Source: an uncultured Gammaproteobacteria bacterium
GTDB taxonomy: Bacteria; Pseudomonadota; Gammaproteobacteria; Pseudomonadales; Pseudohongiellaceae
DNA length: 57,866 nucleotides
Reading direction: 5' to 3'
Assembly (NCBI GenBank): GCA_903862645.1
Contig: CAIOZF010000216.1
Span: 1 to 57,866, forward strand
This document shows positions 1 through 57,866 of the stretch, in pieces; position 1 is the first letter of the stretch, and each line of letters opens with the position of its first letter. The position numbers were made by a program, and so were the translations under genes. Below the pieces are notes generated by a model. It saw only the letters and a list, made by a program, of their open reading frames with translations. It ran no database searches and was not told the DNA's origin.

Positions 1-862
<862 letters not shown>

Positions 863-865
863 CTA

Positions 866-1909
866 TCAGTTATTGATATGCAGTTCGGCGTTTAGAGCAA
901 TTGCAGCTTTGTTGGCTTTACATTCCACTGCACCGTTGATCGAATTGCGACGGAACAGAAGGTCGGATTTGCCGGCCAGTTCGCGGGCTTTGATGGTTCC
1001 GACACTCTGATTGTCCTTGTCCAGTAGCAGAACCTTGGTCCCTGCTGTGACGTACAGGCCCGCTTCGATGATGCAGCGGTCTCCCAGCGGAAATCCCAAG
1101 CCTGAATTGGCGCCGATCAGGCAGTCGCGGCCGACGGATATAATTTCGGTTCCCCCGCCTGAGAGTGTCCCCATGGTACTGCACCCGCCCCCGAGGTCGC
1201 TGCCGGCGCCGATCATCACTCCAGCGGATATTCTGCCCTCGATCATCGCTGGGCCTTCAGTGCCAGCATTGAAGTTGATGAAACCCTCGTGCATGACAGT
1301 GGTGCCTTCGCCGACGTAGGCGCCGAGTCTTACGCGAGCAGTGTGGGCAATGCGGACACCTTTGGGGACAACGTAGTTGGTCATCTTCGGGAATTTATCG
1401 ACCGACATCACTTCGAGCAGTTCGCCTTTGAGACGCGCTTCCAGTTGCTTCGCCGGTAGATCCTCAAGATCGATAGCCCCCCGATTGGTCCAGGCCAGGT
1501 TGCGCAGAATTCCGAAAGCACCGGTCAGATTCAGTGTATGGGGCTTGCAGAGGCGATGAGAGAGCAAATGCAGTTTGAGATATACCTCAGCAATCGAGGT
1601 TGGCGCCAGGTCGTCACTGATAAAGGTGACCAAGACGGGTTGCGTGCTGTTGCTTAGTGAGCGAAACAGATCCTGCATGCGGCTGTCTTCGGCTATTGGG
1701 GGTAGCTGTGCCAGCCGGGTCAGCTGCAGAGCAGATAATTCAATGCTGGTATTTCCTTCGGAATAACCGGCAATTCGTGCCAGTACCTGTGTAATCTCTA
1801 TAGCGGGAGTGCGCAGCACCAGCGGGTAGAAAATTTCTATCAGCTCGGCTCGCGAGTTGCGCGTGGCGATACCGATGCCCAGGCTATGCAGTGGGGTAGT
1901 TATGTTCAT
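866..1909 (-). CDS. dapD: 2,3,4,5-tetrahydropyridine-2,6-dicarboxylate N-succinyltransferase
   Basis: Transfers succinyl from succinyl-CoA to tetrahydrodipicolinate, the step that opens the succinylase branch of lysine and peptidoglycan precursor synthesis. The 347-residue protein has an N-terminal domain followed by a left-handed beta-helix of hexapeptide repeats (about residues 170-310, with stretches such as GVMIGAGSDLGGG and LIGANSGLGFPLGD). Length and layout fit the longer Pseudomonas-type DapD (about 344) rather than the 274-residue E. coli form. The frame is open 29 codons further upstream, to 1996, but that extension has no domain and would run into the next gene; the ATG at 1909 begins the normal MNITT-type N-terminus, although its ribosome site (GAGG, about 12 nt upstream) is weak. 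It is followed 42 bp later by dapE. Confidence 0.95.
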   Translation of the reverse strand: MNITTPLHSLGIGIATRNSRAELIEIFYPLVLRTPAIEITQVLARIAGYSEGNTSIELSALQLTRLAQLPPIAEDSRMQDLFRSLSNSTQPVLVTFISDDLAPTSIAEVYLKLHLLSHRLCKPHTLNLTGAFGILRNLAWTNRGAIDLEDLPAKQLEARLKGELLEVMSVDKFPKMTNYVVPKGVRIAHTARVRLGAYVGEGTTVMHEGFINFNAGTEGPAMIEGRISAGVMIGAGSDLGGGCSTMGTLSGGGTEIISVGRDCLIGANSGLGFPLGDRCIIEAGLYVTAGTKVLLLDKDNQSVGTIKARELAGKSDLLFRRNSINGAVECKANKAAIALNAELHINN

Positions 1910-1955
1910 TTCTTGGCAACCTCTTATCGATTGTTCAGTAGTATCGGTAATGTAA

Positions 1956-2306
1956 TTATTTGTGTTGGATGAATAGCTGCAGACAAGCCTCATCATACCC
2001 CGCGATCCATGCGTTGCCGTTTCGCAACACCGGTCGCCGAATCAGCGATGGATTTGCCATCAGCAAGGCCGGGGCTGTGGTGGCATCGAATGCATGTTGA
2101 GCTTCGGGGGGCAACTGACGCCAGGAGGTTCCGCGTTTGTTGACCAGCTCATCAAGCGGCAAGGCATTCATGAGTTCGCTTATCAGTGGTTCACTCAACC
2201 CAAGTTTCTTGTAATCGTGAAACGCATAATGGACCGATTGCTTATCCATCCATTGGCGTGTCTTCTTAATCGTGTCGCAATTGGCGATGCCGTAGAGCGT
2301 AATCAT
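1956..2306 (-). CDS. ArsC/Spx-family reductase (YffB-like)
   Basis: A 116-residue protein of the thioredoxin-fold ArsC/Spx family, close to the YffB branch. It opens with the family pattern GIANCDTIKK, placing the single redox cysteine at residue 10, and carries RGTSWRQL and a SLIRRPVL segment typical of the family. YffB-type proteins bind glutathione, but their cellular substrate is not settled, so arsenate reduction should not be assumed. The start at 2306 is chosen because the protein then begins MITLYG as in relatives; the open frame continues upstream to 2486 but there overlaps glnD. Its place beside dapD is conserved in Pseudomonas-like genomes. The dapC aminotransferase often found between glnD and this gene is absent. 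Confidence 0.85.
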   Translation of the reverse strand: MITLYGIANCDTIKKTRQWMDKQSVHYAFHDYKKLGLSEPLISELMNALPLDELVNKRGTSWRQLPPEAQHAFDATTAPALLMANPSLIRRPVLRNGNAWIAGYDEACLQLFIQHK

Positions 2307-2352
2307 TTGAGCCCTGGGGACAGGAGTGTCTGTGATGCCGGTGCAATAATAG

Positions 2353-5037
2353 TCAATTGCCCAGCCCCTGCCTGATGTCGGTCTGCAGGCGTTCAATCTC
2401 AGCCGGCTCGATGATCTTCTGATTGTTTTCATCAACGATGAAGAATAAGTCTTCAACACGCTCGCCCAGGGTGGCAATACGGGCATTCTGCAGCTGGATT
2501 TTGTGATCCGCGAAAATCTTGCCGACGGAGGCGAGGATGCCGGGTTGATCCGGGCAGTTTATTTCGAGAGTCGTGTACGGTTTGTCGTCGCTGTTTATGA
2601 CATCAGTCTCTACATGTTGACTAAAGTGCTTCAACTTTCTATCGATACGTTTATTGCTGAACTTCAGGTGCTTATCTGGCTCAGACAGGAAAAGCTTGAG
2701 CAGGTCGATGATTTTCTGGCGCCTTATATCATTGGCGCTCACCGGAGTGCCATCACTCTCCAGCACGCTGTAAGTGTTCATGCAATAGTTCTTGGTCGAT
2801 GTGAAGATGCGGGCATCTTGAATATTCAGGCCGAGTTGTTCCATAGCGGCCGCGCTACTGGCGAACAGGTGGTTCCGGTTTATCGTATAGATAAATATCT
2901 GAGAGGCCCCTTCCGCAGCAGTTTCACCGCGGTCTTCAATCAGTACAAGCGTATCGTGGCCTTTATTTTTGGCGATGGCATCTGTATGCCAGACGATGTT
3001 GGCAGTGGATTCGCGGACAAAATACTCGTCATCGATATTGCCCCAGATTGCTGCGATCTGGTCTTTTGACAAGCCGCGATCCATCAGCTTGATTTGCGCA
3101 CTCTCCTGTTTGTCCTTGATTCGGTCTGCGCGATCGATTGGATTTTCCAGTCCGCGGCGCAGAGCGCGCTTGGTGCTCAGATACAGTTGTCGTAACAGTG
3201 AGGCACGCCAGTTATTCCATAGGTTTGGATTGGTTGCATTGATATCGGCCACAGTCATGGCATAGAGATAATCCAAGTGCAACTTGTCTCCCATCTGCAG
3301 AGCGTACTGCTGAATGACTTCGGGGTCGGCGATATCCATGCGTTGTGCTGTCATGGACATCAGTAGATGTTTTCCGACCAGCCAGGTCACCAGCTTCGTA
3401 TCCCAGGCACTTAAGTGGTGCCGTTGACAGAATTCTGTGGCGTCTGCCATGCCCAAAGTCGAGTGATCTCCCCCGCGTCCTTTGGCAATGTCGTGATAGA
3501 GACCCGCGATATAGAGCAGTTCAACTTTAGGCAGCCGCAGTGCAATGTGGGCGGCGATGGGAAATTGCTCTTCTGCTCCTGGATAGCGAAAGCGGCGCAT
3601 GTTTTCCACGACCTGCAGCGTGTGTGCATCCACCGTATAGATGTGGAAAAGATCATGTTGCATCTTGCCGGTGATCGCACCGAATTCCGGCAAGTAACGC
3701 CCGAGAATTCCATAGCGGGACATACGGCGAAGTTGTGAGGTCACCTGATGCGGGGAGCGCAGCAATTCCATGAACAGCGTAGTGTTGCGAAGATCCTTGC
3801 GGAATTTTTCATCTACCAGCGTTTGATGTTCGTAGATCAGCCGAATTGTCGCCGCACGTATCCCAGCGATTGCAGGCTTCTGTGCCATCAGCACGAAGAT
3901 TTCCATTAACGCAAACGGGAAGCGCTTGAAGACCGCAGGATAGGTTGCTTCGATGTAATTGTTGCGAATCTGAAAGCGTTTGTTAATGACGGTGATTTCT
4001 TCTTTCTCGCCGGCACGCAATATCACCTCGTCGAAATGTTGCAATAACACATCGTTGAGTCCTCGTAATGTGGCGACAGCGCGGTAGTATTCCTGCATCA
4101 ATTTTTCGACGGCGAGGCTCTTTTCGTCATCGACGTAACCGAACATCTTTGCCAGATCTTTCTGGCGATCAAACAGCAGTCGATCCTCCTTGCGACTGGC
4201 CAGCAGGTGCAACCCGTAGCGAATTTTCCATAGCAATTGTTCGCCGCTGGCTAACTGCTCGTACTCGGAGGGGGTCAGAAAACCCAAGGTCACCAGATCT
4301 GCCAGGTTCTGGCCACGGTAATGGCGCTTGGCAATCCAGGCGATGGTCTGGATATCTCGAAGTCCCCCCGGGGAGGTCTTGACGTTGGGTTCCAGTGCAT
4401 AGTCGATGTCGTGATATTTTTCGTGACGCGCTATCTGCTCATCGCGCTTTGCCTTGAAAAATTCTTTCGCTGGCCAGACCTGAGGGTTCTGAGTCTGCGT
4501 AATCATTTCCTGGCGCAAGTCTTCCGGGCCAACGATCGTGCGCGACTCCATCAGGCTGGTGGCGACCGTAATGTCCTTCAGAGCTTCTTGGCGACATTGC
4601 TTGATAGAGCGAACACTCTGTCCTATTTCCAGGTTGATGTCCCAGAGAAAGGTGAAGAACGCGCTGATGTTACTTTTGTGTTTTGCGTGATCCTCGCTGC
4701 GGGTTAACAACAGTAGATCAATATCGGAATGGGGGTGCAGTTCGCCTCGTCCGTATCCTCCTACTGCCAACAGAGCGATATTCTTTGATTCGTCCCAACG
4801 GTAGCGATCCCAAGCACAGCGCAGCAATTGATCAATGTACCAGGAGCGTCCGGTGACGAGCGCGACGATGCTTTCGTTGCGCAGATAGCGGGCATTGAGT
4901 ATCTCGCGTGCATGCTGAATGGCTTCGCGAAAGAGTGGTGCCGCATTATCGGTAGTCTGGAGTCTGGCACGAAACTGCGTAATATTCAGCAGTTCATCAT
5001 CGCGCAATCCATCCTTGGCGGGTTGAGGGTCTGTCAT
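2353..5037 (-). CDS. glnD: [Protein-PII] uridylyltransferase/uridylyl-removing enzyme
   Basis: Bifunctional nitrogen sensor: it uridylylates PII (GlnB/GlnK) when glutamine is low and removes UMP when glutamine is high, so controlling glutamine synthetase and NtrBC. The 894-residue length matches E. coli GlnD (890). Domains seen in order are a nucleotidyltransferase with GGYGRGEL and Asp105/Asp107 (about 60-200), a PII-uridylyltransferase helical region containing LEPNVKTSPGGLRD, an HD phosphohydrolase domain with HD at 515-516, and two C-terminal ACT domains (about 700-780 and 820-890) that sense glutamine. The start ATG at 5037 lies 47 bp from the end of map. All catalytic motifs look intact. 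Confidence 0.97.
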   Translation of the reverse strand: MTDPQPAKDGLRDDELLNITQFRARLQTTDNAAPLFREAIQHAREILNARYLRNESIVALVTGRSWYIDQLLRCAWDRYRWDESKNIALLAVGGYGRGELHPHSDIDLLLLTRSEDHAKHKSNISAFFTFLWDINLEIGQSVRSIKQCRQEALKDITVATSLMESRTIVGPEDLRQEMITQTQNPQVWPAKEFFKAKRDEQIARHEKYHDIDYALEPNVKTSPGGLRDIQTIAWIAKRHYRGQNLADLVTLGFLTPSEYEQLASGEQLLWKIRYGLHLLASRKEDRLLFDRQKDLAKMFGYVDDEKSLAVEKLMQEYYRAVATLRGLNDVLLQHFDEVILRAGEKEEITVINKRFQIRNNYIEATYPAVFKRFPFALMEIFVLMAQKPAIAGIRAATIRLIYEHQTLVDEKFRKDLRNTTLFMELLRSPHQVTSQLRRMSRYGILGRYLPEFGAITGKMQHDLFHIYTVDAHTLQVVENMRRFRYPGAEEQFPIAAHIALRLPKVELLYIAGLYHDIAKGRGGDHSTLGMADATEFCQRHHLSAWDTKLVTWLVGKHLLMSMTAQRMDIADPEVIQQYALQMGDKLHLDYLYAMTVADINATNPNLWNNWRASLLRQLYLSTKRALRRGLENPIDRADRIKDKQESAQIKLMDRGLSKDQIAAIWGNIDDEYFVRESTANIVWHTDAIAKNKGHDTLVLIEDRGETAAEGASQIFIYTINRNHLFASSAAAMEQLGLNIQDARIFTSTKNYCMNTYSVLESDGTPVSANDIRRQKIIDLLKLFLSEPDKHLKFSNKRIDRKLKHFSQHVETDVINSDDKPYTTLEINCPDQPGILASVGKIFADHKIQLQNARIATLGERVEDLFFIVDENNQKIIEPAEIERLQTDIRQGLGN

Positions 5038-5084
5038 AGGTCACTGCCGGTGAATACGAAACAGGGTGGGGACTCCGAGCAGGC

Positions 5085-5858
5085 TCAGAATGGCTCTTCC
5101 TTGCGTTTGGTCAAAACTTCGCAGCCAGTGGCAGTGACAGCCAGCGTATGCTCCCATTGTGCGGACAGACGACGGTCTTTGGTGGTAACCGTCCAGCCAT
5201 CGGCTTTCGACAATTTCGTGTGGTAGGTTCCGGCATTGAGCATAGGCTCAATGGTGAAGGTCATCCCTTCCTGCAATGTGATGCCTGTATCGGGCTTCCC
5301 GTAGTGCAGTACCTGAGGGTCTTCGTGAAACACGCGGCCGATGCCGTGTCCGCAATAATCCCGTACCACAGAATAGTTGTTTGCTTCGGCGAGCGTTTGA
5401 ATGACGTGGCCGATATCGCCCAGGCGGGCGCCAGGTTTGACAATGGCAATAGCCTTGTAAAGGCATTGACGGGTGATCTCGGCCAGACGCACCGCATGGG
5501 CAGGCACTTCGTCGATCAGAAACATCTTGCTGGTATCACCGTGGTATCCGTCTTTGATGACGGTGATATCGATGTTGATGATATCGCCTTTCTTGAGAAT
5601 CTTGTCCTCACTGGGAATGCCGTGACAGATGACGTGGTTGATAGACGTGCAGATGGACTTTGGAAAGCCGTTGTAATTAAGTGGCGCAGGAATCGCCTGC
5701 TGTACATTGACTATATAGTCATGGCAAATGCGATCCAGTTCGCCTGTGCTGATGCCGGCCGTGACGTGCGGCTCTATCATTTCGAGAACTTCAGCAGCCA
5801 GCCGTCCGGCAATGCGCATTTTTGCTATTTCTTCAGGCGTCTTTATGGTTATGGCCAT
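5085..5858 (-). CDS. map: Type I methionine aminopeptidase
   Basis: Removes the initiator methionine from nascent proteins. The 257-residue length is normal for the type I enzyme. The dinuclear metal ligands are visible at Asp97 and Asp108 (NIDITVIKDGYHGDTSKMF), His171 (GHGIGRVFHEDP), Glu204 (FTIEP) and Glu236 (WEHT), with substrate-site His79. The gene is divergent from rpsB, the classic map/rpsB arrangement in gammaproteobacteria, and leads the minus-strand series map-glnD-arsC-like-dapD-dapE. The ATG at 5858 has only a weak ribosome site (CAGAG), but the N-terminus MAITIKTPEEI matches the family, so the start is well supported. Confidence 0.96.
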   Translation of the reverse strand: MAITIKTPEEIAKMRIAGRLAAEVLEMIEPHVTAGISTGELDRICHDYIVNVQQAIPAPLNYNGFPKSICTSINHVICHGIPSEDKILKKGDIINIDITVIKDGYHGDTSKMFLIDEVPAHAVRLAEITRQCLYKAIAIVKPGARLGDIGHVIQTLAEANNYSVVRDYCGHGIGRVFHEDPQVLHYGKPDTGITLQEGMTFTIEPMLNAGTYHTKLSKADGWTVTTKDRRLSAQWEHTLAVTATGCEVLTKRKEEPF

Positions 5859-6078
5859 AACTCTGTAAATAAACTCGCTACTTTACGGTGGATGGGTGGC
5901 CGTATTTCGGGCAAACCCAGAGAGGCACGGGGGCCGAGGCTATTGTAAAGCAGGATGCCAGGGAATGACAGGCAGCGGGTGGGGTGCGTGACCTTTGGCG
6001 GGAGAAGTAGTGGCCCTTTGGGGGCAAATGTGTGGAGTGTGTGAACGCGCTGCGGAGCTTTATGTCCTGGGTGTGTTG

Positions 6079-6087
6079 TGGTATAAA
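6079..6087 (+). promoter_or_regulatory. Extended -10 promoter for rpsB-tsf
   Basis: The sequence TGG-TATAAA is an extended -10 element (TGn plus a five-of-six match to TATAAT), about 165 bp before the rpsB start. I see no good -35 box, as expected for an extended -10 promoter. As I recall it, the E. coli rpsB promoter also carries a TGTGGTATAAA-type element and is well conserved in gammaproteobacteria; that comparison is from memory and was not checked. Upstream, 5859-6078 should hold the divergent map promoter, but I could not place it. Confidence 0.6.
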
Positions 6088-6093
6088 GCTGCG

Positions 6094-6252
6094 CGCTTTG
6101 TGGGTCATGGGCCCGATAAAGTTGCAAAATGTCAGTCAACTAATGTCGCACATATACCGTCACATGAGTTTTGGGTGCCTCGGATTCAGTACTGGATTCA
6201 AGGTTAAACCATGGGGTGTGTGGAGGCTTAACCCGAAAATACAGGAAATATC
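6094..6252 (+). promoter_or_regulatory. rpsB 5' leader, candidate S2 autoregulatory RNA
   Basis: If transcription starts about 7 nt after the TATAAA box, rpsB has a leader of about 160 nt, similar in length to the E. coli leader through which ribosomal protein S2 represses rpsB-tsf. The leader ends in ACAGGAAATATC before the ATG, so AGGAA is the ribosome site. The regulatory role is inferred from gene context and length; I did not derive a covariation-supported fold. Confidence 0.4.
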
Positions 6253-7041
6253 ATGGCTACTGTTTCAATGAAGGAAATGCTCAAAGCTGGCGTGCACTTC
6301 GGTCACCAGGCTCGCTACTGGAATCCGAAGATGAAGAAGTACATATTCGGCGCCCGCAACAAGATACACATCATCAACCTGGAACACACTGTTCCGGCCT
6401 TGAACGCTGCCCTTGTGCAGGTTCAGAGTCTGGCTGCCAAGAAGAAGAAAGTGCTCTTCGTCGGTACCAAGAGAGCCGCAGGCAAGATCATCAAAGAGCA
6501 GGCAGAACGTGCTGGCATGCCTTTCGTGGATCACCGCTGGCTGGGTGGTATGCTCACCAATTACAAAACTATTCGTGGCTCCATCAAGAAGCTGCGTGAC
6601 CTCGAAGCTCAGGAAGCTGACGGCACTTTGGATCGCATGACCAAAAAAGAAGCATTGGTTCGTCGTCGCGCGAAAGAGAAGCTTGAGCGCAGCATCGGCG
6701 GGATCAAGGACATGGGCGGCCTGCCAGATGCGTTGTTCGTGATCGACGTGGATCATGAGCGTATTGCAATCACCGAAGCCAATAACCTGGGTATCCCCGT
6801 TATCGGTATTGTTGACACCAACAGCAATCCGGATGGCATCGACTACCCGATCCCCGGCAATGACGACGCGATTCGCGCAATCGAGCTTTATGCTCGTGCC
6901 ATTGCAGATGCCTGCATCGAAGGTCGAGGCGACCTCAATGTGGTCGTAAGTGACAGCGAGTTCATCGAAGTCAAGGAGTCTCAGGCAGCTGATGTCGCTG
7001 ATGCTGCTGAGTCTGCAGGAAGTGCAGCTGCTGGCGAGTAA
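6253..7041 (+). CDS. rpsB: 30S ribosomal protein S2
   Basis: Ribosomal protein S2, needed for recruitment of S1 and for late 30S assembly. The N-terminus [19 protein letters not shown] and the internal segments [13 protein letters not shown] and [12 protein letters not shown] are family hallmarks. At 262 residues it is about 20 longer than E. coli S2 because of an Ala/Glu/Ser-rich tail (from about residue 240), a feature seen in some gammaproteobacteria. The start is fixed by AGGAA 6 nt upstream of the ATG. It is followed by a 200-bp gap with a terminator-like hairpin and then tsf, the usual rpsB-tsf pair. Confidence 0.98.
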
Positions 7042-7147
7042 AACTCCACAAGTCTTTGGCTGAGGTGCTGCTGTTTATGACGGCAGCGCCTTGATGCGCC
7101 GAAGCAGGCTTTGTTCGCGAGGAATCTCCGGATCCGGGCGTGGCAAT

Positions 7148-7174
7148 AAAAGAGGGGCTAGGCCTCTTTTTTTT
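7148..7174 (+). terminator. Rho-independent terminator/attenuator between rpsB and tsf
   Basis: An 8-bp stem AAAAGAGG/CCTCTTTT with a 7-nt loop is followed by a run of T (eight in all counting the stem end). It lies 106 bp after rpsB and 67 bp before tsf. In E. coli part of the transcription also stops between these genes, so partial termination would keep tsf below rpsB; tsf could also have its own promoter here. Confidence 0.75.
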
Positions 7175-7241
7175 AAAGCCAGATTTTTAAAAGTCCGAAT
7201 CGAATAATTGAATTTACTCCAGAATAGATAGGGGCAGGAAA

Positions 7242-8111
7242 ATGGCAAATATTACAGCGGGTATGGTAAAGGAACTGCGTGAGCGAACTGGCTTGGGCAT
7301 GATGGATTGCAAGAAGGCGTTGGTTGAGGCCGACGGTGATATGGAAAAAGCGATCGATGATCTGCGTAAGGCCAGCGGCATGAAAGCTGCCAAGAAGGCA
7401 GGCCGTATCGCTGCGGAGGGCATTGTGCTGACCAAGGTTGCCGCCGATGGCAAGTATGGCATCATCCTCGAAGTGAACAGCGAAACTGACTTTGTGGCGC
7501 GCGACAGCAACTTCCTGAACTTTGTCAACGTCATCCTCGAACAAGCGTTTAAGACTAAACAGACTGATGTTGCAACCTTGATGGCTGGCGAACTCGAAAA
7601 CGCCCGTGAAGCGCTGGTACAAAAGATTGGCGAGAATATCAACGTGCGTCGTATCCAGCTGGTCGAAGCCGCCAGCAATGGCATGGTCGATGCCTATGTA
7701 CACAGCAATAACCGCATCGCTGTCATGGTTGCCTTGAATGGTGGCAACGATGTCATGGCAAAAGACATTGCCATGCACGTAGCGGCATTTAATCCGCTCG
7801 TAGTGCGCGCAGATGACGTGCCCAAGGAATTGCTGGCCAAAGAGGCTGAAATCTATTCGGCTCAAGCAAGAGAAAGTGGCAAGCCGGAAGAAATTATCGA
7901 GAAGATGATTCAGGGCCGTCTGCGCAAGTTTGTCGCAGAAGTCAGTCTGCTGGATCAGCCTTTCGTCAAGGATGGAGAGATCACCGTAGCGACTTTGTTG
8001 AAAAAAGCCGGAGCAGACGTGGTCAGCTTCATCCGCTACGAAGTAGGTGAAGGGATCGAGAAAGAAGAAGTAGATTTTGCGCAGGAAGTAGCAGCCGCTG
8101 CAGGACTGTGA
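7242..8111 (+). CDS. tsf: Elongation factor Ts
   Basis: Guanine-nucleotide exchange factor for EF-Tu. The 289-residue protein has the N-terminal UBA-like domain ([20 protein letters not shown]), the [13 protein letters not shown] motif that contacts EF-Tu, two core subdomains and the C-terminal module ([12 protein letters not shown]). The ATG at 7242 is preceded by GGGGCAGGAAA, a strong ribosome site. It is the second gene of the rpsB-tsf-pyrH-frr translation cluster; pyrH follows within 27-39 bp. Confidence 0.98.
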
Positions 8112-8138
8112 CATCAGGTAATCCGGACTTCTAACAGG

Positions 8139-8876
8139 ATGCAATCGCTTATGCCAAAGCTCGATAAAAAGTACAAACGCATTCTGCTGAAACTTAGTGG
8201 TGAGGCCCTCATGGGCGATGCGGATTTCGGCATTGACCCCAAGGTACTGGATCGCATGGCAGTCGAGATTGGCCAGCTGGTCGGTCTCGGCGTCCAGATT
8301 GGGATGGTCATTGGCGGAGGAAATCTCTTTCGAGGTGCTGCTCTCAATGCCGCTGGTATGGAGCGTGTGACAGGCGATCACATGGGGATGCTGGCGACGG
8401 TAATGAACGCGCTGGCAATGCGCGATGCCTTGGAGCGTGCCAGCATTGCTACCCGTGTCATGTCAGCAATTCCAATGAGCGGCGTCGTTGAACACTACGA
8501 TAGGCGCACTGCTATTCGCCATTTGCGGGCAGGCGATGTGGTCATTTTTGCAGCAGGAACTGGCAATCCATTTTTTACTACCGATTCTGCCGCCTGTCTG
8601 CGCGGCATTGAAATCGATGCTGAGCTTATCCTCAAGGCGACCAAGGTGGACGGAGTTTACTCGGCAGATCCAAAGCTGGAGCCTGATGCCGTCAAGTATG
8701 ATCGACTGAGTTTCGATGAAGTGCTGGACAAAAAGCTCGGCGTCATGGACCTTACCGCAATTGCATTGATTCGTGAGCATGATATCCCGGTGAGAGTGTT
8801 CAACATGAACCGTCCGGGAGCTCTGCTAAATAACGTAATGGGGCCGGGTGATGGCACCATTATTGAGAACATGTAG
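8139..8876 (+). CDS. pyrH: UMP kinase
   Basis: Phosphorylates UMP to UDP, the first committed step to UTP and CTP, as a hexamer of the amino-acid-kinase fold. Family motifs are [13 protein letters not shown] near the start, [13 protein letters not shown], and a C-terminal GDGTIIE. Two starts are possible: ATG 8139 (245 residues), which has AGG directly against it, or ATG 8151 (241 residues), with AGGA 11 nt upstream; the second is better placed for ribosome binding, and both retain the full kinase domain. UTP made here feeds CTP synthase (pyrG) and UDP-sugar use by the lpx genes downstream. Confidence 0.97.
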
Positions 8877-8917
8877 CCAATGTTATCAGAACTACTTAAT
8901 TCAATGGTGAATGCAAG

Positions 8918-9475
8918 ATGATCGACGACATTATCAAAGACGCTGAGCACCGCATGGAAAAAAGTCTTTCCGCACTTGAGACTGCTTTCAAGAAAATCAG
9001 AACAGGTCGTGCTCATCCAAGTATTCTGGACACCGTCATGGTGCCTTATTACGGCGCCGAAACCCCGCTGAGCCAGCTGGCCAATATCACGGTTGAGGAT
9101 GGTCGTTGTCTGGTGGTCGTTCCATGGGAAAGGCCTTTGATCTCCGAAGTGGAGCGATCCATTATGAAGGCAGATCTCGGGCTTAACCCGACGAATAATG
9201 GCGAATCTATTCGCGTGCCCATGCCGGCACTGACGGAGGAAACCCGTCGTGAATACACCAAACAAGCAAAGGCAGAGGCTGAGAATGCCCGCGTTGCAGT
9301 GCGCAACATCCGTCGCGACGCCAACGGTGATTTCAAGGATCTGCTCAAGGAAAAAATGATCAGCGAAGACGAGCAGCGCCGGGCGGAAGACAGAATTCAG
9401 AAGTTGACCGACAAATATATTGCGGCGGTTGACTCCAGTTATGGCGTCAAAGAGGCTGACTTGCTGTCTATGTAA
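8918..9475 (+). CDS. frr: Ribosome recycling factor
   Basis: Splits post-termination ribosomes together with EF-G. The 185-residue protein has the expected two-domain layout: a three-helix bundle (N-terminus [16 protein letters not shown] and the C-terminal half rich in charged helices) and a small beta domain around residues 30-105 ([29 protein letters not shown]). Length equals that of E. coli RRF. It follows pyrH by 41 bp, as in most proteobacteria. The ribosome site is weak (GCAAG), but no other start gives the conserved N-terminus. Confidence 0.98.
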
Positions 9476-9593
9476 GTCTCCACCTCACGCAGAGAGGATT
9501 GTGGCGAAAATTCAAGACAGTGCGGTGATCGGCCAAGGTACCTGCAAGCTTCGGCTGCCGAAAATATAAATTTCCAAGAGACATAGATGTCTG

Positions 9594-10382
9594 ATGCAAA
9601 AACAACCTTCATCGCAATCTGAGACCGGCGAATTGCCGCAGCATGTTGCGGTGATCATGGATGGGAACAATCGCTGGGCCAGAGTTAATGGCCTCTCTGG
9701 GTCTGCTGGTCACCAGGCAGGTGCAGAAGCAGCGCGGCAAGTGGTCTATTCTTGTGTGAAACGGCAGATTCCATACCTCACACTTTTTGCGTTCAGCAGT
9801 GAAAACTGGTTGCGACCCAATAAGGAAGTGAAGGGGCTGATGGCACTCTTCTTGGCGGTGCTCAAGCGCAAGGAAATTAAACAAATGCACAATAACAATG
9901 TGCGTCTGCAATTCATCGGCAATCGAGCCGGTTTCTCCTCTAAACTACAAAACAATATGCGTGACGTGCAACAGCTTACTTCCGCCAACACCGGAACGGT
10001 GGTGACGGTTGCCGCCGATTATGGTGGCCAATGGGACATCGCCAATGCGGCCCGCCGGATTGCTGAGTTGGTGGCGCAGGGTGAACTGCGCGCCAGTGAC
10101 GTCGATGTTGACATGATGCAGAAGTATATATGTCTGGGCCAGGACCCGATGCCCGATCTGTGTATCAGAACCGGTGGCGAAAGCCGCATCAGTAATTTTC
10201 TATTGTGGCAGTTTGCCTACACCGAACTTTACTTTACTGATTGTTACTGGCCAGATTTTGATGACACTCATTTTGAGGCGGCAATGATCGACTATGGTAA
10301 GCGCCAGCGTCGCTATGGCCAGGCTGATTGCCCCTCCCACAGCGACGAGCTTCCCGTTAACGGGAGTGGACCCAGTGCTTAA
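9594..10382 (+). CDS. uppS: Undecaprenyl diphosphate synthase (ditrans,polycis type)
   Basis: Cis-prenyltransferase that extends farnesyl diphosphate to the C55 carrier used for peptidoglycan and O-antigen. The signature HVAVIMDGNNRWA begins at residue 17, with catalytic Asp23; downstream are YLTLFAFSSENW and the C-terminal RTGGESRISNFLLWQ and ELYFT motifs. The length of 262 is normal. A 118-bp gap separates it from frr, so a promoter could lie there, but none is obvious. The last 8 nt overlap the GTG start of cdsA, indicating translational coupling with the next lipid gene. Confidence 0.97.
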   Translation: MQKQPSSQSETGELPQHVAVIMDGNNRWARVNGLSGSAGHQAGAEAARQVVYSCVKRQIPYLTLFAFSSENWLRPNKEVKGLMALFLAVLKRKEIKQMHNNNVRLQFIGNRAGFSSKLQNNMRDVQQLTSANTGTVVTVAADYGGQWDIANAARRIAELVAQGELRASDVDVDMMQKYICLGQDPMPDLCIRTGGESRISNFLLWQFAYTELYFTDCYWPDFDDTHFEAAMIDYGKRQRRYGQADCPSHSDELPVNGSGPSA

Positions 10383-11244
10383 AATCAGAGTGATCACTGC
10401 GCTTGTGATGCTGGCTGTGCTATATGTGGCGACAGCGTGGCTGTCTGCGTTTCATTTTGCTTTGTTCATGAGTCTGGTACTGATGGTTGGCGTCGGTGAA
10501 TGGACAGGGCTCATGGGGCTTCACAGTATCCCTTCAAGACTTGTTTATATGGTGGGTTTTGCCGCCACACTGGTGCTGCTTAGCTGGCTGATAGGTCTGA
10601 CCCCGAATGCAGTTGTGCTGGAGCGAGGCGCGGTCCTGCTGGCATGTGGAGTAGGTTGTATTTTCTGGCTCTACGCATATGCTCTGATCAAGAGTTATCC
10701 CGACAATCGTCAACAATGGGCGACTCGCCCCCGCACTGCGCTGATTGGATTTTTGACACTTGCGCCTGCCTGGTGCGCGCTGGTGCAGCTGAAATATCTT
10801 GACCCGCGTGGTTCCCTGGTTTTCGCCCTGATTGCGCTGGTGAGTGTCGTGGACATCGGTGCCTACTTCACGGGACGAATCTGGGGGCGCAGAAAGCTTG
10901 CGCCGGCCGTGAGTCCTGGTAAGTCCTGGGAGGGGTTCTGGGGTGGGCTGCTCTCCTGTCTGGTGTTGACTGTCATGATGTTGATTCCTCTGCATCAATA
11001 TGTGCTGCCTCTTACATTGCCAATGGTTGTCGCTTTGTTGCTTATCGTGCAAGTGGTGGCTGTCTTCAGTGTGGTGGGAGACCTCTTCGAGAGCATGCTC
11101 AAGCGTAGCCAGGGGTTAAAGGACAGCGGTCGTTCTTTGCCAGGGCACGGAGGCGTGCTTGACCGCATAGACAGTCTCACCGCAGCAGCCCCTGTCTTTG
11201 TGTTTTCCCTTATGATTTTAATGAAAGACGTATCATGGCAATGA
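10375..11244 (+). CDS. cdsA: Phosphatidate cytidylyltransferase
   Basis: Integral membrane enzyme that makes CDP-diacylglycerol from phosphatidic acid and CTP, the branch point to all phospholipids. The 289-residue protein has about eight hydrophobic helices and the C-terminal signature running from KRSQGLKDSG to GHGGVLDRIDSL (about residues 243-267), preceded by SPGKSWEGFWGG. The start is the GTG at 10375: GGGAG lies about 10 nt upstream, and the GTG overlaps the uppS stop. The frame remains open upstream to 10294, but that part is inside uppS and adds no plausible sequence. The 3' end overlaps dxr by 10 nt. Confidence 0.95.
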   Translation: MLKIRVITALVMLAVLYVATAWLSAFHFALFMSLVLMVGVGEWTGLMGLHSIPSRLVYMVGFAATLVLLSWLIGLTPNAVVLERGAVLLACGVGCIFWLYAYALIKSYPDNRQQWATRPRTALIGFLTLAPAWCALVQLKYLDPRGSLVFALIALVSVVDIGAYFTGRIWGRRKLAPAVSPGKSWEGFWGGLLSCLVLTVMMLIPLHQYVLPLTLPMVVALLLIVQVVAVFSVVGDLFESMLKRSQGLKDSGRSLPGHGGVLDRIDSLTAAAPVFVFSLMILMKDVSWQ

Positions 11245-12467
11245 GTCCCTCACCCGCGTTGTCTCGTTTTATGGGACGAACTACTACTAGCATCACTATC
11301 CTTGGATCGACCGGTTCGATTGGCAAGAGCACGCTGGAAGTCATCGCGCTCCACTCCTGCTATCGGGTCTTTGCTCTCACCGCAAACAGTAATGTTGCCA
11401 CGATGCTGGAACAGTGCCTGCGATTTCAGCCGCAGTTCGCGGTCATGGTGGAAGAGGCGGCGGCTGAACTTTTGGAGAGCGCATTGCAAAAGCAGGGCAT
11501 CCCTACCCGTGTGTTGTGCGGAGAGCACGCCCTGGTGGAGGTTGCTTCTCATAGGGATGCAGATACGGTGATGGCCGCTATCGTCGGCAGTGCCGGTTTG
11601 CCACCGACCCTGGCAGCTGTCCAGCATTCCAAGAAGGTACTGCTCGCCAATAAGGAGGCGCTGGTAATGGCGGGCGAACTGTTCATGCGCACCCTGGCTG
11701 CCAGTAATGCAATCCTGTTGCCCATCGACAGTGAGCACAATGCTGTTTTTCAGTGTCTTCCTCCCGACTCTCGCCTGGCGGGCGGTGACATCCTCGGTCA
11801 GGGTGTCCGCAAGGTGATACTCACGGCTTCGGGAGGGCCATTCCGAACTCTACGTGTCGATCAACTCGGCAATGTGACTCCTGAGCAGGCCTGTCGTCAT
11901 CCCAACTGGGAGATGGGGAAAAAAATTTCCGTGGATTCGGCGACCATGATGAACAAAGGTCTCGAAATCATCGAGGCGTGCTTTCTATTTGGGATCAGCC
12001 CTCAGCACGTCGAGGTTCTGATCCACCCACAGAGCATAGTGCATTCCATGGTGGAGTATCGGGATGGTTCGGTGATTGCCCAACTGGGCAGCACCGACAT
12101 GCGCATTCCGATTGCGTACAGTCTCGCGTGGCCACAGCGCATCACTTCCGGTGCGAGCTTTCTGGATTTGACGAAACAGCCTGATCTGCAGTTTTTCGCC
12201 CCCGACCTGGAGCGGTTCCCCTGTCTGCGCCTGGGCATGGAAGCGGCTGCACAGGGTGGCACGGCGCCCACAATCCTCAATGCTGCTAACGAAATAGCGG
12301 TAGAGTCTTTTTTGAAGGGCGAGATCAGTTTCACGGACATTCCTGCTATCATCGCCGGCGTGCTGGCACAAATGTCTTGTGGCAAAGCGGACACTATCGA
12401 TATCATTCGGCAGGCTGATGAGCAGGCGAGAGCAACTGCCCGGCGGTTGACTGTGAAATCCTGCTAA
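11235..12467 (+). CDS. dxr: 1-deoxy-D-xylulose 5-phosphate reductoisomerase
   Basis: Second enzyme of the MEP isoprenoid pathway; it converts DXP to 2-C-methylerythritol 4-phosphate with NADPH. The 410-residue protein has the nucleotide-binding ILGSTGSIGKST near the N-terminus, KKVLLANKEALVMAG, IDSEHNAVFQC (metal ligands Asp and Glu) and TASGGPF. Compared with E. coli Dxr, the N-terminus carries about 16 extra residues (MAMSPSPALSRFMGRT...). Starts at 11235, 11241 or 11271 are possible; the first overlaps cdsA and is favoured by coupling, but none has a strong ribosome site. IspD and IspF of the same pathway are encoded at 32190-33404. Confidence 0.95.
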   Translation: MAMSPSPALSRFMGRTTTSITILGSTGSIGKSTLEVIALHSCYRVFALTANSNVATMLEQCLRFQPQFAVMVEEAAAELLESALQKQGIPTRVLCGEHALVEVASHRDADTVMAAIVGSAGLPPTLAAVQHSKKVLLANKEALVMAGELFMRTLAASNAILLPIDSEHNAVFQCLPPDSRLAGGDILGQGVRKVILTASGGPFRTLRVDQLGNVTPEQACRHPNWEMGKKISVDSATMMNKGLEIIEACFLFGISPQHVEVLIHPQSIVHSMVEYRDGSVIAQLGSTDMRIPIAYSLAWPQRITSGASFLDLTKQPDLQFFAPDLERFPCLRLGMEAAAQGGTAPTILNAANEIAVESFLKGEISFTDIPAIIAGVLAQMSCGKADTIDIIRQADEQARATARRLTVKSC

Positions 12468-12567
12468 TGTGGATTTTATGGGGGATGGGTGGAAATGCCC
12501 TGGATATCACCGAAACGGAACTGGGTAATGGCTTGTCTGCACCCACAGGTTAGAAGCAGTAATCATT

Positions 12568-13959
12568 ATGGCTCAACAACTTGTAATCAATATTCTTGCC
12601 CTGATCGTCACCCTGGGCATCCTGGTGACCATTCACGAGTTTGGCCACTTCTGGGTTGCTCGTCGTTGCGGTGTGAAGGTGCTGCGCTTCTCGATCGGCT
12701 TCGGTAAAGCAGTCAAGACCTGGGTCGGTCGCGACGGCACGGAATATGTGATCGCGCCGATTCCGCTCGGTGGTTATGTCAAGATGCTGGGCAAGGAGGA
12801 TGCCAGTGTGGCGGATGCCAATAGCGTGCCCGAAAGCGAGAAACATCTCTCATTTTCCTCCAAACCCATCTGGCAACGCATGGCCATTGTGGCCGCCGGC
12901 CCGGTGGCAAATTTCTTACTTGCCATCATGGTTTTCTGGCTCCTCAATGTGATTTACGGGCTCACCGGAACGGCCCCCATACTGTCCAACGTTGTAGCTG
13001 ATTCCCCGGCATATAAGGCTGGTTTGCGGGCAGGTGATGAGCTGGTCGCTATCGATGGAGTCGAGACTTCAATTTGGGAGCAGGTCACCATGCAGCTGCT
13101 TGCCCGGCTCGGCGAGACAGGCGATCTGAATATTCAGGCAGTGCCGGCTGGTGCTGCTTCCCCCCGCGACTATGTCATTCCGCTGCAGAGCTGGGAATCG
13201 GATAATGCCGAACCCAACCCGCTAGGTTCGCTGGGTTTTGTGCAGTATGAAATTCCGCCGGTAATCGAGGGTGTGGTTGCCGGCGGAGCTGCAGAAGCCT
13301 CCGGCCTCCAGGCGGGCGATCGAATTCTGTCAGCGGGAAATAATGCCATCACCGGTTGGGTCCAATGGGTAGAGTTGGTGCGTGCTAGCCCGCTTGTCCC
13401 TCTGGCGGTGACCGTACAGCGCGATACCGAGGTGGTAATTGTCATGTTGACGCCACAGCCTGGTGTGGCAGAGGATGGTAGCCATATTGGCGTTATTGGG
13501 GCTTACGTGCGGGAGTTTGATTTGTATGCCAGTCTGCCGGAAGGCAGCCTGCGGCAGGTCAACTACAACGTAATAACGGCATTCCTGCCGGCCTTGCAGG
13601 AAACCTGGGACAAGTCAGTATTCGTGCTCGATTCGATCAAGAAGATGGTCGTCGGGCTAATATCAGTGAAAAATATCAGTGGGCCGATCACGATTGCGCA
13701 GGTGGCCGGGGAGACTGCCAGTTATGGACTGGAAGTTTATCTGGGGTTCCTCGCTGTGCTCAGCATCAGTCTTGGGGTGATGAATCTATTGCCTATTCCC
13801 GTGCTCGACGGTGGGCATCTGCTGTACTACGCCATCGAGGCCGTGATCAGACGTCCAGTGCCCGAGAGGGTGCAGGCTATGGGGCTGCAACTCGGGCTGC
13901 TCCTTATATCGGGGATCATGGTGCTCGCTGTGTATAACGATGTCAGTCGTCTCTTGTGA
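12568..13959 (+). CDS. rseP: Site-2 intramembrane zinc metalloprotease RseP
   Basis: Inner-membrane protease that cuts anti-sigma factor RseA and clears signal-peptide remnants. The zinc motif HEFGH is at residues 23-27 in the first membrane helix and the third ligand motif LDG at 413-415 (NLLPIPVLDGGH). Two PDZ domains lie between about 120 and 300 (SPAYKAGLRAGDEL and AAEASGLQAGDRIL). Four membrane helices are expected. At 463 residues it is slightly longer than E. coli RseP (450). It sits directly before bamA, whose folding state is among the signals that activate the RseP pathway. Confidence 0.96.
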   Translation: MAQQLVINILALIVTLGILVTIHEFGHFWVARRCGVKVLRFSIGFGKAVKTWVGRDGTEYVIAPIPLGGYVKMLGKEDASVADANSVPESEKHLSFSSKPIWQRMAIVAAGPVANFLLAIMVFWLLNVIYGLTGTAPILSNVVADSPAYKAGLRAGDELVAIDGVETSIWEQVTMQLLARLGETGDLNIQAVPAGAASPRDYVIPLQSWESDNAEPNPLGSLGFVQYEIPPVIEGVVAGGAAEASGLQAGDRILSAGNNAITGWVQWVELVRASPLVPLAVTVQRDTEVVIVMLTPQPGVAEDGSHIGVIGAYVREFDLYASLPEGSLRQVNYNVITAFLPALQETWDKSVFVLDSIKKMVVGLISVKNISGPITIAQVAGETASYGLEVYLGFLAVLSISLGVMNLLPIPVLDGGHLLYYAIEAVIRRPVPERVQAMGLQLGLLLISGIMVLAVYNDVSRLL

Positions 13960-14048
13960 CAGTCAACTCAGACCCCGGGCTACCTCTGAATGCCAATCAC
14001 TTTCCATTCGAAATTATCAGCGATCAGGCTCGCGCCTGAAGAAAATTC

Positions 14049-16721
14049 ATGACTAGATCTCTATTGACCACCCTGATTCTGTCGAGCCTTGCATCGACAG
14101 CCGCCTACGGGCAGAACTTTGTCATCGAAGATATCCAGATCGACGGCCTTCAGAGGATATCTTCCGGCGTTGTATTTAGCCTGTTGCCGGTAGGGATTGG
14201 TGACGAAGTCAGCGATCAAGTGCCTGCCGATATCATTCGCGCCATCACAGCCTCTGAGTATTTTGAAGAGGTCGAAGTGTCCCGCGAAGGTAACGTGCTG
14301 TTTATTACGGTGCTGGAACGACCCTCTGTCAGTGAGATCAATATCACCGGCAACAAAGTATTGAAGACCGAAGACATTCTGGAAAACATGACCACAGCGG
14401 AGATTACCGAGGGTGGCATTTTCACGCGCGCGACGCTTGAGGCGATCCGGCAGGGAATTCAGGAGGTCTATTCCGGGCGCGGGCGTTACGGCACCACCGT
14501 CGATATCGAAGTCGAAGAGCAGCCCCGAAATCGTGTGGCCATCAACATGACCGTCAATGAGGGTAAAGAGAGCCGCATCCAGTATATCAATATCGTTGGT
14601 AATACTGCCTTTGAAGACAAGGAGTTGCTGCGTCTGTTCGAGCTTGGCGTCAAACCCTGGTATTGGCCCCTGAGTGGTCGTAACAAGTATTCGAGTGAAC
14701 AGCTGGAAGGAGATATCGAGCGCCTGACGTCCCACTACATGGACAATGGTTATGTGCAATTCAATATCAATTCCACTCCGATTTCCATCACACCTGACAA
14801 TGAACAGATTTACATAACGATCAATGTGACTGAAGGTGACAAGTACGTCGTCAACGAGGTAAACCTGGCGGGTGACCTGGTGAATGCTGAGGCCATCCTG
14901 CGCGCGTATACCGTTGTGACTGCGGGGCAAACTTTCTCCCAAGCGCTGGTCACGGCGACCGAAGAGTATATGACCCAGGTGCTGGGTAATTTTGGTTATG
15001 CATTTGCCGAGGTCAATGGCGTTCCTGAAATCAACGAAGAAGACAAAACAGTTGACGTGACCTTCTTCGTCGAGCCTGGTAACAGAACTTATGTCAATCG
15101 TGTGAACTTTGTCGGCAACACAGCAACCGCGGATGATGTGCTGCGTCGCGAAATGAGGCAGCTGGAGAGTGCTCCTGCATCCAGTCAATTGATTGAGCTT
15201 TCCAAGGTGCGCTTGGAGCGTCTCGGTTATTTCTCCACGGTGGAAGTGGAAACCATCGAGCTGCCCGGTACCGAGGATCAGGTCGATGTGGAATACACCG
15301 TCGAAGAACAGAATTTCAGTAACATCTCGTTCAGTGTCGGTTCCGGTGGTGGTGGTGACTTCTTCGTCAGTTCCTCTCTGGAAGCGCAGAATTTCCTCGG
15401 GACCGGGCGCACCGTCGGTATCGGGATCAACAAGAGTACGTTCCAGAAAAGTCTGAACTTCAATTATCTCGACCCCTATTTTACGGCCGACGGAGTCAGC
15501 AGGGGCTTTAATGTTTTCCTGCAGGAAGAGGAATCGCCTTTCAACATCGCCAGCTTCTCGACTAAATCCTATGGGGGTTCTTTTAATTTCTCCTACCCGA
15601 TCAGTGAAGTTCAGCAGATTGGCTTTAACATCGGATACACCCACACCGAACTCAGTTCCGGTGGATTCTCGGTGCAGGAAATTGAATCGAGTCCGAAGTT
15701 TTTTGAAGGCATTGACCGTTACATCCTCAGTGCCCCCAACGCCAATCCCTACGATGGTCCAGTTCTCGATGGTGTGACAGGACTGGTGTCCAGTCTGCCT
15801 TTTGAATATCAAGGGCTTAATCCGGATCAGGGCTTCATTGATCGCCATGGTACCGACTTTGATAACGTGACGTTCTCGACCAACTGGCTGCGCAGTACCT
15901 TGAACCGGGGACAGTTGCCGACAGATGGCACCTTCCAGCAGTTGTCCTTTGAAATCACTATGCCGGGCAGCGATCTCGAGTATTACAAATTCAATTATTC
16001 GGGTCAGTTCTATCGCCCGTTGATCGGTGACTGGGTATTTGCCGGGCGTGCCAACATCGGCTATGGCGGGGGCTATGGCAAAACTACCGGACTGCCGTTC
16101 TTCCAAAACTTCTTCGCCGGCGGGCTGTCCGCCAATGGCATAGTGCGAGGGTTTGAGGAGAACAGCCTTGGTCCGCGCAGCACGGATCCACGTCGTTTCC
16201 TGGCGGGCTCAACCAGTCTGGTCAGGGATGCGAGCGGTAATATCGTGCGCGACGAAAGTGGCATGGCCGAGATTGATCCGAATCTGTTTGGCTACGAGAC
16301 CGAGCCGGTCCTGGATGCAAGTGGCAATCAGATGCTGGATGCTAGCGGTAATCCGCAGGTCAAACTCGCGGTTGAGAGCGTGGCTTTGAATCAGGAATTA
16401 GACGCTTTTGGGGGTAATATATTGACCACCGGTAGTGTAGAATTGCTCTTTCCTCTGCCGTTTGTCACTGACAAGAGTAGGGTGCGGTCGTCGCTTTTCA
16501 TTGACGCGGGAAATGTTTTCTCGTCAAATTGCACCCAAAACCAGAGTATTCTGAATAACTGCAGCAACTTTGATCTGGGTGAGTTCAGGTATTCAGCGGG
16601 CGTTAGCGTGACCTACCTGTCACCTTTCGGTCCGTTGACGTTCTACCTCGCGAAGCCATTTACTCGTAACGAAAACGACGAGGAAAAGAATTTCGATTTT
16701 ACGATTGGCGCGGGTTTCTAA
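14049..16721 (+). CDS. bamA: Outer membrane protein assembly factor BamA
   Basis: Core of the BAM complex that folds beta-barrel proteins into the outer membrane. A signal peptide (cleavage expected after AAYG, residue 21) is followed by five POTRA domains to about residue 430, then a 16-strand barrel ending in an aromatic C-terminus (TIGAGF). The conserved L6 motif VRGF is at 699-702. The protein has 890 residues, about 80-90 more than E. coli or Pseudomonas BamA. Much of the excess lies just after VRGF, in a loop carrying DASGN at 727, 756 and 764 and a related DESG at 735. The insertion should face outward. It is followed by its periplasmic chaperone gene skp. Confidence 0.97.
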   Translation: MTRSLLTTLILSSLASTAAYGQNFVIEDIQIDGLQRISSGVVFSLLPVGIGDEVSDQVPADIIRAITASEYFEEVEVSREGNVLFITVLERPSVSEINITGNKVLKTEDILENMTTAEITEGGIFTRATLEAIRQGIQEVYSGRGRYGTTVDIEVEEQPRNRVAINMTVNEGKESRIQYINIVGNTAFEDKELLRLFELGVKPWYWPLSGRNKYSSEQLEGDIERLTSHYMDNGYVQFNINSTPISITPDNEQIYITINVTEGDKYVVNEVNLAGDLVNAEAILRAYTVVTAGQTFSQALVTATEEYMTQVLGNFGYAFAEVNGVPEINEEDKTVDVTFFVEPGNRTYVNRVNFVGNTATADDVLRREMRQLESAPASSQLIELSKVRLERLGYFSTVEVETIELPGTEDQVDVEYTVEEQNFSNISFSVGSGGGGDFFVSSSLEAQNFLGTGRTVGIGINKSTFQKSLNFNYLDPYFTADGVSRGFNVFLQEEESPFNIASFSTKSYGGSFNFSYPISEVQQIGFNIGYTHTELSSGGFSVQEIESSPKFFEGIDRYILSAPNANPYDGPVLDGVTGLVSSLPFEYQGLNPDQGFIDRHGTDFDNVTFSTNWLRSTLNRGQLPTDGTFQQLSFEITMPGSDLEYYKFNYSGQFYRPLIGDWVFAGRANIGYGGGYGKTTGLPFFQNFFAGGLSANGIVRGFEENSLGPRSTDPRRFLAGSTSLVRDASGNIVRDESGMAEIDPNLFGYETEPVLDASGNQMLDASGNPQVKLAVESVALNQELDAFGGNILTTGSVELLFPLPFVTDKSRVRSSLFIDAGNVFSSNCTQNQSILNNCSNFDLGEFRYSAGVSVTYLSPFGPLTFYLAKPFTRNENDEEKNFDFTIGAGF

Positions 16722-16827
16722 GGCGAGATTTAAAGGTTTGTTCGTCCTTCCCGACGTAACGCAATTAATATAACAAGAGAAGAGCGGTGCTGACGTACCG
16801 CTTGTCACGTGATCTGGAGAGTGGATT

Positions 16828-17340
16828 GTGAAAGTAATCAAGAAAGTATTGGTATGTGCTGGTTTCCTGTTGGCCTCAGGTGTGGCAATGGCGCAGCAGC
16901 CTGTCGTGGGTGTGGTGAATTTGGAACAAGCGCTGTTCAATTCTCAGGCAGCCCAAGAGTTGCAGGCTGTCATTCAGGAAGAATTCAAGGACGATCAGGA
17001 TCGCGCTGAGCTCTTGAATACGGAACTGACAGCACTGGTAGAAAAAGCCCAGCGTGATGAGTCCATTATGAGCGATGCGGAAAAGCGCAAAGTCAGCTCC
17101 GATGCTCAGGAAAAGCAGGTACAGTTGCAGATGATTTCCGAGCGTGTGCAGGCAGCACTGCAGGAACGCAATCAGGCTTTCATCGACAGCATGCGTGAAA
17201 ATCTCAGCGCTGCCATTCAATCGGTTGTAGAGGAGGGCGGGTATACCATCGTTCTCAACGCAGACAGCGTTGCCTTCTTCGATAACGCCTTCGATATTAC
17301 CGGCAAAGTGACTGCCAAGCTTAACGAGCTGAATCAATAA
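16828..17340 (+). CDS. skp: Periplasmic chaperone Skp/OmpH family
   Basis: Trimeric holdase that carries unfolded outer-membrane proteins across the periplasm to BamA. The 170-residue precursor has a signal peptide (MKVIKKVLVCAGFLL..., cleavage after AMA at residue 22) and a long charged coiled coil, about residues 45-130, that forms the tentacles. The start is GTG at 16828 with GGAGAGTGGA upstream; no ATG gives a signal peptide. The bamA-skp-lpxD order is standard. The function is inferred from family and position. Confidence 0.93.
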   Translation: MKVIKKVLVCAGFLLASGVAMAQQPVVGVVNLEQALFNSQAAQELQAVIQEEFKDDQDRAELLNTELTALVEKAQRDESIMSDAEKRKVSSDAQEKQVQLQMISERVQAALQERNQAFIDSMRENLSAAIQSVVEEGGYTIVLNADSVAFFDNAFDITGKVTAKLNELNQ

Positions 17341-17365
17341 TCTCCGGCTGACAGGTTCTCACCAG

Positions 17366-18397
17366 GTGAGCAAAAAAACTGTCTACACACTTGGTGAACT
17401 TGCCGAGCTTCTTGATGTTAAGTTGCGAGGCGATGCGTCGCTGCGTGTAGACGGTCTGGCCACACTGAAGAACGCCGTGCCGGGTAAGTTGAGTTTTTTG
17501 AGCAATCCTCGTTATATCAGCCATCTGGCATCGTGCCAAGCTACCGCTGTGATCATAGATCCAGATTTGGCTGCGGCGTGCCACTCTGCCCAGCTCATCT
17601 CGTCCTCTCCCTATGTTACTTATGCCAAGGCCTCACAGTTGTTCTTGACGTATGAGAATGCCGAAGCTGGAATTCACCCTACTGCCTGTATTCATTCAAG
17701 CGTAGTGCTTGGAGCGAATGTCGCCGTTGGCGCTCATGCTGTGATTGATGCTGATGTGGTAATTGGCGAAGGCTCCGTCATTGGCGCCGGCACTTGCATC
17801 GGTGCCCGTAGCAGTCTGGGGCGCAATTGCCGATTGTTTCCCAATGTCACGCTCTATCACGACGTGAGAATTGGTGACAATGCAGTGATCCATTCATCAG
17901 TCGTTCTAGGGGCAGATGGATTCGGATTTGCATTCGATGGCAAGCGTTCAATCAAGATCGCGCAGCTTGGGGGCGTGCTGATCGGTGATGATGTCGAGAT
18001 CGGTGCCGGCTCTACGATTGATCGTGGTGCTCTTGATGACACCATAATCGGACACGGAGTAAAGATCGATAATCAGGTGCAGATTGCCCATAACTGTGTG
18101 ATAGGCGAACACACCATTATTTGTGGATGCAGTGCGATAGCCGGCAGCACAACGATTGGTCGCTACTGCACAATCGGCGGAGCGGTTGGCGTTATCGGTC
18201 ATCTGCAGATTGCAGACAAGGTGATGATCAGTGCCATGTCGCTTGTCAGTCAGTCCATAGCGGAGCCGGGTATTTATTCATCGGGTACCGGTCTGCACCA
18301 ATCCAAGGAGTGGAAAAGAAACATTGTGCGTTTTCGCCAGCTTGATGATATGGCCAAACGACTGCGTGAACTCGAAAAGATCACTCTGGGAAAATAG
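17366..18397 (+). CDS. lpxD: UDP-3-O-(3-hydroxyacyl)glucosamine N-acyltransferase
   Basis: Third step of lipid A synthesis: it adds the N-linked hydroxyacyl chain from acyl-ACP. The 343-residue protein has the N-terminal uridine-binding domain ([17 protein letters not shown], then SFLSNPRY) and a hexapeptide left-handed beta-helix (about 105-290). [13 protein letters not shown] holds the expected catalytic His. GTG at 17366 is the start, preceded by CAGG, and no in-frame ATG precedes the conserved N-terminus. The gap to skp is only 25 bp. Confidence 0.96.
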
Positions 18398-18464
18398 TCC
18401 TTACCCCGTTGTGAAGGCAATACCAAGTGTGCATAACAGGACGCCTGCTTCAGGAAAAATTACA

Positions 18465-18911
18465 ATGATGAATGTGGAAGAAATCAAAGAATACCTGCCC
18501 CAGCGTTACCCTTTTCTGTTTGTGGACAGAGTCGTGGAACTCGAACTGGGTAAACGGATTCTTGCCTACAAGAATGTCACCGTGAACGAAGAGTTTTTTC
18601 AGGGGCATTTTCCCGGAAAACCGATCATGCCTGGCGTTCTCATTATTGAAGCGCTAGCGCAGACGGCTGGTGTGCTCGGCTTCAAGAGCCAGGAGAAAAA
18701 ACCGATCGATGGTTTTCTCTATTACTTTGTCGGAGCCGACGAAGTGCGGCTTAAGCGTCCTGTCGTACCTGGTGATCAGTTGATGCTGGAAGCCACGATC
18801 ATCGCCTCCAAGCGTGGCTTGTACAAATTTGCATGTCGCGCATCGGTGGGAGATGAGTTGGTGGGTGAGGCGATAATCATGTGTGCGGAAAGGAAAATCC
18901 AAATTGATTGA
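18465..18911 (+). CDS. fabZ: 3-hydroxyacyl-[acyl-carrier-protein] dehydratase FabZ
   Basis: Hot-dog-fold dehydratase of fatty acid elongation; it competes with the lpx enzymes for 3-hydroxyacyl-ACP. The catalytic pair is His48 ([11 protein letters not shown]) and Glu62 (EALAQ). It has 148 residues, the usual length. The ATG at 18465 has AGGAAA about 9 nt upstream; an adjacent ATG at 18468 is equally readable. The frame is open upstream to 18324, inside lpxD, and that part is not coding here. The 3' end overlaps the lpxA start by 8 nt. Confidence 0.96.
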
Positions 18912-19674
18912 TTCGCGAGCTATCATAGACCCGAGTGCAAAATTAGCTGCGGGTGTCAGCGTTGGTCCCTGGAGCATTATTGGCCCCGGCGTCGAAATCG
19001 GCGAGGGCACCGAGGTAGCGTCTCACGTTATCATCAAGTCCAATACAAAAATTGGCAGTAACAACAAGATATATCAGTTCGCTTCTGTGGGAGAAGATCC
19101 CGCGGACAAGAAATTTTTGGGTGAAGAAACCTGGCTGGAAATCGGCTCGGACAATATTATTCGCGAGGGCTGTACGCTGCATCGAGGCACGGGTTTTGGC
19201 GGCAATTACACGCGCATTGGCAGTCATAACCTGCTGATGTCCTACGTGCACGTGGCGCATGATTGTATCGTTGGCAACCATACGATTTTCGCCAACAACG
19301 TCGGCCTCGCCGGGCATGTGGAAGTGAGCGACTGGGCGATACTGGGCGGCTACGCAGGGGTCAATCAGTTTCTCAAGATAGGCGCCCACGCCATGATCGG
19401 TGGCATGACTCACGTCAGCAATGACGTTCCTGCCTTCATCATCGTCAGTGGAACTCCACCCGCAGCTCGCAGCATCAATGCTATCGGACTGGAGCGGCGT
19501 GGCTTTGACAAGGACACCATTCAACTCATTCGCAACGCCTTCAAGATTCTCTACAAGAAAGGGAGAACATTCCAGGAGGCGGTTGAACTGCTGGAGCCGA
19601 TCGCACAGGAGAACGCCCAGATCAGGCTGTTCCTTGATTCGATCCTGTCTTCTACCCGGGGTATTCAACGCTGA
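18904..19674 (+). CDS. lpxA: Acyl-ACP--UDP-N-acetylglucosamine O-acyltransferase
   Basis: First lipid A step; a homotrimeric left-handed beta-helix enzyme. Hexapeptide repeats occupy about residues 5-180, with catalytic His119 in HVAHDC, and a helical C-terminal domain follows. I place the start at TTG 18904: GGAAA lies about 8 nt upstream and the protein then begins [13 protein letters not shown], aligning with the E. coli N-terminus MIDKSA. An upstream GTG at 18883 would add seven basic residues within fabZ and is less likely. The overlap TTGATTGA with the fabZ stop indicates coupling. 256 residues. Confidence 0.94.
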
Positions 19675-19757
19675 GAGTCAGGGCCGGGTGCTGACGGCAG
19701 CGCCGCCGCTATCGGCAAGCGAACACCTAAGCAGGGACTTCGACAGGGGACGACATT

Positions 19758-20942
19758 TTGCGTATTGGCATGATTGCAGGCGAAACCTCCGGAGATATTC
19801 TTGGCGCCGGATTGATGCAGGCCATCTTGGGGGTCTGCCCGGAAGCCCGCTTCGAGGGCATCGGCGGGCCGCGCATGCTGGCTCTGGGCTTTCACAGTTT
19901 TTTCCCTATGGAGCGACTCTCGGTCATGGGATTTGTGGAGCCCCTGGGACGTCTTCCCGAACTTCTGCGCATCAAGAAACACCTCGAAACTCACTTCATC
20001 GCCAATCCTCCAGATGTCTTCGTCGGCATTGATTCGCCGGGGTTCAACCTGCGCATTGAGAAGGTGCTGCACGACCACCGTATCCGGACCGTGCATTATG
20101 TCAGTCCCAGCGTCTGGGCCTGGGGACAGAAACGTATCCACAAGATCGCGCAGGCCGTTGATCTGGTGCTGGCGCTGTTCCCTTTCGAGACTGCTATTTA
20201 CGAGCAGCACAGCGTCCCTGCACGTTTCATTGGTCATCCACTTGCCGACTCAATCCCGATTTGTGCCGATGACAGTGCAGGTCAACATCAGGTCCGCAGC
20301 ATTCTTGGGTTGTCCTCGTCTGGCAAGGTCATTGCGCTGATGCCGGGCAGTCGACGCGATGAAATCCGACGTTTGGGGCAAGTCTTTTTCGCGACAGCAC
20401 GTCGCTGTCTGGAGAGTGATCCGCAATTGCAATTTATCATTCCCTGCGCCAATGCCGAGCGTCGCACTCAGGTGGAGCAAATGCTGACCGATCAACAGAT
20501 GGGTCTCCAGGCGCGCAAGAGCTTTACTGTGCTGGATGGACAGTCCCATGAGGCGATGCTGGCGGCTGATGTCGTGCTGCTGGCCTCAGGCACAGCGACG
20601 CTGGAGGCCATGTTGCTGAATCGTGCGATGGTCGTGTGTTACAAGCTCGCACCGCTGACCTATGCGTTGGCCTCCAGAATGCTGAAAGTGCCCTACGTGG
20701 CGCTGCCTAACCTGCTGGCAGGAGAGCGCCTGGTGCCTGAGTTTCTGCAGAATCAGGTCACCGTCGACAATCTGCACCGCGAACTCATGACCTTGCTGGG
20801 GAATTCGGAGCAACGGCAGCGTCTGGCAGAGCGTTTTCAGGCGATTCATCACCACATCCGGCGCGATGCCAGTGTGCAGGCCGCGCAAGCCGTGCTGGAA
20901 GTGGCGGGGCATCTCCCTGCTGTTGGTCATCCAGCACCGTGA
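19758..20942 (+). CDS. lpxB: Lipid-A-disaccharide synthase
   Basis: GT19 glycosyltransferase that joins UDP-2,3-diacylglucosamine and lipid X to form the lipid A disaccharide. Signature segments are [16 protein letters not shown] at the N-terminus, [18 protein letters not shown] and [10 protein letters not shown]. The 394-residue length is normal. The start is TTG at 19758 with GGGGA 7 nt before it; the sequence MRIGMIAGE follows at once, as in relatives. The stop overlaps the rnhB ATG by one base (TGATG). Confidence 0.95.
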
Positions 20943-21568
20943 TGCTGACTTTCCCCTATCCCGATGCATTGCTTGCGATAAGTCACGGGCAAGCAGTCGT
21001 GCATGTTGCCGGGGTAGATGAGGTGGGGCGCGGCCCTCTCGCTGGAGATGTAGTGGCGGCGGCGGTCATTCTCGATCCGCACCGCCGGTTGACGACCCTC
21101 GACGACTCCAAGAGATTGACTCAGAAGCAGCGCGAACAGGCATACCAGGACATCACCGAATCGGCCTTGTGCTATGCTCTGGGAAGGGCGAGTGCTGCAG
21201 AAATAGACACCATCAATATCCTGCAGGCGAGCCTGCTGGCGATGCGGCGCGCAGTAGAGACGCTGTGCCTCCAGCCTGGGTTTGTGTACGTGGATGGCCT
21301 CCATTGCCCGCGCTGGTCTTATCCCAGTGCCGCTGTCGTGAAGGGCGACTCGAAAGTGGATTGCATAGCCGCAGCCTCCATCATCGCCAAGGTCACGCGT
21401 GATCGTGAGATGGTGGCACTGGATCATCGTTATCCGGGCTACGGTTTTGCAAAACACATGGGCTACCCTACGGTGCTGCACCTACAGGCGCTGCAGTCGC
21501 TCGGGCCCTGCGAGATTCACAGACGTTCATTCAAACCAGTACAGAAGGTGCTCTCAGTCTCGCGCTGA
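20942..21568 (+). CDS. rnhB: Ribonuclease HII
   Basis: Cuts RNA-DNA hybrids, especially single ribonucleotides misincorporated in DNA. The catalytic acids Asp26 and Glu27 lie in [13 protein letters not shown]; further acids are in VDGLH and in [17 protein letters not shown]. 208 residues. ATG 20942 is chosen because it overlaps the lpxB stop by one base; a GTG one codon earlier (20939) is possible. The lpxB-rnhB-dnaE order is common in proteobacteria and links the lipid A operon to replication genes. Confidence 0.96.
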
Positions 21569-21627
21569 ACCCAGAAAGCAACACCAAGCAACACACAGCA
21601 AAGCCACGGAACAACGCCAGAGCCATC

Positions 21628-24600
21628 ATGTTCGAAAAATTTGTACACCTGCGACTGCACACCGAGTATTCCATCATTGATGGTCTCGTGCGTATCGACG
21701 AGCTGACTTCCCGAGTTGCGAAAATGGGGATGCCCGCGGTCGTAATTTCTGATCACGTCAATCTGTTCGGGCTGATCAAATTCTATAGTGCGGCAATGAT
21801 CGCCGGAGTGAAGCCGCTGTGTGGCTGCGACATTCTGGTCGAGAACGAAGAGAACCCGCAACGTCCGACGCCACTGGTTCTGCTGGTGAAAAACCTGCAT
21901 GGCTATCGCAACCTCACTGAACTTATCTCCCGTGCGTATACGGAGAGGACCACTGGAAGCGAACTGACGGTCAAGCGCGACTGGGTCAGGCAGCATGCCG
22001 ACGGTCTGATCGCGCTCTCTGGCGGTCGCTTTGGCGAGATCGGACGCACGCTTCTGGAAGCGGGGCAGGAAAAGGCGGCAGAGCTACTGGCGCAGTGGAT
22101 GCAGTGGTTCCCAGACAGTTTCTATCTGGAACTGCAGCGCTGCGGCCGCGATGGCGAGGAGAACTACATCGCCGAGGCAGTCCGTCTGGCGACAGCCTGC
22201 GCTTGCCCCGTGGTTGCCACCAACGATGTGCGCTTCCTGAATGCGGAGGATTTCGAGGCCCACGAGGTACGCGTCTGCATCAACGAGCGCCGCACACTGG
22301 ATGATCCGCGCCGCTCACATCACTACACCGAACAGCAATACCTGCGCAGCGCGGCAGAGATGCAGGAGTTGTTCAGTGACATCCCGGAGGCGATAGAGAA
22401 TACGCTGGCCATCGCCATGCGCTGCAATCTGGAGCTGGAGCTGGGTAAACCCTATCTGCCCAATTACCCGGTGCCGGACAATATCTCGGTGGAGGATTTT
22501 TTCCGTCAAGTCAGCAAAGACGGCCTGGATGCGCGTCTACGTCGTCTTTATCCCCGTGAAAAACCGGGCCATGAACCGCTGGATGACGCGCAATGCGCGG
22601 AGATCTCCAGGCCCTACTACGAGCGTCTGGATTTCGAACTCAACGTTATCAACCAGATGGGGTTTCCGGGCTACTTCCTGATCGTGATGGAGTTTATTCA
22701 ATGGGCCAGAGACAACGGTATTCCCGTGGGCCCCGGGCGAGGTTCGGGGGCAGGCTCCATTGTGGCCTATTCCCTGGGTATCACTGACCTCGACCCGCTG
22801 AAGTACGACTTGCTGTTTGAGCGTTTCCTTAATCCGGAGCGCGTGTCGATGCCGGATTTCGACGTGGATTTCTGCATGGACGGGCGTGACCGCGTTATTC
22901 AGCATGTGGCCGAGATGTATGGCAAGGAGGCGGTGTCACAGATCATCACCTTTGGCACCATGGCAGCCAAGGCCGTGGTGCGCGATGTGGCGCGGGTGCA
23001 GGGCAAGTCCTATGGGTTGGCTGACAAGCTCTCCAAGCTGATCCCTTTCGAGGTTGGCATAACACTGGAGCGCGCCGTTGCGGAGGAGCCACAGCTCAAG
23101 GAGTTCATCGACGGCGACGAGGACGCACAAGAGGTCATGGAGATGGCCTACAAACTGGAGGGCCTCACTCGCAACGTCGGCAAGCATGCCGGGGGTGTGG
23201 TTATCGCGCCGACCAAGCTGACCGATTTTTCACCGCTGTATTGTGACGAGAACGGTGAGGGCCTGGTTACCCAGTTCGACAAGAACGACGTCGAGACGGC
23301 CGGACTGGTGAAGTTCGACTTCCTTGGTCTGCGCACGCTGACGATCATCGATTGGGCGATCAAGATGATCAACGCTCAGGAATTTGCCGGTGCACCGACG
23401 CAGCTCGACATCACTGAGATTCCGCTGGACGACAAGCGTGTCTACGATTTGCTGCAGCGCGGCGAAACTACGGCGGTGTTCCAGCTGGAATCCCGCGGCA
23501 TGAAAGACCTGATCAAGCGCCTGCTGCCGAGCCGGTTCGAAGACATAATCGCGCTGGTGGCGCTGTTCCGACCTGGCCCACTGCAGTCAGGCATGGTGGA
23601 TGACTTTATCAACCGCAAGCACGGTCGTGCTGCTGTTGATTATCCGCATCCTGACCTGGCACCGGTGCTCTCCAACACCTACGGCGTGATCCTGTACCAG
23701 GAGCAGGTGATGCAAATCGCCCAAGTGCTTGCCAACTACAGTCTCGGTGGCGCCGACATGCTGCGCCGGGCCATGGGCAAGAAGAAGCCGGAGGAAATGG
23801 CCAAACAGCGTGACGCCTTCCTGGAGGGCGCGGCACAGAGCAGTCTGGATGCGAAGCTGGCGGGCTCCATCTTCGATCTGATGGAGAAGTTTGCCGGTTA
23901 TGGTTTCAACAAATCCCACTCGGCTGCCTATGCCCTGGTTTCCTATCAGACCGCCTGGCTCAAGGAACACTATCCAGCCTACTTCATGGCTGCGGTGCTC
24001 TCGGCGGATATGCAGAACACCGACAAGGTGGTGACGCTCATCGAGGAGTGCCGCCTGATGAAGCTGCCGCTGGTGGTGCCCGACGTCAACATCGGGGCAT
24101 ACAACTTCACGGTCAACCAGAAGCACCAAATCGTCTATGGCCTGGGTGCCATCAAAGGACTGGGCGAGGGACCGGTAGCGGCAATCATTGCGGCACGTAA
24201 GGCAGGTGGACCGTTCGTCTCGTTACTCGACTTCTGCCGGCGCGTGGATGGACGTGCAATCAACAAACGTACCCTGGAGGCACTGATCCGTGCCGGTGCG
24301 CTGGACAGCCTGCAGACCGGCAGCAAGGATTTGGCGCGAGCGCTCCTGATGGCCTCCATTGCCGACACCGTGCAGGCAGCTGAGCAGAGCAGTCGCAACA
24401 AAGAGATTGGCGTGCAGGATATGTTCGGCGACATCAGCCCCGTAAGCGAACCGGTGCAGACCACGCTGAGCAGCCGTCCTGCTGTGCGCCTATGGAGCGA
24501 ACAGTATCGTCTCGCCGCCGAGCGAGAAACGCTGGGGTTGTACCTGAGCGGCCATCCCATCGATGAATTCCTTCCCGAACTCGGACACATCGCCCGTGAC

Positions 24601-25272
24601 CGGCTTGCTAATCTCAAGCCGGAGCGGGAGTACCAGTTGGTCGCTGGGCTGGTTGTCTCGACGCGGACCATGAAGAGCAAGCGCGGCGAAACCATCGCCT
24701 TCATTGTGCTGGATGATCGCAGTGCACGGCTGGAGGTCTCACTGTTCGCGAAGGAGTACGAGCAGTTCCGCGATCTGCTGCAGAAGGATGCCATCCTGGT
24801 AGTTGATTGTCAGGTCAGCGTGGACGATTACAGCGGCTTGATGCGCGGGCGCGCCCGCAGTGTCATGAGTCTGGACGAGGCGCGTCAAAGTTGCGCGCAA
24901 TATCTGGATCTGTATCTGCACAGGGATTTTCTCCCAGTGGATTTCACCCCGCAGTTGGCGCGGATTCTAGAGCCGCGCCGCGCCGCCTCGGCAGCTGCTC
25001 CGATCGCGCCCAAAAGGGCCCCGGCTGGCCGCCAGCGTGAGCGCAATCAGACTGTCGAGCCACCGCTCGAAGCGCAGAGCGATCAGAAGGCGCGAGGCTG
25101 TCCCGTGCGTATTTATTATGATCGCGGCGATAGCAAGGGAGTTCTGCTGTTGGGTGCCTACTGGTCTGTTTTGCCAACTCAGGAGCTCCTGCATCGTCTG
25201 CAGGAAGAGTTCGGGAAAACCCGTGTGGTGCTCAATTACAAGAACGACAATGGCCGCTCGCCCAGGCGCTGA
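21628..25272 (+). CDS. dnaE: DNA polymerase III alpha subunit
   Basis: Replicative polymerase. Domains in order are an N-terminal PHP domain (HLRLHTEYSIIDG), palm and fingers with the catalytic PDFDVDFC motif (Asp412, Asp414) and KFDFLGLRTLT carrying the third acid, a helix-hairpin-helix and OB-fold region (VAGLVVSTRTMKSKRG), and a C-terminal tau-binding domain. The length is 1214, about 50 above E. coli (1160); much of the excess is an Ala/Pro/Arg-rich linker at about 1115-1157 before the C-terminal domain. The start ATG 21628 gives the usual MFEKFVHL N-terminus and lies 59 bp after rnhB. Confidence 0.98.
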   Translation: MFEKFVHLRLHTEYSIIDGLVRIDELTSRVAKMGMPAVVISDHVNLFGLIKFYSAAMIAGVKPLCGCDILVENEENPQRPTPLVLLVKNLHGYRNLTELISRAYTERTTGSELTVKRDWVRQHADGLIALSGGRFGEIGRTLLEAGQEKAAELLAQWMQWFPDSFYLELQRCGRDGEENYIAEAVRLATACACPVVATNDVRFLNAEDFEAHEVRVCINERRTLDDPRRSHHYTEQQYLRSAAEMQELFSDIPEAIENTLAIAMRCNLELELGKPYLPNYPVPDNISVEDFFRQVSKDGLDARLRRLYPREKPGHEPLDDAQCAEISRPYYERLDFELNVINQMGFPGYFLIVMEFIQWARDNGIPVGPGRGSGAGSIVAYSLGITDLDPLKYDLLFERFLNPERVSMPDFDVDFCMDGRDRVIQHVAEMYGKEAVSQIITFGTMAAKAVVRDVARVQGKSYGLADKLSKLIPFEVGITLERAVAEEPQLKEFIDGDEDAQEVMEMAYKLEGLTRNVGKHAGGVVIAPTKLTDFSPLYCDENGEGLVTQFDKNDVETAGLVKFDFLGLRTLTIIDWAIKMINAQEFAGAPTQLDITEIPLDDKRVYDLLQRGETTAVFQLESRGMKDLIKRLLPSRFEDIIALVALFRPGPLQSGMVDDFINRKHGRAAVDYPHPDLAPVLSNTYGVILYQEQVMQIAQVLANYSLGGADMLRRAMGKKKPEEMAKQRDAFLEGAAQSSLDAKLAGSIFDLMEKFAGYGFNKSHSAAYALVSYQTAWLKEHYPAYFMAAVLSADMQNTDKVVTLIEECRLMKLPLVVPDVNIGAYNFTVNQKHQIVYGLGAIKGLGEGPVAAIIAARKAGGPFVSLLDFCRRVDGRAINKRTLEALIRAGALDSLQTGSKDLARALLMASIADTVQAAEQSSRNKEIGVQDMFGDISPVSEPVQTTLSSRPAVRLWSEQYRLAAERETLGLYLSGHPIDEFLPELGHIARDRLANLKPEREYQLVAGLVVSTRTMKSKRGETIAFIVLDDRSARLEVSLFAKEYEQFRDLLQKDAILVVDCQVSVDDYSGLMRGRARSVMSLDEARQSCAQYLDLYLHRDFLPVDFTPQLARILEPRRAASAAAPIAPKRAPAGRQRERNQTVEPPLEAQSDQKARGCPVRIYYDRGDSKGVLLLGAYWSVLPTQELLHRLQEEFGKTRVVLNYKNDNGRSPRR

Positions 25273-25359
25273 AGCGTCCGTTTTGGTGGTCGCTAAACGC
25301 AAGCCGCTTTTGCTATCATGGCGGCAACGCAAGTTTCATTACTGGAATATGACAACGTT

Positions 25360-26313
25360 ATGAATCCGAATTACCTTGATTTTGAACAGCCAATCGCCGA
25401 CCTGGAAGTGAAGATCAACGAGCTGCGTCTGGTGGGGACCGACAATAAGCTGAACATTACCGACGAGATTCAGAAGCTGCAGGAAAAGAACACCAAACTC
25501 ACCGAGAAAATCTATTCCTCGCTGTCACCCTGGCAGATTTCCCAGGTCGCTCGACATCCGCTGCGCCCCTATACCCTCGACTACATCAATCACATCTTCA
25601 CCGACTTTGATGAGCTGCATGGCGATCGCCTGTTTGCAGACGACAAGGCCTTGATCGGGGGAATTGCACGTCTGGATGGACGCCCAGTGATGGTGATCGG
25701 TCATCAAAAGGGGCGTGGAACCAAGGAAAAAGTCCGCCATAATTTCGGTATGCCCAGGCCCGAAGGTTATCGCAAGGCGCGTCGTCTGATCGCGATGGCT
25801 GAGCGCTTCAAGCTGCCCGTGCTCACGTTTATCGACACGCCCGGCGCCTATCCCGGTATCGATTCCGAGGAGCGAGGGATCAATGAGGCAATCGCCGAGA
25901 ACATGGCGATGATGTCGACGGTGCGTACGCCACTGATTGCTACTGTGACGGGCGAGGCCAACTCCGGCGGCGCCATCGCCATCGGCATCGCTGATCACCT
26001 GAACATGCTCGAATATTCCACCTATACCGTCATAACCCCGGAAGGCTGTGCCACCATTCTCTGGAAGTCGGCCGAGTATGCCTCTGCCGCTGCCGAGGCC
26101 ATGGGGGTGACCTCCAAGCGTCTTGAAGAACTGGGAATTGTCGACAGCACCATCAGTGAGCCACTGGGCGGTGCCCACCGGGACGTGCAGGCAATGGCCG
26201 CAAATATCAAGAAGGCGTTAATCGAGCAGGTGGATCGCCTCTCCAGAATGCCAATTGATGATCTTGTCGAGCGCCGTTACAAGCGTCTGATGAGCTTCGG
26301 TATCTCCAACTGA
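25360..26313 (+). CDS. accA: Acetyl-CoA carboxylase carboxyltransferase subunit alpha
   Basis: Alpha subunit of the carboxyltransferase that makes malonyl-CoA for fatty acids. The 317-residue protein has the standard N-terminus [16 protein letters not shown] and the crotonase-like core with [22 protein letters not shown] and [12 protein letters not shown]. An in-frame ATG at 25318 would add 14 unrelated residues; length and N-terminus favour 25360, although its ribosome site is weak. It lies 87 bp after dnaE, the conserved dnaE-accA-tilS order. Confidence 0.97.
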
Positions 26314-26335
26314 CAGCCGGTTTTATCCGCGACGG

Positions 26336-27736
26336 ATGTTCCACGTCATGACCTTCACCGAACACGCACTGTCCGTGCAGCTTGCTGGAATCCCGCAAGA
26401 CAGCAGGCTGGTGGTGGCGTTCAGTGGTGGCCTGGATTCCTCGGTTTTGCTTTACGCGTTGCATCGTCTTCACCAGATTACCCCCTTTGCATCTTCTCTC
26501 TGTGCGATTCATGTCAACCATGGGCTGAGCCCCAATGCGGCGGCATGGCAACACTTCTGCGAACAAACCTGCGCCCGTCTTGGAGTCGAGTTGCTTGTGG
26601 AATGTGTCCACATCGATCGCAGCGCCGCCGCCAGCTTGGAAGATCTCGCCCGCGAACAACGCTATGCCGCCTTTGCACGCAAGCTTGAACCGGGAGATTG
26701 TCTGCTCATGGCCCATCATCTCGATGATCAGGCCGAGACTTTCCTACTGCGCACTCTGCGCGGTGCCGGACCCCGTGGCCTTGCCGCGATACCGGCCAGC
26801 CGTCCACTGGGGACTGGCATGTTGTTGCGCCCGCTGCTCGGGTTTACGCGCCGCGCGCTGGAGGACTTTGCGCGTGCTCAGGCTCTGCAATGGATTGAAG
26901 ATGAGAGCAATGCCTCCGCTCAGTTTGATCGCAACTACTGTCGTCTGGAGTTGCTGCCATTGTTGGAGCAACGCTGGCCAGCGTATCGGGAGAGCTGGCG
27001 GCGCAGTGCGCAGTTATGCGGGGAGGCCGAAGAGCTGTTGCGGGAGCTTGCCGTTCAGGACTATGCACTGGCTGTCACCGACTCCGAAACGGTTATCGAT
27101 GTGGCCTTGCTCAAACAGTTGAGTCAGGCGCGGCAGCGCAATCTGCTGCGCTATTGGCTGCTGCGCGTCGGCGTATCAGACCCGGGATGGCACACGCTGC
27201 AGCAGATCGTCACGGAGCTGCTGCAGGCGGCAACGGATGCACAGCCCCACGTTAGCTGGCTCTCGCACTCAAACGCTCATGCAGACGCTCAGGTGGTGGT
27301 GGGCGCCGCTCGCCTGTCGCTGCGCCGCCATCGCAATCACCTGCATCTGTTGCTTGAACTACCCCAGTGGTCGAAATTGGAGAGCTATGACTGGGCGCCA
27401 CCGGCGCTTCTGCCGCTGACCGGCAATGGCAGCCTGCGTGCTGAACAAGGGCTTGGTGGCGGCCTGCGGCAGGCAAAGGAGTCTGCCTTGCAGATACGCT
27501 ACAGGCAGGGTGGAGAGAGTTGCCGTCTGGCCGGACGTCGTACGCGATCCTTGAAGAAGATCCTGCAGGATGCCGCCGTGGCGCCGTGGATGAGGCACCG
27601 GCTGCCGCTACTTTATATCGATGACGAGCTGGTCTGCATTCCTGGTATCGGTGTTTGTGAAGGCTGGCAGGCGCGGGAAGGCGAACCGGCGTGGGAGGTA
27701 TTTTGGGTGCCCCCGACACTCAGCCCGAAGTCCTGA
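26336..27736 (+). CDS. tilS: tRNA(Ile)-lysidine synthase
   Basis: Changes C34 to lysidine in the CAU anticodon of tRNA-Ile2 so that it reads AUA; essential. The PP-loop motif FSGGLDSS is at 29-36, followed by HVNHGLS and AHHLDDQAET. Substrate-binding and C-terminal TilS domains (GESCRLAGRRTRSLKKILQD, about 385-405) complete the 466 residues. The start is 26336 or the ATG at 26348 (MTFTEHAL); the second gives the more typical length before the P-loop. The gene lies 22 bp after accA. A 214-bp gap to pyrG follows. Confidence 0.94.
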   Translation: MFHVMTFTEHALSVQLAGIPQDSRLVVAFSGGLDSSVLLYALHRLHQITPFASSLCAIHVNHGLSPNAAAWQHFCEQTCARLGVELLVECVHIDRSAAASLEDLAREQRYAAFARKLEPGDCLLMAHHLDDQAETFLLRTLRGAGPRGLAAIPASRPLGTGMLLRPLLGFTRRALEDFARAQALQWIEDESNASAQFDRNYCRLELLPLLEQRWPAYRESWRRSAQLCGEAEELLRELAVQDYALAVTDSETVIDVALLKQLSQARQRNLLRYWLLRVGVSDPGWHTLQQIVTELLQAATDAQPHVSWLSHSNAHADAQVVVGAARLSLRRHRNHLHLLLELPQWSKLESYDWAPPALLPLTGNGSLRAEQGLGGGLRQAKESALQIRYRQGGESCRLAGRRTRSLKKILQDAAVAPWMRHRLPLLYIDDELVCIPGIGVCEGWQAREGEPAWEVFWVPPTLSPKS

Positions 27737-27917
27737 AATGCATCTCTGAAGAGCGTTGAATTTTCGCACGTTCCTGCTTGTCAACCAGCCTGCGGCAGAT
27801 TTTTGCGTTGTGGTCAGGCATGGCTTCTGGTAGTCTGTAATCCCATCTGTAGGTGCTTGTTTAAAATGCTTTTTTAACGTGTTTTCACAAGTGCCGCGTA
27901 TTACTTTCAGAATTTGA

Positions 27918-30439
<2,522 letters not shown>

Positions 30440-30455
30440 GGGTGGCTCAACCTGA

Positions 30456-31799
<1,344 letters not shown>

Positions 31800-31835
31800 A
31801 ACTGCTGGCTGAATAGGCCGAATCAACGAGACGGT

Positions 31836-32111
31836 ATGACTATGAAAGTACTTCTGGGTGCGCTCGTCGTGATGTTGGTGATGTTGCAGGTCAATTTGTG
31901 GGTGGGAGAGGGCAGCTTCGCGCAGTTGAACACTCTCGATTCGCAGGTTGAGGTTCAGAGGCAGGATAACCTGGTGCTCGCCGAGCGCAACCAGGAGCTC
32001 GAGAACGAGGTGCTGGATCTGAAGACGGGGCTCGATGCCGTCGAAGAGCGCGCCCGCAGCGAGTTCGGCATGGTGAAAGATGGTGAGACGCTCTTCCTCA
32101 TCGTGGAGTGA
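31836..32111 (+). CDS. ftsB: Cell division protein FtsB
   Basis: Small bitopic divisome protein that forms a coiled-coil complex with FtsL and FtsQ. The 91-residue protein has one membrane helix at about 4-22, a heptad-rich coiled coil (about 30-70) and the conserved ARSEFGMVKDGE near the C-terminus. Start MTMK at 31836 or MK at 31842 is possible. Its place between eno and ispD is the standard gammaproteobacterial context and supports the call. Confidence 0.93.
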   Translation: MTMKVLLGALVVMLVMLQVNLWVGEGSFAQLNTLDSQVEVQRQDNLVLAERNQELENEVLDLKTGLDAVEERARSEFGMVKDGETLFLIVE

Positions 32112-32189
32112 AGATGCGCTCGGAGCGAAGCAGATGCCGGTGTATGCCGGCATTGTGCTTTCAGTGGATTGCATTCTTTTGGGTAGCAT

Positions 32190-32885
32190 ATGGCGATCTG
32201 GGCAATTATTCCTGCGGCGGGTATCGGTAGCCGCATGCAGTCGGGCGTGCCCAAGCAGTATCTGCAGATCAATAACCAGACTGTCCTTGCCCATGCACTG
32301 ACTAGACTGAGTGCCGTGGCAGAGGTCGAATGTGTGGTGGTGGCCTTGCATCCTCGGGATTCTCATTGGGCAACACTGGCACTGCAGGAAGGACCACGAC
32401 TGACAACCTGCGCCGGTGGTGATGATCGTTGTCGCTCGGTGCTGAATGCGCTTGCGGCGTTACAGACGCGCGCGCAGCAGGACGATTGGGTGCTGGTGCA
32501 TGATGCGGTCAGGCCCTGCGTGACTACCGGCGACATTTGCCGCCTGCTCGGCGAGGTGGCTGAACACCCTGTCGGTGGACTGCTGGCTGTGCCAGTGAGC
32601 AGCACTCTGAAGAAGGCAGGAGCCGATGGCAACATCTGCGCGACAGTCGATCGTACCGATTTATGGCAGGCGAGCACGCCACAGGTTTTTCGTTATGGGC
32701 TGTTGCGTAAAACCTTGACGGACGCCATCGCCGCTGGAGTGCTCGTCACGGACGAAGCCTCCGCATTGGAACTGGCCGGATTTGCGCCGAGATTAGTGCG
32801 TGGCCGCGCGGACAATATCAAGATTACCTTCCCGGAGGATCTGCCGCTTGCGAGCCTGATCCTGCAAGCACAGGCCCGGGAATAG
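32190..32885 (+). CDS. ispD: 2-C-methyl-D-erythritol 4-phosphate cytidylyltransferase
   Basis: Third MEP-pathway step, coupling MEP to CTP. The 231-residue nucleotidyltransferase shows the CTP-binding PAAGIGSRM with the following Lys (VPKQYLQI), HDAVRPC, and the C-terminal VDRTDLWQASTPQVF. The ATG at 32190 lies 78 bp after ftsB. It is followed by ispF after 18 bp; IspD and IspF frame the IspE step, which is encoded elsewhere. Confidence 0.96.
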   Translation: MAIWAIIPAAGIGSRMQSGVPKQYLQINNQTVLAHALTRLSAVAEVECVVVALHPRDSHWATLALQEGPRLTTCAGGDDRCRSVLNALAALQTRAQQDDWVLVHDAVRPCVTTGDICRLLGEVAEHPVGGLLAVPVSSTLKKAGADGNICATVDRTDLWQASTPQVFRYGLLRKTLTDAIAAGVLVTDEASALELAGFAPRLVRGRADNIKITFPEDLPLASLILQAQARE

Positions 32886-32903
32886 CTCGGCAGGAGACGT
32901 CGC

Positions 32904-33404
32904 ATGTGGAACAGAATCAGGACTGGTCATGGCTATGATGCACATCGTTTCGCGGACAGTCTGCTGCCCGACAAACCGCTGGTGCTTGGCGGTGTGCAGT
33001 TGCCACACGACAGGAGTCTGCTCGCCCACTCCGATGGCGATGCGGTGATTCACGCGCTGTGTGACGCGATTCTGGGCGCACTTGGTTTCGGCGACATCGG
33101 TCGGCATTTTCCGGATACAGATCAGGCTTTCAGCAACATCGACAGCGGCATCCTCCTACAGCGGGTGTGCAATCTGCTGCAGAGTGAGCACTGGAAGATT
33201 GGCAACGTGGATATCACCATTCTCGCCCAGGCACCGCGCATGGCACCGCATATCGTGGCGATGCGCAAGCGTCTGGCCGGACTGATGGATATCCTGCCGG
33301 AGCAGGTCAATGTCAAAGCCTCGACGACAGAGGGCATGGGTTTCGTCGGGCGGCGCGAAGGCCTGGAGACTTATGCGGTTGTACTGATTTATCGTGATGA
33401 ATGA
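32904..33404 (+). CDS. ispF: 2-C-methyl-D-erythritol 2,4-cyclodiphosphate synthase
   Basis: Cyclises CDP-ME 2-phosphate with release of CMP; a homotrimer with an active-site zinc. Motifs are GHGYDAHRF (Asp and His ligands), AHSDGDAVIHALCDAILGAL and KASTTEGMGFVGRREG. 166 residues, normal length. The GGAG 8-12 nt before the ATG gives a good ribosome site. The last 8 nt overlap the truD start. Confidence 0.97.
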   Translation: MWNRIRTGHGYDAHRFADSLLPDKPLVLGGVQLPHDRSLLAHSDGDAVIHALCDAILGALGFGDIGRHFPDTDQAFSNIDSGILLQRVCNLLQSEHWKIGNVDITILAQAPRMAPHIVAMRKRLAGLMDILPEQVNVKASTTEGMGFVGRREGLETYAVVLIYRDE

Positions 33405-34569
33405 GGCCCCGCTGATCAACCCACTGGCCAACGCCTCCCGTGAGGCCATGACACTGTTGGGGTATGCGTATGGCAAGCCGGAGTTTAGTGCCATCTTCAA
33501 ACGAGAGGTCAGTGACTTCTGCGTTGACGAGGACCTCGGTTTTGAATTGAGTGGTGCGGGTGAGCATCTGTGTGTGCAGATACGCAAGAGTGGCATCGCC
33601 ACACCGCAGGTGGTGCGCGCACTGGCCCGGGCAGCTGGCGTGCGCGAGCAGGACATCGGTTATGCGGGCCTGAAGGATCGTCAGGGCATCTGTACACAGT
33701 GGTTCAGCATCTACCTGCCTTCCAATCGGGAGCCGGATTTCGCCGCTTTCGCCGACCGCGGCATGGTGATCGTGCAAACCCTGCGTAACAGCAGAAAGAT
33801 TCGTCGGGGCAGTCACCGGAGTAATCAGTTTCGAATCCGCCTGCGGCAGGTGATGGCTACAGTTCAGCTCGACGGTGAAGCGGCATCCGAAATGCAGCAG
33901 ACGGCAGCGGACCGCAATCCCGGCAGCCTGCTGACGCGGCTGGAGAATATTCGAGCGCTCGGGGTCCCGAATTACTTTGGAGAACAGCGCTTCGGAACCG
34001 ACAACGCGAATGTGGCCATGGCGGCGCGTATGTTCCGGGGTGAACTGCGCGTTCCCCGAGGGTTCAAGCGTGGCATGCTGCTCTCGGCGGCGAGGTCCTG
34101 TGTCTTCAATGCGGTGCTGTCGCGTCGCGTGCTGGCGCAGAACTGGGACGGTCATCTGGATGGCGATGTCATGAATCTGGATGGCACGGAAAGCGTCTTC
34201 GTGCCCGATGGGTGGGACGCACAATTGCAGGCGCGGCTCGCCGACATGGACATCCATCCCACTGCTCCGCTGTGGGGAAGAGGCGAGCTGCGCAGCAGTG
34301 CCAGCGCCCGCGAACTGGAGATGGACTGTGTCGAACAGTATCGCGAATTATGCACCGGCCTGGAGTCTGCCGGTTTGGAACAGGCGCGCCGCAGCCTGCG
34401 TCTGCCAGTTCAGGAACTGCGCTGGACATGGCTGAACGGGAATGAACTGGAGCTCCAATTCAGTCTGCCACCTGGCACCTACGCGACCGCCGTGTTGCGT
34501 GAGCTGTTGGCGTTGCGATCCGATGATGATCGATATGCTGGTGATGAGCCCGCGAGTGAAATTGGTTGA
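33397..34569 (+). CDS. truD: tRNA pseudouridine(13) synthase TruD
   Basis: Makes pseudouridine 13 in tRNA-Glu. The catalytic Asp is residue 94 in GYAGLKDRQG; NYFGEQRFG and the TRUD insertion domain (about 155-330) follow. 390 residues from ATG 33397; a GTG one codon earlier is also possible. It overlaps the ispF stop by 8 nt. In many gammaproteobacteria surE follows; here pcm starts 21 bp after the truD stop, with no trace of surE. Confidence 0.95.
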   Translation: MNEAPLINPLANASREAMTLLGYAYGKPEFSAIFKREVSDFCVDEDLGFELSGAGEHLCVQIRKSGIATPQVVRALARAAGVREQDIGYAGLKDRQGICTQWFSIYLPSNREPDFAAFADRGMVIVQTLRNSRKIRRGSHRSNQFRIRLRQVMATVQLDGEAASEMQQTAADRNPGSLLTRLENIRALGVPNYFGEQRFGTDNANVAMAARMFRGELRVPRGFKRGMLLSAARSCVFNAVLSRRVLAQNWDGHLDGDVMNLDGTESVFVPDGWDAQLQARLADMDIHPTAPLWGRGELRSSASARELEMDCVEQYRELCTGLESAGLEQARRSLRLPVQELRWTWLNGNELELQFSLPPGTYATAVLRELLALRSDDDRYAGDEPASEIG

Positions 34570-34590
34570 AGACAACATGAGAAGAACATT

Positions 34591-35277
34591 GTGAACAACG
34601 TGAATCTGGCCGGTATCGGCATGACCTCGCAGCGTACTCGTGAGCGTCTGATCGGGCGGCTGATCGAACAGGGCATCAGCGACTGGTCCGTGCTCGACGT
34701 AATGCGCAGTACCCCGCGCCATATCTTCCTGGAAGAGGCGCTGGCGCATAAAGCCTACGAGGATGTCTCGCTGCCGATCGGATACAACCAGACAATTTCC
34801 CAGCCCTATATCGTTGCAAAGATGACAGAAGCGGTGCTGAAGAACCATCCTGCGCTGGAGCAAGGCAAGCTTGGTACGGTGCTGGAGGTCGGGACGGGTT
34901 GCGGCTATCAGACAGCCATCATCGCACCGCTGGCCCGCAAGGTATATTCGGTAGAACGGATCAAGCCGCTGCTTGAGAAGGCGCGCAACAACCTGCGTCT
35001 GCTGGGATTGCACAATGTACACTTCAAGCATGATGACGGCAGTCTCGGCTGGAGGGAGAAAGGGCCGTTCGATGCCATCATCGCCGCTGCCGCCCCGCAG
35101 CAGGTTCCGCAGGAATTGTTGGCACAGCTCGCCGAAGGTGGTCGTCTGATTATTCCCGTGGGGGTGGATGATGTTCAGGAGCTGCGTCTGATTACGCGCA
35201 CTGGCAATGAATTCAAAACAGAGGTGGTCGCGGCGGTACGGTTCGTCCCACTGTTGGTCGGTCGGGTGCAAAGCTGA
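34591..35277 (+). CDS. pcm: Protein-L-isoaspartate O-methyltransferase
   Basis: Methylates isoaspartyl residues so that damaged proteins can be repaired, important in stationary phase. The SAM-binding motif VLEVGTGCGYQTAI lies at about 93-106; the substrate segment LPIGYNQTISQPYIVA is present. The 228-residue chain starts at GTG 34591, preceded by GAGAAGAACATT. It forms with nlpD and rpoS the usual stationary-phase cluster. Confidence 0.96.
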   Translation: MNNVNLAGIGMTSQRTRERLIGRLIEQGISDWSVLDVMRSTPRHIFLEEALAHKAYEDVSLPIGYNQTISQPYIVAKMTEAVLKNHPALEQGKLGTVLEVGTGCGYQTAIIAPLARKVYSVERIKPLLEKARNNLRLLGLHNVHFKHDDGSLGWREKGPFDAIIAAAAPQQVPQELLAQLAEGGRLIIPVGVDDVQELRLITRTGNEFKTEVVAAVRFVPLLVGRVQS

Positions 35278-35359
35278 GTGGGTCAGGCCGTGCGGAGTGC
35301 TGCCGGCAGTCTGTTCAGACGCAAATAATTTTGAAAGAATTACGAACAGGAAATTGTCG

Positions 35360-36514
35360 ATGGAAAAGGTCTTTATGCATGGTTCTGCGAATTGGCTAGC
35401 GTCTGCAGCGGGTCCGCGCGGGTCATGGCGTATGCTCGTCCTGCTGAGTCTGGGTGTTCTGCTGCAGAGCTGCAGTGGCAGCTATCAGGCACCGCTCGAC
35501 GAACAAGGCGCAACCTTGGAACGCACACCTCCCACCATCTATTCAACCACCGGTCCATCTGACGTGGGAGGAGTGGCAACGAGTGCCCCGTCGCCCTCTA
35601 ACCGCTCTTCTTCAAATTCGGCCGGCACGCCAGCGCGAGCGGTAGCAGCGGGTGTCCGCGTGCAGCCCGCCGATGGCGTTAATGTGAACGTCGTCAATGA
35701 TGCCGGCGGTATTTTCCGTTCGTCAATCGGGCGTCAACCTTTGGGTGGCAATGCCCCCGCCAGCGCCACGGTCGACACGCCGGCCCCATCAGCTTCAGCG
35801 CCTGCCAGTCCTGTCTCGTCTGCACCAGCGCCGTCAGTCTCCGCACCTGCTCCAGGCCAGGCTCATGTCGTTGCACGCGGCGAGACGCTTTATTCGATCG
35901 CCTGGCAATACTCACTGGATTATCGCTCCTTGGCACTGGCCAACAACCTGGCTGCGCCCTACACGATTTACCCGGATCAGCGGCTGTCGCTGAATACTGG
36001 CGGTGTCTCCAATAATGCATTGCAGAGCGTCCCTGCGATCCCAGCCGCGCCAGCCGGTGCGGCCCCGGTTGCTCCCGGCCAGCGACCAGCGGCGGCAGAA
36101 GCCAGCAGACGCACAGGTAACGTCCCCAGTCGTGTGGTCGAAGACATTGCCTGGCAATGGCCGGTGGAGGGGCGCGTCCTGCGAACGTTCAGTGGCAGTG
36201 CCACCACCAGTCGCGGCATTGACATCGGAGGTCGACGCGGAGACCCCGTGTACGCTGCCGCCGACGGAGATGTGGTGTATTCCGGGCGTGGCATTCAGGG
36301 GCAGGGTGATCTGATCATCATTCGCCACAGTGCCCGCCACCTGAGTGCCTATTCTCATAACAGCAGCATGCTGGTCAGTGAGGGTGCGCGTATCCGTGCC
36401 GGGGATAAGATCGCGGAGGTCGGGACCGACAGTCGTGGCACGGAATTGCTGCATTTTGAAGTCCGTGTCGACGGTGCGCCGGTGGATCCTTCCCGTTACC
36501 TGCCTGCGCTTTAA
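35360..36514 (+). CDS. nlpD: Murein hydrolase activator NlpD (LysM + degenerate LytM/M23)
   Basis: Outer-membrane lipoprotein that activates the AmiC amidase during cell separation. The N-terminus has a hydrophobic signal and a lipobox LQSC with lipidated Cys38; the n-region is long, and an internal ATG at residue 25 could be the true start. A Pro/Ser/Ala-rich linker leads to one LysM domain (about 168-212, VARGETLYSIAWQYSLDYRS) and a C-terminal M23 domain (about 285-383). The metal motifs are degenerate: SRGIDIGG has no leading His, and LLHFEV has Leu in place of the first His of HxH, as in non-hydrolytic activators. ATG 35360 has AGGAAA upstream; the frame is open further upstream, but only within pcm. 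384 residues. Confidence 0.93.
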   Translation: MEKVFMHGSANWLASAAGPRGSWRMLVLLSLGVLLQSCSGSYQAPLDEQGATLERTPPTIYSTTGPSDVGGVATSAPSPSNRSSSNSAGTPARAVAAGVRVQPADGVNVNVVNDAGGIFRSSIGRQPLGGNAPASATVDTPAPSASAPASPVSSAPAPSVSAPAPGQAHVVARGETLYSIAWQYSLDYRSLALANNLAAPYTIYPDQRLSLNTGGVSNNALQSVPAIPAAPAGAAPVAPGQRPAAAEASRRTGNVPSRVVEDIAWQWPVEGRVLRTFSGSATTSRGIDIGGRRGDPVYAAADGDVVYSGRGIQGQGDLIIIRHSARHLSAYSHNSSMLVSEGARIRAGDKIAEVGTDSRGTELLHFEVRVDGAPVDPSRYLPAL

Positions 36515-36604
36515 TCTCTCTGTACTGATTTTCTACTGCCCCTCCTGTTTCCGTTCAGGACTGCGCATCATCTTTCTTTTCCATTCGTCGCGAATTAATT
36601 GCAG

Positions 36605-36621
36605 TCGTCAATTTTTGACGA
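36605..36621. promoter_or_regulatory. Short palindrome in the nlpD-rpoS gap
   Basis: A perfect 7-bp inverted repeat TCGTCAA/TTGACGA with a 3-nt centre lies 152 bp before rpoS. No T-run follows, so it does not look like a terminator. It could be an operator or a leader hairpin. A second stem, TGCCTA/TAGGCA, lies at 36664-36690. Roles are unknown. Confidence 0.25.
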
Positions 36622-36725
36622 ATCTTCAGTTGCCTGTCAGATAATGGAATGTTAAGTTCTGAGTGCCTATTCGCTACATGTGGGTAGGCATGTAGGAGAT
36701 ATTCATAAAAAAAAGGGGCAGTACT

Positions 36726-36791
36726 ATGGAAAGTGCTAAGCGCATTCGAGTGCGAAAACAGAGGAATACATCATGGATGGTGTGGCATTAG
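36726..36791 (+). CDS. Candidate 21-codon upstream ORF overlapping the rpoS start
   Basis: An ATG at 36726 preceded by AAGGGG with 7-nt spacing opens a 21-residue basic peptide ([20 protein letters not shown]...) that ends in TAG at 36789-36791. It is in a different frame from rpoS and overlaps its first codons by 19 nt, so ribosomes reading it would pass over the rpoS ribosome site. Translation is not proven; it may be chance or a coupled leader controlling rpoS. Confidence 0.3.
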
Positions 36792-37828
36792 AAAAAAACA
36801 AGGACGCTATTATAGAAATCGAAAAGCAGGAGGAATGTGAACTGGGGAATGAGGCGAAGATCATGGAGGGTCTGGCCAGTTACGAGCTCAACAATGGTGA
36901 TGTCAAGGAGTTATCCATTGTAAGCAATTCCAATGGCGTGTCTGCAACAGAGGATCAGGAGTTAGGAGTCGATTCGCTGGCGCGCCGCGTGGGGAGCAGG
37001 CAGTCTCCAGACATGACGCGCCTTTATCTCAATGATATCGGAACGGCCGGTCTTCTCAGTGCTGATGAGGAAGTGGAATTCGCACGCAGAGCCAGGGCTG
37101 GTGACATGGAGGGGCGGCGGGTGATGATTGTCAGTAACCTGCGCCTGGTCGTGAAGATTGCGCGGCGTTATTTCAATCGCGGGCTGGGGTTTCTGGATCT
37201 GGTGCAGGAGGGCAATCTCGGGCTGCTGCGCGCCGTAGAGAAGTTTGATCCAGAACGCGGTTTTCGTTTCTCCACGTACGCCACCTGGTGGATTCGGCAG
37301 ACGATAGAGAGAGCCATCATGAATCAGGCCAGAGTGATACGCCTGCCCATCCATGTGCTTAAGGATCTGAATCTTTATCTGAAAACTGCACGGGAGTTTT
37401 CCCGCGAGCACGATCGGGACCCCACCATAGAGCAACTCTCAAAATTGATGTTGAAATCGGAACAGGAGGTTAAACGCCTGTTGTTCTATAACGAGCGTAT
37501 GGTGACGTTGGAGGGGCCGCAAAGCACGGGTCAGGAAATCGACATACTCGAACAGGTTGCTGATGACCCGCAAAGTGCTCCGCACGAGATCCTGCAGGAT
37601 GAAGCAGTGCGTGAGACCGTGCATGTTTGGCTGCATATGCTCAGCGCCAAGCACATCGAAGTGATTGCGCGACGCTTTGGTTTCATGGGGCATGAATGCG
37701 GGACCTTGGAGGAAGTGGGGCAGGAGATCGGTCTGACCCGCGAGCGTGTCCGCCAGATTCAACTGGAGGCGCTGGAGAAGCTGCGGGAAATTGCCAGAGA
37801 ACAGGGGATTACGAAGGACTGCTGGTAG
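36773..37828 (+). CDS. rpoS: RNA polymerase sigma factor RpoS (sigma-38)
   Basis: Master sigma factor of stationary phase and general stress. The 351-residue protein has an acidic N-terminal tail, region 1.2 ([10 protein letters not shown]), region 2 ([18 protein letters not shown] and [20 protein letters not shown]), [11 protein letters not shown], region 3 and region 4 with the helix-turn-helix [20 protein letters not shown]. The ATG at 36773 has GAGGAA 7 nt upstream. Placement after nlpD is diagnostic and separates it from RpoD and RpoH. In E. coli the main promoter lies inside nlpD. It is convergent with fdxA. Confidence 0.96.
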
Positions 37829-37870
37829 TGTCACTGATAGTTTGGAAGGGATATTTACCGTCAGTGCACT

Positions 37871-37920
37871 GGCTGCGAGGAAGGTATCGGCGTTTTACAA
37901 CTGACGCCCTCTTCGCAGCC
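37871..37920. terminator. Hairpin between convergent rpoS and fdxA
   Basis: GGCTGCGA (37871-37878) pairs with TCGCAGCC (37913-37920); inside, GGCGT pairs with ACGCC, giving a long interrupted stem in the 100-bp convergent gap, 8 nt from the fdxA stop. T-runs are weak on both sides (TATTTT on the plus side), so a shared, partly intrinsic terminator is an inference from position. Confidence 0.4.
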
Positions 37921-37928
37921 GGGTATTT

Positions 37929-38261
37929 TCAAATGGCATCCTTGATCAGATACTGAAGCTTACCTGGCACACCCTTCCACTTCTCGGCGTCTTCCAGTGC
38001 GGGTTTCAGCTCGGTGATATTCGACCATTTCTGCGCCAGCTCGGCGTTCAGTGCCAGGAACTGCTGCTGGTCCTCGGGCAATTCGTCCTCTGCATAGATC
38101 GCGTCAACGGGGCATTCGGGTTCGCACAGCGCGCAGTCGATGCATTCGTCGGGGTGGATGACCAGGAAATTTGGGCCTTCATAGAAACAATCAACAGGGC
38201 ATACTTCCACACAGTCTGTGTGCTTGCAGCGTATGCAGTTTTCGCCAACAACAAATGTCAT
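37929..38261 (-). CDS. fdxA: 7Fe ferredoxin FdxA
   Basis: Ferredoxin with one [3Fe-4S] and one [4Fe-4S] cluster, a low-potential electron carrier. Of 110 residues, the Cys-rich N-terminal half has Cys9, 12, 17, 21 and 25 ([18 protein letters not shown]) and Cys40, 43, 46 and 50 ([13 protein letters not shown]), the Azotobacter FdI-type pattern. The ATG at 38261 gives the invariant MTFVVGENC start, although the same frame stays open upstream to 38489 through a repeat element, a trap for automatic start calling. Its position between rpoS and mutS matches Pseudomonas. Confidence 0.95.
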
Positions 38262-38408
38262 GATTTCTCCAGCTTTATTGGCCCGGGGTGCCGGGGTGGG
38301 TAAATTTAACTTGGGGCGATTATAAAGAGGTTCGGGTGGGCAGGGAAAATACTTTTTCCGATTACGCATAGTTAATTTTCTTTGGTCAGGTGAACTCCGT
38401 AGCTCGGC

Positions 38409-38519
38409 CGGAGTTGGCGACAGGGCTGAGCAGGACACGCCCGTAAATACGTCCTTGTAGGGCTCGATCGCGCCATCCATGGCGCTCAACGGTCCTGTTC
38501 AGCCCTGTTGCCAACACCG
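38409..38519. repeat. MITE/REP-like inverted repeat element between fdxA and mutS
   Basis: Two 28-bp arms (38409-38436 and 38492-38519), inverted with three mismatches, flank 55 bp that itself contains a near-palindrome GCGCCATCCATGGCGC (38470-38485). It occupies about a third of the 344-bp mutS-fdxA gap. The rest of the gap (38262-38408, 38520-38605) should hold the fdxA promoter and the mutS 3' region; I see no gene there. I have the impression of having seen this repeat type in other gammaproteobacterial genomes, but did not search. Confidence 0.7.
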
Positions 38520-38605
38520 ACCTGGCTTGGGTGGTTTCCCCGTGCTGCTGATCTTCAACGTAGCACCAAGCATAAACCTTATCAGCGCGAAGCTCTCTCG
38601 CGCCC

Positions 38606-41224
38606 TCAAAGTCTTTGTTTCAGGGCGTAGAGGAGGTCGAGGGCTTGGCGGGCGGTCAGTTCGTCGGGGTTGAGGGAGGTGAGCTGCTGGATGACCGGGT
38701 GGGGCTCGTATTGGGTGAAGAGTTCGGTTTGCAGGGGGACTGCTGAAGTCGTGGGTGAGGTCTCGTGGGATTGCTGGAGGCTGTCGCGTTCCAACTGCTG
38801 GAGTTTGTCGCGGGCCTGGCGGATGACGGTCAGCGGGACGCCGGCGAGTTGGGCGACCTGCAGGCCGTAGCTCTGGTTCGCGGGGCCGGGCTTTACGGCA
38901 TGCAGGAAGACTATGCCGTCCTGATGTTCCGAGGCGTCGAGGTGGACGTTGGCGATGTTGGAGAAACGCTCGGGTAGGGCGGTCAGTTCGAAGTAGTGGG
39001 TGGCGAACAGCGTCCACGCCTGCAGCTTCTCGGCGATGTAGACGGCACTGGCCCAGGCCAGCGAGAGGCCGTCGAAGGTGCTGGTGCCGCGTCCCACTTC
39101 ATCCATCAGCACCAGGCTGTTGGCAGTGGCGTTGTGGAGAATGTTGGCGGTCTCGGTCATCTCGACCATGAAAGTGGAGCGCCCGCCTGCCAGGTCGTCG
39201 GAAGAGCCGATGCGGGTGAAGATGCGATCGATCGGGCCAATGCGGGCACTGCGCGCGGGGACGAAGCTGCCGGTAAACGCGAGCAGCACGATCAGCGCCG
39301 TCTGGCGCATGTAGGTCGATTTACCGCCCATGTTGGGGCCGGTGATGATCAGCATCTGGCGCTTGTCGTCCAGATCGACATCATTGGCGACGAACACGCT
39401 TTCAGTGACTTGCTCCACCACCGGATGGCGGCCCTGTTCGATGTGGATGCCGGGCTCGGCCGTCAGCTCGGGCTGGCAGAGATCCAAGGTGCGGGCGCGC
39501 TCGGCGAAGTTGTTCAGGACGTCGAGTTCGGCCAGCGCTGCGGCAGTGTTGAGCAGCGCGTTCAGGTCCATCGCGACCACTTCCAGCAGCTCGTCGTAAA
39601 GAGCTTTTTCTCGGGTGAGTGCCTTGCTGTTGGCGCTCAACACCTTGTCCTCGAACAGCTTCAGGTCGGGCGTGATGAAGCGCTCGGCATTCTTCAGGGT
39701 CTGGCGGCGCTGATAATCGGCGGGCATGTCGTCGGCCTGCGCCTTGCTGACTTCGATAAAATAGCCGTGCACACGGTTATAGCCGACTTTGAGTGTGCTC
39801 AGGCCGGTACGCTGTTTTTCCTTGATCTCGAGATCGATCAGAAACTGGCCGGCATTGCTGCTCAGGTTGCGCAGCTCGTCCAGTACGGCGTCATAGCCCT
39901 CGGCGATCACTCCGCCTTCGCGAATTACCACCGGCGGGTTGTCGATGACGGCGCGGCGCATTAGCGCTGCGAGATCGGGATAGTCGGCGATACTGAGTTG
40001 AAGGCTGGCCAGACGTGGGGAGTCGTTCTGTTCGAGAATGCCGCGCAACCCACCCTGCAGACGCGGTAAGGTGATCAAGGCATCGCGCAGGCGGGCCAGG
40101 TCGCGCGGCCGTGCCGAACGCAGACCGACGCGGGCGAGGATGCGTTCGATGTCGCCGATCTCGTGCAGGAGCGGGTGCAGCTGTTCAAAGCGATACTGGT
40201 CAATGAGCGTAGCGACGGCCTGCTGACGCAGAGCCAGCGTGCTGCGGTCTCTCAAAGGGCGATGCAGCCAGCGATTCAGCAGGCGTCCGCCCATCGCCGC
40301 GGCGGTGTTGTCGAACACAGACATCAGCGTGTTGTCCGTGCCTCCCGCGAGATTGCGATCCAACTCCAGATTGCGACGACTGGCGGCATCGAGGATGAGG
40401 CTGTCGCCAGGTTGCTCCAGCTGAATGCCTTGAATATGCGGCAGCTGCGAGCGCTGTGTCTCGCGCGCATAGCCCAGCAGGCAACCGGCCGCCTGTAGTG
40501 CAAGCGTCAACTGCTCACATCCGAAACCGTTCAGATCCAGTGTTCCGAAGTGCTGATTCAGCGCGCGACGGCTGCTGTCGAGATTGAACTCCCACAGCGG
40601 TCGGCGCCGCGTGCCTTGTCGCGATTCCAACACCTGCAGTGCCAAAACCTCTTCATTAACAAGTACTTCGGCGGGTCTGACCCTCGCAACTTCGGCAAGC
40701 ATGGCCTCGGGGGAGTCTACTTCGCTGAGCACGAAGCGGCCGCTGCTGACGTCCAGCCAGGCCAGACCAAATCGGGCCTTCTCCGGATTTTCGCTGTGCG
40801 TGCCGGTGACTGCCAAGAGCAGGCTTTCGCTGCGCTCGCTGAGCAGGGCTTCGTCGCTGAGTGTGCCGGGGGTGATGATACGCACGACCTGGCGATCGAC
40901 AGGGCCTTTGCTGGTCGCGGGATCGCCGATCTGTTCGCAGATGGCCACAGAGATACCGGCTTCCACGAGGCGGGCCAGATAGCGATCGGCCGCGTGGAAG
41001 GGGATGCCACACATGGGGATATCTTTACCGTCGATCTTGCCGCGACTGGTCAGGGTGATGTCGAGAATCTTTGACGCAGTGCGTGCGTCCTCAAAGAAGA
41101 GTTCGTAGAAATCGCCCATGCGGTAGAACAGCAGCTCGTTGCGATGCTGGGCTTTCAGACCCAGAAATTGCCGCATCATGGGAGTGTGTTGAGAGATGTC
41201 GATACTGGACAAGACGGGTACCAC
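38606..41224 (-). CDS. mutS: DNA mismatch repair protein MutS
   Basis: Recognises mismatches and starts repair with MutL. Domains seen are mismatch binding with [13 protein letters not shown] near residue 35, connector, core/lever and clamp, then the ATPase with Walker [10 protein letters not shown] (629-637), [16 protein letters not shown] and ATHYFELT. The C-terminal helices end at 872 (E. coli 853). The start is GTG 41224, with no good ribosome site; a TTG at 41212 is an alternative, and HTPMMRQFL follows shortly after either. It diverges from pncC/recA/recX, so repair genes cluster here. Confidence 0.96.
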
Positions 41225-41328
41225 TGCAGGGTTGACGACAGATCCGTGTGAGGCCTGATATGTCGCGGGATTCTACGCGATTAAATGGCGGTCGTCAGCG
41301 CGTCTGAAAATCTCTGCTAAGCTTGGCC

Positions 41329-41362
41329 ATGTGGGAGCGTACCCGAAGGGCATAAAGGCCCT
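41329..41362. repeat. Short dispersed repeat, copy 1
   Basis: ATGTGGGAGCGTACCCGAAG and the following GGCATAAAGGCCCTCC match 50799-50828 closely. Within it AGGGC-ATAAAG-GCCCT forms a 5-bp stem. It lies 24-57 bp upstream of pncC, in the mutS/pncC divergent gap (161 bp), so it may overlap their control region. The first bases resemble the REP-like elements at 46878 and 56747. Confidence 0.6.
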
Positions 41363-41385
41363 CCACCAAGCGAAGCGTATAAACC

Positions 41386-41907
41386 ATGGACAAAACACTG
41401 TTTTCCCTCAGTCGTCAGTGCGGAGAGCTCCTGCTGCAGCGGCACGCTAAAGTGACGACGGCTGAGTCCTGCACGGGCGGCTGGATCGCGCAATGTATTA
41501 CCTCTGTGGCCGGCAGCTCGGACTGGTTTGAGACAGGGTTCGTGACCTATTCAAATCAGGCCAAGCAGCAACTGCTGCAGGCCCCTTCGCAACTCTTTGC
41601 AGGCGAGGGGGCGCCCGGCGCAGTGAGTGAGGAGACGGTCCTGGCGATGGCTCGTGGTGCATTGCTGGCGGCAGGCGCGCAGTATGCGGTGGCGACCAGT
41701 GGCGTTGCCGGGCCAGGAGGGGGGCTACCCGGAAAGCCGGTTGGCACGGTCTGGGTCGGATGGGCATGGCGTGAACGTGAGGGTGAGCAGGTTCAGTCAC
41801 TGGCGCGGGTGCAGCGCTTTGCGGGTGATCGCGAAGCCGTACGTCGGCAGTCCGTGCAGGCTGCCCTGGAAGGGCTGCTTGAACTCCTGCGGGCGCCCGG
41901 TCACTGA
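41386..41907 (+). CDS. pncC: Nicotinamide-nucleotide amidase PncC (CinA C-terminal type)
   Basis: Deamidates NMN to nicotinic acid mononucleotide in the pyridine-nucleotide salvage cycle. It is the stand-alone C-terminal domain of CinA (173 residues) without the N-terminal COG1058 domain. Family segments are TAESCTGGWIAQ, TGFVTYSN and TSGVAGPGGG. Such proteins often sit before recA, as here (128 bp). No clear ribosome site is seen before ATG 41386, which follows a short repeat. Confidence 0.93.
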   Translation: MDKTLFSLSRQCGELLLQRHAKVTTAESCTGGWIAQCITSVAGSSDWFETGFVTYSNQAKQQLLQAPSQLFAGEGAPGAVSEETVLAMARGALLAAGAQYAVATSGVAGPGGGLPGKPVGTVWVGWAWREREGEQVQSLARVQRFAGDREAVRRQSVQAALEGLLELLRAPGH

Positions 41908-41928
41908 TCTGTGCGCGGCGATAAAATA

Positions 41929-41944
41929 CTGGTTGAATATACAG
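41929..41944 (+). promoter_or_regulatory. LexA (SOS) box upstream of recA
   Basis: CTGG-TTGAATAT-ACAG fits CTGT-N8-ACAG with one mismatch and keeps the CTG...CAG core; flanks TA and TG resemble the E. coli recA operator. It lies 91-107 bp before the recA start and 22 bp after pncC. This implies SOS induction of recA, probably with recX. Confidence 0.75.
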
Positions 41945-42035
41945 TGATTTTCTGTTTTAATTATTTCATTGCAAGACCACCTCGGAAAACATTCAGCTTG
42001 CTCCGACCAAGCACCAGAGAAAAAAGGAACCAACC

Positions 42036-43100
42036 ATGGCCGTAGATGCAGTTAAAGACCTGAACCGCGAGAAGGCGCTGAGCGCCGCCCTGTCACAGAT
42101 CGAGCGCCAGTTTGGCAAAGGCTCGATGATGCGTTTGGGAGAGAAGGGCAAGGAAGCAATCCCCGCGATTTCCACTGGTTCGCTGGGTCTGGATATCGCG
42201 CTGGGCATCGGCGGTCTGCCACGGGGCCGCATCGTGGAAATCTACGGTCCGGAGTCTTCCGGTAAAACCACTCTAACCTTGCAGGTCATCGCGGAATGTC
42301 AGCGTAACGGCGGCACCTGCGCCTTCATCGACGCGGAACACGCGCTCGACCCGATCTATGCCGGCAACCTCGGTGTGGATGTCGAGAATCTGCTGGTCAG
42401 CCAGCCCGACACTGGAGAACAGGCGCTGGAGATCTGCGACATGATCGTGCGCTCCGGTGCGGTGGATGTCGTGGTCATCGACTCCGTGGCGGCACTGACG
42501 CCGAAGGCCGAAATCGAAGGCGACATGGGCGACAGCCACATGGGCTTGCAGGCTCGTCTGATGTCCCAGGCGCTGCGCAAGATGACAGGCAATATCAAGA
42601 ATTCCAACACGCTGGTGATCTTCATCAACCAGATCCGCATGAAGATCGGCGTGATGTTCGGTTCGCCCGAGACCACTACCGGTGGTAACGCGCTGAAGTT
42701 CTACGCGTCTGTGCGTCTGGACATCCGCCGCATTGGTTCGATCAAGGAAGGCGAGGAAGTGGTGGGCAGCGAGACCCGCGTCAAAGTCGTCAAGAACAAA
42801 GTGGCGCCGCCTTTCCGTCAGTGTGAATTCCAGATCCTGTATGGCACCGGCATCTATCGCATGGGCGAAGTGATCGATCTGGGCGTGAAGCTCAATCTGA
42901 TAGACAAGTCAGGCGCCTGGTATGCCTACAACGGTGAGAAGATCGGTCAAGGCAAGAAGAACGTGGCCACTTATCTGGAAGAGAATCCCCATCTCGCCAA
43001 AGAGATTGAAGACAAGATTCGTGCGCAGTTGCTCGGTGGTGCCGCACCTATTCTGGTATCCGGTGGGGTGAACGAGGAAGACGACGGCGAGTTCGAATAA
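42036..43100 (+). CDS. recA: Recombinase RecA
   Basis: ATP-dependent strand-exchange protein and SOS coprotease. The 354-residue chain has Walker A GPESSGKT at 71-78, the DNA-binding loops ([35 protein letters not shown]) and an acidic C-terminus (NEEDDGEFE). The N-terminus [19 protein letters not shown] is typical. Preceded by a LexA-type box and followed 39 bp later by recX, which tunes it. Confidence 0.98.
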
Positions 43101-43139
43101 GCCGCCGTCAATTGAAAGACAAAGGCAAAGGCATGCAAC

Positions 43140-43631
43140 GTGCGAACTGCTGCTGAAAACACGACGATGGTGGAGTTGCGACGGGCGGCGATGGATCTGC
43201 TGGCCCGGCGCGAACACTCCCGAGCTGAACTGCTTGAAAAGCTGCGCCGCAAATTTGGTGTGGAGGGAGGCGCGGCTACGCAGTGGCTCCCCGAAGTGCT
43301 CGATCAGCTTGAACAGGATGGCCTGCTCAACGATGAGCAGTATGTCGAAGCCTATGTCCGCTACCGACGCTCGCGTGGCTTTGGCCCGCTGCTGATTCGG
43401 CAGGAGTTGCGCGGCAAGGGTGTCGACAAATCTCTGATGGAGTGCATCCTGGCACCGCGTTCGCCAGTGTGGCTGGAGACCCTGCAAGAGTTGGTCGTCA
43501 GGAAACACAAACCTGTGCCCGATGGCGACCCCCAGGGGGCCCGCAAAGCCCGCCAGAAATTCTATCGCTTCTGCCTTTCACGCGGCTTTACGGCAGAGCA
43601 GATTGAGCGGGCTTTGCGACCCGAATCCTGA
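43140..43631 (+). CDS. recX: Regulatory protein RecX
   Basis: Modulates RecA filaments. The 163-residue, helix-rich basic protein has RecX repeat features: ALxxLARREHSRAEL-like start (AMDLLARREHSRAELLEKL), DGLLNDEQYVEAYV and RRSRGFGPLLIRQEL, then KFYRFCLSRGFTAEQIERAL. The start is GTG 43140 with AAAGGC upstream; the first nine residues are unconserved, and another GTG inside could be used. The convergent gap to the AraC-type gene (43632-43820) holds no gene. Confidence 0.93.
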   Translation: MRTAAENTTMVELRRAAMDLLARREHSRAELLEKLRRKFGVEGGAATQWLPEVLDQLEQDGLLNDEQYVEAYVRYRRSRGFGPLLIRQELRGKGVDKSLMECILAPRSPVWLETLQELVVRKHKPVPDGDPQGARKARQKFYRFCLSRGFTAEQIERALRPES

Positions 43632-43820
43632 TACGTAATGCCCCTGCCTATCTCCAAAGCCCCGCACCTCCTGGCAGGTTTTCATGCAAACGCTAGCTCA
43701 CGACAAACACCGGTCATCCAATGCCCAGTTGGCGCGAATCTCCTCCGCTATAACTGTGGATCCTGCGATTGACTATACTTATTGCAGCTATCAAGCCGCC
43801 TATCTAATCGAATCAAAAGT

Positions 43821-44957
43821 TCATGTCGATGCACTGGACTGGAGTGGCGTACTCTGCGCCGCATCCCGATACTGAGTTGGCGTCAGATTATGCAAGTCCT
43901 TGAACGCCTTGTTGAACGATGACAGTGCAGAGTACCCGACATCGAACGCTATATTAGCGATCGGCTCCCGCTGCTCGAAGGGCAGGGAGAGTCGACGGCA
44001 GGCTTCCTCGATACGGAATGCGTTAAGGAACTGATTAAAATTGCGGTAGCCCAGCTGTTTGTTGATTACCCGGCGCAAACGGTATTCCTGAATCGCCAGC
44101 CGTTCTGCCAATTCCCCGATCGTTAGCCCCGGCCTTGAGTACAACTTCTCCTTCTGAATCACATCGAAAATGCGCTCCACCTGAGCAGGGTTATCGATGC
44201 GTCGCTCCATGCTCGGAACAGGCATCAGGTGTGGCACGGCACTGATTCGAGTTCCTTCCTCACTAGGCAGGACGATCACCTGCAGCGCCTCGCCGTGCAG
44301 GCGCATCACGGTGAGGTTGAATGCCAATGTGATCAGGAACAGATAGAAGAACAGCCATTCGTTGGGGATGGGAGTCAGCGTGATGGAGTAGACGCTGGCG
44401 TAGTATTGCAGGGCCAGGATAAAGCCATTGATCAGAATCGCAGCGACCAGGACCGCCATGGCCACAGTGCAGGTGACGCGCAGTTTGCGGCGGGATTCGA
44501 CCAAGTCGCTGCTCAGGCCCTGGAATGCCATGAATACGGCATGCACGGAGAAACCGAGCATGATGAACTGCGGAATGACGTAGTACACGAAGTACTCAAA
44601 ATTAGCGGCGGGTGTGGCGCTGGAAGCAAACGAACCGTAAGCCCGCAGCCCCATGTAGACAGCCATCAGCATCCAAGCCCCAGAGGGCACGCGCTCATTG
44701 TCGACAAATAGAAAGCGCGACAGCAGCCATAGTACCGCCGGGGCCAGAGTGGCCATGCGGTAGAAGAGATACTGAACGGGGAAGTTCAGGTGAGTTTCGG
44801 GCAGATTCGCCATCACATAACAGATCAGACAGAAGCTGTAGAGGGAAAGCAACTGCCCAATGACCTGACGTCGATGAAAAGCGGCAAAAAACAGGGCGAC
44901 GAAGGTCAGCTGGGATATAGCCAGTACACTGATGGCGTTCAGTGAGAGTCCTAACAT
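43821..44957 (-). CDS. Membrane-anchored AraC-family transcriptional regulator
   Basis: A 378-residue protein with seven predicted membrane helices (about 5-27, 34-51, 62-85, 91-110, 122-145, 160-187, 199-219), a linker, and a C-terminal AraC/XylS DNA-binding domain (about 262-366) with two helix-turn-helix motifs, the second reading IANIAFDVGYSALSSFNKAFK. The layout suggests an integral sensor that binds DNA from the membrane, as in other 7TM-AraC proteins of environmental gammaproteobacteria. Ligand and targets are unknown. The gene upstream on the same strand, 95 bp away, encodes a secreted protein and may be a partner or target. Confidence 0.85.
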   Translation of the reverse strand: MLGLSLNAISVLAISQLTFVALFFAAFHRRQVIGQLLSLYSFCLICYVMANLPETHLNFPVQYLFYRMATLAPAVLWLLSRFLFVDNERVPSGAWMLMAVYMGLRAYGSFASSATPAANFEYFVYYVIPQFIMLGFSVHAVFMAFQGLSSDLVESRRKLRVTCTVAMAVLVAAILINGFILALQYYASVYSITLTPIPNEWLFFYLFLITLAFNLTVMRLHGEALQVIVLPSEEGTRISAVPHLMPVPSMERRIDNPAQVERIFDVIQKEKLYSRPGLTIGELAERLAIQEYRLRRVINKQLGYRNFNQFLNAFRIEEACRRLSLPFEQREPIANIAFDVGYSALSSFNKAFKDLHNLTPTQYRDAAQSTPLQSSAST

Positions 44958-45052
44958 GCTAAACCTCGGAAAGGCAGATTATTGTTGTTGCCAGCATGAA
45001 GCCACGTTTACGCGAGGAATGCCATCGCTTGCCTGGTTATTGCGTAATGCCG

Positions 45053-46018
45053 CTATTCGCTGACCTGCACGGTGATGTACTGGTCGTGGTAGAGGCCGCC
45101 GTCGTCGGCGCGTCCCCACAGCACATAGGTGCCCGGCTCGTCAAAAGTCACCGTGGTTTTGTAAAGTCCATCTTCTGGCACCGGAGGCGGTGTCCACAGG
45201 GCTCCCCATGGCGAGTTGGCCGAGGTACGAGTGTCTTCCCAAGGTTTGATCTGAGGTGGGTCGAAGCTGGCGTTGCCATCACCACGGTACACATTCCAGG
45301 ACAGGAACAGGCCGTTGGTCTTGCCGACGGTCGTTTGCCGGGGGGGAGTGAGGTAACGTGCCAGTCCAGTCGCTTCCGGCCGATTAACCGAGGCAGCGCG
45401 TGGTTTGGGGAGGCCGTCATCCTCCACCTTTGCCTCAATTATCAGAGGTTCCCCCATGCGCACTCGGCGGACCACCTGATCACCGACACGCTCGCCTATG
45501 ACCGACAGCACCGGTGGCACGTTCGCGCGTGATTCGGGGCTGCTGGTGCCGGCCCCCAGTGAACCTGTTTCGGAGGCAATCACCACATTGTCTACCACGT
45601 AGTCCCGAGCCAGCGTTGCATAGGCAATCTTGGTGACACCATTGATGTTGACAGTCCACGCTAGCTCTTTGTCTCCCCAATCTGCTGGAACCTGGACCTC
45701 GAAGGTAAAGCGATTGCGGCGTGGCAGGAAGTGAGTGGGTTGGCCGCGATCAGCATCGCCAGGCGTAAAGAAATTGTTCTCACCAACGGGGATGTCCAGT
45801 TCCTCTTCCCAGTTTTCATTATGGTAGCCAAACATGAAGACGAAACTGCCATCCGCATTTTCGCGCCACCCTTCATAGGCTGGCTCGACGTACTGTCCTT
45901 CTCGAAAAGTCTGCGCGGAAGACATTGGGCTGAAAATCGATCCGGCTGTCAGCAATATAAGAACTGTGATTGCGTGGAAGTGGGACGTGTTGGTGCGGGG
46001 TAGTGCGGCTACTCGCAT
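45053..46018 (-). CDS. Secreted protein of unknown function
   Basis: A 321-residue protein with a signal peptide (hydrophobic core about 15-30, cleavage expected after SSA at 35). The mature N-terminal half contains FMFGYHNENWEEELDIPVG, a GDADRGQPTHFLPRR segment and PADWGDKELAWTVNING; the C-terminal part looks beta-rich (about 165-321) and ends with a strand-like GTYVLWGRADDGGLYHDQYI, perhaps an Ig/PKD-like fold. I do not recognise a named family. ATG 46018 has AGGAG 7 nt upstream, a strong site. It lies upstream of the membrane AraC-type gene and 214 bp downstream of hsp20. Confidence 0.8.
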   Translation of the reverse strand: MRVAALPRTNTSHFHAITVLILLTAGSIFSPMSSAQTFREGQYVEPAYEGWRENADGSFVFMFGYHNENWEEELDIPVGENNFFTPGDADRGQPTHFLPRRNRFTFEVQVPADWGDKELAWTVNINGVTKIAYATLARDYVVDNVVIASETGSLGAGTSSPESRANVPPVLSVIGERVGDQVVRRVRMGEPLIIEAKVEDDGLPKPRAASVNRPEATGLARYLTPPRQTTVGKTNGLFLSWNVYRGDGNASFDPPQIKPWEDTRTSANSPWGALWTPPPVPEDGLYKTTVTFDEPGTYVLWGRADDGGLYHDQYITVQVSE

Positions 46019-46184
46019 GTTGAAGGCTCCTGTCGTGGACGCTCTATTATTGTCGTTGATCTTAGTGGCAAGACTGCAATCTTGAGCTCAATTTAGGGTA
46101 GCTCAGTGCGCTTGTCTGCCGTGAAGTGAATGATTTCTGACGAAAGTTGAAGAATTTCTGGGAGCCTGCCCCGTAGGCGAAATA

Positions 46185-46216
46185 CCCTGGCCTCATGCTT
46201 TGCCATGGGGCCAGGG
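46185..46216 (-). terminator. Hairpin downstream of hsp20
   Basis: A 13-bp stem (CCCTGGCCTCATG/CATGGGGCCAGGG, one T-G wobble) with a 6-nt loop begins 16 nt after the hsp20 stop. On the minus strand only a short TATTTC follows, so it is a terminator-like or mRNA-stabilising structure rather than a textbook one. It separates hsp20 from the secreted-protein gene. Confidence 0.55.
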
Positions 46217-46232
46217 CTTCAATGCGCAACGG

Positions 46233-46736
46233 TTAGACCGATGCCTCGTTGCTGATTCTTGCCTGTGCCGCTTGCCCCTTTGTACCTGCCGAAGTCTCGA
46301 TCAGCTGCGCAAGTTTGCCATTAACAGCGATCTGTCGCGGCTTCATGACTTCCGGAATCTCCCGCACCAGGTCGATATTGAGCAACCCATTCTGCAGCGA
46401 AGCACCAGTGACTTTTACATGGTCGGCCAGCTGAAAGACGCGCTCGAAGTTACGGCCGGCAATACCCTGATGCAGGTAATTGCGCTCCTTGCCGTCGTCA
46501 GCCTTCTTGCCTTTCACGGTAAGCGTCTGCCGTTCCGATTGAATCGCGATCTCTTCATCCACGAATCCTGCCACCGCCATGGTGATGCGGTACTGATCCT
46601 TGCCGAGCAGTTCGATGTTGTAAGGGGGATAACTGGGCTGGGTCTGCTCGCGCTGGGACACGGCGTCCAGCAGGGAAGTCAGATGGTCAAAGCCGATGGT
46701 GGATCGGTACAGCGGTGCAAAGTCAAACGTTCTCAT
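46233..46736 (-). CDS. Small heat-shock protein (Hsp20/IbpA type)
   Basis: Holding chaperone of the alpha-crystallin family that binds unfolding proteins for DnaK/ClpB. The 167-residue protein begins MRTFDFAPLYRSTIGFD, close to the IbpA N-terminus, with an alpha-crystallin domain (about 38-130, YNIELLGKDQYRITMAVAGF ... GLLNIDLVRE) and a C-terminal tail. ATG 46736 has GAGGATATGCACC upstream; the frame is open seven codons further, but that start lacks a ribosome site. I saw no sigma-32 promoter I would defend. Confidence 0.93.
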   Translation of the reverse strand: MRTFDFAPLYRSTIGFDHLTSLLDAVSQREQTQPSYPPYNIELLGKDQYRITMAVAGFVDEEIAIQSERQTLTVKGKKADDGKERNYLHQGIAGRNFERVFQLADHVKVTGASLQNGLLNIDLVREIPEVMKPRQIAVNGKLAQLIETSAGTKGQAAQARISNEASV

Positions 46737-46877
46737 GGTGCATATCCTCGTAAGCAATACAGTGAAAGTGATGAACCCATCCTAAGATCGAGTTCTGGGG
46801 CCGATCTCTCATGAGCATCGACCACTTTCAGCTAAATACGGGCATTCATATTTTTTTCAACCCCGGCGTTTCTCTCC

Positions 46878-46905
46878 TGTGGGAGCGGGCCTGCCCGCTC
46901 CCACA
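46878..46905. repeat. REP-like palindrome, copy A (perfect)
   Basis: TGTGGGAGCGGGC and its exact complement flank a 2-nt centre, 5 bp from the prpD stop. The sequence is of the REP type common in Pseudomonas. Related copies are at 48621 and 56747. It may stabilise or end the prpD transcript. Confidence 0.75.
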
Positions 46906-46909
46906 AGTT

Positions 46910-48358
46910 TCAAATTACCAGCAGATCCATGAATTCATGCACCGGAGTGGCTTCCAGGGCCTTCTGGTCCTTGCAGAGCGCGAAGATCTTGTCGACACGC
47001 GCAGCAGGGAAGCGCGTGGCCAGATTACTGCGGAATTTGCTCTCCAATAACGGTATCCCTTCGACACGACGACGGCGATGCCCCACTGGATACTCCACTT
47101 CGATCTTCTGCGTTGAAGTCCCATCCCTGAAGAAAATCTGCAATGCGTTGGCAATGGAGCGCTTGTCAGCTTCCAGATACTCGCGGGTATAACGTGGCTC
47201 CTCGATGACTTCCACCTTCTCACGCAACTGATCGATGATCGGATTGGCCCTGTGGAAATCATCCTCGTAGTCCTCTGCCACAAGATTGCCGAACGCCAGC
47301 GGGACAGCAGTCATGTACTGCAGGCAATGGTCACGATCCGCTGGATTGTTAAGCGGGCCACTCTTGCTGATGATGCGGATTGCGGACTCGTGAGTGTGAA
47401 TCACGATGCGCTCGATCTGGTCGAGACGATCCTTCACGAGAGGGTGCAGACGCACAGCCGCCTCGGCCGCAGTCTGCGAATGGAATTCGGCAGGGAAGGA
47501 GATTTTAAATAGAATCTGTTCCATTACATAGCTACCATAATCTCTTGTAAATAATAGCTTATTACCTTTGAGTGAGACGTCATAGAAGCCCCATTTCGGC
47601 GTGGTCAACACGCTGGGATAACCAATTTCGCCGCGCATGGTCAAGTCCGCGAGACGCACAGCGCGTGAGGTTGCATCGCCCGCCGCCCAGGATTTGCGCG
47701 GTCCGGCATTCGGAGAATGACGATAGGTGCGCAGGCTCGAACCATCGAGCCATGCTTGCGAGAGTGCGTCGATGATCTGCGCCTGCGATCCGCCGAGCAT
47801 CTGTGTCACCACGGCAGTGGAGGCAATCCGCACCAGCAGCACATGGCACAGCCCCACGCGGTTGAAGCTATTTTCCAATGCGATCACGCCCTGAATTTCA
47901 TGCGCCTTAATCATGGCCGTCAGCACGTCGCGCATCAGCAGCGGCGCTTTGCCTGCCGCTACGTTGCGCTGCGACAGGTAGTCAGCAACGGCCAGGATGC
48001 CGCCGAGGTTGTCGGACGGATGACCCCATTCGGCGGCCAGCCAGGTGTCGTTATAGTCCAGCCAGCGGATGATGCAGCCGATGTCCCAGGCTGCTTTTAC
48101 AGGGTCCAGACGAAATTGTGTGCCGGGAACGCGCGCTCCGTGCGGAACAATGGTGCCCTCGACCAGCGGGCCGAGCAGCTTGGTGCATTCGGGAAATCGC
48201 AGCGCCAGCAGGCCGCAGCCGAGCGTGTCCATTAGACAGTTGCGGGCGGTGTCGTAGGCCTCGGCGGAGGTGACCTGGTAATCGGTGACGTAGCGGGCGA
48301 TGTCCACCAGTTCCTGATCCGGCGCTGGTCTCTGGTTGTATTCCACGTTGGCTGACAT
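46910..48358 (-). CDS. prpD: 2-methylcitrate dehydratase PrpD
   Basis: MmgE/PrpD-family enzyme that dehydrates 2-methylcitrate in propionate breakdown. The 482-residue length equals that of E. coli PrpD (483). Characteristic segments are [50 protein letters not shown] and [13 protein letters not shown]. PrpD is the cofactor-free alternative to AcnD/PrpF, and neither of those is present here, which fits. It lies 297 bp after prpC, a large gap with hairpins, so it may be transcribed apart. Confidence 0.95.
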
Positions 48359-48530
48359 AGAAAATCTCTTGGGTTATTGGGTTGTTTATGTGTGCTTCAG
48401 TAGGATTTTTTCATTTAGAGAAATATTTTAAAAATATTCACTTATTCATTGGCGCGTTTTGAAACTGTGCACTAACTTTATATTCGAGTACACGGAAGGT
48501 GTTTAAAAGCCTGCCAAGGATGACAGGCGT

Positions 48531-48592
48531 TGGGCTGAGTCCGGATATGCTTCCTAAAATCTCAGCCCAGGGGGGCGGCACTGCCGCCCCCC
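48531..48592. terminator. Tandem hairpins between prpC and prpD
   Basis: TGGGCTGAG (48531-48539) pairs with CTCAGCCCA (48561-48569). Immediately after, GGGGGGCGGC (48570-48579) pairs with GCCGCCCCCC (48583-48592) across a 3-nt loop, followed on the plus strand by GACTTTTT. With the T-run on the plus side it reads as a plus-strand terminator, yet both flanking genes are on the minus strand, where only GATTTTA follows. It may act in both directions or protect the prpC mRNA end. Confidence 0.5.
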
Positions 48593-48620
48593 GACTTTTT
48601 CTTTCAAAGCACTGACCCAG

Positions 48621-48643
48621 CGGGTGCGGGCCCGCTCCCACAA
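48621..48643. repeat. REP-like palindrome, copy B (imperfect)
   Basis: The second half, GCCCGCTCCCACAAG, matches copy A and the left arm is degenerate (CGGGTGCGGGC). It lies 13 bp downstream of the prpC stop, as copies A and C lie just after prpD and smc. Confidence 0.55.
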
Positions 48644-48655
48644 GATGGGCGTTAG

Positions 48656-49795
48656 TCAGCGGTCCGCGATATCCACCCACGGCATCGTCACCGGCCCGAT
48701 GTAGTCCGCACTCGGTCGAATAATACGATTGTTGGAGCGCTGCTCCTTCACGTGCGCCACCCAGCCGGTGACGCGGGACATCACAAAGATCGGCGTGAAC
48801 AGCTTGGTCGGAATCCCCATGAAGTGATACGCGGACGCGTGAAAGAAATCGGCATTGCAAAACAGCTTCTTCTCGCGCCACATGACTTCTTCGCAGCGCA
48901 CGGACACGGGATAGAGCACTTTGTCGTCCACCTGCGCCGCCAGCTTCTCCGCCCACTGCTTGATGATCACGTTGCGTGGATCGGACTCCGCATAGATCGC
49001 GTGTCCGAAGCCCATCACTTTCTCTTTACGAGCCAGCATACCGAGCAGCTCGCGCTCGGCTTCGTCGGGGCTCTGCCAACGCTCGATCATGTCCATCGCC
49101 GCCTCATTGGCACCGCCATGCAACGGACCACGCAGCGAGCCGATCGCCGCCGTCACGCAGGAATGCATGTCCGACAGTGTCGAAGCACACACGCGGGCCG
49201 TGAAAGTCGAGGCGTTGAACTCGTGCTCGGCATAAAGAATCAGCGACACGTTCATCACCTTTTCGAACAGCGCATTGGGCTTCTCGCCGCTGAGCATGTG
49301 CAGGAAATGCGCGCCGATGGAATCGTCGTCAAGAGCCGTCTCGATGCGCACGCCGTCATGGGTAAAGCGATACCAGTAACAGATGATGGAGGGCAGGGCA
49401 GCGACGAGGCGGTCGATCACGTCGTCCTGCTGCGCGAAGCTGTGTTCCATCTCCAGATTGCCTAGCATGGAGCAGCCGGTGCGCATCACATCCATCGGAT
49501 GAGCGTTGGCAGGGATGCGTTCCAGTACTTCTGTCAAAGCTTGAGGGAGAGCTCGCAGTGATTTGATTGTAATGATGTATTCATCGAATTCAGTGCGACT
49601 TGGAAGGTGTCCTCGCAGCAGCAGGAAGGCCACCTCTTCGAAGCGTGCTTTGTCGGCCAGTACACTGATATCGTAGCCCCGATAGGTGAGGCCCGAGCCG
49701 GTCTTGCCGACGGTGCACAGGGCGGTCTCGCCGGCAACCTGGCCGCGAAGGCCGGCGCCGGATAAGGGTTTTACTGCCATTCTCGTCTCCGACAC
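48656..49795 (-). CDS. prpC: 2-methylcitrate synthase
   Basis: Condenses propionyl-CoA and oxaloacetate. The 379-residue protein is of the short type II-like citrate synthase family: TGSGLTYRGYDI, CVTAAIGSLRGPLHGGANEA (active His), KVMGFGHAIY (second His) and CNADFFHASAY (Asp). Context between prpB and prpD separates it from citrate synthase GltA. It starts 7 bp after the prpB stop, so the two are co-transcribed. Confidence 0.95.
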   Translation of the reverse strand: MSETRMAVKPLSGAGLRGQVAGETALCTVGKTGSGLTYRGYDISVLADKARFEEVAFLLLRGHLPSRTEFDEYIITIKSLRALPQALTEVLERIPANAHPMDVMRTGCSMLGNLEMEHSFAQQDDVIDRLVAALPSIICYWYRFTHDGVRIETALDDDSIGAHFLHMLSGEKPNALFEKVMNVSLILYAEHEFNASTFTARVCASTLSDMHSCVTAAIGSLRGPLHGGANEAAMDMIERWQSPDEAERELLGMLARKEKVMGFGHAIYAESDPRNVIIKQWAEKLAAQVDDKVLYPVSVRCEEVMWREKKLFCNADFFHASAYHFMGIPTKLFTPIFVMSRVTGWVAHVKEQRSNNRIIRPSADYIGPVTMPWVDIADR

Positions 49796-49802
49796 TCAGA
49801 TT

Positions 49803-50684
49803 TCAGCTCTTGTTGAAAAGCCGATCCAGCCGCTCTTCATACTCGTGATAGCCCAGCACCTCGTAAAGCTTCTTCCGAGTCTGCATGCTGTCCACCACGC
49901 CGCGCTGATCGCCATCCTGCAGGATGCCGGCATATACCAGTTCGGCGGCACTGCTCATCGCCCGAAACGCACTCAGCGGGTACAACACCATGCCCACGCC
50001 AACGGCCGCCAGCTCAGCTTTGTTGAACAGTGGAGTCGCCCCAAATTCGGTAATGTTTGCCAGAATCGGCACGCGTACTACGGCACTGAAACGGCGGTAA
50101 TCTTCCAGGCTGGTGATCGCCTCTGGGAAGATCGCATCGGCACCAGCCTCGACACACGCTACGGCACGCTCAATCGCTGACTCAATCCCTTCCACGGCAA
50201 TTGCATCGGTACGCGCCATGATCACGAAATCGGCGTCGCTCTTCGCGTCTACCGCCGCCTTCACGCGGTCCACCATCTCGACCTTGCTCACAATCGCCTT
50301 GTTTGGCCGATGCCCACAGCGCTTTTGCGCCACCTGATCCTCCAGATGCACCGCCGCCGCGCCAGCCTTCTCCATGGCCTTGATGGTGCGCGCGATATTG
50401 AAGGCACCGCCCCAACCGGTATCTATGTCGACGAGCAGGGGCAGATCCGAGGCACTGGTAATACGGTCGACGTCGATAATCACGTCATTGAGACTGGTCA
50501 GGCCAAGATCCGGCAGCCCGTATGACGCATTTGCCACACCGGCACCGGACAAGTAGATCGCCTGATGCCCGGCGCGCTGAGCGAGCATCGCGCTGTAAGC
50601 ATTGATGGTGCCGACTATCTGCAGTGGCCAATTGGCCTGCAATGCCTGGCGAAATCTGGCGCCGGGGCTCGACTTAATTGACAT
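49803..50684 (-). CDS. prpB: 2-methylisocitrate lyase
   Basis: Cleaves 2-methylisocitrate to pyruvate and succinate. The 293-residue TIM barrel of the isocitrate-lyase/PEP-mutase superfamily has the catalytic motif KRCGH with Cys123, [16 protein letters not shown] and the N-terminal [16 protein letters not shown]. The start at ATG 50684 has AGAGG about 8 nt upstream; the open frame continues to 50852 without family sequence. First gene of prpBCD; the GntR- or PrpR-type regulator often found beside it is not in the window. Upstream 50685-50952 holds the expected promoter and a short repeat, no gene. Confidence 0.96.
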
Positions 50685-50798
50685 GGATCGATCCTCTGGG
50701 TGCGGTGCAAAAACAGCCTGCAAGGTAAAGGAAAGCCCAGTTGAAGTAAATCCGGGCAAGTCGGCTTGACCGCGACCGAGTGCGGCCTGTCTCGGTGA

Positions 50799-50836
50799 AT
50801 GTGGGAGCGTACCCAAAGGGCATAAAAGCGCGCCCG
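50799..50836. repeat. Short dispersed repeat, copy 2
   Basis: ATGTGGGAGCGTACCCAAAG followed by GGCATAAAAGCGCGCCCGCT repeats the element at 41329 with few changes. A stem GGGC/GCCC is possible across ATAAAAGCGC. It lies about 115 bp upstream of prpB. Confidence 0.6.
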
Positions 50837-50952
50837 CTATAGGCACTACCACCAGGTCGCCTGCAGATCGGCCTCTTCGCGATGCGAAGAATCAGTTACC
50901 CTGGTTTTCCTGTATCTACTGGTGATGCTGGCATAGCCTTCCGCATAACTTC

Positions 50953-51182
50953 TCAGGGTGCCCAAAAATTGGGAAGTGTCAGGGCAACTTTGTCGAAGCT
51001 GAGAACGCGAGAGCATCCAAGCGCTTTTGCCTTGCGGGCGATCAGCGCGTCCTGAAAATCAGTTTTCTCAAACTCCAGGAAATCGTTCAAGGCGCTCCAA
51101 ATAACTTTGTTGTTTTCTAAACGGATGGGCGGGTCGTCAGGCAGCAGCTGTCTAAGAAGCACATTGGTGTCGATGGCAATTA
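50953..51182 (-). pseudogene. vapC-like PIN-domain toxin, internally deleted and without a start codon
   Basis: In the minus frame a PIN-type start, IAIDTNVLLRQLLPDDPPIR (first catalytic Asp present), runs directly into LENNKVIWSALNDFLEFEK and then the C-terminal core TDFQDALIARKAKALGCSRV and LSFDKVAL. VapC proteins are about 130 residues; here only about 76 remain. The region normally between the first 20 residues and the FxDALIA motif is largely gone. No ATG, GTG or TTG precedes IAIDTN in frame; the first possible one (GTG in the sixth codon) removes the first Asp. The frame overlaps the vapB-like stop by about 3 nt, as in real vapBC operons. I judge it inactive. Confidence 0.7.
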
Positions 51183-51407
51183 TCGAGGTTTGACCGCAAT
51201 TCTAAAAATGGCGTCGTCGCGAGACTCCGAATCCGTCAAGTCAGTATTCGCTTTCAGATGCTGCAACACGCCCGTACTGGCGTTGCTCCGTTGCTTGATG
51301 AATGTGATGTGCCCGTGGTGTTCGAGGATGGGAAATTGCTCGCCCGGCTGAATGTTAGCCTGTTTGCACAACTCTTTGGGTAACGATTAAGTCTTAATCT
51401 CCCTCAT
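51180..51407 (-). pseudogene. vapB/AbrB-like antitoxin with in-frame stop
   Basis: From ATG 51407 the frame reads MREIKT, then TAA (51387-51389), then SLPKELCKQANIQPGEQF and on to a stop at 51180, a SpoVT/AbrB-type swapped-hairpin antitoxin pattern (LPKEL...IQPGEQF...GHITF). The stop at codon 7 would leave only a reinitiation product from TTG 51371. With the deleted toxin next to it, this is a decayed vapBC module. A single-base sequencing error could imitate the stop. Confidence 0.6.
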
Positions 51408-51641
51408 GATTTCTGCTATCCAATAGCCAAGGTCTAGCGCAGTCCGCGCTGAGCACCAGCGTCGCCCCTCTATGCGCAGTATGAAAATTAATCAACTCAC
51501 GGCTTGCCGCTCATTCAACGACCCAAATCACGCTTTTATCGGCGTTTCGGTAGCCCGAAAATTTCAATAACTGTATCATCACGCCATTCATCACTAGCAC
51601 GACTTGTGCCAGTAAATATACAAAAACAGAATTGAGATCAA

Positions 51642-52529
51642 ATGACTGCATCAACAACTTCATGCAAGGGAATTGTGCTGGCCGGGGGAAGTGGAACAAG
51701 GCTTTACCCCATCACCAAAGGAACCTCGAAGCAGTTACTGCCGATTTATGATAAGCCGATGATCTACTACCCGATGTCGGTGCTCATGCTGGCCGGCATC
51801 CGTGACATCCTCATCATTACCACGCCGGAAGATATCAGCGGCTATCAACGTCTGTTGGGCGATGGCAGTCAATACGGTATCAACCTCACCTATGCTATTC
51901 AACCAAGCCCGGATGGCCTTGCGCAGGCTTTTATCATAGGCGAGGAGTTCATAGCCAAAGACCGCGTGTGCCTGGTACTTGGCGACAACATTTTCTACGG
52001 GCAAGGTTTCACCGGCAGGCTTCGTGAGGCAGTAGCAAGAGAGCAGGGCGCCACGGTGTTCGGCTATCAGGTCAAAGACCCCGAGCGCTTCGGCGTTGTT
52101 GAGTTCGATGCTAATAGGCGCGCTATCTCCATCGAAGAGAAGCCAAAAGAGCCCAAGTCTAACTTTGCCGTCACCGGCCTGTACTTTTACGATAACGATG
52201 TCGTGGAAATCGCCAAGCAGGTCAAACCCTCCGCGCGCGGTGAGCTGGAAATTACCACCGTCAATCAGGCTTACCTGGAACGCGGCGATCTGAACGTTGA
52301 ATTGCTTGGGCGTGGCTTTGCTTGGCTGGATACTGGAACCCATGAAAGCCTGCTGGAAGCCAGCATGTTTGTGCAGACCGTTGAGCACCGTCAGGGTTTG
52401 AAGATCGCTTGTCTGGAAGAGATCGCTTGGCGGAACCAGTGGCTGAGCAATGAGGAAGTCATCAAGGTTTCGGAAAGTCTCGCTAAGAATGGCTACGGCC
52501 AGTATCTGCGAACTCTGCTGAATTTGTAG
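51642..52529 (+). CDS. rfbA: Glucose-1-phosphate thymidylyltransferase
   Basis: Makes dTDP-glucose, the entry to dTDP-rhamnose and related sugars of O-antigen or capsule. The 295-residue protein has the nucleotidyltransferase motif [37 protein letters not shown] and [19 protein letters not shown] 51642 has GAGATC 4-9 nt upstream. Its usual partners rfbB, rfbC and rfbD are not in the window, and it stands alone between a dead vapBC and an IS remnant that begins right after its stop. The upstream gap 51408-51641 has no credible gene. Confidence 0.95.
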
Positions 52530-52585
52530 GGGTTCTACCCCGATTTTTCGGACACTTCAAAGAGGCCCCATAAAGGGCAAAAGGA

Positions 52586-52786
52586 GTGTTTATTTCAAAG
52601 AGAAGAAAGTACAGCCCCGAGTTCAAACCAGTTGCCGCTGAGCAGGTTCGTCAGCCGGGAGTGAGTTGCACGCAAGTGGCCCGGGAGCGTTGCATCGAGA
52701 TCGGCATATCGGCGCGCAGGCGTCGCGAAGTAGATGCACAGGGCAAGCAGGCCTGCGGTGGCTCAGGCAAGCCCAGAGATTTGTGA
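52586..52786 (+). pseudogene. IS3-family transposase orfA fragment
   Basis: Starts at a GTG with ISKRRKYSPEFK, then VRQPGVSCTQVARE, the helix-turn-helix region of IS3-type OrfA; after about residue 34 the sequence diverges (frame disturbance) and ends at a stop near residue 66. It lacks the leucine-zipper part and cannot be functional. Confidence 0.7.
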
Positions 52787-52830
52787 GGCAGAACACGTTG
52801 GTTTGTTCAATGAGTGCTGCAGGGCACTGC

Positions 52831-52966
52831 GGTGATAATGCAGCGTGCGAGGGGTTCTTCGGCATACTCAAGCGAGAGCGTGCTTGACTACATTGAACGC
52901 TTTCACAATTCTCGAATGCGAAGACGATTGGCAAAGCGTGAGTTGGAGTTTTCAGCCGTTTTATAA
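52831..52966 (+). pseudogene. IS3-family transposase orfB C-terminal fragment
   Basis: GDNAACEGFFGILKRER in one frame is followed, after a frame change near 52885, by DYIERFHNSRMRRRLAKREL, the end of the IS3 integrase domain; the Glu of the DDE triad (CEGFFGILK) is retained but the two Asp motifs are gone. About 17 residues are missing at the junction compared with intact relatives known to me. Confidence 0.7.
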
Positions 52967-53231
52967 CCGTCCGTGAAACCGGGGTAGAACCCTGACGTTG
53001 CGCCAAAGGAAGGACTAATGTCGTTAGTGAGTCGTGAAATCGAGCCGGTCATTGTCCAGCCGGGTAAAGGTGGGGTTTTTGTGTCATTCTCCGCGCTATA
53101 TCGGATAAACTGACAAACGCCGTGACGCTCTCGTAAGAGCACTTAAAAGAGCCCGTAAGCACACCCTCATAAAAAGTCTCCGGAATCTTCTTTGGGTCAC
53201 TGATTCCGCGGCGCTAATAACAGAGTCTTTC

Positions 53232-56200
53232 ATGCGTTTGAAATCTATTAAATTAGCCGGCTTCAAGTCCTTCGTTGATCCCACTACGGTAAACTTTCCC
53301 AGCAATCTGTGTGCGGTGGTCGGGCCTAATGGCTGCGGCAAATCCAACATCATCGATGCCGTGCGCTGGGTGATGGGGGAAAGCTCGGCGAAGAACCTGC
53401 GCGGCGAGAACATGACCGACGTTATTTTCAACGGCTCTGGAGGACGCAAGCCGGTTGGGCAGGCCAGCATTGAGCTGTTGTTCGACAACAGCGACAACCG
53501 CATCAAGGGCGAATACGCCCAATACAACGAGATTTCCATCAAGCGCAAAGTGTCCCGCGACGGCCAGTCCGGGTACATGCTCAACGGCATCAAGTGTCGC
53601 CGCCGCGACATCACCGATATTTTCCTTGGCACCGGGCTGGGCCCGCGCAGTTATTCCATCATCGAACAGGGCATGGTGTCGCGGCTGATTGAGTCGCGAC
53701 CCGAAGACCTGCGCATTTTCATCGAAGAGGCCGCTGGTATCTCCAAGTATAAGGAGCGCCGCCGCGAGACCGAGAACCGCATCAAGCGCACCCGCGAGAA
53801 CTTGGAGCGCCTGACCGACCTGCGCGACGAGCTCGGCCGCCAGCTGCAGCATCTGCACCGACAGGCGCAGGCAGCCGAGAAATACGGCGAGTTCAAGCAG
53901 CAGGAACGGGCCATGACAGCGCAGCACAATGCGCTGCGCTGGAAGGCGCTCAACGACGAGTTGCAGATCAAGCAGGCCGCCATCGGCCAGCTGGAGGTCC
54001 GCATCGAGGCGACGATCGCTCAGCAGCGTTCGATTGACGCCCAGATCGAGAAGCATCTGGTCGACAACTCCGAATTCAACGACCAGCTGAGCGAGATTCA
54101 AGGGCGCTACTACAGCCTGGGCAGCGACATTGCCCGCATCGAGCAATCCATCGAGCACCATATCGAGCGCGTCACCCAAATCAAACGTGACCTGGCCGAT
54201 ACCCAGCAAGGATTTGGCGTAACGCAGGGGGAGCTGGAGTCGGACGTCAGCAAGGTGATCTCGCTGGAGGCGGAACTGCGCATCATTGAGCCAAAGCTGG
54301 AAGAGGCGCAGGCCGTGGAGGAAGAGTCCGCGTTCGCGCTGGAGGAAGCCGACGAGCGCATGCAGCAGTGGCAGCAGGAGTGGGACGAGTTTAATCGCCG
54401 TGCCGAAGAGCCGCGCCAGATCGCCGAAGTAGAGCAGTCGCGCATCCAGCAGCTGGAGAAGATCGTGGAGCGCGGCCTCGATCGCAAGGCCCGCCTGCGG
54501 GAAGAGAAGAAGGCGCTTGGCGACAACCCGGAGCAGGACGTGATCGAAGAGCTGTCGATTCAGGTCTCGCATCTGGAGGAACAACTGGAGCTGCATCAGA
54601 GCAGCAACAGCGAACTGGCGGACGAGATTGAGGCGGAGCGCAGTCAGGTACAGACCATCGCCAGCGATCTGGACCGCGCCCGCAGCGAGCTGCAGAGCCT
54701 GAAGGGCCGCCATTCCTCGCTGGAAGCGCTGCAGAAGGCCGCACTTGGGCGCAACAACGAGGGGCTGAATCGCTGGCTGCAGAGCCGCAACCTCAGTCAG
54801 CACAAGCGGCTCGGCGAGAGCATTCGCGTGGCCAGCGGTTATGAATCGGCGGTCGAGGCGGTGCTCGGTGATTATCTGCAGAGTATCTGTGTCGAGAATA
54901 TCGATAGTGTTGAAAGCCTGCTCAAAGAGCTGCCAGCCGGGCTGCTGTCGCTGGTCGACATGGGCGTGGTCAGCGACAAACCATCCGCCGCGTCAGGGCG
55001 CATGCTACTGAGCGCCAGGATTGAATCGAGCTGGGACAGCGCCGCGCTGCTTGCTGGCATCTATGTCGCCGACGATCTGCCTGCGGCCTTGAGCCTGCGC
55101 GCCAGCCTCACCGCTGGTGAGTCGATCGTCACTCGCCAGGGCGTATGGCTCGGCAAATCCTGGATTCGCGTGCGTAAGGCGGCTGATGAGAAGGCTGGCC
55201 TGCTGGAGCGCAAAGGCGAGATCACGCGCCTCGAAGAGAACCTCAGTTTGCAACAGTCTCGCGTGGATGAATTGCTTGAGGCACAGGCACTTAGCCGCCA
55301 GACTTTGCGTGATATCGAGTCACGGCGCGAGGACGTCCAGCGCCAGATTGCCCAGACAGCACGCCAGTACAGTGAGCAGAAATCCCAGCTTGGCGCTCGT
55401 CTGATGAAAGTCGAGCAGAACAATCTGCGCCGTGAGCGGCTGCAGCATGAGCTGGACGAGCTGATGAAGCAGCTGGTGACCGAAGAGGAAAACACCGCTC
55501 TGGCCCGCTCCAATCTGCAGAGCGCGCTGGATGCGATGGAAGAGGACACCGAGCGCAAAGAGGTTCTGCTGCAGCAACGTGACGAGCGCCGCGAGCGGCT
55601 GGATCAGGCACGCCAGAAAGCGCGGCACGATAAGGATGTAGCGCACCATCTGGCGCTGCAGCAGCAATCTTTGAATTCGCAGCTCAAGTCCGTGCGCGAC
55701 ACTCTGGATCGCATGGCCTCCCAGGTGCAGCGCGCCAAGGAGCGCATCGAATCCCTGAGCCGTCAGCTGGCCGATTCCGATTCGCCATTGGAAATGAAGC
55801 GTGCCGAGCTGGAGATGCAACTGCAAAAGCGTCTCGAAGTAGAAGAACAACTGACCGCCGCCAAGGCCCGTGCCGATGGCAACGAACACACGCTGCGCGG
55901 CCTGGAGCAGCAGCGCGCCCAGTTCGAACGCGGGGCTGGCGTGCTGCGCGAACAGCTGATGGAGCACCGCCTCAAATGCGAAGGCGATCTGGTCAAGCGC
56001 GAGGCTCTGGCGCAGCAGCTGATGGACAGCAAATACGATCTACAGACTGTGCTGGCGAACCTGCCGGAGGAGCTGGATCAGGCTACCTGCGAGAACGAAC
56101 TCGCAGCGATTGCCCAGCGCGTTCAGCGGCTGGGGGCTATCAACCTCGCCGCTATCGACGAATACAAGCAGCAGTCCGAGCGCAAGGTGTATCTGGATTC

Positions 56201-56744
56201 GCAGAACGACGATCTGGAGCGCGCATTGACAACTCTTGAGAATGCGATCCGCAAGATCGACAAGGAGACCCGCACCCGTTTCAAGGAGACCTTCGACAAG
56301 ATCAACGCCGGCCTTCAGGAGCTGTTCCCCAAGGTGTTCGGAGGCGGGCACGCGTATCTGGACATGACGGGAGAAGACTTGCTCGATACCGGAGTGGCGA
56401 TCATGGCGCGGCCGCCAGGCAAGAAGAACAGTACCATCCACCTGCTATCCGGCGGTGAGAAGGCGATGACGGCGATTGCGCTGGTGTTCTCGATATTCCA
56501 GCTTAACCCTTCGCCGTTTTGTATGCTGGACGAGGTCGATGCGCCGCTGGATGACGCCAACGTGGGCCGCTATGCGCGCCTGGTAAAGGAAATGTCGGAG
56601 TCTGTGCAGTTTGTCTTCATCACCCACAACAAGCTGACCATGGAAATGGCCAACCAGTTACTGGGCGTGACGATGCATGAGCCGGGGGTGTCTCGAATTG
56701 TGGCAGTAGACATCGCTGAGGCCGCCGAGCTGGCCGCGATGTAA
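53232..56744 (+). CDS. smc: Chromosome partition protein SMC
   Basis: Condensin ATPase that organises and helps segregate the chromosome. The 1170-residue protein has an N-terminal head with Walker A GPNGCGKS (31-38) and the GLGPRSYSIIEQGMVSRLIE region, coiled coils, a hinge (about 500-650), and a C-terminal head with signature LSGGEKAM (from 1072) and LDEVDAPLDDANV. Its presence instead of MukB fits a Pseudomonas-like lineage. ATG 53232 gives the standard MRLKSIKLAGFKSF. Its partners scpA and scpB are not here. zipA follows after 114 bp. Confidence 0.98.
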   Translation: MRLKSIKLAGFKSFVDPTTVNFPSNLCAVVGPNGCGKSNIIDAVRWVMGESSAKNLRGENMTDVIFNGSGGRKPVGQASIELLFDNSDNRIKGEYAQYNEISIKRKVSRDGQSGYMLNGIKCRRRDITDIFLGTGLGPRSYSIIEQGMVSRLIESRPEDLRIFIEEAAGISKYKERRRETENRIKRTRENLERLTDLRDELGRQLQHLHRQAQAAEKYGEFKQQERAMTAQHNALRWKALNDELQIKQAAIGQLEVRIEATIAQQRSIDAQIEKHLVDNSEFNDQLSEIQGRYYSLGSDIARIEQSIEHHIERVTQIKRDLADTQQGFGVTQGELESDVSKVISLEAELRIIEPKLEEAQAVEEESAFALEEADERMQQWQQEWDEFNRRAEEPRQIAEVEQSRIQQLEKIVERGLDRKARLREEKKALGDNPEQDVIEELSIQVSHLEEQLELHQSSNSELADEIEAERSQVQTIASDLDRARSELQSLKGRHSSLEALQKAALGRNNEGLNRWLQSRNLSQHKRLGESIRVASGYESAVEAVLGDYLQSICVENIDSVESLLKELPAGLLSLVDMGVVSDKPSAASGRMLLSARIESSWDSAALLAGIYVADDLPAALSLRASLTAGESIVTRQGVWLGKSWIRVRKAADEKAGLLERKGEITRLEENLSLQQSRVDELLEAQALSRQTLRDIESRREDVQRQIAQTARQYSEQKSQLGARLMKVEQNNLRRERLQHELDELMKQLVTEEENTALARSNLQSALDAMEEDTERKEVLLQQRDERRERLDQARQKARHDKDVAHHLALQQQSLNSQLKSVRDTLDRMASQVQRAKERIESLSRQLADSDSPLEMKRAELEMQLQKRLEVEEQLTAAKARADGNEHTLRGLEQQRAQFERGAGVLREQLMEHRLKCEGDLVKREALAQQLMDSKYDLQTVLANLPEELDQATCENELAAIAQRVQRLGAINLAAIDEYKQQSERKVYLDSQNDDLERALTTLENAIRKIDKETRTRFKETFDKINAGLQELFPKVFGGGHAYLDMTGEDLLDTGVAIMARPPGKKNSTIHLLSGGEKAMTAIALVFSIFQLNPSPFCMLDEVDAPLDDANVGRYARLVKEMSESVQFVFITHNKLTMEMANQLLGVTMHEPGVSRIVAVDIAEAAELAAM

Positions 56745-56746
56745 CT

Positions 56747-56773
56747 TGTGGGAGCGGGCCCGCCCACTCCCAT
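56747..56773. repeat. REP-like palindrome, copy C
   Basis: TGTGGGAGCGGGC and GCCCACTCCCATA flank two bases; one to two mismatches from a perfect palindrome. It begins 3 bp after the smc stop and probably marks the end of the smc transcript. Confidence 0.7.
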
Positions 56774-56858
56774 AGGATAGGGCTTTCGCCAAGCGACATG
56801 TTTGGGTTATAAAACCAATTAAATTAACGCTTTTGCATTTTAAGGACTGAGTTTTGTT

Positions 56859-57866
56859 ATGGGGCTGCGCGAACTCTTTATACTCGTATTAATTCTGGCC
56901 ATCGTCGGCGTGATCCTGCGTGGGCTTTATGTCGCCCTGAAAGCACGCCGCGGCCAACTGCGCATGGCACTGGAGAAGAATATTCCCCAGTACGACCCCG
57001 ACGAACTGTCGCTATCCGAACTGCCCAACGGCGGCGCGCGCATGGTGGAGCGCTCTTTCGCTCATGTCGTCCGGCAGAACTCCGAATTCAGTTCCAGAGA
57101 CCGGCTGCACAAAGGGCGCTCCGAGCATGCGATTCCGGTATTGATGGACACTGTCAGCGACGATTATGACGATGACGGTGTCGGTGCCGTGCGCTTGTCT
57201 AAGTCCGTAGTCGCCGGTGCTCGGCAGGCTGTCCTTCAGAAGCATGCTGCGCGTTCGCCGCAGAAGCCCACGCACCGTCCCATCGACCGCATGCCTGAAC
57301 GGCAGCAGGATGTGGCAGGAAGCGGATCTACAATTGCAGCAGGAGTGGCCGCCGCAGGAACGACGGTTTTTGGCGCCCCGTCTCGCCAGGAGTCTGCTGT
57401 CGTAGAGGAGCAACCCGTCTCGCCACATTCCCCCTACCAGGGACAGTCGCCCATTAGCGAAACTGCCTACCTCGACCCTTTGGACCGCCACGTCTTCGGT
57501 GCCGACGTTAACGCTGAGTCAGACTTTATCGATTCCGGCGAAGATGACGTGGACGAACCGCGTTACGATGCTCCGGCCTTTGAGAGCCCCGTGCTCGCCG
57601 CCGCAGTGGCGGATGAGGATGGTGATTTCGACCAGGAAATAGATGAAGAATACGATGCGGATTCCTTAGGCAGCATCGATATAGACGAAGATATGCGCGA
57701 TGATGCAGACGAGGCATCCGATGATCCGCTTGCCGAGCGCTTCGAGGATGATCTCGATGAAGACAGCGAAGACGATCGGGACGACGAAAACGAATACCAC
57801 TATGAAACTGACTTTGGCAGCCAGAACGACGCCGAAGATGACGGCTACGACGACGATGAAGAGGAC
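56859..57866 (+). CDS. zipA: Cell division protein ZipA (partial, C-terminus beyond window)
   Basis: Inner-membrane protein that tethers FtsZ at the division site. The frame is open from ATG 56859 to the window end, 336 codons. It begins MGLRELFILVLILAIVGVIL with one membrane helix (about 5-24), then a short basic patch (KARRGQ). The linker is not the usual Pro/Gln-rich type but becomes very acidic from about residue 215 (runs of Asp/Glu). The C-terminal FtsZ-binding domain would lie outside the window. The call rests on the N-terminus and the smc-zipA order known from Pseudomonas. Confidence 0.88.
   Translation, partial: MGLRELFILVLILAIVGVILRGLYVALKARRGQLRMALEKNIPQYDPDELSLSELPNGGARMVERSFAHVVRQNSEFSSRDRLHKGRSEHAIPVLMDTVSDDYDDDGVGAVRLSKSVVAGARQAVLQKHAARSPQKPTHRPIDRMPERQQDVAGSGSTIAAGVAAAGTTVFGAPSRQESAVVEEQPVSPHSPYQGQSPISETAYLDPLDRHVFGADVNAESDFIDSGEDDVDEPRYDAPAFESPVLAAAVADEDGDFDQEIDEEYDADSLGSIDIDEDMRDDADEASDDPLAERFEDDLDEDSEDDRDDENEYHYETDFGSQNDAEDDGYDDDEED

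Follow-up and report, generated by a model that had tools for sequence, protein, structure and literature searches.

What does a secreted protein of no catalogued family do beside a membrane-bound transcription regulator? The question is raised by two neighbouring genes, here termed S and R, in a stretch of 57,866 nucleotides from an uncultured gammaproteobacterium of the family Pseudohongiellaceae (the window). In an initial annotation they had been put forward as a possible sensing pair, in which the secreted protein either presents a ligand to the regulator or is its regulated product. Comparison with related genomes shows that the two genes, at first sight an isolated pair, belong to an operon that recurs and whose role can be tested.

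The locus and its two proteins

Both genes lie on the minus strand, S (45053-46018, 321 aa) upstream and R (43821-44957, 378 aa) downstream, and the ORF list of the window bears out the 95 bp that had been reported between them. The pair is flanked by ORFs with a housekeeping look, recognised by eye: on one side ORFs that we take to be mutS-, recA- and recX-like, on the other ORFs that are presumably Hsp20-like and of the 2-methylcitrate cycle. The features of the locus are as follows.

45053-46018, minus strand: gene S, secreted protein with two predicted beta-sandwich parts (ORF; alignments A1 and A2; AlphaFold2 model)
45914-46018, minus strand: signal peptide predicted in S, residues 1-35 (hydrophobic segment; helix in the model; cleavage placed by eye)
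43821-44957, minus strand: gene R, membrane AraC-type transcription regulator (ORF; HTH_18; alignment A5)
44298-44933, minus strand: membrane domain of R, residues 9-220 (hydropathy; invariant columns in 22 sequences)
43863-44111, minus strand: DNA-binding domain HTH_18 of R, residues 283-365 (Pfam)
46114-46151, minus strand: tandem AraC-like site TTCAACTTTCGTCAG...TTCACTTCACGGCAGAC with a 21-bp period, upstream of S (block conserved between the window and 7 loci of window-type)
46090-46095, minus strand: putative -10 box TAAATT (register compared over 43 promoters)

S has a single hydrophobic stretch (residues 14-32) followed by SSA-Q, which makes a plausible signal peptide with cleavage after SSA (judged by eye), and in the AlphaFold2 model the signal helix covers residues 11-28. 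The pattern DIPVG...GQPTHF...PRR, singled out in the initial annotation along with the signal peptide, is present and partly invariant: Q93, P94, T95, F97, P99 and R101 are the same in all 42 sequences of alignment A2. Searches of Pfam and NCBIfam gave zero matches above cut-off, the YtkA-like model (PF13115) scoring 13.4 bits against a cut-off of 25.9 and the choice-of-anchor X model (NF041940) 14.7 bits against 25; the CopC model of Pfam (PF04234) did not match S, and a sequence search of the PDB gave no match. A known family was also sought by a PDB profile search, and this was rejected on its only return, a chain of the alpha-N-acetylglucosaminidase family at E 0.35. As far as these searches go, S is a predicted secreted protein family without a catalogue entry in Pfam or NCBIfam, as its description as a protein of unknown family had implied.

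The AlphaFold2 model of S (pLDDT 66.7) consists of two beta-sandwich parts, with poor modelling over much of the N-terminal one. The C-terminal part (residues 162-320) is similar to Ig-like domains in general, with a best Z score of 9.2 over 100 residues, a common arrangement that says little on function. No cysteine or histidine is invariant in the S family, while many tryptophan, aspartate, asparagine and arginine residues are (A2, 42 sequences), and because of this a binding or scaffold role would be favoured for S. The near-invariant His311 is substituted in several relatives (A1), and the S protein of the window contains zero cysteine residues.

The C-terminus of R (residues 283-365) matches HTH_18 at E 6e-17, with 62.1 bits against a Pfam cut-off of 33.6, which places R among the AraC/XylS proteins. 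Hydropathy gives six clear hydrophobic segments within residues 9-220. The earlier designation of R as a 7TM AraC-type regulator stands as to its DNA-binding and membrane domains, although no clear seventh segment emerged. With membrane spans and HTH_18 in one ORF, R has the build of a one-component transmembrane regulator, in which the DNA-binding domain would face the cytoplasm. Thirty-nine of the 65 invariant columns of R fall within residues 272-364, at the DNA-binding end (A5, 22 sequences). In the same 22 sequences Q130, M133 and H139 (numbered as in the window) are invariant and lie in one predicted membrane helix, where they might form a site for copper, heme or a quinone. The genome encodes more AraC-type R-like proteins besides R. 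In a RIFCSP MAG (L064 and L046, which are the same contig) the coding sequence of R, at about 7265-8391 in L046, passes from one frame into a second that overlaps it, which is either a sequencing frameshift or a broken gene.

S most often follows a cytochrome-linked enzyme gene

A scan for relatives of S among named genomes found 256, the best 80 of which were used as loci, and the record titles point to Pseudohongiella and to gammaproteobacterial MAGs. Six titles are a misfit with Pseudohongiella-type loci (Klebsiella pneumoniae for L060, L071 and L082, Rhodoferax for L092, SAR86 for L125 and L130), and these are probably mislabelled MAG records. Gene neighbourhoods were counted for the 84 S genes in the 80 loci. 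The labels window-, C136-, C235-, g4- and g5-type (L060-L139) are our own and rest on gene order and similarity; the C136-type takes in L069 and L071, whose stretch stops short of the R position, and the g5-type consists of CYTPHM-S loci with no linked R within the stretch examined.

CYTPHM denotes here a protein in which a c-type cytochrome is fused to a second, PHM-like domain. In 58 of the 84 cases its gene immediately precedes S, in the same orientation, with a gap of -32 to +87 bp. Directly downstream of S are R on the same strand (21/84), a CopC-like gene on the opposite strand (23/84), a TonB receptor (9/84), a second S (7/84) or something else (24/84, contig edges included); a CopC-like gene on the opposite strand is also found directly upstream in 6/84. 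The homologues of S and R thus do co-occur, as a pairing of the two would have it. The pair proposed in the initial annotation does belong together, but S is above all the neighbour of CYTPHM, and the core of the system lies outside the window; the annotation had no view of this enzyme because the window copy is without its gene. The fullest operon (L056/L074, one place in one genome) comprises a divergent CopC-like gene, CYTPHM, S, a TonB receptor, a second TonB-plug protein and R.

Twenty-six S genes have no CYTPHM upstream, namely 7 of window-type, 7 of C136-type, 7 second tandem copies and 5 others (those of L108, L130, L131 and L133, and one S at the edge of a contig). The tandem S duplicates are in L102, L110, L125, L126, L132, L134 and L139, and in 6/7 both copies stand behind a CYTPHM gene; the seventh, L139, is cut off by the end of its contig. 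The genome from which the window comes has five S-like places: the window itself, C235 and C136 (73% identity each), C190 (55%) and C85 (38%, partial). The S of the window has no adjoining CYTPHM, and the S genes on C235, C190 and C85 do; on C85 a distant S adjoins a distant CYTPHM on the same strand in reversed order. Two head-to-head CYTPHM-like genes without an S neighbour are found on C215 of this genome (L159, 5738-7240, minus strand, and 7472-8860, plus strand).

A PHM-like fold predicted for CYTPHM

When 21 CYTPHM members were scanned singly against Pfam at E up to 1, no copper type II monooxygenase model was matched, and the only matches were weak and cytochrome c-like; sequence profiles likewise gave no link between CYTPHM and PHM. 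It is the predicted fold that connects them. The AlphaFold2 model of CYTPHM is of low confidence (pLDDT 57.1, pTM 0.62), and with it Foldseek placed rat PHM first (1phm, E 1.7e-6); the human dopamine beta-hydroxylase came in at rank 16. In a structural comparison (VIA) the same low-confidence model superposed on PHM with Z 13.9 and an rmsd of 3.4 A over 246 residues, and so has the PHM/dopamine beta-hydroxylase fold; dopamine beta-hydroxylase itself gave Z 13.2 and the next fold, PNGase, 8.4.

The copper ligands of PHM are His107, His108, His172, His242, His244 and Met314, and the PDB titles among the Foldseek matches include PHM mutants at H107, H108, H172 and M314. In CYTPHM the CxxCH motif and an HH, a single His, an HxH and a Met are invariant columns (A3, 26 sequences), the candidate copper ligands being H240 and H241, H296 and H315, H365 and H367, and M447. 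One of the aligned sequences is only 29% identical to the first. CYTPHM accordingly looks like a c-type cytochrome with a PHM/dopamine-beta-hydroxylase-like copper monooxygenase domain, as judged from the predicted fold, and the joined cytochrome could supply electrons to that domain. PHM-type enzymes amidate animal hormones, and dopamine beta-hydroxylase makes noradrenaline; the usual neighbour of S is, by predicted fold, a bacterial relative of these enzymes.

S and CYTPHM are largely limited to one bacterial family

S was found in 24 of 57 genomes (its own included), all 24 of them of the Pseudohongiellaceae, and in 0/21 genomes from other families of the order. A wide distribution of S was ruled out with a class-wide sample of 369 genomes, in which its own genome alone had it. 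Within the family S is present in 114/137 genomes, a count that is not independent of the 80 loci, which overlap with these genomes, and a genome may have up to at least 17 S matches; a protein family outside the models of Pfam and NCBIfam is thus carried by most of one bacterial family. All 114 S-bearing genomes also have CYTPHM. Among the 23 family genomes without S, 20 have no CYTPHM at E <= 0.001, and three (G432, G031 and G468) have weaker matches; we infer the S-negative status of three family genomes. R was detected at E <= 1e-30 in 96/137 family genomes, and all 96 bear S.

Outside the family, distant CYTPHM matches were found in 3/228 sampled genomes at E <= 1e-20, and L151, L152 and L153 are the sole relatives in that sample. 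Together with L043 (2428-4122, plus strand) they are longer CYTPHM relatives of 564-690 aa with a start that looks thioredoxin-like by eye.

A tandem site in S-operon promoters of several types

In the DNA upstream of window-type S genes one block is conserved, a tandem TTCA..TT.CGTCA / TTCA.TT..CGG.AGA, and other types of S operon have the same tandem layout in register, with a period of 21 or 22 bp. The window site is an exact match to CGTCAG-N19-AGAC. Besides the window, an exact CGTCAG-N18-20-AGAC is found in 14/29 S-operon promoters of R-linked types, with the proviso that the pattern was picked after three promoter groups had been inspected and that related loci are not independent; for this reason the fair controls are R-less loci and other genes, in which the exact site occurs in 0/31 promoters (all of g5-type CYTPHM-S loci) and in 0/769 upstream regions, respectively. 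By type, the exact site is present in 2/7 window-type, 2/10 C136-type, 10/12 g4-type and 0/12 C235-type promoters. With at most one mismatch it is found in 5/7 window-type, 3/10 C136-type and 11/12 g4-type promoters, and in 5/12 of the C235-type, all five at another, more distal place, against 0/31 R-less promoters and 19/769 other upstream regions. Promoters with less than 150 bp of upstream DNA were left out, and an exact site in L093 stands outside the 14/29, the ORF start there having been set too far upstream.

A position weight matrix built from the window-type sites only offers a cleaner test than the chosen pattern, and its outcome appears mixed. Measured against the 99th percentile of a background drawn from the same loci, training sites included, it was exceeded in 8/12 C235-type and 2/10 C136-type promoters (one of the latter, L076, at an odd distance), in 0/12 of the g4-type and in 1/39 of the other rows without a linked R (L118). 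The C235-type operons have a diverged site of the same layout and are without a linked R.

In the window the putative -10 box TAAATT lies 18 bp past the GCAGAC end of the tandem site, and this end takes the place of a -35 element. Of 43 promoters, 21 have a -10-like hexamer (at least 4/6 matches to TATAAT) 18 bp beyond AGAC and 14 have one at 19 bp; no other spacing from 12 to 25 bp is represented more than 5 times. On these sequence grounds the spacing is the layout of a putative activator seated next to -35. The AraC-like tandem site common to S operons lends support to the part of the initial annotation in which S is the regulated product, and it provides a direct handle on the inducer and hence on the substrate. 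A search of the window's own genome for a wider regulon with the proximal half-site was given up, since it yielded 5 matches where the reversed control yielded 3, which is no clear enrichment. In C235-type loci (e.g. L083 and L087) an extra conserved block lies farther upstream, before CYTPHM and beyond the tandem site, with the inverted repeat TTCACTAT-N15-ATAGTGAA (spacing by eye) and CTGACG.

The window copy is a kept paralogue

The S proteins of the window and the 7 window-type loci form one clade with support of 95/88 (8 rows), in a tree that leaves out S proteins shorter than 290 aa, those containing stop codons or numerous X, and alternate loci of the g5-type. Further genomes of the genus have S and R at the corresponding syntenic position. 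A unique chance neighbourhood was considered and is ruled out by this recurrence and by the clade. In pairs with the window synonymous sites are saturated, so dN/dS was taken from L060 and L061, where it is 0.11 for S and 0.08 for R, indicating purifying selection. Decayed CYTPHM was sought near the window S and at 14 more enzyme-less S loci (6 window-type and 8 C136-type, including the C136 of the own genome), and none was found, the one match being of 15 residues at E 0.37. Given the clade of window-type S genes, the failure to find a CYTPHM remnant and the strong purifying selection wherever an estimate could be made, the S-R pair of the window is a kept paralogue rather than debris. That CYTPHM is absent beside the S genes of the window, of 7 window-type and of 7 C136-type loci means that S can be retained without a linked enzyme, and the window locus looks like a cut-down copy of a fuller operon with a heme-and-copper enzyme.

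Proposed role and its alternatives

We consider it probable that R activates the S operon and that S, once exported, serves as an accessory to a heme-linked copper monooxygenase system, of which the window has a copy without the enzyme gene. CYTPHM would be the catalytic subunit of a periplasmic oxidation system, and S would act in physical contact with it. R would be the one-component membrane regulator of the system, its membrane domain sensing a signal and its cytoplasmic AraC domain binding the tandem site that abuts the -35 of the S operon; once bound it would activate, rather than repress, the operon, R itself included. The S of the window, as part of a specialised S-R paralogue, would serve copies of the enzyme whose genes lie at other places in the genome, and the R of the window may also act in trans on the enzyme operons. 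A more far-reaching version is doubtful, if worth stating: that the Pseudohongiellaceae have a system of their own in which a heme-plus-dicopper monooxygenase, a dedicated S, TonB receptors for uptake of substrate or copper, and a multi-pass AraC-type R that reads copper or redox state via Q130, M133 and H139 act together, the S-R pair of the window being a catalyst-free module from which the enzyme operons are controlled in trans.

Three other explanations were weighed. The window-type S might be a periplasmic ligand-binding sensor that presents its ligand to the membrane domain of R, independently of the copper enzyme. The retention of its clade (95/88, 8 rows) without an enzyme gene would fit, as would the fact that, flanking housekeeping genes apart, R is its sole adjacent same-strand partner, and an Ig-like part with no invariant Cys or His (A2) suits binding and not catalysis; but the S family mostly sits beside the enzyme and an adjacent R is absent more often than present, and we hold this sensing arrangement to be rather unlikely, though less so than the two explanations that follow. 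S might instead carry copper or electrons for the enzyme and not be a structural or substrate-binding subunit. CopC-like genes adjoin many S genes (on the opposite strand, 23/84 downstream and 6/84 upstream), therefore copper is handled near by; a carrier is, however, hard to reconcile with zero invariant His or Cys in 42 S sequences, with His311 replaced in several relatives, and with a window S that has no Cys and does not match CopC (PF04234), and so appears less probable again.

It is least probable of all, in our estimate, that R and S owe their adjacency to descent alone and that the tandem site is the target of another AraC-family protein. Further R-like proteins of the AraC type are encoded in the genome, and C235-type operons have a diverged site of the same layout with no linked R, both of which this explanation would accommodate; against it stands the exact site, which occurs at loci of R-linked types and at 0/31 R-less loci. 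The accessory role of S under activation by R is thus the reading that we prefer.

Relation to known systems

Like the AraC/XylS proteins (HTH_18, PF12833), R has a C-terminal HTH_18, and a tandem site with a period of 21 or 22 bp is found by the -35 upstream of S operons; the araI site of the AraC system has a 21-bp period. AraC/XylS proteins have a soluble effector-binding N-terminus, whereas R has a multi-pass membrane domain. Transmembrane transcription regulators (TTRs) such as ToxR, CadC and TcpP resemble R in that a single chain holds both the membrane part and the DNA-binding domain. They have one or few membrane spans, whereas R spans the membrane six times or more and has an AraC domain. 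A term search of a 2023 survey (PMC10269533) gave no occurrence of 'AraC' in its main text.

CYTPHM shares with PHM and dopamine beta-hydroxylase the predicted fold and the order of the conserved HH, H, HxH and M, and differs from them in being joined to a c-type cytochrome domain and encoded in bacterial operons with S, some of which have TonB receptors and CopC-like genes alongside. Many S loci include a gene for a CopC domain protein (PF04234), either divergent from the operon or flanking it, and S itself is not such a protein. Among the matches listed in literature searches on bacterial PHM with cytochrome c, on ascorbate-dependent monooxygenases with TonB, on Pseudohongiella, on copper or TonB in Pseudohongiellaceae and on membrane AraC regulators there was no paper that describes this system, which is weak evidence of absence; none of the matches listed for copper or TonB in Pseudohongiellaceae contained the family name. 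As regards the matches listed, the system combines known kinds of parts in a way for which no description was found, together with one unnamed protein family.

Animal PHM partners with a propeller lyase. NHL-repeat propeller proteins are encoded near S loci in L041 (4136-4957, minus strand), L057 (8105-9223, plus strand) and, more weakly, L055 (2892-3728, plus strand), and by analogy these could be a second enzyme.
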